Shown here piece after piece: positions 1-33,211 of a DNA stretch of 33,211 nucleotides. The notes beneath the pieces are model-generated. The model had not been told where the DNA came from. It worked only from the letters and a program-made list of their open reading frames with translations, and did no database searches. The stretch covers positions 1-33,211 of the forward strand of contig JADGAY010000025.1 in the NCBI GenBank assembly GCA_015231775.1, written 5' to 3'. Position 1 is the stretch's first letter; the number at the start of each line of letters is the position of its first letter. This DNA comes from Magnetococcales bacterium (GTDB taxonomy: Bacteria; Pseudomonadota; Magnetococcia; Magnetococcales; Magnetaquicoccaceae). Position numbers and translations under genes: made by a program.

Positions 1-195
1 ACCACCTGGGCGATGGTGCTGGGTAAGCTCAAGGAACTGGCTTTCTACGAGGCGATCCGGGTGAAGGAGGAGTGCAACAAGGAGGTGTTGCACGAATGGC
101 CGGATGAGCGACTGGCCGCCGTCTGCGCGCGGCGCGTGGAGAAGGATGTGTTCTGGTATGAACTGAAGAAAGAAGAGCTGAAGAAGGGGGGATGA
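1..195 (+). CDS. Hypothetical protein, 5' end probably outside the window
   Basis: The reading frame is open from the first base, so the first visible ATG at 13 is probably internal; no ribosome binding site precedes it. The visible part is about 64 residues, highly charged and helical-looking, with many Glu and Lys and a Lys-rich end. I recognise no family. The stop lies just before the GapR-like gene, whose binding site (a run of G at about 185-191) is inside the end of this gene, so the two are probably co-transcribed. A small early phage gene is the simplest reading. Confidence 0.55.
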   Translation, partial: TTWAMVLGKLKELAFYEAIRVKEECNKEVLHEWPDERLAAVCARRVEKDVFWYELKKEELKKGG

Positions 196-196
196 G

Positions 197-520
197 ATGA
201 GCGGATCTGGCGTGCAACAGTTGGAATTCGGTGATCCGGAGGCAAAAGATCAAGTTTCGGACAAGCCGAAGCTGACGGAGGTTGGAGGGATTGATGGCAA
301 GGAGTTGCTCCGTTTGATCGAGCGCATCGAGCGGTTGGAGAAGGAGAAACTCGGTATCGCGGCTGATATCCGATCCGTCTATGAAGAGGGCAAGTCCACA
401 GGGTTTGATACAAAGATCAAGCGCAAGGTGATCCGTTTGCGTGCCATGGAGCTGCACCAGATCGAAGAGGAGGAGGTGACGGTCGAACTCTACAAGCGCG
501 CGCTGGGCATGAAGTCGTGA
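197..520 (+). CDS. GapR-family (DUF2312) DNA-binding protein
   Basis: The 107-residue product has an unrelated N-terminal tail of about 30 residues, then a segment (about 33-105) matching the GapR/DUF2312 pattern: a helix with LIERIERLEKEKLGIAADI, then VYEEGK.TGFDTK, then a basic helix with IRLRAMELHQIEEEE and a final YKRALGM. GapR is a nucleoid-associated protein that clamps overtwisted DNA and helps topoisomerases ahead of replication or transcription in Alphaproteobacteria. A phage copy next to GemA could tune supercoiling for replication or transposition, but that is inference. The N-terminal extension is the unusual part; chromosomal GapR is usually somewhat shorter (about 90 residues). 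Confidence 0.85.
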   Translation: MSGSGVQQLEFGDPEAKDQVSDKPKLTEVGGIDGKELLRLIERIERLEKEKLGIAADIRSVYEEGKSTGFDTKIKRKVIRLRAMELHQIEEEEVTVELYKRALGMKS

Positions 521-530
521 ATTCGCGAAA

Positions 531-583
531 CCGCCCCTTTGCAGGAGGGGCGGTCGTCAGGGCGTGGTGGCCCTGGCCTGACG
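531..583 (+). other. Pair of GC-rich hairpins between genes
   Basis: The arms CCGCCCCT (531-538) and AGGGGCGG (546-553) form a perfect 8-bp hairpin with a 7-base loop. Directly after it, CGTCAGG (555-561) pairs with CCTGACG (577-583); inside that, CAGGGC (558-563) and GCCCTG (570-575) form a competing stem. No T-run follows, so this is not a standard intrinsic terminator. It fills most of the gap between the GapR-like gene and the small gene at 601 and may stabilise mRNA or attenuate transcription. Confidence 0.5.
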
Positions 584-600
584 AGCAGCCAAGGTACGAC

Positions 601-792
601 ATGACTACTGCACAAACAAAGATTATCCACATCCCGGTTGACGCACCCATCTGCTGGCATTGTCAGTACTGGTCACGGATCGAGAAAAGTGGTGGCGGTT
701 GGTGCGTGGTTGAATCGGCCAATCTGGTGGCCTGGGATTGGACATGCGAGCGGTTTAAGCGCCGCCGGACCGCCATGAAACCGGGAGGGTGA
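601..792 (+). CDS. Small four-cysteine (zinc-ribbon-like) protein
   Basis: The 63-residue product has four cysteines (C18, C21, C35, C49) in a CxxC-13-C-13-C arrangement with several Trp residues, which suggests a small metal-binding fold, although no family is recognised. I chose the ATG at 601, preceded by AAGG at about 591, over the upstream start at 517, because the 517-600 part would translate the hairpin region into a low-complexity Trp/Pro stretch. The stop is two bases from the GemA start, so the two are in one operon. Mu-like phages often carry small zinc-ribbon proteins in this block. Confidence 0.6.
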   Translation: MTTAQTKIIHIPVDAPICWHCQYWSRIEKSGGGWCVVESANLVAWDWTCERFKRRRTAMKPGG

Positions 793-793
793 G

Positions 794-1267
794 ATGTTGA
801 GCCGCGAGATGAAAGGCAAGATCAAGATGGCCCAGAAAGAACTCAAGCTCGATGATGGGCAGTACCGGCAGATGCTGCTGGACCGCTACGGCGTGGACAG
901 CTCGACGAAGATGTCGTTCGCGGATGCGCTGGATCTGCTGGCTCATTTCAAGAAGCTGGGCTGGAAACCGCGCCCGCCCAAAGAGGCGGAACAACCGGGC
1001 CCTCCGGCGGGCAGGCGGCCCCAGCCCAGAGAGGGCAATGAGGCCATGGTGGCCAAGATCGCCGCGATGCTGAAAAACGCCGGGCGTCTCGGTCAGGGGG
1101 CGGCGCGGCTGGCTTATGCCGACGGCATTGCCCGGCACATGTTTTTCGGCGGTGATCTGGATGTGCAGGTCTGGGTCGAGTGGCTGGAGCGCTGGCAGCT
1201 CGTCAAGGTGATTCAGGCGCTGGAGTTCGACGCCAAGCGGGTGTTGAAGAGGGCGAACGATGCGTGA
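794..1267 (+). CDS. gemA: GemA regulatory protein (Mu gp16, DUF1018)
   Basis: The 157-residue product begins with a helical domain (about 5-60) typical of DUF1018: KIKMAQKELKLDD.QYRQML....GV.S...MSFADALDLLAHFKKLGWK. A Pro/Gly-rich linker follows, then a second helical domain (about 83-150) with a buried Trp pair. In Mu, gemA is a middle/early gene that lies directly before mor and alters host gene expression and DNA supercoiling. The same order is seen here: the gene overlaps mor by 8 bases. A good ribosome binding site (GGGAGG) lies just upstream of the ATG. Confidence 0.88.
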   Translation: MLSREMKGKIKMAQKELKLDDGQYRQMLLDRYGVDSSTKMSFADALDLLAHFKKLGWKPRPPKEAEQPGPPAGRRPQPREGNEAMVAKIAAMLKNAGRLGQGAARLAYADGIARHMFFGGDLDVQVWVEWLERWQLVKVIQALEFDAKRVLKRANDA

Positions 1268-1700
1268 TGTGCTGCACGAGGTCTGTCAGGACGAGCTGCC
1301 GGAGACCCTTCGGGAGATCCGGGACGTGATCGGCTGGACGGCCACCATGCAGCTCGTGCGCGAGCATGGCGGATTGCGGGTGATGGTGCCCAAGACGATG
1401 CGGGCGGATCATCCACTTGCCAACCTGCTGGGGAGCGAGGCCGCCGGGCGGTTTAGCAAGGTCTACGGCGGCGAGACGGTCAAGATCCCGCGCGCCATTT
1501 CAGCGCTGCGTTGCCACCGGGATCGGGAGATCCTCCGGCGCTACGACGCCGGAGAGAAGCTTGCCGCCCTGGCGCGCGAATACGAGCTTGACCTCCGGAC
1601 CATCGAACGAATCATCCCACGCGCTGGCCTCAAGGAGGTGGAGCGGCGGGAGCGCCAGCCGGAGAAGCAACTGACGATGTTTGGTTATTGGGAGGAGTGA
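1260..1700 (+). CDS. mor: Mor-type transcription activator
   Basis: The 146-residue product follows the Mor/C family plan: an N-terminal dimerisation part (about 10-70) with IRDVIGWTATMQLVREHGGLRVMVPK, a second GG motif in KVYGGETVKIPR (about 67-80), and a C-terminal helix-turn-helix (about 85-118) containing RYDAGEKLAALAREYELDLRTIERII. Mu Mor binds DNA as a dimer and recruits host RNA polymerase to the middle promoter. No second Mor/C paralogue is seen in this window, so Mor may be the only activator of the later operons here, or a C homologue may have been lost. The start overlaps the gemA stop, which suggests translational coupling. Confidence 0.9.
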   Translation: MRDVLHEVCQDELPETLREIRDVIGWTATMQLVREHGGLRVMVPKTMRADHPLANLLGSEAAGRFSKVYGGETVKIPRAISALRCHRDREILRRYDAGEKLAALAREYELDLRTIERIIPRAGLKEVERRERQPEKQLTMFGYWEE

Positions 1701-1704
1701 TGCC

Positions 1705-2016
1705 GTGGACCGCTTTACCCTGGAGCTGTTTGCCCGTTCGGAGGTTTTGGCGAAGTGGGAGTGTGGGTTCCTCACCAGCCAGCTTGGATGGGTGCCGTAT
1801 CTTGGGAAAATCAAGCTGTTCTCACCGCTCTCCATGCACCTCCCCGGCGCGCGTCATCCGACTGGGCTGTTTGCCACCGAGGCCGAGGCGTTGCGCGCCG
1901 GGGAGAGCTATCGGCGGGAGTGCCGGGCGCGGATCGCGGCGGGAGGGACGGACGATGCGTGCGCCCGGGCGCGCCAACAGGATCATTTTCGTGACGTCAC
2001 GAAAATGGTGGGATGA
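1705..2016 (+). CDS. Hypothetical protein in the middle operon
   Basis: I chose the GTG at 1705 because GGAGGAG at 1691-1697 is well placed; the product is 103 residues. It has a Trp/Phe-rich N-terminal half containing KWECGFLTSQLGWVPYLG and a charged C-terminal half (ATEAEALRAGESYRRECRAR). No family is recognised. The last codons are written by a perfect 24-bp palindrome, and the stop overlaps the next gene's ATG. A second frame ends a little later, at 2035, and could encode a 26-residue peptide from an ATG at about 1956; which frame is translated over the last 80 bases is not certain. Confidence 0.55.
   Translation: MDRFTLELFARSEVLAKWECGFLTSQLGWVPYLGKIKLFSPLSMHLPGARHPTGLFATEAEALRAGESYRRECRARIAAGGTDDACARARQQDHFRDVTKMVG
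1984..2007. promoter_or_regulatory. Perfect 24-bp palindrome, possible operator
   Basis: The half-site CATTTTCGTGAC is followed immediately by its exact reverse complement, with no spacer and no mismatch. It ends six bases before the ATG of the DciA-like gene. A perfect, spacer-free dyad of this length suggests a dimeric protein binding site. As RNA it would form a hairpin with no room for a loop unless the centre opens. I see no second copy in this window. Confidence 0.6.
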
Positions 2017-2519
2017 TGCGCGGGCCTTCGCCTGACTACTCGCGGCGGACGGGCGGCAAGGGGTCGCTGGCTGGTCTGGTGCAGGCCATTGCCGGCCCAT
2101 TGCTGGACCATCCGACCAGCAAGGCTTGTTTGCTGGCGCGGGACTGGCGGCGGGTGGCCGGGGATGAGTTGGCCGCGCACACCGAGCCGATTCGGCTGGT
2201 CAATGGCGCGCTCACGGTGCGGGTGGATTCGTCGGCCTTTGCCTCCGAGATCTCGTTTCGGGCACCGGAGATCGTGCAGGCGCTGCGCGAGCAGCTCCAG
2301 ATCGGGATCAAGGCTGTGCGCTGCAAGACGGAGACGTTGAAGTTCGCACCCGCCAAGCGCCCGGAGCCACCGCCCCCGCTGCGGGAACCGACCCCGGAGG
2401 AGCGGGCGCGGGCCGCCAAGCTGACCGACGGGATCGAGGATCCCCGGTTGCGGCGGGCGATGCGGGGATTGTTGCTGGTCAACATGGTGCGCAACGCCTC
2501 GCGTGACACGGATGGATGA
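2013..2519 (+). CDS. DciA-like (DUF721) protein, putative helicase-loading partner
   Basis: The 168-residue product has a DUF721/DciA domain at about 20-105: a first helix, the conserved W(R)RVAGDELAAHTEP stretch, IRLVNGALTVRVDSSAFASEI and a following amphipathic helix ending ALREQL. DciA is the bacterial factor that helps load the replicative helicase DnaB in species lacking DnaC. The tail (about 115-168) is Pro-rich and then helical. A phage copy at the end of the middle operon may bring host helicase to the transposition or replication complex. The start overlaps the preceding stop (ATGATG at 2013-2018). Family assignment is good; the role in the phage is inference. Confidence 0.8.
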   Translation: MMRGPSPDYSRRTGGKGSLAGLVQAIAGPLLDHPTSKACLLARDWRRVAGDELAAHTEPIRLVNGALTVRVDSSAFASEISFRAPEIVQALREQLQIGIKAVRCKTETLKFAPAKRPEPPPPLREPTPEERARAAKLTDGIEDPRLRRAMRGLLLVNMVRNASRDTDG

Positions 2520-2593
2520 GGCGGGATTCTGAAAGATTGACGGGCCGGCGACGAAAAAGGCTTGCATTCGTTCGTCTGGTTCCGGTAACGTCT

Positions 2594-2660
2594 GGGGCGG
2601 AGCTTGAACACCTCCACAACCGAAGGCGGACAACCGCCCCCGACAGTCTGGCGTTTTTTT
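2594..2660 (+). ncRNA. C4-like antisense RNA controlling the antirepressor mRNA
   Basis: In phages P1 and P7 a short C4 RNA, made from the same strand and promoter region as the ant operon, pairs with the leader further downstream and blocks antirepressor synthesis. The same design is visible here. Block a' TTGAACACC (2604-2612) is complementary to GGTGTTCAA (2773-2781), and block b' ACCGAAGG (2619-2626) is complementary to CCTTCGGT (2763-2770), in the correct antiparallel order. GGGGCGG (2594-2600) can pair with CCGCCCC (2634-2640), enclosing both blocks; GGCGG (2625-2629) with CCGCC (2634-2638) is an alternative. A run of seven T (2654-2660) with a short GC stem before it marks a plausible 3' end. 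The ends are estimates. Confidence 0.8.
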
Positions 2661-2725
2661 GTGCCCGTTTCCATGCGGCTCATCATCGCGTATCCGCGTT
2701 TGCCAAACTCCGGGGGGGTCATGCT

Positions 2726-2803
2726 ATGTCCAAGCCGCAAGGCCAAAGGCATGGCCGCCCAACCTTCGGTGGGGTGTTCAACCCCCGGAGTCCTGGCGCT
2801 TGA
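2726..2803 (+). CDS. Short leader reading frame across the C4 target
   Basis: An ATG at 2726, preceded by a run of seven G (2712-2718), opens a 25-codon frame ending GRPTFGGVFNPRSPGA. The antisense target (2763-2781) lies inside it. In P1 the C4 RNA acts by blocking translation of a short open frame to which the antirepressor is coupled, so this could be the equivalent. A rival is the +1 frame that ends with TGA at 2854-2856 and overlaps the BRO ATG (ATGA), which is the better partner for direct coupling. The coding claim is tentative. Confidence 0.35.
   Translation: MSKPQGQRHGRPTFGGVFNPRSPGA
2763..2781 (+). promoter_or_regulatory. Target site of the C4-like RNA
   Basis: CCTTCGGT (2763-2770) and GGTGTTCAA (2773-2781) are exact complements of two blocks in the upstream C4-like RNA; with a G-U pair the second block extends to 2771. 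Within the mRNA itself GGTGTTCAA can pair with TTGAACACC at 2800-2808 as a 9-bp hairpin, so local folding and antisense pairing compete. It lies about 70 bases upstream of the BRO start. Confidence 0.75.
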
Positions 2804-2852
2804 ACACCGTCTGTGCTCCGGCAATCCAATTTGCAGCCGAAGGAGCAAACGC

Positions 2853-3545
2853 ATGATCACCCAATGCCACACCACCCCCACGTCCACAGTCACCCCGTTC
2901 ACCTTCGAGGATAAACCGCTTCGCTTCGTCATGGATGATCAGGGCAACCCCTGGTTCAATGCCAGTGACATCTGCGCGGTTCTCGAATATGCCAATATCG
3001 CACAAACCATTCAAGATCATGTTGATGCAGAGGATGTATCAAAACGATACACCCTTACATCAGGCGGAAAACAGCTCATCAGTCACATCAACGAGTCCGG
3101 CCTGTACGCTTTGATTTTCGGATCGACCAAGCCGGAGGCGAAGCGGTTCAAGCGGTGGGTGACTTCCGAGGTACTCCCCTCGATCCGCAAGACCGGCTCT
3201 TACCAGCATCCCCAGTCGGATGTGCAGGAGATGCTCGACAAGATGCTGGCCACCATCGAGGAGATGGGGCGGGAGTTGAGCAAAACCAAGGCGGACGCGG
3301 TGATGGAGATTCCGGCCAAGGAGTTTGCCGGGTTGATGAAGCGCCTGGCGGATTCCGAGACCTTCCGGGCCGAGATCCTGAACGCGAAGCTGAATCCGCC
3401 GACGCGTCAGGCCAACAGGCCGGTGACCCCGGAGGAGGTAAGGGAGATCCGGCGACTGTCCGCCGCGGGGGTCAGCGGGAGAGAAATCTCCCGCCGGATC
3501 AAGCGCAGCTCCTCCAAGGTATGTCAAGTGCTGCGCTCCTTTTGA
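2853..3545 (+). CDS. BRO-N domain putative antirepressor with C-terminal HTH
   Basis: I chose the ATG at 2853 (AAGGAG at about 2840), giving 230 residues; the frame is open further upstream through the leader, so a longer form is possible. Residues 15-115 are a BRO-N domain: PFTFEDKPLRFVMDDQGNPWFNASDICAVLEY, a central SHINESGLYALIFGSTKPEA and the signature FKRWVTSEVLPSIRKTGSY. A helical linker (120-185) follows, then a small helix-turn-helix (about 192-228: EEVREIRRLSAAGVSGREISRRI). BRO-N proteins in phages are often antirepressors that inactivate the lysogeny repressor. The C4-like RNA upstream supports that role. Confidence 0.88.
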   Translation: MITQCHTTPTSTVTPFTFEDKPLRFVMDDQGNPWFNASDICAVLEYANIAQTIQDHVDAEDVSKRYTLTSGGKQLISHINESGLYALIFGSTKPEAKRFKRWVTSEVLPSIRKTGSYQHPQSDVQEMLDKMLATIEEMGRELSKTKADAVMEIPAKEFAGLMKRLADSETFRAEILNAKLNPPTRQANRPVTPEEVREIRRLSAAGVSGREISRRIKRSSSKVCQVLRSF

Positions 3546-3555
3546 GGATGGCGAC

Positions 3556-4077
3556 ATGAAACCATTCTCCAACACCGCGCCGATCACCACCTCCCTGGCG
3601 ATCGCCACGGGGACCGACAGCAAGCACAAGAGCGTCCTCGGCTTGATTCGGCAATGCCAGGCCGATCTGGAAGTGTTCGGACGGGTCGCGTTTGAAACGT
3701 GCTACATGGAAACCGCAAGCGGCGCGCGGCCAGTCGAGATCGCCCGTCTGAACGAACGCCAAGCCTGCCTGGTCCTGGCCCGCATGCCCAACAACGCCCT
3801 GGCGCGGACATTCACCCATCAACTGGCGGACGCATTCCACGAGGTAGACAGGCGGCAGAAGCTGCAATCCATGACACGCGCGCTCTTCAAGATGCGCAAG
3901 CCCCGTGAGCCAACCCCTGGCCCCGACCCCATGTTGGCGATGCTGAACCGCATGGTCATCGCCATGGAGACCCTGGCGCAACGCAACATCGTCGCGCTGG
4001 ATGCCGACAAGGCGCGGAGCCTCCCCACCATCCCCGCCTGCCGGCCACCCTGCCAGCGCCGGGCCGGGTGCACCTGA
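3556..4077 (+). CDS. Rha-family phage regulatory protein
   Basis: The 173-residue product matches the phage Rha (pRha) domain at about 10-100: a putative DNA-contacting start with SLAIATGTDSKHKSVLGLIR, a middle beta part with METASGARPVEIARLNERQA, and a helical LVLARMPNNALARTFTHQLADAFHEVDRR. Rha of phage P22-type elements interferes with growth in hosts lacking integration host factor; more widely, these domains are found with antirepressor modules. The C-terminal 70 residues are Pro-rich and less conserved. It is 10 bases behind the BRO gene, so both are under the same leader, and it is followed by a strong terminator. Confidence 0.82.
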   Translation: MKPFSNTAPITTSLAIATGTDSKHKSVLGLIRQCQADLEVFGRVAFETCYMETASGARPVEIARLNERQACLVLARMPNNALARTFTHQLADAFHEVDRRQKLQSMTRALFKMRKPREPTPGPDPMLAMLNRMVIAMETLAQRNIVALDADKARSLPTIPACRPPCQRRAGCT

Positions 4078-4102
4078 CATCCAACCGATTCACGAACCAC
4101 GA

Positions 4103-4130
4103 AGACCAGGGGAAACCCTGGTCTTTTTTT
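4103..4130 (+). terminator. Rho-independent terminator after the Rha gene
   Basis: AGACCAGGG (4103-4111) and CCCTGGTCT (4116-4124) form a perfect 9-bp stem closed by a GAAA tetraloop (4112-4115), followed by an unbroken T tract to 4130. It ends the control operon and separates it from the AT-richer cargo. Confidence 0.93.
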
Positions 4131-4323
4131 GTTTGCGGATTGCGCAACCAGATGCCAAAATGCAATTCATCAATCATAATCAAGATTATAAAATTGATAA
4201 TAATTTTCGATTAAACTGGTCACTGAAATATTGCATGATCGGTTACAGGGGTGAGTAAACACTGAAGAACGATACCACGTTTTATGTTTCGATATTACTA
4301 ATACACTTTTACTGGAGAAAGCA
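4131..4323 (+). promoter_or_regulatory. AT-rich upstream region of the cargo genes
   Basis: Base composition changes sharply after the terminator: this 193-bp gap is strongly AT-rich, with repeated AATCAT/AAAATT stretches. It is the natural place for the cargo's own promoter. TTGATA at 4194-4199 and TACACT at 4302-4307 resemble -35 and -10 boxes, but neither has a convincing partner at the right spacing. A ribosome binding site (GGAGAAA, about 4314-4320) precedes the ATG at 4324. Confidence 0.45.
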
Positions 4324-5313
4324 ATGGTTTTGAAATCGGCAATCATTCATCGTATCAATAAAGCCAGATATCAATCATCCAGTTTGAATTTGCGCAAACA
4401 AGAACTTAATATTACCAATGAATCTCTGATACGTTTGATTGATGAGGTTCGCGGGCTTTATGAAAGAACAGGAAAAGCGCGTGGAGTATTTGAAGATAAC
4501 AATGATTCCTATCCTTTTCAACGCATGGTGGAACGATTTCTTGATAAAAAGGTTGACTTTGTCCAATTCAGCAGCGGTGCAATGATGCATTTCAAAGAGA
4601 CCGCTGACGATGTCAATCTGGCCACAGGCGGTTATGTCTTGTTTGTTTTGTACGAGGAGAAACCAAACCTGTTTTTGATGGTGGTCATGCTGAACGACAT
4701 AACCGGCACCGCCATTGACAAGGAAAGTCTGGAGGTCAAAGAAATCATGCACCTCGAAACCAAACATTTGCATTTGGCGGCCAGATTGAATATTACCTTC
4801 TGGAAGGGTGAAGAGCAGAAGCAGTACCTGTCCTTCATCAAGGGGCGCGGCGCTGGTGACATCTCACGCTATTTTCTGGATTTTATCGGCTGTAAGAATT
4901 ACAGCAATTCGCAACAGCAGACCAGAATCTTGCGAGACGCAATTGACAATTATTGCAAGACACATGAAATAAGTCAGGACAAGAAGCAGGAAATCAGAAA
5001 AAAGATATATGACCATTGCGAAGAGAAACGCAAAGAACGTAAACCTGTGACGTTGGAGACGATCTCGCGGTTGGTGGATGATGAGAACCCGGAAGCGTTT
5101 CTGATCTATGCAAACTCCGAGGAGGTCGGTTTGAGCGACACGTTTGATCCAGATCAGAGGGTTATGAAGAGCTTTCAATTATTCACCCTCCAAAGACAAG
5201 GCGTTAAACTGTTATTCAATCGTGATCTGCTCGGAACAGAGGTGATTCTTGAGGATGACCGATTGATATTAACCGAAATACCTCAAGAATGGATCGAGCA
5301 ATTGAGAGACTAA
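4324..5313 (+). CDS. NdpA/YejK-family nucleoid-associated protein (NA37)
   Basis: The 329-residue product follows the E. coli YejK (NdpA, 37-kDa nucleoid-associated protein) plan over its whole length, which is also the family's usual size. Landmarks are AIIHRINKA near the start, LIDEVRGLYERTGKARGVFE (about 37-56), the central GGYVLFVLYEE.PNLFLMVVMLND followed by HLETKHLHLAARLNIT, then YLSFIKGRGAGDISRYFLDFIGC (about 160-182) and FNRDLLGTEVILEDDRLILTEIP at the end. YejK binds DNA and influences topoisomerases in its host. It is AT-richer than the flanking phage genes and has its own upstream region, so it looks like an inserted cargo gene. It is coupled to the next gene by a TAATG overlap. Confidence 0.88.
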   Translation: MVLKSAIIHRINKARYQSSSLNLRKQELNITNESLIRLIDEVRGLYERTGKARGVFEDNNDSYPFQRMVERFLDKKVDFVQFSSGAMMHFKETADDVNLATGGYVLFVLYEEKPNLFLMVVMLNDITGTAIDKESLEVKEIMHLETKHLHLAARLNITFWKGEEQKQYLSFIKGRGAGDISRYFLDFIGCKNYSNSQQQTRILRDAIDNYCKTHEISQDKKQEIRKKIYDHCEEKRKERKPVTLETISRLVDDENPEAFLIYANSEEVGLSDTFDPDQRVMKSFQLFTLQRQGVKLLFNRDLLGTEVILEDDRLILTEIPQEWIEQLRD

Positions 5314-6536
5314 TGTCTGATCTAGCACAAAAACTGGCTATTTCTATCGAGACGTATCGACTGCTGCAGAATGTGCGGTGGAACGATGATCGGACGTTCT
5401 CTGGCCAGCTTTCTGTTTCACCCGTCGCAACTGATTTGAAGGATCGATTGGATAAACTTGGCATCCTGTTGGGGAGTCCTTTCCATCATGGGATCCTGGA
5501 ATTGACGGTCCTTTCTCCAATAGGGCTATCAATATTTTTTGCCAAGGACTGGACGGACTATCTGGAACGCAAACCTTTTCGCATTGGAGAGGTAGAGGAT
5601 TTTTATATAGCTGAGGATGACTACTGGCACCAGGATCGTTCGACCAAAGATACCCCCCGTGCGCAGGGCTATCGGGATATTTTGGAGATCGTCGCGATTC
5701 TGCTCAAAGTGGCCGACCATGTCGAATCTGACTCTGGGAGCAAAAAATTGATTTTTTTGCACCAGGGGAAGTTGGAGTTGGTGGTGCGTTATGGCGCGAC
5801 GGATCTGGTTTCTCAACCATCCTTGCCGGCGCTCCGAGAGTTACTTGAAACCGCGCCACATGAGGAGCAGAAGCGGACGATTTTGAAAACCGTCTTGTCT
5901 GACATGCTGAAAAACATTCCACCCGAAACTCGTTTCTCACACCTTTTATCCTCATTCGAGGAGATATGCATGCGAGTCAACGATAATTATCAGGTGTTTG
6001 TCAGCGGTTTTTCGTTCGATGCCGCGCGGGAACAGCTGGAAGAACGCAAGATGGAGTACATGGTCAAACTGAATGGGGTGTTGACCGAGATACAGAACAA
6101 ATTTCTTGCGATCCCGCTCGCTCTTTTGCTTGCCAGTGGGCAGATGGAGGATAAAGGCGCTTTCACATGGAAAAATCTGTCGATCCTGATTGGAGCGATT
6201 CTTTTTGGACTCTTGATGTTGTTTCTGGTGAACAATCAGAGACACACGCTAAGGTCAATCTGGGAGGAAATCGCGCAACGGCGTGATCGATATAAAGATC
6301 AGAATCCAACTCTGTTTTCTCGCGAAAAAATCAAAGAGGTGTTTGATGGTCTCCACGATCGATACCGTCGCCAAATGCGAACGTTGCGTCTGCTAGATAT
6401 TGTTATCATCTGCGGATTGCTATTGACATGCTGGGTGTATTTTCAGCTCACCCCTGATGCTTGGCCGACAATAAAATCAGTCTTCATTTCGATTCTGAAC
6501 TTTTTCGAACAATTATTCTTGTTCTGCATTCGCTGA
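5313..6536 (+). CDS. Multi-pass membrane protein, unknown family, paired with NdpA
   Basis: The ATG at 5313 shares its A with the NdpA stop (TAATG), giving 407 residues. The first about 255 residues are soluble and mixed alpha/beta with no motif I recognise. A charged helix (about 235-262) leads into a hydrophobic segment (about 263-276), a strong transmembrane helix with LSILIGAILFGLLMLFLV (about 288-308), a charged stretch, then another with LLDIVIICGLLLTCWVYF (about 360-380) and a hydrophobic C terminus (about 387-407). A soluble sensor-like domain plus membrane segments, coupled to a DNA-binding partner, resembles the architecture of phage-exclusion systems, but no effector motif is visible and the function is unknown. 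Confidence 0.75.
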   Translation: MSDLAQKLAISIETYRLLQNVRWNDDRTFSGQLSVSPVATDLKDRLDKLGILLGSPFHHGILELTVLSPIGLSIFFAKDWTDYLERKPFRIGEVEDFYIAEDDYWHQDRSTKDTPRAQGYRDILEIVAILLKVADHVESDSGSKKLIFLHQGKLELVVRYGATDLVSQPSLPALRELLETAPHEEQKRTILKTVLSDMLKNIPPETRFSHLLSSFEEICMRVNDNYQVFVSGFSFDAAREQLEERKMEYMVKLNGVLTEIQNKFLAIPLALLLASGQMEDKGAFTWKNLSILIGAILFGLLMLFLVNNQRHTLRSIWEEIAQRRDRYKDQNPTLFSREKIKEVFDGLHDRYRRQMRTLRLLDIVIICGLLLTCWVYFQLTPDAWPTIKSVFISILNFFEQLFLFCIR

Positions 6537-6619
6537 TTAGGCATCTCTGCAAGACCAAACAGCCCATCATTTGCCGTCATCCGTCGCCTGCCTTCCTGTT
6601 CTTCTCATCCTTATCCTGA

Positions 6620-6637
6620 CCAAGATGTCGCTCTTGG
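6620..6637 (+). repeat. Small hairpin in the cargo-lysis gap
   Basis: CCAAGA (6620-6625) and TCTTGG (6632-6637) form a 6-bp stem in the 146-bp gap 6537-6682, which is pyrimidine-rich on the + strand. There is no T-run, so this is not a clear terminator. The gap marks the return to GC-rich phage DNA and may hold the right edge of the inserted cargo. Confidence 0.35.
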
Positions 6638-6682
6638 AATCGCCCAGGGCGGACGCAACCTTCTTTGTGTCAGGAGCGGATC

Positions 6683-7273
6683 ATGTCCGATTTTCTTCCA
6701 GCGTTTCAAAAGACCATGGGCCATGAGGGCGGTTGGTGCAACACGCCCGGTGATCGCGGTGGGGAGACCTACCGGGGGATCTCCCGTGTCTATCATCCCA
6801 AGTGGCCCGGCTGGCCGCTGATCGATCGGCTCAAGAATTCCGCTGGCGTGCCGGTGATTCAGGGGGCGGATCTGGAGAGCCTTAACGGGATGGTGGAGGC
6901 GTTCTACCAGAGCGAGTTCTGGGTGCGGTGCGGCTGCGACCGGATCGGTCATCAGGGGATCGCCGAGGAGTTGTTCGACAGCGCCGTCAACGTCGGGGTG
7001 GTTGCCGCGCAGACGTGGCTGCAAGAGTCGATCAACATTCTCAACGTGCGGTTCCGCCTCTCCGGACAGCTCACGGTGGATGGGCATATCGGGCCGGGCA
7101 CGCTCGCCGCCGTGGCCAAGATGCTGGAGCGCGGGACCGGGGTGTTGCTGTTCCGGCTGATGAATCTGGCGCAGGGGGCGCACTACCTCAATTTGGCGCG
7201 CAAGGATCCCGTCCAGGCCAAATTCCTGGCCGGCGGCTGGCTCGATCGGATCGAGTGGGAGACCTCCCGATAA
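6683..7273 (+). CDS. Endolysin, glycoside hydrolase family 108 type
   Basis: The ATG at 6683 with GGAG upstream gives 196 residues. The N terminus carries the GH108 signature HEGGWCNTPGDRGGETYRGIS, with Glu15 as the predicted catalytic acid. The rest matches the family: a helical middle with FYQSEFWVRCGCDRI and ELFDSAVNVGV, then a C-terminal peptidoglycan-binding-like part with LTVDGHIGPGTLAAV and an Arg/Tyr-rich end. These enzymes cleave the glycan strand of peptidoglycan at the end of infection. No signal peptide is visible, so release would depend on a holin. It opens the lysis block. Confidence 0.9.
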   Translation: MSDFLPAFQKTMGHEGGWCNTPGDRGGETYRGISRVYHPKWPGWPLIDRLKNSAGVPVIQGADLESLNGMVEAFYQSEFWVRCGCDRIGHQGIAEELFDSAVNVGVVAAQTWLQESINILNVRFRLSGQLTVDGHIGPGTLAAVAKMLERGTGVLLFRLMNLAQGAHYLNLARKDPVQAKFLAGGWLDRIEWETSR

Positions 7274-7406
7274 CCCGCCGACTGCTGTCGGCTGTCCGTC
7301 GTCACGCACGAATCGTTATCCTGGTTCTGCTGCTGTTCGGATGAGTTCCGGAGTCGCTTCATCGTTTGAATTTTTGTTCACACCCTCTTCCAAGGAGCCT
7401 GAAACC

Positions 7407-7700
7407 ATGCACAAAAAATTGATCCTCGCCGCGATCCTGGGTGTTGTCACCTTGCCGCCCACCCTGGCCATGGCGATGGATTCCTCCACTGCGTCCGGCA
7501 TCACCGCGATGATCGCCCCCCTCATCCCTGACAGCGTGGGCAGTGCCGTCGGCAGCCTGTTCACCCTCGCTGGCGCGGCGGCGCATCTGGCGGCGTTTTT
7601 CGCTCCCCCGGGCGCCACCGGCACCTTCTGGAACGTGGTGAACAAGTTCGGCGGCAACTACCGCAACGCCACCAACGCCGACTCTGGCCGTGGGTGGTAG
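7407..7700 (+). CDS. Small hydrophobic protein with signal peptide, possible lysis accessory
   Basis: The ATG at 7407, with AAGGAG 9 bases before it, gives 97 residues. An upstream in-frame ATG at 7341 has no good binding site and would bury the signal sequence. The first about 23 residues look like a signal peptide: MHKK, a hydrophobic core LILAAILGVV, and an AMA cleavage motif. A second hydrophobic stretch (about 48-70: VGSLFTLAGAAAHLAAFFAPPG) could span a membrane. It lies directly after the endolysin, where a holin or antiholin is often found, but no holin family is recognised. The end is Asn/Gly-rich. Confidence 0.6.
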   Translation: MHKKLILAAILGVVTLPPTLAMAMDSSTASGITAMIAPLIPDSVGSAVGSLFTLAGAAAHLAAFFAPPGATGTFWNVVNKFGGNYRNATNADSGRGW

Positions 7701-7702
7701 TG

Positions 7703-7906
7703 ATGGACGACGCGGATTGGGCGCAACAGATCGCGGAGATCGAGTTCAACTTATGGAAGTTGCAGCGCTCCCGATCCGATCGGCAAACGAACACGAGCGG
7801 CTTTTGCCGTGATTGCAGCATCGCCATTCCTCAAGCGCGCCTGGAGGCCAATCCAGGCGCGTGGCGATGCCTGCCGTGCCAGCGTCGATGGGAGAGTGGA
7901 CGATGA
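7703..7906 (+). CDS. TraR/DksA-type C4 zinc-finger protein
   Basis: The ATG at 7703 gives 67 residues. The C-terminal half carries a DksA/TraR zinc finger: C35 and C38 in GFCRDC, then IPQARLEANP, then C56 and C59 in RCLPCQRRWE. A short N-terminal helix (about 4-22, DDADWAQQIAEIEFNLWKLQ) would enter the secondary channel of RNA polymerase. TraR-type proteins mimic DksA plus ppGpp and alter promoter use. Mu-like phages commonly carry one at this place, before the DUF2730 gene. The stop overlaps the next start. Confidence 0.85.
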   Translation: MDDADWAQQIAEIEFNLWKLQRSRSDRQTNTSGFCRDCSIAIPQARLEANPGAWRCLPCQRRWESGR

Positions 7907-8316
7907 TGGTCAACATGGAGTTGTGGCAGCTCATTTCGCTGTTGCTGGCGTTCTTCGGCTTCACGGCGGGCGGGGTGAAAATATTCCTCAACCAGTTCGA
8001 GCGACGACTTGACGAGCGGTTCAGCTCGCTCGGCACGGCCATGGCGACCATGGACCAGGCGCGGCGGGAATCCGCGGAGGAGCTGGCCAGACACGACCAG
8101 ACCGTGGACGGCCAGCTCCGGGAGTTCATGCAGGACACCGACCGGCAGCTTCGGGAACTCGAACGGGGGCTGCATGGCATGCAAGTCGAGATGCTGTCCA
8201 AATATGTGCAGCGCGAGGATTACATCCGTGGTCAAACCGTGCTCGAAGCCAAGCTGGATGCGCTGTACAGCAAGTTAGAGACGATCCTGGCGAGGGGGAA
8301 TACGAATGAACGTTGA
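7903..8316 (+). CDS. DUF2730-like membrane-anchored coiled-coil protein
   Basis: The start ATG at 7903 (a second ATG follows directly) gives about 137 residues. One N-terminal transmembrane helix (about 7-27: LWQLISLLLAFFGFTAGGVKIFL) is followed by a long charged helical region (about 30-130) with heptad-like spacing, ending near ILARGNTNER. This is the layout of the DUF2730 proteins of Mu-like phages, which lie between lysis and packaging genes; a role in lysis (spanin-like) is possible but unproven. It overlaps both neighbours by a few bases. Confidence 0.65.
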   Translation: MMVNMELWQLISLLLAFFGFTAGGVKIFLNQFERRLDERFSSLGTAMATMDQARRESAEELARHDQTVDGQLREFMQDTDRQLRELERGLHGMQVEMLSKYVQREDYIRGQTVLEAKLDALYSKLETILARGNTNER

Positions 8317-8617
8317 TCTTGCGAAAACGCGCCGGGAGTCGATGCGTTGGACCATCCTGCTCACGCTCAACAACGCCCGACCCATCGGGGCGCACGAGCA
8401 GTTGATTCTATCGGTGATCCAGGCCGTGTTCCCGGATGCGACCGCTCACGAGCTGCGTCGCGAGCTGGATTACCTCGCCGACCGGGAGTTGGTGAGCCTG
8501 AACAAAAAGCCGGAGGGCGTGTGGCTTGGTGGGCTGACCCGCTTCGGCGTGGACGTAGCCGAATACACCGTGGATTGTGAACCAGGTATTGCCCGGCCTC
8601 CGAAGTTCTGGGGTTGA
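8306..8617 (+). CDS. Small winged-helix-like protein (Mu gp26 position)
   Basis: The 103-residue product has a helical first half (RRESMRWTILLTLNNARPIGAHEQLILSVI) and then a fold like a winged helix: ATAHELRRELDYLADRELVSLNKKPEGVWLGGLTRFGVDVAEYT. The last part reads as a recognition helix plus a beta wing. It occupies the slot between DUF2730 and DUF3486 used in Mu-like phages by a small conserved protein of this type. It may bind DNA, but its role is not known. Confidence 0.7.
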   Translation: MNVDLAKTRRESMRWTILLTLNNARPIGAHEQLILSVIQAVFPDATAHELRRELDYLADRELVSLNKKPEGVWLGGLTRFGVDVAEYTVDCEPGIARPPKFWG

Positions 8618-8619
8618 CC

Positions 8620-9138
8620 ATGACGCAGCGTTCCCTTGTCGAGAGTCTGCCTGCCGACATTCGGTCCTGGATCGATCAGGCCCTGGTGGAGGGCAATTTC
8701 AGCGGCTATCAGGCGCTGGAGGAGCTGTTGCGGGCCAAGGGGTACGAGATCTCCAAGAGCGCGATCCATCGCTACGGGCAGGCATTCGAGCGTCGCCTGG
8801 GAGCGCTGAAGCTGGCGACCGAGCAGGCGCGCGCCATCACCGAAGCGGCTCCAGATGACGAGGACGCGGTTTCGCAAGCACTGGTCAGACTCTATCAGGA
8901 GAGGACGTTCGATCTGCTGCTCAAGATGGAGATCGATCCGAAAATCAGTTTTGCCTCTCTCGGTCAGGCGATCGCGCAGATCTCCGGAACCTCGACGACG
9001 CTCAAGCGTTATCAGTCCGAGGTGCGCGCCAAGACCAAGGCTGTGGCCAGGGATGCCGAGCACATCGCCCGGCAGGGCGGCCTGTCGGCAGAGGCGGCGG
9101 CCAGCATCCGGCAGGCCATTTTGGGGATCCCGTCATGA
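8620..9138 (+). CDS. DUF3486 protein (Mu gp27), putative small terminase subunit
   Basis: The ATG at 8620 gives 172 residues; a TTG two codons upstream is less likely. The N terminus reads as a helix-turn-helix: SLVESLPADIRSWIDQALVEG, then SGYQALEELLRAKGYEISKSAIHRYGQ. The rest is helical (about 65-170) with a long charged stretch. This is the DUF3486 family of Mu-like phages, placed immediately before the large terminase, and is thought to recognise DNA for packaging. It overlaps the large terminase by 4 bases. Confidence 0.85.
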   Translation: MTQRSLVESLPADIRSWIDQALVEGNFSGYQALEELLRAKGYEISKSAIHRYGQAFERRLGALKLATEQARAITEAAPDDEDAVSQALVRLYQERTFDLLLKMEIDPKISFASLGQAIAQISGTSTTLKRYQSEVRAKTKAVARDAEHIARQGGLSAEAAASIRQAILGIPS

Positions 9139-10682
9139 CCGTATCCGTCCCGGATGACGGCATGGCGCCGCCAGCGCTGCTGCCCTATCAGCAGCGCTGG
9201 ATCCAGGATCCGGCCAAGGTGAAGGTGTGTGAGAAATCGCGGCGCATCGGCATCACCTGGGCCGAGGCCTCGGACAACGTGCTGACCGCCGCCACCAGCA
9301 AGGCGGATGGCGGCATGGATGTGTGGTACGTGGGGTATAACCAGGCGATGGCCGAAGAGTACATTCGCGCCGCCGCCGGCTGGGCCAAGGGGTTCCAGCG
9401 GGCGGCCACCGAGGTCCGTCAGCAACTCTTCCGCGATGATGACGCGGATCGGGACATTCTCACCTACAGTATCGATTTCGCCTCGGGCTTTCGGATCTCC
9501 GCACTCTCCTCCGCACCCAGCAACTTGCGCGGCAAACAAGGCACGGTCGTCATCGACGAGGCGGCGTTCCACCCCCGTTTCCCGGAGCTGGTGAAGGCGG
9601 CCATGGCGCTGCTGATCTGGGGCGGCAAGGTGCGCATCATCTCCAGTCACCAGGGCGACGACTCGCCGTTCAACGGGCTCGTGCAAGAGTGCCGGGCTGG
9701 GAAGAAAAGCTATTCGGTGCACCGCTATACCTTCGAGGAGGCGGTCAAGCAGGGGCTTTACCGCCGCATCTGTCTGGTGACGGGGGATAAATGGTCCGTC
9801 AAGGCCGAGAAGAAATGGGTGGAGCAGGCCTACGCCGACTACGGCAGCGATGCGGAGGAGGAGCTGGACGTGGTGCCGTCGAGCGGGTCTGGCGCCTATC
9901 TGACCCGGACGATCATCGAGGCGTGCATGGATCGCGCGCGGGTGGTCCACAGGCTTGCCCTGTCGAAAGTGTTCGTATCGAAAGAGGCCTTCCTTCGGGA
10001 AGGTGAGGTGCTGGAGTGGTGCGAGCGCACCATCCTGCCCGAGTTGCAGCGCTTGAGCAAAGAGCGGCAGAGCTATTTCGGCATGGACTTCGGGCGCAGC
10101 GGCGACTTGAGCGTGCTGGTGCCGATCGTTCAGGAGCAGGATTTGCGGCTGACCATACCGTTCACGATCGAGATGAGCGACGTGCCATTCGAGCAGCAGC
10201 GCCAGGCGCTGTTCTATGTCGTGGATCGCCTGCCGCGTTTCCGCTCCGGAGCGCTGGATGCGCGTGGCAACGGGGCGTATCTGGCCGAGGTGGCCATGCA
10301 GCGCTACGGCGCGGTGCGCATCGCCCAGGTGGCCCTTTCGCAGCCCTGGTACATCGAGCACATGCCCAAGCTCAAGGCGGCCTTCGAAGACCGGAGTATC
10401 GCCATCCCGGCGGATGCCGACATGCTGGATGATCTGCGCGCGATCAAGATGTACAAGGGGGTCGCCAAAATCCCGGACAAAGCCAAGACGCGCGGCAAGG
10501 ATGGTCGGCAACGGCACGGGGATGCGGCCATCGCCCTGGCGCTGGGGGTGTTCGCGACCAAGAGCAGCGCGCCGCCATCGTTCGGGGTCACCGTGGATCC
10601 CGCGCCCGGAACCTATCAACCCAAGGCGCACCCGCCGAGTCCCAGACTGTTCACGCGTATTCGTAAGCGGATATTCTCATGA
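9135..10682 (+). CDS. Terminase large subunit (Mu gp28 type)
   Basis: The 515-residue product has the two terminase domains. In the ATPase half are a Walker A-like segment CEKSRRIGITW (32-42), the Walker B segment TVVIDEAAF (137-145, with D141 and E142) and a coupling motif RIISSHQGD (168-176). In the nuclease half, acidic residues D318 (YFGMDFGRSGDLS), D375 (LDARGNGAYLAE) and D463 (RHGDAAIALALG) mark an RNase H-like active site. It packages DNA into the prohead through the portal. The length and order (after DUF3486, before the portal) fit Mu-like phages. Confidence 0.93.
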   Translation: MTVSVPDDGMAPPALLPYQQRWIQDPAKVKVCEKSRRIGITWAEASDNVLTAATSKADGGMDVWYVGYNQAMAEEYIRAAAGWAKGFQRAATEVRQQLFRDDDADRDILTYSIDFASGFRISALSSAPSNLRGKQGTVVIDEAAFHPRFPELVKAAMALLIWGGKVRIISSHQGDDSPFNGLVQECRAGKKSYSVHRYTFEEAVKQGLYRRICLVTGDKWSVKAEKKWVEQAYADYGSDAEEELDVVPSSGSGAYLTRTIIEACMDRARVVHRLALSKVFVSKEAFLREGEVLEWCERTILPELQRLSKERQSYFGMDFGRSGDLSVLVPIVQEQDLRLTIPFTIEMSDVPFEQQRQALFYVVDRLPRFRSGALDARGNGAYLAEVAMQRYGAVRIAQVALSQPWYIEHMPKLKAAFEDRSIAIPADADMLDDLRAIKMYKGVAKIPDKAKTRGKDGRQRHGDAAIALALGVFATKSSAPPSFGVTVDPAPGTYQPKAHPPSPRLFTRIRKRIFS

Positions 10683-12121
10683 AAAAACACGCCAAGAAAA
10701 TTCCCGACCAGAAGAAGCAGCAAGCGGCGTTCCGCGAGGCCCATGGCGTGACCGTCGATCCGGAGGAGAGAGGGTATCGCCGTTTGACGGGTGGCGCGCA
10801 TCGCCGTGAGCTGCCTATTTATCAAGGCACGCGCGCGCGAGAAATCGTCGTACATCTGTGGCGCTCCAACCCTCTGGCCAACCGGGTGGTGGAGTTGCCG
10901 CTCGCTTTCATCTTGTCGGATGGCGTGACGCTCAAGATCGATGATCAGGAGGCGCAGGGGTGGCTGGATGCGTTCTGGCGTGACCCGATCAATCGCATGG
11001 GGGTCAACCTGCACCGGATGGCGCGGGCGCTGTCGATCTTTGGCGAGATGTACTGGGTGGCGTTTGCAAACGGCGTGACCGGCCATGTGCGCCTGGGGTA
11101 TCTCGATCCGGAGCGGATCGAGAAGGTGGTGTACGATCCGGACAACGGCGCCCAGGCGATCGGTGTGATCACCAAGGCGGACGCTGACGGAGTGCAACAG
11201 CGGTATCGCGTGATCATCAATGGAGTGGATGACGAACTGTTCATGCCGGCGGCGGTACGGCTGCGGGAGAGTTGCACGGACGGTGAGATCTTTTTTTTCT
11301 CGGTCAACGATATCCCCAATTCTGGCGGGCATAGCGACTTGTTGCCGCTCGCGGACTGGATCAAAGGTTACGATGATTTTTTGTTCGGCGAGATCGAGCG
11401 GGCCGAATTCATGCGGGCCAACGTGTGGGATGTGACCGTGACCGGGGCCACGCCCGAGGAGGTCGCGGCGCGGGCGCGCACGATCGAAATGCCGGCGCCG
11501 GGCTCGATCCGCGTGCACAACGAGACCGAACGCTGGGAGTCGGTGTCGCCGTCGATCCAGGCGGGGGAGACCAGCGACCTTGGGCGGCTGTTCCGCAATC
11601 ATGTTTTGGGTGGCGCGACGTTGCCCGAGCACTGGTTTGGAGGTGGCGGGGATGTGAACCGCTCCACGGGCGAGAGCATGTCGGACCCTACGACCAAGAT
11701 CTTCACCATGCGCCAGAAGCTGATCCAGTATTTTTTGGAGGAGATCGGCGGGTACGTGGTGCGCAGGCGGCTTGAAGCGCTCGGACGTGCCATGCCGGAT
11801 ATGGAGGATGCCGCATGGCGGGTGCGGGCCGAATTCCCGGAGATGATCGTCAAGGACGTCTCCAAGTACGCAGCGGCCATGCAGCAGGTTGTGGCCGCCT
11901 GCTCCTCGGCGGTGGATGCCGGGTTGATGACGCGGGATACGGCGCTGCGCTGCATCCGGTCGGTGGCCACCCGGTTGGGGGTGGAGTATGACGCGGAGCA
12001 GGAGATGGCCGAAGTCGAGCGGGATGCAGACCTGGCGCGCGAAACGGAAGCCTTTCGCCCGCCCGTGCCCCAGACCACGGATCCAGCGCCGGATTTCGGC
12101 GATCCGAGCGTGACGGCCTGA
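10679..12121 (+). CDS. Phage portal protein
   Basis: The 480-residue product lies directly behind the terminase with a 4-base overlap. It has a charged N terminus, then a portal-like core with IVVHLWRSNPLANRVVELP, EMYWVAFANGV, LGYLDPERIEKVVYD and DWIKGYDDFLFGEIERAEF, and the late motif LPEHWFGGGGDVNRSTGESM, which portals use around the stem-crown region. The C-terminal tail (about 440-480) is acidic and Pro-rich. I do not see the hallmarks of the Mu gp29 (DUF935) family, so it is probably a different portal lineage; the subfamily is uncertain. It forms the dodecameric DNA channel. Confidence 0.82.
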   Translation: MKKHAKKIPDQKKQQAAFREAHGVTVDPEERGYRRLTGGAHRRELPIYQGTRAREIVVHLWRSNPLANRVVELPLAFILSDGVTLKIDDQEAQGWLDAFWRDPINRMGVNLHRMARALSIFGEMYWVAFANGVTGHVRLGYLDPERIEKVVYDPDNGAQAIGVITKADADGVQQRYRVIINGVDDELFMPAAVRLRESCTDGEIFFFSVNDIPNSGGHSDLLPLADWIKGYDDFLFGEIERAEFMRANVWDVTVTGATPEEVAARARTIEMPAPGSIRVHNETERWESVSPSIQAGETSDLGRLFRNHVLGGATLPEHWFGGGGDVNRSTGESMSDPTTKIFTMRQKLIQYFLEEIGGYVVRRRLEALGRAMPDMEDAAWRVRAEFPEMIVKDVSKYAAAMQQVVAACSSAVDAGLMTRDTALRCIRSVATRLGVEYDAEQEMAEVERDADLARETEAFRPPVPQTTDPAPDFGDPSVTA

Positions 12122-12137
12122 TGATCCTTGAGGTCGC

Positions 12138-13640
12138 ATGAGCGTCAAGAAGAAAATCGCGGATGCCATCGCCAAGGCGCAGGCGGATCTGGTCGCCATC
12201 CAGGCGAACGTGATGGGCGAGATCGACCGGCTGTTGAGCGAGGTATCCGGCCAGATCAAGCAGGAGCTTTCGAGCCAGCCGAGCGATTTTCAGATATGGC
12301 ATTTGACCCGTCTGCAAAAGTGGGTGGGGCGCGCCATGACCTGGTTTGGCGATCAGGCTGGAGAGGTGGCGGCGGCGGGTGCGCGGGATGGGTGGGAGGC
12401 CGGGGTGCGCATGGTGGATGAGCCTGTCGCCATCGCGGCGGCGGCCTCGACCCCGGAGAGCGTGACGTATATTCCCGGACCGGCATCCTTGTCAACGGTG
12501 CTACCGATAACACCTCCCCCATCCCAGCCGGATGCGAAAACGCCCTCGTCGCCCGCCCCCTCCGTCTCACCTACCACAACCCAACCCATTCGGGTGACGG
12601 CGTTTGCCAATGCGCCGATGTTGGACAAGCAGCAGCTCGTCGCCATCGAGGGGTTCCTGACCCACAAAATGAAGGATATCTCCGCTGACACGAGGAAGGC
12701 TATCAATCGCGAGCTGGGACTGGTGGTGACCGGACTGCAAGGGCAGGCCCAGGCGGCCACCGCCATCGAGAGGCTGTTGAAGGTGGGCGGCAGACGGCGC
12801 GCGTTGACCGTGGTGCGCACCGAGGTGGGCCGGGCTTTTTCGATTGCCGCGCAGCGCAACATGGAAGAGCAGGTCGCGGCGGGGCTGACGGGGCTCAAGA
12901 AGAAGTGGCGCCGCTCCGGCAAGATCCACTCCCGCGTGTCGCATGACTTGGCGGATGGTCAGGTGGTGGCAGTGCATGAGTCGTTCAAGATCGGAGGCGA
13001 GTCGATCCGCTTTCCCCGTGATCCGGAAGCCAAGCCGGCGCAGACGATCAACTGCGGTTGCACGGCAGTCCCGCACTCGGATCGCTGGGAGATGAAGCAT
13101 CCTGCGGAGAAGCCGATTTCGGAGGAGGAGATCCGGCGCGATCCGCGCAAGATCGCGGTCGTGGGGAAGCGGGCCGCCGGCGTGGAAAAATGGATCAAAA
13201 CCACCCTGGACGGGACGCGCAAGGCGGATGGCGAGTGGCGCACCGTGGGCACCCTGCCCATGCCGGTGGTGGATTTTCTGCGGTCCAAGGGGGTGGAGCC
13301 GGCCACCATGGAGATCGCTGTATCCGATCACCAGATCAAGCGTCCTGCCAGGGCTGCGAAGGTGGGATGGGGCAAGGCTTTGCCGATCGAGATGCTGACC
13401 AGTATCTCCAGCGCCATCGACTCCCCGAAGGCGATCTATTGGGGAGAGCAGGACAAGGCGCTGCACTATGTTTTTGAGGTTCCTGGCGAGCAGCGACTCG
13501 GGAAGTTGGTGGTCAGGGTGCGGGCCACGGATACGAGGTCGAGACTGAAACGTCACAATTACGTGGTTTCGGGTGGACTGGTGAATCGAGACGTCTTGCT
13601 GACCAGAAATTTATACGAACCGATCATTGGTGGGGTTTGA
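12138..13640 (+). CDS. MuF minor head protein with C-terminal nuclease/toxin-like domain
   Basis: The 500-residue product has a helical N terminus (1-100), a Pro/Ser/Thr-rich linker (110-150), and a MuF head-morphogenesis domain (about 165-320) with H264, H269, D270, H280 and the hallmark NCGCTAVP (305-312), a likely metal site. The region after 340 is not part of normal MuF: about 365-500 reads as an alpha/beta domain with SDHQIKRPARAAKVG (396-410), IYWGEQDKALHYVFEVPG (433-450) and LVVRVRATD (457-465). This pattern resembles the phage Barnase/EndoU/colicin E5-D/RelE-like (PBECR) nuclease domains fused to MuF in other phages. Its activity is inferred, not shown. Confidence 0.85.
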   Translation: MSVKKKIADAIAKAQADLVAIQANVMGEIDRLLSEVSGQIKQELSSQPSDFQIWHLTRLQKWVGRAMTWFGDQAGEVAAAGARDGWEAGVRMVDEPVAIAAAASTPESVTYIPGPASLSTVLPITPPPSQPDAKTPSSPAPSVSPTTTQPIRVTAFANAPMLDKQQLVAIEGFLTHKMKDISADTRKAINRELGLVVTGLQGQAQAATAIERLLKVGGRRRALTVVRTEVGRAFSIAAQRNMEEQVAAGLTGLKKKWRRSGKIHSRVSHDLADGQVVAVHESFKIGGESIRFPRDPEAKPAQTINCGCTAVPHSDRWEMKHPAEKPISEEEIRRDPRKIAVVGKRAAGVEKWIKTTLDGTRKADGEWRTVGTLPMPVVDFLRSKGVEPATMEIAVSDHQIKRPARAAKVGWGKALPIEMLTSISSAIDSPKAIYWGEQDKALHYVFEVPGEQRLGKLVVRVRATDTRSRLKRHNYVVSGGLVNRDVLLTRNLYEPIIGGV

Positions 13641-13803
13641 GGTGACCGGACGGGACGCGACTCCCAATCGGAGATTTCCGGCTGCCAGGGCCGGCCAACC
13701 AGCGGAACCGCGATTTGCTCACGCCAGCCAGACGATCACCTCGGGAATCATCATACCGCCTCCCTCGACCAAAAACAAACAAAACCGTGATTACCCATAA
13801 AAG

Positions 13804-13820
13804 GCCTGTTTCAGGCGTTT
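13804..13820 (+). terminator. Possible bidirectional terminator after the MuF gene
   Basis: GCCTG (13804-13808) and CAGGC (13812-13816) make a short stem with a TTT loop, flanked by AAAA on the left and GTTTT on the right. The stem is only 5 bp and the T-run short, so termination would be partial at best. It is about 165 bases after the MuF stop. Confidence 0.4.
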
Positions 13821-13853
13821 TCGGTCCACACCCTGCCCACCGTACTGGCGGAA

Positions 13854-13873
13854 CCCCAGGCGCGATCCTGGGG
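13854..13873 (+). repeat. 7-bp hairpin
   Basis: CCCCAGG (13854-13860) and CCTGGGG (13867-13873) pair around a 6-base loop. Two smaller AT-rich dyads follow at once, CGATTT/AAATCG (13874-13887) and CGTTT/AAACG (13886-13897), so the RNA here is folded almost continuously. Confidence 0.5.
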
Positions 13874-13909
13874 CGATTTAAAAATCGTTTCAAAACGGTT
13901 CCTCCCAAA

Positions 13910-13993
13910 GGGTGAGACCGCCCGGACAGACCCTACCCCAAAACAGATCCCCATCTTGATACCGACCTCCGTCGGGTTCACCCGGTCTCACCC
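13910..13993. repeat. 11-bp inverted repeat enclosing a 62-base loop
   Basis: GGGTGAGACCG (13910-13920) and CGGTCTCACCC (13983-13993) are exact inverted copies. Inside, CCGAC (13962-13966) and GTCGG (13971-13975) form a small hairpin. The arrangement could be a folded 5' leader of the capsid mRNA or two sites for one protein. The spacing to the capsid start is about 60 bases. Confidence 0.6.
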
Positions 13994-14015
13994 AATCCTC
14001 TATCCTCCATCCCAT

Positions 14016-14034
14016 GTTGAGCATGTGGCTCAAC
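14016..14034 (+). promoter_or_regulatory. Hairpin next to the capsid ribosome binding site
   Basis: GTTGAGC (14016-14022) and GCTCAAC (14028-14034) form a perfect 7-bp stem with the loop ATGTG. It stands 6 bases before the strong ribosome binding site GGGAGGAAGG (14041-14050) of the capsid gene. A stem here may protect the 5' end of the mRNA or keep the site open for high expression. Confidence 0.55.
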
Positions 14035-14053
14035 TCGGACGGGAGGAAGGAAT

Positions 14054-16411
14054 ATGGCGGATGGTACGGCGCCGGGTGAGGCGCATATCGACATGCTGAA
14101 ATGGACCGACCGGGTGAAGGCTGCCCTGGATCAGCGCAACAAGGCGGCTGGTAAAGCGGACCTCTGGATCAATATCGAGTCGATCACGTCTGACCGGGTG
14201 GTTGTCAACGATGGCAACTCGGGCAAACTGCTCGCCCATGCCATCACGCTGGGCGCGGACGGTGCCATCGTGCTGGGTCCGGCCCAGGAGATGGTGGAAC
14301 TCTTTGTGCCCGCCACCTCGCCAGCCATGCCCCCGACAGATCCGCCCGTCGTCATCTCGTCCGGGCGGCTTCTGGAGGCCAAGGGCGGCGCGAAATTCAA
14401 GGTGCGTGCGATCCGTGCCGGCTTGTCGGGAAATACCACGTTCTATCCCGACCGAGTGCTGCGCGAGGCGGCACCTCTTTTCGGTGGGGTGCGCGTGCTG
14501 GTCAAAGGGGACGCGGAGCATCTCAAGGGGGTGGGAAAGCATCCGGAAAACATCATCGGTCGCCTGATCAATCCGATCTTCGTCAACGGCGTCTCACCGG
14601 ATACCGGCGAGATCCTGGCCACGATGGAGCTGTTGGAATCCGCCGGCGAGATGCCGGCACGACTGGCGGAAGCGGTCAATCGCGGCATGGCGGATCTGTA
14701 CGGCCTCTCCATCGTCGCCACCGGCAAGACATCCTTTCAGCAGGTCGATGGCGTCCGGGTCAGGATCGCCGAGAGTATCGACACCATCGAATCCGTGGAT
14801 CTGATCGTCGAGGCCGGTGCCGGCGGAGCGATCATGGCCTTCGCGGAGGCCAAAGCCAAGTCAGCCACCAACCAGCAAGGAACAGATCTCATGAAGAAAT
14901 TTTTGCTCGATCAGATCCGCGCCCGCAAGGCGGATCTTCTCACCGGCAAGGATCCGGAAACCATGACCGAAGAGGAGGTGCAGGCGTTGTTCAAGGAGGC
15001 GTTCCCGGAGTCGGGCGCGAGCAATCCTCCCGCCGACCATGCCAAGGCTGGAGATCCCGGCGCCGGCACGACCCAGACCAGCACCATCGAGACCAAGCCC
15101 GACACCTCCACCTCCAGCACGACCACCCCCGATATCGGCGCCGAGGTGACCAAGGCGGTTGAAGCCGAAACGCATCTGCGTGAGGCCCTCGGCGGCAGTG
15201 GTCTGCCGCAGGCATCGCGGGAACGGATCGAGACGGCCTTGCGCGGCACCCGTTTTTCGCCGGGCGCGGTGGATGCCGCCATCGCCAGAGAGCGCGACTA
15301 TCTGGCGCGGGTGACGGGCGGTGGTCGCGTGTCTGGCCTGGGCGGCACCCGCACGCAACTCGTCGAGAGTCAGCGCACCAAGATCGACAAGATGCTCGAC
15401 GTGCTCCTCGGCTCCGCCGCGCCCGGGAACGGCGACACGCTCTCTTTTCGCGAGGCGTATGGCCGGATGACCGGGGATTGGGGGGTCACGGGCCGCGTGC
15501 GGCGCGCCGACTTGTCCGTCATGCGCGAGGCGCTGGGCACGGATGACTGGGTTGACGTGATGGGAGATGCCATCAATCGGCGTGCTTTGGCGGATTATCG
15601 CACCGGATCGCAGTATGACGTGTGGCGGGAGTTGGCCAATGTCATTCCCGTCAACGACTTCCGCCCGCGGGAGGGGGTGCGCATGGGCGGATTCGGGGAT
15701 CTGCCCGATGTCGCCGAGAGCGGCGAGTATCTGGTTGGTACCGATCCGGCCATCGAGGTTGCCACCTACAAGGTCACCAAGCGCGGTCGTCGCTGGGCGG
15801 TCACGCTCGAGATGATCAAGAACGACAATATCGGCCTGCTTCGTCAACTGCCGATCAGCATGTCGCGCGCCGCCAAGCGCACGTTGGCCAAATTCGTCCT
15901 GGACTTCTTGCGTGACAACAGAGCGATCTATGACGCCAAGCTGCTGTTTCATATCGATCACGGCAACCTGATCACCGTCCCCTTGTCACTCGATAACTGG
16001 GATGTCGCCCGTCTGGCCATGATGGCGCAAACGGAGATGAACACCAACGAACCCCTCGGCATCCCGCCGCGCAATTTATGGGTGCCGCCCGGCATGGAGC
16101 GTACCGCCGCTGACCTCTTCCGTCGTGACACCAACCTGGATCCGAATTTTCTGCAGACCAATGCGCCGAAGATCATCCCGGTCTGGTACTGGACCGACCC
16201 CAACGACTGGTGCGCCACGGCGGACAGGCTTGACATCCCGTCGGTGGAGATCGGCTTTTTGGACGGGAACGAGGAGCCGGAGATTGTCGTCGCGGACTCC
16301 CCGACCTCCGGCAGTCTGTTCACCAATGACCAAGTCGAATACAAGATCCGCCACATCTACGGGGGCGCCGTGACCGATTACCGTGGCCTCCTGAAGTCTC
16401 AAGTGGCGTAA
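14054..16411 (+). CDS. Prohead protease-scaffold-major capsid fusion protein
   Basis: The 785-residue product joins three parts that Mu keeps as separate genes (I, Z and T). Residues about 112-260 are a serine prohead protease: the strand FKVRAIRAGLSGNTTFYP, His156 in GDAEHLKG, Ser219 in YGLSIVATGK, and the closing IESVDLIVEAGAGG. Residues about 265-460 are scaffold-like: helical, with a Thr/Ser/Pro-rich stretch at about 335-360. Residues about 470-785 are the capsid, with IPVNDFRPREG, GEYLVGTDPAIEVATYKVTKRGRRWAVTLEM and a C-terminal VTDYRGLLKSQ. An in-frame ATG at 14891 (residue 280) with AAGGA 9 bases upstream could make scaffold-capsid alone. Confidence 0.85.
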   Translation: MADGTAPGEAHIDMLKWTDRVKAALDQRNKAAGKADLWINIESITSDRVVVNDGNSGKLLAHAITLGADGAIVLGPAQEMVELFVPATSPAMPPTDPPVVISSGRLLEAKGGAKFKVRAIRAGLSGNTTFYPDRVLREAAPLFGGVRVLVKGDAEHLKGVGKHPENIIGRLINPIFVNGVSPDTGEILATMELLESAGEMPARLAEAVNRGMADLYGLSIVATGKTSFQQVDGVRVRIAESIDTIESVDLIVEAGAGGAIMAFAEAKAKSATNQQGTDLMKKFLLDQIRARKADLLTGKDPETMTEEEVQALFKEAFPESGASNPPADHAKAGDPGAGTTQTSTIETKPDTSTSSTTTPDIGAEVTKAVEAETHLREALGGSGLPQASRERIETALRGTRFSPGAVDAAIARERDYLARVTGGGRVSGLGGTRTQLVESQRTKIDKMLDVLLGSAAPGNGDTLSFREAYGRMTGDWGVTGRVRRADLSVMREALGTDDWVDVMGDAINRRALADYRTGSQYDVWRELANVIPVNDFRPREGVRMGGFGDLPDVAESGEYLVGTDPAIEVATYKVTKRGRRWAVTLEMIKNDNIGLLRQLPISMSRAAKRTLAKFVLDFLRDNRAIYDAKLLFHIDHGNLITVPLSLDNWDVARLAMMAQTEMNTNEPLGIPPRNLWVPPGMERTAADLFRRDTNLDPNFLQTNAPKIIPVWYWTDPNDWCATADRLDIPSVEIGFLDGNEEPEIVVADSPTSGSLFTNDQVEYKIRHIYGGAVTDYRGLLKSQVA
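14877..14893 (+). promoter_or_regulatory. Internal ribosome binding site and start for scaffold-capsid
   Basis: AAGGA (14877-14881) is followed after 9 bases by an in-frame ATG (14891) that opens MKKFLLDQIRARKADLL, the first residues of the scaffold part. The resulting protein would be 506 residues without protease. In Mu, the scaffold Z is made from an internal start in the protease gene I, and this is the same design extended through the capsid. Confidence 0.65.
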
Positions 16412-16424
16412 GGGAGCGGCGGCG

Positions 16425-17084
16425 ATGGCTCTGACCGATCTGCAATCCCTGGCCCGGCGCATGACGCGCACGGACGAGGCGACGATCACCGCCGAGGATA
16501 TCGACGCGGCGATTCGCACCGCGGTGTGGCGCTATTCGCTGGATCGCCCGCGCCACCTGGTCGCGGAGATCGCGGTTGCGGACGGTCCGGTCCATCCCAT
16601 GCCGGAGGGCTGGGAGAACGGTTTTTCGGCCATCGCTGCCATCGAGCGGGCGGACGACGACTCGGGCGAGCCGGCGCCGGGCTCGATCCGCGTCGAGGAG
16701 ACGGTGAGCGGGTGGCGCATGCGGGTGTCCGGATCGGTTGTCGCCTCCGTGCTGCGGTTGCGCTACACCGCGCCGCATCGGGTGTCGAGCGATACGGACA
16801 CCCTGGCCGAGCGCGAATGGGAAGCGGTGGCCGCCTACGCCGCCGCCCACCTCTTGGAGCAGATTGCGATTGCCAAGAGCGGGGATACGGACCCCTCGTT
16901 CGGCGCGCAGGTGGCAAGCCACGGCACGCCCGCCCAGGAGTACGCGGCACGCTCCAAGCACCTGTTCGCCCGCTACCGGGAGATGATCGGCACGCAAGAA
17001 CAGCGCGCCATTCCCGCCGGGGTAGTGGTCACGCCAACCCCCAGGCGGGTTGGACTGACGCATGGGTGGGGATTGGTGCGATGA
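16425..17084 (+). CDS. Head-tail connector (adaptor) protein
   Basis: The 219-residue product has the shape of phage head-tail adaptors: an N-terminal helical part (MALTDLQSLARRMTRTDEATITAEDIDAAIRTAVWRY in short pieces), a beta-rich middle with GSIRVEETVSGWRMRVSG, then helices with AAYAAAHLLEQIAIAKSGDT and ARSKHLFARYREMIG. It lies between capsid and the gp10-like protein, where the first ring below the portal is normally encoded. The exact family is not recognised. It overlaps the next gene by an ATGA. Confidence 0.65.
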   Translation: MALTDLQSLARRMTRTDEATITAEDIDAAIRTAVWRYSLDRPRHLVAEIAVADGPVHPMPEGWENGFSAIAAIERADDDSGEPAPGSIRVEETVSGWRMRVSGSVVASVLRLRYTAPHRVSSDTDTLAEREWEAVAAYAAAHLLEQIAIAKSGDTDPSFGAQVASHGTPAQEYAARSKHLFARYREMIGTQEQRAIPAGVVVTPTPRRVGLTHGWGLVR

Positions 17085-17638
17085 GCGATGCCCCTCTTTT
17101 TTCGGTCCCGATCGATACCAGTGAACTGGTCGCACTCGCGCGCCGACTGGAGAATGCGCCGGAAGAGGTGTTACAGGCACTTAAACTCGCAATGATGGAG
17201 GCGTCGGACCTGCTGGTATTAGAGGCCCAGGAGAGGACGCCGACCGCGAGTGGCAATCTGCGCGCTTCGATCATCGCGGCAATGCCGGTGGTCCAGGGTG
17301 ACAGCGTGATCGGCGCGGTCGTGTCCGACCAGAATCAAAACAGCCATGCCGCGCTTGGTGCGGGATCGCCACTCATCTACGCCGTGCCTGTTGAGCTTGG
17401 CACCAAGCCGCACATGCCGCCGCTCCAACCGCTGATGGATTGGGTCAAACTCAAGCTCGGCATCCGCGACATGGAGGAGCGTGAGCAGGTAGCCCAGAAG
17501 ATCCGCTGGAAAATTTACCACCACGGTACCAAGGGGAATCTCATGTTCGCACGTGCCCTCGCGGTATGCATGGGACGCATCCCAGGAATCTTCGAACACC
17601 ACATGAACGTTGCCATCGAACGGGCACGAGGGAATTAA
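17081..17638 (+). CDS. HK97 gp10-like head closure/tail completion protein
   Basis: The ATG at 17081 (overlapping the previous stop) gives 185 residues. The product follows the gp10 pattern: a helix with TSELVALARRLENAPEEVLQALKLAMMEASDLLVLEAQ, the signature TPTASGNLRASI, a beta part with YAVPVELGTKPHMPPLQPLMDWV and a C-terminal helix with GNLMFARAL. Proteins of this type complete the head-tail joint in siphoviruses. The Mu-like heads carry different proteins here, so this marks the change to a siphovirus tail. Confidence 0.8.
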   Translation: MSDAPLFSVPIDTSELVALARRLENAPEEVLQALKLAMMEASDLLVLEAQERTPTASGNLRASIIAAMPVVQGDSVIGAVVSDQNQNSHAALGAGSPLIYAVPVELGTKPHMPPLQPLMDWVKLKLGIRDMEEREQVAQKIRWKIYHHGTKGNLMFARALAVCMGRIPGIFEHHMNVAIERARGN

Positions 17639-17649
17639 GGAGAACGGCA

Positions 17650-18108
17650 TTGTCGAAGCTTGAGGATATCCGCCGGGCGATCATCGAGCGCCTGGAGCAG
17701 ATCGAATACATCGGGATCGTGCATGACCATCAGCCCTACATCAAGACCGAGGCGGACCTGCGGGAGCTGTACACCGAGAATGGACTGCTCCTCGGCTGGT
17801 ATGTGCGCCGGGTGGCCACCCAGGAGAGTGCCGGTTCGATCAATCAGTGGATCGAGACGCACACCTGGATGATCTGGGGGGTGATGGCCCTGGGAGACGA
17901 TGGTCGCTCGGAGATTGACTTCGACGCGCTGATCGAGTCGATCCGCGACGTCTTCCGCGAAGACCAGAGTCTGGGTGGCGTCGTGTCGATCACCGAGACT
18001 GGCGACGGGGCCGGGATCCAGGTCGAGAAGTCCGAGCCGGTCTTTTTTTGTGGCAAGCTGTGCCACGCCGCGCACCTGCTGTTGCGCACGGTTTCGTATC
18101 GTTATTAA
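17650..18108 (+). CDS. Tail terminator-like protein (TTG start)
   Basis: The only start with a good ribosome binding site is the TTG at 17650 (AGGAG at 17637-17641); upstream in-frame ATG at 17566 would overlap the gp10-like gene by 70 bases. The 152-residue product starts SKLEDIRRAIIERLEQIEYIG and has a beta-rich middle with GLLLGWYVRRVAT and HTWMIWGVMALGDDG, then a helix IDFDALIESIRDVFRED, then strands. Helix-strands-helix in this order, between gp10 and the tail tube, fits the small proteins that cap the tail (lambda U-like). The family is inferred from position and fold pattern. Confidence 0.65.
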   Translation: MSKLEDIRRAIIERLEQIEYIGIVHDHQPYIKTEADLRELYTENGLLLGWYVRRVATQESAGSINQWIETHTWMIWGVMALGDDGRSEIDFDALIESIRDVFREDQSLGGVVSITETGDGAGIQVEKSEPVFFCGKLCHAAHLLLRTVSYRY

Positions 18109-18118
18109 GGAGATTCCC

Positions 18119-19045
18119 ATGCTTCACCTCACGTCAAATCGCCTGATCCTGGCCAAGACCGAATCCACCTATGGCGTGGATGCGGCACCGACGGGGGTTG
18201 ACGCGCTGCGGGTACGCAACCTGTCGCACGCCTCCTTCGAGGCCGACACGGTGGATCGCGCTCACGTCGTGCCCCACTTCGGCGAGCAATCCAAAAGCCA
18301 CACCAAAATGCACCGCAAGGTCTCTTTCGAGATGCTGGCGTATGGTTCCGGCGCGGCGGGCACGGCGCCGGTGTGGGGTGATCTCATGACGGCGTGCGGC
18401 TTCTCGGAGACCGTCGCGGCGGACTCCTCCGTCACCTACAAGCCCATGTCCGGAGACAACGGGTCGCTGACCATCTATTACCACCAGGATGGTCGCCGCT
18501 CCAAGCTGACCGGCGCGCGGGGCAAGGTCACCCTGTCGCTCTCCTCCCAGGCCGTGCCGGTGTTGAAGTTCGAATTCATCGGCATGTGGAGCCCAGTCAC
18601 GCAGGTCGCGCAGGTCGCGCCGGAGTTTGCGTCCGCAGTCGATCCGCAGGTGCTCACCAAGCTCCTCACCCCCACTTTCACGCTGCATGGCCATGCTTTG
18701 GCCATGAAATCCCTGGAGATCGATTTCGGCATCGAGGTGAGCTATCGCAACCTGGTCGGCTACGAGGGGGTGAACAAGACCGGCGGCACCGTGACCGCGA
18801 ACATGCAGAGCCTCTTGCCGGATCTCTCCACCCTGGATGCCGAGGCGCTCGCCGTCAATGCCACGCGCGGCGCCCTGCAACTCGTGCATGGCACCTTGGC
18901 CGGCAACATCCTGGAGATCCAGGGGGGGCAGGTACAGATCATGAGCCCCAAGGAGGAGGATGACGGCGGGGTGCGCATGCTGGGATGCCAGCTCCTGTTC
19001 CATCCATCCTCCGGCAACGACGAAATCCAGATCATCGCCCGATAA
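18119..19045 (+). CDS. Major tail tube protein
   Basis: The ATG at 18119, with AAGGAG upstream, gives 308 residues. The product is beta-rich, begins LTSNRLILAKTESTYGVDAAPTG, which is typical of tube proteins, and has a central core with KVSFEMLAYGSG, KVTLSLSSQAVPVLKFEFIG and a long C-terminal domain ending LGCQLLFHPSSGNDEIQIIAR. It precedes the G/GT chaperones and the tape measure, the usual place of the tail tube gene. It polymerises into the tail tube. Confidence 0.85.
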   Translation: MLHLTSNRLILAKTESTYGVDAAPTGVDALRVRNLSHASFEADTVDRAHVVPHFGEQSKSHTKMHRKVSFEMLAYGSGAAGTAPVWGDLMTACGFSETVAADSSVTYKPMSGDNGSLTIYYHQDGRRSKLTGARGKVTLSLSSQAVPVLKFEFIGMWSPVTQVAQVAPEFASAVDPQVLTKLLTPTFTLHGHALAMKSLEIDFGIEVSYRNLVGYEGVNKTGGTVTANMQSLLPDLSTLDAEALAVNATRGALQLVHGTLAGNILEIQGGQVQIMSPKEEDDGGVRMLGCQLLFHPSSGNDEIQIIAR

Positions 19046-19067
19046 CCTCTTTCAAAGGAACCGCCCT

Positions 19068-19394
19068 ATGTTCACCATCACCAAGAACCGCTCCTTCACC
19101 TGGCCCATCCGCGTCCTGTCTCCCGAGAGTGGCGAGCGGCGCGAGATCGGCGAGTTCAACGCCTACTTCCGGCTGCTCGATCTGGCCGAGACGAACGCGC
19201 TGGGCGCTCAAGGCGATACCGCCTTCCTGTCCGCCATCCTGGTCGGATGGGATGGGGTGGTCCAAGAGGATGGGCTGGCGTACCCGTATACGCCGGAGCA
19301 TCTCGCCACCCTCATCGACTTCATCCCGGTGCGTGCGGCTCTGCTCAACGCGTATCACGTGGCGATCTCGGGCGGGGCGCGCGAAAAAAACTGA
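19068..19394 (+). CDS. Tail assembly chaperone, short form (G-like)
   Basis: The ATG at 19068 with AAAGGAA upstream gives 108 residues, ending at the TGA at 19392. The product begins FTITKNRSFTWPIRVLSPESGE and has helical parts typical of G-like chaperones (RLLDLAETNALGAQ, EHLATLIDFIPVRAALLNAYHVAI). The last codons are the slippery site A AAA AAC. Most ribosomes would stop here; a minority would make the extended GT form. Such chaperones coat the tape measure during tail assembly. Confidence 0.9.
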   Translation: MFTITKNRSFTWPIRVLSPESGERREIGEFNAYFRLLDLAETNALGAQGDTAFLSAILVGWDGVVQEDGLAYPYTPEHLATLIDFIPVRAALLNAYHVAISGGAREKN

Positions 19395-19723
19395 TCGGGG
19401 CCGCCCAACACTGGGCGGTCGGCTCCCGAGCCTCGCGGGAGCTGCAAGCCGATGCCGAGGCATTTGGATTCAAGTTCAAATCGGATTCAACCCGCTTTGA
19501 AGTCTGGGATGAGAACTTCGAATCCGTGAATGGCTTCCTGCTCTGCGCCACCCAGTGGCGCCGGGCGGGGATGGATGGCATCCCGGTGGGGTTGGATTAT
19601 GCCGGGGTGGAGAGTGCGGCCAGGATGGCCGGGGTGGTGATGACCGCGCGCCTGTTTGACGATCTGCGCGTGATGGAATTGGCGGCGTTGGAAGCTTGGA
19701 GCGAAGAGCGAAAAAATGGGTAG
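19068..19723 (+). CDS. Tail assembly chaperone, -1 frameshift product (GT-like)
   Basis: A -1 slip at A AAA AAC (19385-19391) continues into LIGAAQHWAVGSRASRELQ and ends at the TAG at 19721-19723, just after the tape measure start (ATGGGTAG). The product would be about 218 residues. The added T part has a helical, Trp-containing segment (about 108-218) with DEAFESVNGF-like content typical of T domains, including FRVW-type patterns such as STRFEVWDENFESVNGFLL. The T part has no strong start of its own, which supports expression only by frameshift. Confidence 0.88.
19385..19441 (+). promoter_or_regulatory. -1 ribosomal frameshift signal with two downstream hairpins
   Basis: The heptamer A AAA AAC (19385-19391) sits in the correct phase (X XXY YYZ) right before the 0-frame TGA. 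After 9 bases, CCGCCC (19401-19406) pairs with GGGCGG (19413-19418), extendable by a G-U and a G-C pair to 19399-19420. A second stem, CTCCCG (19423-19428) and CGGGAG (19436-19441), follows at once. This is a standard stimulatory layout. Confidence 0.92.
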
Positions 19724-22370
19724 CGAAACGCAACTGGCAATCAGACTGCGCGCAGACGGCGCCGGACAAGTGGCCTCCGCCCTGGAGTCCACCGCAACGA
19801 CGCTGCGGAACGTGGCCGGCGCTGGCGATCAGGCCGCCTCGGCAGTCAGGGAGATCGGAGTCGCCGCGAATATGACCGCGAGCGCGCTGGCATCCTCGAT
19901 TTCCGATACCTCCGCGCAATCCCTGGCCAACATCACCAGCGCGGCGGCGCGGACCCGTGAGGCCGTGGGCGGGATCGGCGGCGCGGCGGAGATCTCCGCT
20001 GGCCAGATGATGATGGCGCGGCGAATCGTGGTCTCGAATCTCGTCAACATGGGTCAGGCGGCCATCGTCACGCGCGGCAATCTGATCGCCACCCTGTCAC
20101 CCTTGCCGGATATCTTGTACGGCATCAGTCAGATGGGTGCCGGAGCCGCGGCCAGCGCCCGGAACTTGCTGCTGTTCGGAGGCGCTTTCGTGACGGTGGC
20201 CGGAGGCATGGCCGCCGTGATCGCGCACGCCGTCACGCTGGAGTCCCGCACCCGGCAAATGAATGTGAGCATCAAGGCCATGGGGGATGCCGCCGGGATC
20301 ACCGGCGAGCAGTTGCGCAAGCTCTCCGAGGCCGCCGCCACCAAAGGTCCGTTCAGCCGCGCCGAGTCCGCCGACGCTGCCAAAGCCCTGGTCGCGGGCC
20401 ATCCGCTGATCGCGGGCAACATGATCGGCAAGTTGCTCTCCACCTCGGTCGATTTCTCGGCGGCCTTCGGCAAGGATCTCACCTCCGGTGTCAACACCCT
20501 GGCCGGAGCGCTGGAGAAGGGGTATGTCGGGATCAAGCAGCTTGACGAGCAGCTCAATTTTCTCACTCGGGATGAGCTTAATCAGATCGAAACCTTGGGT
20601 CTCATGGGCAAGCAGACCGAGGCCATGGGTGTGGCGCTGGAAGCGCTCAACCGGAGATTCAGCGGGCTGGCCAAAGAGGGGATGAGCGAGTCGGCCAAGG
20701 CGATGCATGAACTCTCCGGGGCTTGGTCCGAGATGATGGACAAGCTTGCCAAATCCGACATGATCACCACCATCCTGAAGAATACTGCAAGCTTCTTCAG
20801 CTCTGTGGTACACCCGCCACAATTGCCCAGCGTGATCCACGATAGTGTACGGGACGATCCGATCAGCGATCCCGCCGAGCCGCCACCTCTTCCCGAAAAC
20901 GGCAAGGCTGTCCAAGATCGGGCATCCAAAAAAATCGAAGAGCTGCAAAAACAACTGGCCAGAGAAGCGCAGGTCTTGTCCGTCTCGGCACAGAATCGCC
21001 CGATAGAACAAGCCCGCGTGGATGCCAAAGCTTACGCCAATGAAAATAACATTGGACTGGATCAAGTCGAATCCCTCATGACCGGCGCGGCGTACAAGCG
21101 CATCGCCGCCTCCGCGCGCGACGCCACGGACGAGCTGCGGCGCAACGCCGACGCCCAGGGGCGCATGGCCGACGCGGCAGCCATCTCGGATATCGCCATG
21201 CGCCAGGCGGCGGTGGACAACGACATCGCCCGGTTCGCGGTGGAGAAGCATGGCTTCCAGCTCCAAGCATACACCGAACAGGCGCGGCGCGCGTTCGAGA
21301 ATGAGGGGCGCGCCCGCCGGGCTCAATGGGCGCGGGAGATCAACGATCAAGCCTCTGCCGCCAACCGCTTGTCCGAGGCCTTCAAATCCCACAGCGTGGC
21401 GGCCATCGATGCCGCCGAACGGGAGAATCAGATCCAGGAGGCGATTCGTCGGCTGGGTGTCACCGCCGAAGAGGCCGCGCTCCAGATCGACAAGCTCTTC
21501 GCCCACAAATGGGATCAGACGGCTGTCCAGATCAACCGCTCCGCCGATTATCTCACCAACTACCGGATGAGCATGGAGGAGCTGAACAAGGCCAAAGAGA
21601 CCGGCATCCTCACCGACCGGGCCTACGCCGAGCAGTCCAGGCGGACCGAACTCGAGATGCTCGAATCCAGTCGCGAGTGGAGCGACGGGTGGCGGCGTGC
21701 ACACATGAAATACACGGACGATGCCGGCAACGCCGCCAAACAGGCTGAACAGCTATTCAACAAATCGACCCAATCCATCGCGGACGGCCTGGTCGATATG
21801 GCCACCGCCAGCGACCGAAGCTTCAAGGGGATGCTGAAAAGCTTTGGCAACATGGCGCAGGGGATGTTGAAAGAGTGGCTGAATATGACGATCCGGGCTG
21901 GCATGGCCAGCCAATTCGGTGGAGGTTTTGGCGCGGGATTGTTTGGGGCGTTGGGCAGCTTGTTTGGCGGCGGTGCCGGGGGTGGCGCGGCAATCGGGAT
22001 GGATGCCACGGCAGGGATTATTGTCCATGGCGGCGGCATTGCCGGCGAGTCGGGATTGCCGATGCGGCAGGTTCCGTCCTCTGTTTTCACCCGCGCCCCG
22101 CGCCTGCATGGCGGAGGCCTGGCGAGTGACGAGGTGCCGGCCATTTTGCAACGCGAAGAGGGGGTGTTTACCGCCTCCCAGATGCGTCGGTTGGCTCCGG
22201 TTGGCGCCGGCGGCAATGGCGGTGGCGGCCCGGTGAATATCAACTTCACCGTCCAGGCCTTGGACGCGCGTGGCGTCTCCTCCGCGATCTACGAGCATCG
22301 CGCCTTGATCACCGGTCTGGTCATGCAGGCACTGGAACGGACCGGTCAAAAAGGGAGGATGTCGCGATGA
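19716..22370 (+). CDS. Tape measure protein
   Basis: The 884-residue product is long, Ala-rich and helical. It has one hydrophobic segment (about 147-172, LLLFGGAFVTVAGGMAAVIAH) used in DNA entry, several coiled-coil-like stretches (about 390-620), and a C-terminal Gly-rich stretch (about 735-770: FGGGFGAGLFGALGSLFGGG). The end carries the HGGGLASDEVPAILQREEGVF motif common to lambda-type tape measures. At about 1.5 angstrom per residue it would set a tail near 130 nm. It overlaps the GT frame by 8 bases and is in the expected slot behind the chaperones. Confidence 0.93.
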   Translation: MGSETQLAIRLRADGAGQVASALESTATTLRNVAGAGDQAASAVREIGVAANMTASALASSISDTSAQSLANITSAAARTREAVGGIGGAAEISAGQMMMARRIVVSNLVNMGQAAIVTRGNLIATLSPLPDILYGISQMGAGAAASARNLLLFGGAFVTVAGGMAAVIAHAVTLESRTRQMNVSIKAMGDAAGITGEQLRKLSEAAATKGPFSRAESADAAKALVAGHPLIAGNMIGKLLSTSVDFSAAFGKDLTSGVNTLAGALEKGYVGIKQLDEQLNFLTRDELNQIETLGLMGKQTEAMGVALEALNRRFSGLAKEGMSESAKAMHELSGAWSEMMDKLAKSDMITTILKNTASFFSSVVHPPQLPSVIHDSVRDDPISDPAEPPPLPENGKAVQDRASKKIEELQKQLAREAQVLSVSAQNRPIEQARVDAKAYANENNIGLDQVESLMTGAAYKRIAASARDATDELRRNADAQGRMADAAAISDIAMRQAAVDNDIARFAVEKHGFQLQAYTEQARRAFENEGRARRAQWAREINDQASAANRLSEAFKSHSVAAIDAAERENQIQEAIRRLGVTAEEAALQIDKLFAHKWDQTAVQINRSADYLTNYRMSMEELNKAKETGILTDRAYAEQSRRTELEMLESSREWSDGWRRAHMKYTDDAGNAAKQAEQLFNKSTQSIADGLVDMATASDRSFKGMLKSFGNMAQGMLKEWLNMTIRAGMASQFGGGFGAGLFGALGSLFGGGAGGGAAIGMDATAGIIVHGGGIAGESGLPMRQVPSSVFTRAPRLHGGGLASDEVPAILQREEGVFTASQMRRLAPVGAGGNGGGGPVNINFTVQALDARGVSSAIYEHRALITGLVMQALERTGQKGRMSR

Positions 22371-22987
22371 TGATCTTCCCGGACTGGCCGCGCCCAAAAA
22401 GTATCGAGCTTGGTTCGAACAACCCGAACCTGGTCTCGGAATCTCACAGCCTGCGCACGCAAGTCCGCTCCCGCGATGTGCACCGATGGATGTTCAAGCT
22501 GACCTACGGCTCCCTGAATCGTGACGAAGAGGCCGCGATCCAAGCCTTTTGCGCCGCGCAACGGGGCCGGCTCAATCGGTTCAGGTATGTGCCGCCCGTG
22601 CATGCCGTACCGCGCGGTGCGGCCTCTGGATCTCCCAAGGTGCACGGAAGTGCGCATAAGCGCGATCTTGCGACCGGAGCCATGCTCGTGCCGACGCGTG
22701 GGTGGACGCCTTCCGTGAACGGCATTTTGAAAAAACGGGATTTCGTGGCGTTCAACGGTCATTCCAAGGTTTACATGCTCGTCGATGACGCCTCGTCGGA
22801 CGCCTCCGGACATGCCACGCTGCGGATTGAGCCGGGCCTGTTCGCCCCGGTGCAAGATAACGAAACCGTGATCGTCTGGGATATGCCGTTCGTCTGCTCG
22901 CTCGAAGCCGACACCCTGTCCAGCAAATTGACCGGCGGACCCTGGTACGACGGGATCGAGATCGGGTTGGTGGAGAGATTCGAATGA
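22367..22987 (+). CDS. Distal tail / minor tail protein
   Basis: The 206-residue product starts with FPDWPRPKSIELGSNNPN and has repeated beta strands: SHSLRTQVRSRDVHRWMFKLTYGSLNR in pieces, then a helix EEAAIQAFCAAQRGRLNRFRYVPP, then RIEPGLFAPVQDNETVIVWD. It is the first gene behind the tape measure, where siphoviruses encode the distal tail ring or a lambda M-like tip protein. The family is inferred from position and overall pattern. It overlaps both neighbours by 4 bases. Confidence 0.7.
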   Translation: MMIFPDWPRPKSIELGSNNPNLVSESHSLRTQVRSRDVHRWMFKLTYGSLNRDEEAAIQAFCAAQRGRLNRFRYVPPVHAVPRGAASGSPKVHGSAHKRDLATGAMLVPTRGWTPSVNGILKKRDFVAFNGHSKVYMLVDDASSDASGHATLRIEPGLFAPVQDNETVIVWDMPFVCSLEADTLSSKLTGGPWYDGIEIGLVERFE

Positions 22988-23556
22988 CGGGCAACTCTCC
23001 AACCCCGGCCTATCTCGCAGCCGTCGCCCAGGACGAGGTGGTCTGTTGTCATTTGGTCGAGGCGCGCATGGACGATGGCGTGGTCCATATGACCGATTTC
23101 GGCCAGGATGTGGTTTGGGGGGGCAATACCTATCTGGCGCTTGGCAGTCTGCTCGGATTTGAATCGCCCGAAGAGTCGATCGACATCACCACCGCGCAGA
23201 TCACGGCATCGATCTCCGGAGTGGATCCTGACAATCTCGCCCTGTTTCTCGATGAGCACTACCTGCTCCGCCAGTGGCTGATCTATTCCGCCGTGTTCGA
23301 CCAGGCCGGAACTCTGATCGCGGATCCCATGCTGATCTTCGATGGTCGGATCAACCGGGTCGCGGTGACAGAGGATCCGGAGGCGGGCAGCAGTCTGATT
23401 GCGATCTCTCTCACCAACGCCTGGGTGGATTTTACCCAGACCGCCGGACGCCGCACCAACGACGCCGAGCAGCAATTCCACTTTCCGGGTGATCGCGGAT
23501 TCGAGTTTGTCGCGGAGTTGGCCTCCGGCAAGCCGATAACGTGGGGGAGGACGTAA
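22984..23556 (+). CDS. Tail-tip protein, DUF2163/GTA hub-like
   Basis: The 190-residue product contains VVCCHLVEARMDDGVVHMTDFG, VWGGNTYLALGSLLG and QITASISGVDPDNLALFL, then FDGRINRVAVTEDPEAGS and the closing TNDAEQQFHFPGDRGFEFV. This set resembles the DUF2163/tail hub proteins found behind the distal tail protein in siphoviruses and gene transfer agents. It would form part of the hub under the tape measure. It is coupled to the next gene by TAATG (23554-23558). Confidence 0.75.
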   Translation: MTGNSPTPAYLAAVAQDEVVCCHLVEARMDDGVVHMTDFGQDVVWGGNTYLALGSLLGFESPEESIDITTAQITASISGVDPDNLALFLDEHYLLRQWLIYSAVFDQAGTLIADPMLIFDGRINRVAVTEDPEAGSSLIAISLTNAWVDFTQTAGRRTNDAEQQFHFPGDRGFEFVAELASGKPITWGRT

Positions 23557-26105
23557 TGGGATTCCTGTCCTTTATTGGCGCGATCGTTGGAGCCGTGCTC
23601 CTTGGGCCGTATCTTGCCGGAGCAACCATTATCGGCATCACGATCACAGCGGCTGCGGCCACCGCGATCGGCGCGATCACCGGATCGATGATCGGCGGCA
23701 TGCTGGAGCCCAAGCCCAAGCTTGGCGATTTTGGCCAGGGTCAAGCGGGCATCCTGCTCAATCAGCGCTCCACCACCGCTCCTGTCCCGGTTGTTTACGG
23801 TACGCGTTACGTGGGCGGGCCCACCGTTTTTTGGGAGACAACCGGATCTACGCGCGAATACCTGCAAATGGTGGTCGTGCTCTCCGAGGGACCGATTTCA
23901 GCCATCAACACCGTCTATCTGGATGATGTGCCGATCACGGATGCCAAGTTCAACGGCTTGGTCGAATGTTATCGACATCTGGGTGACGAGACCACCGCCG
24001 ATGCGGTACTGGTTTCACGTTCGGCATCTTGGACAACAAATCACACCCTGCGCGGGTTCGCCTATCTTTATCTGCAACTGACCTACAACTCCAGCGCATT
24101 CACCGGCATGCCGACCGTGACCGCCGATGTGGACGGTCGCACGCTTTACGATCCGCGCACCGGCACCACGCACTTCTCGAGCAACCCGGCCCTGGCGATC
24201 CGGGATTATTTGACCAACACCCTTTATGGGCGCGGCCTGCCGATCAATGCCTTGGATGATGATTCGTTCATCGAGGCGGCCAATTATTGCGACGCCACGG
24301 TCGTCGATCCAGATGCGACCCGTCCGCGCTACACCTGCAATGGGGCCATCAACACAGCCAACCCTCTGATGGACAACCTCAAAGATCTGTTGACATGCTG
24401 CGCGGGTCGTTTGGTCTGGTCGGCTGGACGCTATCGCCTGATCATTGATCGCGACACGCCTGTCAGCTTCGATTTCACCCCGGACAATATCGTCGGGTCA
24501 TGGGTAATCGATAGCGGTGATCAGTCGGTGCGCGCCAACCGCATCGAATGCACCTGGTACAATCCAGACACCGCCTGGCAACCGGATATTCTCACCATCG
24601 ACTCTCCAGCATTCCGCACCGAGGACAAGGGTTTCCTGCTCGAGAAAAAGGTGGAGTTACCGTTCACATCCAACAGCGCCATGGCCGCCAGGCTTGGCTG
24701 GATCCTGTTGAAAACCTCCCGGCTCGGGCTGGGCGTCGAATTCACGGCCAACATGTCGGCGCAGGGCGTCAAGGTCGGCAGCGTCGTCTCGATCTCCCAT
24801 CCAACGCCAGGATGGACCGCGAAGCAATTTATCGTCGTCAAGGTGCAGCGCCATGAGAATGATGAGGTCAAAGTCACGGCACGCGCTTTTGACCCGGACA
24901 CCTACGTCGCAAGCATCACCGATACATACACCCCCCCGCGTGGCGTCAACCTCCCGGATCCGTACCGCGTCATGCCCCCATCCGGAATGGATGTGACCGA
25001 GGATCTCTACACCACCCGGCCTGGCGCCGGTGGGATCAAGTCCAAGGCGATCATCACGTGGACCCGGACCGACGTTACTGCCGAGATGTACCGGGTTTTC
25101 GCAAAACCCGCCGAGAGCGCGGAGTGGAGGTCTATCGGCATTGTCAGCGACACGGCCTTCGAGTGGCTGGATGTCGCGCCCGGGCTGTACGATTTCCGCG
25201 TGGTGGCAGTCAACGGGATGGGGGTCTCAAGCAGCCCGACCGAGACCACGCGGGAGATCCACGGCTTGAGCGTCCCGCCGGCGAACATGACCGGATTGAC
25301 CCTGTCAGGGCTGGGCGGCATGGCCCTGCTGCGGTGGGATGTCTCCCCGGATCTCGACGTGCGCATCGGCGGGGGCGTGTTGATCCGCCACACCCCGGAC
25401 ACCACCGGTGCGACCTGGAGCGCCTCGACCAGCGCCAGCAATCGTCTGCCGGGCGATGCCACCTCCGCGACTCTGCCCTTGCGCACCGGCACCTACATGC
25501 TCCGGTTCATCGACTCCTCCGGCATCCTCTCTCCGGGTTATGCCGCGATCGTGGCCACCCAGGCCACTGTTTTGGCATATGGCGGCACCGGCACGATTTC
25601 GTTCCATCCGGACTGGGTGGGCGACAAAACCGGATGTGCCGTGGATGACGATGCGCTCAAGCTCGACGGAACGGTTCCGGTCGATGCCTGGGGTGAGATC
25701 GATGCCATCGCTCTTGTTGATCTGGCCGGCGGAGGGATCGCAACGGACGGGATGTATACCCCCTCCGAGATACTCGATTTCGGCTCTCTGGTTCGCCGCC
25801 GCCTGACCGCCATCGTCAGGGCGACCATCTACAGCGCCAACGACATGATCGATGCCCGCCAGGATCCAATCGACATCTGGATTGACATCGATGCCGAAGG
25901 GGTCGCGGGCGCCGATGCGCACGTCGAGGCCTCTTACACCCAGGACGACCCGAATATCACCCCATCTTGGTCGGAATGGCATCGCCTCGAGGTGCACGAG
26001 ATGGTCGCACGGGCGGCGCGGTTCAGGCTGCATCTCTCATCGGACGGGTTCTTCAACATCTCGATTTTCGAATTCTCGATCATTTCAGACGGGGTGCAAT
26101 CATGA
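23556..26105 (+). CDS. Large tail-tip (J-like/central fibre) protein
   Basis: The ATG at 23556 (GGGGAGG upstream) gives 849 residues. It opens with a hydrophobic Gly/Ala-rich segment (about 3-48), then a conserved hub part with LLNQRSTTAPVPVVYGTRYVGG, LSEGPISAINTVYLDDVPI and FAYLYLQLTYN, which is typical of J-like proteins. A fibronectin type III-like domain is visible at about 495-570 (KAIITWTRTDVTAEMYRVF...YDFRVVAVNGMG), and a second at about 575-670. The C terminus (about 670-849) is a beta-rich jelly-roll-like domain with DIWIDIDAEG. It would form the tail tip that contacts the host. Confidence 0.85.
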   Translation: MGFLSFIGAIVGAVLLGPYLAGATIIGITITAAAATAIGAITGSMIGGMLEPKPKLGDFGQGQAGILLNQRSTTAPVPVVYGTRYVGGPTVFWETTGSTREYLQMVVVLSEGPISAINTVYLDDVPITDAKFNGLVECYRHLGDETTADAVLVSRSASWTTNHTLRGFAYLYLQLTYNSSAFTGMPTVTADVDGRTLYDPRTGTTHFSSNPALAIRDYLTNTLYGRGLPINALDDDSFIEAANYCDATVVDPDATRPRYTCNGAINTANPLMDNLKDLLTCCAGRLVWSAGRYRLIIDRDTPVSFDFTPDNIVGSWVIDSGDQSVRANRIECTWYNPDTAWQPDILTIDSPAFRTEDKGFLLEKKVELPFTSNSAMAARLGWILLKTSRLGLGVEFTANMSAQGVKVGSVVSISHPTPGWTAKQFIVVKVQRHENDEVKVTARAFDPDTYVASITDTYTPPRGVNLPDPYRVMPPSGMDVTEDLYTTRPGAGGIKSKAIITWTRTDVTAEMYRVFAKPAESAEWRSIGIVSDTAFEWLDVAPGLYDFRVVAVNGMGVSSSPTETTREIHGLSVPPANMTGLTLSGLGGMALLRWDVSPDLDVRIGGGVLIRHTPDTTGATWSASTSASNRLPGDATSATLPLRTGTYMLRFIDSSGILSPGYAAIVATQATVLAYGGTGTISFHPDWVGDKTGCAVDDDALKLDGTVPVDAWGEIDAIALVDLAGGGIATDGMYTPSEILDFGSLVRRRLTAIVRATIYSANDMIDARQDPIDIWIDIDAEGVAGADAHVEASYTQDDPNITPSWSEWHRLEVHEMVARAARFRLHLSSDGFFNISIFEFSIISDGVQS

Positions 26106-26653
26106 GTCAAGCAAGCTTCAATATCCCCAACCAGCCGGGTGCCAGTTTTCGCGCGGATGTGAACACCGCCTTGCAAGCGCTCGCCACGGCCAGCGCCGGA
26201 CCGTCGGCGCCGCCCAACCCCCAGGCGAACCAGTTATGGGCGGACACAGCCGGACAGGTGCTCAAGATACGTGACACCACCAACGCCGTTTGGATCACGC
26301 TCTGCGCGCTCGATGAGTGGGTGCATGCCGGCATCCCACAGAACGCCCGCGGCGAGAACTACATCCTCACCCTGGACGATGCCAATCGGCATATCTACCA
26401 CCCGGGAACGGACCCAACCCCGCGTGTCTTCACCATCCCGTCCAACAGCGCCGTGCCGTTTCCCGTCGGCACCGTGATCGGCTTGGTCAACGATGCGGCC
26501 GCAGGCACGCTCACCATCGCCATCACTTCCGACTCGCTGCTCTGGTCGCCGTCTGGAGCCACCGGCACCCGCACCCTGGCCGCCTGCGGCACGGCGAGCC
26601 TTCTGAAGGTCGCGGCCACAAAGTGGATCCTCACCGGAACGGGGGTGTCGTGA
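26102..26653 (+). CDS. Tail-tip/fibre accessory protein
   Basis: The ATG at 26102 overlaps the J-like stop and gives 183 residues. It begins SQASFNIPNQPGASFRADVN, a motif frequent at the start of phage structural proteins with LWADTAGQVLKIRDTTNAVWI nearby. The middle and C-terminal part is beta-rich (IYHPGTDPTPRVFTIP, VGTVIGLVNDAAAGTLTIAITSD), as in fibre-head proteins. It probably binds the tip or is an adsorption factor. The next gene's ATG overlaps its stop (TGATG). Confidence 0.65.
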   Translation: MSQASFNIPNQPGASFRADVNTALQALATASAGPSAPPNPQANQLWADTAGQVLKIRDTTNAVWITLCALDEWVHAGIPQNARGENYILTLDDANRHIYHPGTDPTPRVFTIPSNSAVPFPVGTVIGLVNDAAAGTLTIAITSDSLLWSPSGATGTRTLAACGTASLLKVAATKWILTGTGVS

Positions 26654-27684
26654 TGGGCGGGCTGCTCGGGTTCTGGCGTGGCACGGGCGCAGGGGCGGTC
26701 AGCAGACAACGACGTCTGGCGACCTCCATCGGCTATTCACCGTATATCAGGGTGTTCGCGTTTGATGACGGTTTTGGCACAGCCTTTCTGGACCCCATGA
26801 CGCCTCTGCCGGGGGCTGTCTTTGGGATCGCCTATCATCCTTCTGATCTGACCGTGGCCGTGGCGCACAACAACGCGCCGCACGTGTCGGTCTATGCCTG
26901 GTCGGAATCCGGCTTCGGGGTCAAATACGCCGATCCGTCCGTGCCGCTGCCTGCCGGTGGCGGGCGCAGCGTCGCTTTTTCTCCTTCAGGTGACGATGTG
27001 GTCATCGGTCATGCAGGCACCCCCTTCATCAGCGCGTATGCGTTTTCGGAATCCGGCTTCGGGGTCAAATACGCCGATCCATCCGTGCTGCCGGGAAATC
27101 TTGCCGCGAACCGGGTTGCTTTCAGCCCGTCCGGGCGCGATCTGGCCGTGGCCCACCCCGGGACGCCCTGTCTCACTGCCTATCCGTGGGGACCGGGTTT
27201 CGGGCCAAAGTATGCCGACCCGGTTACCCTGCCAACGGACGAAGGGATGGGAGTCGCCTTTTCGCCCTCTGGCAACACCCTCGCGGTTGCGTTCGCAAGC
27301 GCTCCCCATGTGCACGCCTACGCCTGGTCGGAGGCCGGGTTCGGGATCAAGCATGCCGATCCGTTCGTGGCCATTCCAGGCACGGGCCTGGATGTCGCGT
27401 TCTCTCCGCCCGCCGGGGGCGCCCTGGCAGTCGCTCATGATGGATCCCCGTACATCAGCGCCTACTCCTGGGAATCTGGTTTCGGAACCAGGTATGCCGA
27501 TCCATCCACACCGCCACCCGGTGCTTGTCTTGCGGCCGCATTCTCTTTTTCCGGTACCGAATTGGCCGTGAAGCACTTCAACTTTCCAAACATCGCCGCT
27601 TATTCCTGGGGTCCAGGTTTTGGCACCAAATACCCGTATGCCACCACTGGGATCTCCTCTTCCACTGCCATCGCATTCATCTAA
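26653..27684 (+). CDS. Seven-bladed beta-propeller virion protein (WD40-like)
   Basis: The ATG at 26653 gives 343 residues. After about 25 residues the sequence is seven repeats of 46-48 residues of the form (P)xxxAYxWSxxGFGxKYADPxxxxP...VAFSPSGxxLAVAHxxx. The FGxKYADP element recurs as FGTAFLDP, FGVKYADP twice, FGPKYADP, FGIKHADP, FGTRYADP and FGTKYPYA. Seven units suggest a closed seven-bladed propeller; the last blade lacks its outer strand, so an N-terminal strand could close the ring. Its place among tail genes suggests receptor binding. Two units share a long identical DNA stretch (near 26902 and 27046), a sign of recent duplication or conversion. Confidence 0.8.
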   Translation: MGGLLGFWRGTGAGAVSRQRRLATSIGYSPYIRVFAFDDGFGTAFLDPMTPLPGAVFGIAYHPSDLTVAVAHNNAPHVSVYAWSESGFGVKYADPSVPLPAGGGRSVAFSPSGDDVVIGHAGTPFISAYAFSESGFGVKYADPSVLPGNLAANRVAFSPSGRDLAVAHPGTPCLTAYPWGPGFGPKYADPVTLPTDEGMGVAFSPSGNTLAVAFASAPHVHAYAWSEAGFGIKHADPFVAIPGTGLDVAFSPPAGGALAVAHDGSPYISAYSWESGFGTRYADPSTPPPGACLAAAFSFSGTELAVKHFNFPNIAAYSWGPGFGTKYPYATTGISSSTAIAFI

Positions 27685-27696
27685 CCTGAGGTCGTT

Positions 27697-28065
27697 ATGC
27701 ACGAAACAATTGCCGATCAAATCATCCTGCGCCAACGCTCCGTTGCCGCGTACCAAGCCAACCTCGACACATTCCGGACCATGCTGACCGCCTTGCCTGA
27801 TGGGGCAATCCCTGCCGGGGTGCAACCTTATCTGACGATGCGCGCCGAAGAGCTGCCCATTGATCTCGACGAGGTGCTGGTCGAGCAGATTTTCGCCTAT
27901 CAACGCCGCGACAGCATGCAGCGCCGCGTCCGCGCCGAGCGTCAGCAGCAGGCGATGGAGGAGAGCGTGATCGCGGCGATGATGGCGCAAATCCCGGAGG
28001 CTGAGCGGGAGCAGGCCATCCAGGACGCCGCCGCGCGCCTGGCGACCACACCGGTGACGGCGTGA
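27697..28065 (+). CDS. Small helical tail-region protein
   Basis: The 122-residue product is almost fully helical: RQRSVAAYQANLDTFRTML, then LPIDLDEVLVEQIFAYQRRDSMQRRVRAERQQQ, then EREQAIQDAAARLA. A TGAGG sequence precedes the ATG. No family is recognised. Small helical proteins between tip and fibre genes are often chaperones or adaptors for fibre assembly. The stop overlaps the next gene's GTG. Confidence 0.6.
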   Translation: MHETIADQIILRQRSVAAYQANLDTFRTMLTALPDGAIPAGVQPYLTMRAEELPIDLDEVLVEQIFAYQRRDSMQRRVRAERQQQAMEESVIAAMMAQIPEAEREQAIQDAAARLATTPVTA

Positions 28066-28454
28066 GCATCTGCCCACGCGGAGAGGTGCAGCGGGTGCAG
28101 CTGACCACCGGAGACCACGGCAAGCCGCTGCTGTTCACTCTCCGCGACCGCTCCAAAGCCGCATCCGGCAGCATGCTCGATGCGCGCAATCCGGAAACCT
28201 GGAAACCGTGCGATCTAACGCGCGTGCGCGTTATCCATATATCGGTGCGTCCACCGGGTCAGACCGAGACTGTCCTGCTCATCGCCGCGCGCCGCGCGCC
28301 CTACGTCAACGGGGTCTGTCAGGCAACCTGGGGTGCAGAGCTGTTTGCCGCCCCTGGTCAATACGAGGGCGAGGTGCGGTTGGAATATGCCGACGGCTCG
28401 ATCGAGACCGCATGGCCGCGTCTCGTATTTGTGGTTCGGGAGGGTATGTCGTGA
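28062..28454 (+). CDS. BppU-like (baseplate upper protein N-domain) fibre adaptor
   Basis: The GTG at 28062 gives 130 residues. The product has the strand pattern of BppU N-terminal domains: LLFTLRDRSKAA, an insertion with DLTRVRVIHISVRPPG, then VNGVCQATWGAELFAAPGQYEGEVRLEYADGSIETAWPRLVFVV. These domains anchor fibres to the tail tip. Recognition is by pattern, not by a strict motif. The next gene's GTG overlaps its stop. Confidence 0.6.
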   Translation: MSICPRGEVQRVQLTTGDHGKPLLFTLRDRSKAASGSMLDARNPETWKPCDLTRVRVIHISVRPPGQTETVLLIAARRAPYVNGVCQATWGAELFAAPGQYEGEVRLEYADGSIETAWPRLVFVVREGMS

Positions 28455-29011
28455 CCATCCGCCAGCTGCCAGCACGTCTGCGCATGACCGATTTTCGTTG
28501 GAGCGACGACCAGTACGCCCGCATTGGCCTGGCCGCCGCGCTCTCTTGTTCCGGTGTGGACGTCAGTACGCGTCTTGAGATTGCCGGAGGTGTGATCGAG
28601 ACCTCCGCACACCTCTTGACCGCGCTCACTACCGCCCTGGTCGGGCAGATCGGCATGATGGGCGCAACCAGCGCCCGGATCGCTGCGATCACCCAAGGCG
28701 GACAGATCAGCATGACGGGTACGACCAACACCCGGATCGCTGCAACGTCCGGAGGCATGATCGCAGCCTCCGCACACCTCCTGACCGCGCTCACTACCGC
28801 CCTGGTCGGCCAGATCGGCATGACGGGCACAACCAGCGCCCGGATCGCTGCGATCGCCCAAGGCGGACAGATCGATATATCGGGCGCGACCAGGGCCCGG
28901 ATCGCCGCACCCGTCCAGGGCTACCTGATAATCCAGGCCCAGACCGATGGCGATCTGGCAGCCGGCAGCGTGCCGGGCCGCTCTCTGCTCGGCGATGGCC
29001 TTTTTGGCTGA
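28451..29011 (+). CDS. Tandem-repeat structural protein
   Basis: The GTG at 28451, overlapping the previous stop, gives 186 residues. About 110 residues (45-155) are two copies of a 55-residue unit, each with an Ala/Leu/Thr-rich stretch (SAHLLTALTTALV) and two 19-residue repeats of the form GQIxMTGTTxxRIAAxxxG. The short repeats alternate hydrophobic and polar residues as in a beta-solenoid or intertwined fibre. The tail (RSLLGDGLFG) is Gly-rich. No family is recognised; the place suggests a fibre or tip spike. Confidence 0.65.
   Translation: MTIRQLPARLRMTDFRWSDDQYARIGLAAALSCSGVDVSTRLEIAGGVIETSAHLLTALTTALVGQIGMMGATSARIAAITQGGQISMTGTTNTRIAATSGGMIAASAHLLTALTTALVGQIGMTGTTSARIAAIAQGGQIDISGATRARIAAPVQGYLIIQAQTDGDLAAGSVPGRSLLGDGLFG
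28584..28913 (+). repeat. 165-bp tandem duplication with nested 57-bp repeats
   Basis: Unit 1 (about 28584-28748) and unit 2 (about 28749-28913) differ by few bases over most of their length; GGAGG at 28586 and 28751 and CCTCCGCACACCTC at 28602 and 28767 show the 165-bp period. Within each unit, CAGATC segments recur 57 bases apart (28646/28703 and 28811/28868). Both periods are multiples of three, so the frame is kept. Confidence 0.85.
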
Positions 29012-29039
29012 TTCAACCCCTTATCCATGGAGCCTTCTC

Positions 29040-29420
29040 ATGCCTGCATCACCCGCCACCATCACCCAAACCGGCTTGGCCTGGGCCCTGTCTCGCCTGA
29101 CGGGTCAGGAGGTGGCCGCCAGCCACTTGGCCATCGGCACCGGCTCGACCGCGCCCGCCCCCACGGATACCGCGCTGGCAAACGAGGTCGCGCGCGTCGC
29201 GCTCTCCAATCCCGGCGGTACGATCGTCGGCGACGAAATCCGGTTCGAAGCCGAGTTCCCGCCCGGAACCTACGTCGGCACCGTCAGCGAGGTCGGCCTG
29301 TTCAACGCCGCCACCAGCGGCACCCTGATCGCCCGCGCTCTCAAAGGCCCGTACACCATGGACGACTCCGCCTCGCTGGTGATCACCCTGAGCGTGCAGC
29401 TCCAGGGCGCCACCGCATAA
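29040..29420 (+). CDS. Tail-fibre N-terminal/collar-like protein
   Basis: The ATG at 29040 gives 126 residues. It has the pattern of tail fibre attachment domains of the DUF3751/collar type: an N-terminal helix (ITQTGLAWALSRLTGQ), LAIGTGSTAPAPTDTALANEVARVAL, IRFEAEFPPGTYVGTVSEVGLFNAATSGTLIAR and the final strand SLVITLSVQL. These domains join a fibre to the tail. No good Shine-Dalgarno sequence is visible beyond GGAG at 29030. Confidence 0.65.
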   Translation: MPASPATITQTGLAWALSRLTGQEVAASHLAIGTGSTAPAPTDTALANEVARVALSNPGGTIVGDEIRFEAEFPPGTYVGTVSEVGLFNAATSGTLIARALKGPYTMDDSASLVITLSVQLQGATA

Positions 29421-29434
29421 CCCGGAGAACCGCC

Positions 29435-30373
29435 ATGCCCATGAAGCTCAAAGATCTGGCTAGATCCCTACTGGCCGCCTCGTGCGCTCCGGAGGATCTC
29501 TCTCTCCTTGTCGAAGACGGCGGGGCGTTCCCGGCGCTGTCCGAGGGGGATTACACCTTTCTGACCCTCGCCTCTCCGGAGGGGCGCGAGGTGGTGAAAG
29601 TCATTGCCATCATCGGCAACACCCTGACCGTGCTGCGCGGCCAGGGCGACACCACGCCCCGCGCTTGGCCTGCCGGGGCGCGCATCGAACTGCGCCTGAA
29701 CAGCGCCGTGGTGGGCGAGATGTTTGGACCTGTGGGGCTGCCGGGCCCCCAGGGAGAGACCGGTAGCACCGGACTGCAAGGCATGCAGGGCATTCAGGGT
29801 ATCCAGGGACCAATCGGAGCCACCGGAGCCACCGGGGCGATTGCGGACATGACCACCACCCAAATGGGGGCACTCACCTCCACGCAACTGGGGTCGATCA
29901 CCACCACGGCCATGGCCGGGCTGACCGCCGATCAACTGGCGTCACTCACCACTACGGCCATTGCCGGGCACACGGCCACCCAGATTTCAGCCCTGACCAC
30001 CACCGCACTGGGAGGACTGACCACCACCCAACGCGGAGCCATCGTCACTGGCATGGCCGCGCCGATGGAGATGTTCATGACCACCCCGGCAGACGGCACA
30101 TATCACCTGTCGGCGTCGGCGCGTTTTGCCGGGACCATTGGTTATCTGCGCCAGATTGCCACGTCTGCTGGCACCTGCACCGCTGCCATCAAGATCAACG
30201 GCACATCGGTGACCGGTCTTTCTGCCGTGGCGGTGACCTCCACCCCACAAGACGTGCAGGCCACAGCGGCCAACACGTTTGCCGTTGGGGATGTGTTGAC
30301 CTTGGCGATTTCTGCCAACTCCATCGCGGCCAATCTGCGTTTCACCCTTGATGCGACTCGGACGGGGTTCTGA
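29435..30373 (+). CDS. Tail fibre with collagen-like and TTT-repeat segments
   Basis: The ATG at 29435 (CCGGAGAA upstream) gives 312 residues. A small N-terminal beta domain (1-90) is followed by a collagen-like Gly-X-Y stretch (about 98-134: GPVGLPGPQGETGSTGLQG and on). Next come about six repeats of a roughly 10-residue element with LTTTQxxAL or ITTTAMAGL (about 137-205), which resembles a beta-helical or trimeric stalk. A globular beta-rich C terminus (about 215-312) is a likely tip. Collagen-like stretches trimerise in phage fibres. Confidence 0.8.
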   Translation: MPMKLKDLARSLLAASCAPEDLSLLVEDGGAFPALSEGDYTFLTLASPEGREVVKVIAIIGNTLTVLRGQGDTTPRAWPAGARIELRLNSAVVGEMFGPVGLPGPQGETGSTGLQGMQGIQGIQGPIGATGATGAIADMTTTQMGALTSTQLGSITTTAMAGLTADQLASLTTTAIAGHTATQISALTTTALGGLTTTQRGAIVTGMAAPMEMFMTTPADGTYHLSASARFAGTIGYLRQIATSAGTCTAAIKINGTSVTGLSAVAVTSTPQDVQATAANTFAVGDVLTLAISANSIAANLRFTLDATRTGF

Positions 30374-30375
30374 CC

Positions 30376-32919
30376 ATGGCTTATACGTCGAAGGGTATTT
30401 TCTACGTCAATCCGGAAGCGGGTTCCGATGCGGTCCGGTCGAATCTGGTCCCATCAGCTTATGCCAACAACGGTTCCGGGCTGGTGCGGGTCACCGTGGG
30501 GAGTCTCGGTTCTCCAGCCATCGCCACCGGTGCCGTCGTCGTGATCGCTGGCACGTCCAGCAGCTTGTACGTCGGCACGTGGAAAGTCACCGTGATCGAC
30601 TCGACCACCATCGATTTGCAGGAGTCCACCTACACCTCCAACCCGGCCACGAAAGGCACGGTTATTCCGTGGGGCGGCTCATCGCTGGCGGACGCTTGGT
30701 GCTCCTTCGGGTATACCGCTCACCAGAACCACACCCAGGCGGGTGATGAGGTCCGGGTTATGGCCTCGCCTGCGCCCACAAGCATCGGTTCCGCCACCTG
30801 GACAGGCGGTTCACTGAAGGCAACCGTCAACATCACCTCCAGCACCAACGCAACCCCAATCGCGGTGACCGCCACCGGGCACAGCCTGGTTGATGGTGAC
30901 ACGGTGCTGATCAACGGTCACACCACCAACACCAACGCCAACGGGGTTTGGTTGGTGGCCGGAGTCTCTGGCAGCACATTCCAGCTCACCAATGCGGATG
31001 GCACCAATTCAGTCGGCAACGGCGTTGGTGGGGCCAGTGGCACCTTGCGCAACATCAGCATGCACACGGTGAAACTGGCATCGGCGTTGACTCAGAACGT
31101 GGCCGTGTGCGGCAACCAGGGCCAGAAGACAGCCTGGACCGCTTCGGCCAACGTGACCGCCGATATCTATGCCACGGATTATCGGGAAGGGTTTGGAAGC
31201 TGCCGTTTGCAGATTGCCGCCGGGTTCACCACCGGCCTGGCTGCCTATGTGGCCACCGGCACCCTGGACCTGTCGGCGTATCAGCAGATTTCATTCTGGA
31301 TCAAGCAGACCTCCGGCACCATCGGGGCGCACAATTCGGTTGCCTTGACCCTCTGCACCGGGGCGGATGGCACCGGCGAGGTTCACAACGTACCCATCGA
31401 AAAATATCTGGATTCAGTCGGCAACTGGTGTCATGTGGTCTATGATTTTGCCACCAATCTGAACAGTGCCATCGCGTCGGTCGGCTTCGTGGTCAACACA
31501 GACAACGGCGCACAGACGTTTTTGATCGACAATATTGTTGCCTGCAAGGCCGTGGCCTCCGCCGACAGCCTGACCCATCGCAGCCTGATCAGCAAGAACA
31601 CCACCAACGAACCCTGGTACGCGATTCATAGCATCAATGGTCCGCTGGTGCTGTTGGCCTTTTCGCGCAACGATATTTATGGCGCGTCGCCGCCTCGCGG
31701 GTATGGTCGGACCACGGAGACCGTCACCACCTATAAAAGATCCCCTGCGCGGCCTCCGTGGGGCACACTGTACGAGACAGGTTATACCGGAGTATTCACC
31801 CCGCACAAAACCGGGACCATGGCGAACCCGTCCATTTTCTCCGGTGGATGGGATCGGACCGACATGTCCACCCAGACCGACGAGACCTGGATTGACGGGC
31901 AGTTTGCTGCGGCGAATGGAACGCTTGCGTATAACATTGCCGGGTACACCTATTTCGACAAGCTGAACGCGGTGCGCTGCACGACGGCTTTCAACAATTC
32001 GGGTGTGAATCCTGTCCTTTTCGGAGTTTTTCGCACTGCTGCTTGCCTCAATACCGTAGCGTCAGCAGGAGCGGATACTTGGACATTCGGCACCCTGGAA
32101 ATCACCGGCGGCACGCTGCCTGATTTGAGCGCCAAACAATTCTCGTGCTCCGATCGGCTTGTGCTCGAAAGCTCTCTGGCGGCGTTGTATCTCGCCCCTG
32201 GGCAGAGTTATGGTGATGTGGTGGTGCGAAATGGCGGCGGCGTAGGGGTGTATTTCAATGGTTGGTCACGTATCCGGAGCGTGACAGCGGAGAACAACGC
32301 GAGCTATGGATTGTACACGGTCGGCACGGGCGATGTTGTTTATGGGGGCGGCGCCACGTCAGGAAACGCCGTCGGGGTGCGGTGCAACGCGGTGGGATCC
32401 ATCTTCCTGAACCGAATGACGCTGAACGAAGCCACCAAGGTTTCATGGCAGTCCAACACCGGCAGCCAGATTGTTTTCAGCGGCGCGGAAGGCGGCGACC
32501 AGGCGGTGAATTATCAATATCACCCCGGCGGTCTGGTTGTCAGTCAAACAGCGGTGCGGCATACGGCAACCGGCATTGCCTGGAAGATTTCGCCCACCTC
32601 GACAGCGCTCATTCACCAATATCGGCCACTGCGCATGAGCGTGGCCAAGGTGGCAGTGCGCGCCGACACCCAGGTATCCGCCTCTGTCTGGTTGCGACGG
32701 GACAACACCGGCCTGACGCTGCGCCTGGTGTACAAAGGAGGTCAGATCGCCGGTGCTGCGAGTGACGTGACCGCCAGCATGACCGCCATTGCCGACACCT
32801 GGGAGCATGTCACCATCCAGTTCACACCCACCGAAAACGGGGTGGTGGAGTTGGCGATTGAAGCGTTTGGCGGGACAACCTATAACGGCTATGTGGACGA
32901 TCTGACGGTGAGTCAATGA
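30376..32919 (+). CDS. Large tail spike/fibre protein with FCCH-like domain
   Basis: The 847-residue product lies 2 bases behind the fibre. It begins with GIFYVNPEAGSD, a common spike start. At about 153-235 is a domain resembling the E1 FCCH fold found in many phage tail proteins (TPIAVTATGHSLVDGDTVLING, NANGVWLVAGVSGSTFQLTN). The middle (about 285-395) has carbohydrate-binding-like strands (ISFWIKQTSG...FLIDNIVA). Part of the C-terminal half (about 590-690) reads like a short beta-helix with repeating G-x-V-x elements. The last about 100 residues form another jelly-roll-like module. It probably binds surface sugars; no catalytic motif is recognised. Confidence 0.78.
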   Translation: MAYTSKGIFYVNPEAGSDAVRSNLVPSAYANNGSGLVRVTVGSLGSPAIATGAVVVIAGTSSSLYVGTWKVTVIDSTTIDLQESTYTSNPATKGTVIPWGGSSLADAWCSFGYTAHQNHTQAGDEVRVMASPAPTSIGSATWTGGSLKATVNITSSTNATPIAVTATGHSLVDGDTVLINGHTTNTNANGVWLVAGVSGSTFQLTNADGTNSVGNGVGGASGTLRNISMHTVKLASALTQNVAVCGNQGQKTAWTASANVTADIYATDYREGFGSCRLQIAAGFTTGLAAYVATGTLDLSAYQQISFWIKQTSGTIGAHNSVALTLCTGADGTGEVHNVPIEKYLDSVGNWCHVVYDFATNLNSAIASVGFVVNTDNGAQTFLIDNIVACKAVASADSLTHRSLISKNTTNEPWYAIHSINGPLVLLAFSRNDIYGASPPRGYGRTTETVTTYKRSPARPPWGTLYETGYTGVFTPHKTGTMANPSIFSGGWDRTDMSTQTDETWIDGQFAAANGTLAYNIAGYTYFDKLNAVRCTTAFNNSGVNPVLFGVFRTAACLNTVASAGADTWTFGTLEITGGTLPDLSAKQFSCSDRLVLESSLAALYLAPGQSYGDVVVRNGGGVGVYFNGWSRIRSVTAENNASYGLYTVGTGDVVYGGGATSGNAVGVRCNAVGSIFLNRMTLNEATKVSWQSNTGSQIVFSGAEGGDQAVNYQYHPGGLVVSQTAVRHTATGIAWKISPTSTALIHQYRPLRMSVAKVAVRADTQVSASVWLRRDNTGLTLRLVYKGGQIAGAASDVTASMTAIADTWEHVTIQFTPTENGVVELAIEAFGGTTYNGYVDDLTVSQ

Positions 32920-33068
32920 ACGAAATCGTGGAATGCCTTTTTGAAAACGGTCGCTGGGTCACGCGCGTGAATGTGGGCGAGGAGACCCGGTTCTATTTTT
33001 TCCACAATCGCCCAACGCAAGAAGACGTGGATCTGGAGGTGACCCGTGGCGCTACCCTCGAAGAGTGA
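32916..33068 (+). CDS. Small 50-residue protein after the spike
   Basis: The ATG at 32916 overlaps the spike's stop (ATGA). The product reads MNEIVECLFENGRW and on to ATLEE, with a hydrophobic FYFFH core and an acidic tail. It is too short for a family call, but the overlap with both neighbours and the absence of any stop in 50 codons argue that it is translated. Its place after the fibre suggests a fibre chaperone or adaptor. Confidence 0.55.
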   Translation: MNEIVECLFENGRWVTRVNVGEETRFYFFHNRPTQEDVDLEVTRGATLEE

Positions 33069-33207
33069 CGTTTCCGCCATGGATTATGCCTGGCTGGGCG
33101 AGCCAGCGGCCTTTCTCGTGGCCATGGATGCGGCCTGGATGGGGGAGCCGTTTTTCGGGGTGGATGACCCGGCAGGCGGGTTCATGCGCTGTTGCTGGTG
33201 GGGGTGA
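33046..33207 (+). CDS. Small 53-residue protein with a duplicated motif
   Basis: The GTG at 33046 (GGAGG at 33034-33038) opens a frame that ends with TGA at 33205-33207, close to the right edge. The product contains the same short motif twice: MDYAWLGEPAAF and MDAAWMGEPFFG, 15 residues apart. Short Trp-Gly-Glu-Pro repeats of this type occur in small virion-associated phage proteins near fibre genes; I do not know the function. The start overlaps the preceding gene by 23 bases. Confidence 0.5.
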   Translation: MALPSKSDVSAMDYAWLGEPAAFLVAMDAAWMGEPFFGVDDPAGGFMRCCWWG

Positions 33208-33211
33208 TTCG

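Follow-up and report, generated by a model that had tools for sequence, protein, structure and literature searches.

What does an AT-rich pair of genes, one encoding a relative of a nucleoid-associated protein and the other a membrane protein, do between the regulatory genes and the endolysin gene of a prophage? The question is raised by a stretch of 33,211 nucleotides from a Magnetococcales bacterium (contig JADGAY010000025.1), referred to in its entirety as the window. An earlier note on this DNA, made from the letters alone, had read the pair as cargo with a role in lysogenic conversion or defence. Our analysis supports this reading, because both genes are homologous, in the same order, to those of the anti-phage system DS-1, because the pair is kept together in other genomes and because a sister prophage carries another gene at the same site. 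We propose that the pair is probably an anti-phage cassette for defence against superinfection, DS-1-like but divergent, which a prophage with Mu-like regulators carries as cargo.

An AT-rich island between a terminator and the endolysin gene

The window is a prophage segment with Mu-like regulators; it encodes GemA (PF06252), activators and repressor-type proteins of the Mor (PF08765), Bro-N (antirepressor) and Rha types, and an endolysin together with terminases and portal, head and tail proteins. Single-protein searches of viral contigs with the window portal recovered no relative. Among the regulatory genes there is also a DciA/DUF721-domain protein (2013-2516; PF05258, E 1.9e-14), which has no PHROG match at E 0.001 and which we take to be a phage-encoded relative of the helicase-loading factor found in the host.

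The cargo island (4131..6560, no strand assigned) is AT-rich. Its GC content is 0.445 versus 0.625 for the remaining window, and the lowest value among 519 overlapping windows of the same size elsewhere is 0.591, placing the island at a z of about -13.5. Third codon positions show the same bias, with a GC3 of 0.514 in gene 1 and 0.543 in gene 2 versus 0.73-0.84 in nine other prophage genes. The sharp change in base composition that had been noticed by eye is therefore genuine. The 3' border at 6560 is approximate, a coarse choice of ours; alignment with the sister prophage resumes at 6574. Upstream, the island is bordered by an intrinsic terminator on the forward strand (4101..4126), located 3' of the Rha-type gene, with an 11-bp stem containing 6 G-C pairs, a loop of 4 and a T-rich tail (TTTTGTTTGC). 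Downstream, the next gene 3' of the pair is the endolysin gene (6665-7273; PF05838, E 3.9e-20), and nothing resembling a terminator turned up between the gene 2 stop and the start of the endolysin gene; the isolation ascribed to the pair therefore holds for its upstream side only. A promoter scan over both strands of 3 kb returned 8 sites versus 3.3 expected (sd 2.0) and singled out no promoter.

The proximity of the endolysin gene, with no terminator found in between, invites a different reading, namely that the pair serves the phage itself, the NA37 protein acting as organiser of prophage DNA or transcription factor and the membrane protein as a helper in lysis or exclusion. There is a precedent in NdpA2, which helps TprA to activate the transfer genes of PAPI-1, an ICE (according to PMC8565334). 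We consider this quite unlikely, as the base composition of the pair deviates from that of the prophage and a sister prophage does without it. This sister (G007, same genus, portal 72% identical) aligns with the window on both flanks of the site and has there, instead of the pair, about 760 bases with one frame on the opposite strand, lipoprotein-like by the reading of its N-terminus. With one sister prophage compared, the position of the pair looks like a cargo site.

Two further features of the sister prophage deserve mention. Approximately 0.5 kb upstream of the site lies a different AT-rich two-gene cargo (L157:12728-14042). One of its genes encodes a DUF6731 protein (E 2.4e-10), the other a small hydrophobic protein that PADLOC matches weakly to RexB (E 0.0044). 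Profile comparison of these proteins with RexA and RexB of phage lambda gave hhalign probabilities of 4.3 and 1.2 only, and the name DUF6731 was not found in the literature searched; this is possibly another soluble-plus-membrane exclusion pair. In addition, the segment 6600-6713 of the window, before and at the endolysin start, has two matches in the sister prophage, one at its endolysin and one just before its Rha remnant. These repeats flank the cargo site of the sister and are perhaps a footprint of cargo exchange.

A nucleoid-associated protein overlapping a membrane protein

Gene 1 (4324..5313, forward strand) encodes a nucleoid-associated protein of the NA37/YejK family with 329 amino acids; the family, named in the earlier note as NdpA/YejK, was borne out by Pfam (PF04245, E 2.6e-66). 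The protein scores 239.7 bits against the YejK/NdpA equivalog model NF001557, under the cut-off of 341. The profile of the gene 1 family (A2) matches 9be2, a YejK sequence with a solved structure in the PDB, at E 2.4e-71. According to Lee and Marians (2013, as related in PMC10561277), YejK is a binder of double-stranded DNA that also makes contact with topoisomerase IV; the product of gene 1 is probably a DNA binder as well.

Gene 2 (5313..6536, forward strand) encodes a membrane protein of 407 amino acids when read from the ATG in the overlap; were translation to start at the in-frame ATG at 5289, the protein would have 415. The two genes share a TAATG stop-start overlap (5311..5315, forward strand), as had been noted, both frames are intact, and the overlap is likely to couple their translation. 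The N-terminal half of the protein is mostly hydrophilic and is followed by a charged stretch and, by hydropathy, two to four hydrophobic segments. Taking a mean hydropathy of 1.5 or more over 19 residues as a hydrophobic segment, we find segments at 288-306, 357-375 and 387-405, the first two being strong. A weaker segment at 256-274 (hydropathy 1.45) contains the invariant Pro268, and another at 59-77 (1.52) is not seen in the family average. Two to four such segments occur in 110 of 111 homologues, and the charged stretch is conserved in the family with the consensus FSYxKIRxExExxKxEYxxKI.

Gene 2 belongs with phrog_5023 (E 3.3e-56), a family of unknown function. At E 0.1 Pfam offers nothing for the window protein, the nearest match being MADF (E 0.11), so that no known housekeeping or transport family emerges for it; the best hit of the gene 2 profile among PDB sequences (E 0.067) is not convincing, and a single-protein search of viral contigs with the gene 2 sequence found no relative. 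Several faint matches were set aside: those of the homologues to 67 Pfam families, some of them transporters, with a best E of 0.00035; DivIC, matched in a scattered manner by 10 of 96 homologues; SLATT_1 (E 0.048); and the PADLOC models MTase_II (E 0.0018) and retron (E 0.024).

Might the cassette be a remnant, once active and no longer working in this genome? Decay has precedents among the relatives, in three short plasmid copies of gene 2 that lack the NA37 gene (L012, L016 and L020) and in a copy with an in-frame stop (G011). We regard this as very improbable for the window, where both genes are full length and overlap and where gene 2 keeps S234, P268 and Q309, which are invariant across 96 aligned homologues.

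A divergent relative of DS-1

The curated NCBIfam models of DS-1 match both proteins of the pair. Gene 1 matches NF053868 (DS1_1_antiphage) at E 7.4e-30 over residues 27-292, with 104.2 bits and a cut-off of 330, while gene 2 matches NF053869 (DS1_2_antiphage) at E 3e-25 over residues 93-366, with 89.1 bits and a cut-off of 315. Gene 1 is a distant relative of DS-1 protein 1 and gene 2 of DS-1 protein 2, and the earlier statement that no system with this exact pair had been described does not stand, because these models cover it. NF053869 is matched by all 16 gene 2 proteins of alignment A1, including those of the window and of a strict DS-1 locus on a Klebsiella plasmid (L013). The proteins of the latter locus, which lies between holin and Q-type antiterminator genes, reach 450.5 bits (DS1_1, cut-off 330) and 369.5 bits (DS1_2, cut-off 315). 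When families built without this locus were aligned to it, hhalign returned probabilities of 99.4 for gene 1 and 98.6 for gene 2. Pairwise, the window proteins are 23-24% identical to strict DS-1 over part of their length, and in the gene 2 tree the Klebsiella sequence is a very long branch of unsure placement. Given this low identity and scores far under the DS-1 cut-offs, function may have drifted. When 398 genomes of the window's phylum were searched, none of the nine matching genomes passed the DS1_2 cut-off.

A marked structural difference lies at the N-terminus of protein 1. Paired CxxC motifs within the first 60 residues are absent from gene 1 and occur in one of 107 homologues, that of the Klebsiella plasmid. 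By extension from this locus, the tested E. coli DS-1 would also carry an N-terminal zinc finger. The window pair may accordingly be seen as a divergent form, lacking the zinc finger, of a defence system that has only recently been reported, and its own defence activity as predicted from homology.

Which experiment stands behind the name? According to PMC13092281 (DefensePredictor), 94 units were tested in E. coli MG1655 against 24 phages and 42 were protective; the YejK nucleoid-associated domain is listed among the domains newly validated in defence, and DS numbers were assigned to the systems discovered with DefensePredictor. This report of a validated E. coli unit with a YejK domain further undercuts the novelty of the pair. 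'DS-1' as a whole word does not occur in the main text of PMC13092281, no mechanism for the YejK unit was found there, and a legend has the abbreviation 'ZF', assigned to no system. The NCBIfam DS1 models nevertheless stem, very probably, from this YejK unit. 'DS-1' also appears among the rare defence subtypes of a Providencia survey (PMC12935923), and we assume that the same system is meant. In the literature searched, PMC13092281 was the only paper found with both YejK and anti-phage. A yejK gene is reported in an IME-like island in PMC13310844, in a passage that makes no tie to defence, and the passage of PMC10305613 on phage ndpA genes notes them without a tested function.

DNA 80-90% identical to the Klebsiella pair is present in 105 of 5426 complete E. 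coli genomes. In the one region examined, this relative sits between a prophage holin and a Q-type antiterminator, and thus occupies the same kind of place as the window pair. The structural and lysis genes of the phage are encoded on the other strand, an orientation that speaks against a module serving the phage.

Linkage and correlated divergence of the two genes

The 130 loci analysed, at least 80 from genomes and 50 from viral contigs, were found by a search with gene 2 alone; the search patterns lie within gene 2 only, and linkage to NA37 is therefore not built into the result. Among the matches listed, 127 of the 130 loci have an NA37 gene upstream in the same orientation; the 130 form 102 clusters at 90% identity. 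How often the two genes stand together elsewhere was a check that the earlier note itself had proposed, and the answer is nearly always. The distance between them, measured from the first possible start, is at most zero in 110 of the 127 linked loci and within 60 bases in 119, again among the matches listed; a gap or overlap of more than 60 bases is found in eight, and in seven the NA37 frame falls short of 900 bases. Of the three unlinked loci, two are cut by a contig edge (L096 and L147) and one is a fragment of 184 amino acids (L156).

The pair is found on bacterial contigs, on phages and on plasmids. Gene 2 occurs in 20 phage or plasmid records, of which 19 were used (H5, which equals H6 in match range and identity, was left out; the matches of L009 and L021 are identical). 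The pair is present in 16 of the 19, and the other three are the plasmids with a short gene 2. That the same pair occurs in different gene surroundings, both in phages and on plasmids, is a further argument against a function for this particular phage. The two genes also diverge together: in a mirror-tree comparison of 107 pairs the distances correlate with r 0.857, a value that includes the shared descent of the carriers, and the best of 999 permutations reached 0.181.

Among 150 genomes of relatives the presence of gene 2 is patchy. It was detected in five, the window's own genome included; one of these five hits is a fragment at a contig edge and another is weak (E 2.1e-4). NA37 genes occur in 21 of the 150. 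Within the same family and order they are confined to the three genomes with a substantial gene 2 (G000, G011 and G021), so that NA37 is not a housekeeping gene in these relatives. The nearest relative of the pair is found in G011 (L158:4514-9481), where gene 1 is 53% identical and the pair lies beside a transposase-like frame; its membrane gene contains one in-frame stop, and this copy is probably decaying. The contig-edge fragment of gene 2 (L160:18-467, in G006) adjoins frames resembling the genes of the GemA region of a Mu-like prophage, a different place from that in the window.

Is the lone, housekeeping form of the protein the ancestor of the paired one? A tree was built from 109 paired NA37 genes and 17 lone ones, the latter having no match to gene 2 in the locus retrieved around them. 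In it, 16 of the 17 lone genes form one group among the paired genes, which are spread more widely. The group has a support of 93, and of 92 in a second tree built without the seventeenth lone gene (L200, an extreme long branch) and four long paired rows; neither value is in the starred range, both trees are unrooted, and the lone genes come from the same phylum, with E. coli YejK not among the sequences. This pattern would be compatible with the reverse history, unlikely in our view, in which the mobile pair of NA37 and membrane protein is the older and more diverse form and the lone housekeeping YejK/NdpA, the kind present in E. coli, is a branch that lost its membrane partner. If so, the host nucleoid protein YejK would have been domesticated from a sensor of phage defence.

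A model for the pair

How might such a cassette act? On the reading that we favour, a DS-1-like defence, the NA37/YejK-type protein would recognise incoming or replicating phage DNA, or a nucleoprotein state of the phage, and would act through its near-obligate partner, the membrane protein encoded by gene 2. The latter is envisaged with its N-terminal part presumably in the cytoplasm, followed by a charged stretch resembling a stalk and by a few hydrophobic helices in a small bundle. As the effector, it would perturb the membrane and abort the infection, following a Rex-like logic. A design with a DNA sensor and a membrane effector is plausible by analogy, and the two proteins would be in contact.

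Alternatively, the pair could operate as a DNA trap in the manner of Kiwa, with the membrane protein sensing injection or serving as anchor and the NA37 protein coating the injected DNA at the membrane, which would block phage replication and late transcription without killing the cell. The division of labour is the same as in Kiwa, where membrane tetramers of KwaA hold DNA-binding dimers of KwaB (as described in PMC12904381), and docking could take place on the extensive hydrophilic half of gene 2. We rate this alternative as possible, if somewhat unlikely. The gene 1 family aligns to KwaB with an hhalign probability of 0.5 and the gene 2 family to the presumed KwaA frames with 0.2, and the KwaB model (PF16162) is not among the Pfam hits of gene 1 up to E 1. 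The gene order of Kiwa is also reversed, with a frame of 172-221 amino acids ending directly upstream of KwaB in all nine loci compared (of 11, L174 and L179 being left aside; KwaA was taken to be this upstream frame, presumed without a model check). For the DS-1-like cassette, we lean slightly towards the membrane protein as effector rather than as a mere anchor that keeps the DNA binder at the membrane to smother injected DNA.

What are the implications for DS-1 itself? The present data extend it beyond E. coli to a family of mobile pairs that is large and diverse, mostly without the zinc finger, and whose carriers include alpha-, beta- and gammaproteobacterial contigs, phages and plasmids. 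Such a family offers many natural variants with which the trigger and the effector step of DS-1-like systems can be sought, and it raises a testable link between phage defence and YejK, a nucleoid protein of unclear role.

Comparison with known systems

With the housekeeping YejK/NdpA proteins the window pair has the NA37 family in common, although gene 1 remains under the YejK cut-off (239.7 versus 341). RexA-RexB of phage lambda is a soluble and a membrane protein with an exclusion logic. The likeness to the window pair lies in a prophage-encoded soluble protein joined to a membrane protein; the sequences differ, with hhalign probabilities of 0.2 (RexA) and 2.2 (RexB) versus the window families and no RexB among the PADLOC hits of gene 2. 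Kiwa (KwaA-KwaB) likewise combines a DNA-binding with a membrane protein and is unlike the window pair in sequence and gene order. Homology of the pair to Kiwa or Rex was rejected, all hhalign probabilities being 2.2 or less, and since no sequence similarity to their proteins was found, the mechanisms of both serve as analogies only. The closest counterpart is DS-1. The window proteins differ from it in falling under both curated equivalog cut-offs (104.2/330 and 89.1/315 bits) and in lacking the zinc-finger-like CxxC pair of protein 1 in the Klebsiella plasmid. Both systems nevertheless consist of two homologous genes in the same order, a YejK/NA37 protein followed by a membrane-type protein, and they are found in similar surroundings, the Klebsiella locus and one E. 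coli region between a holin and a Q-type antiterminator, and the window pair next to an endolysin.
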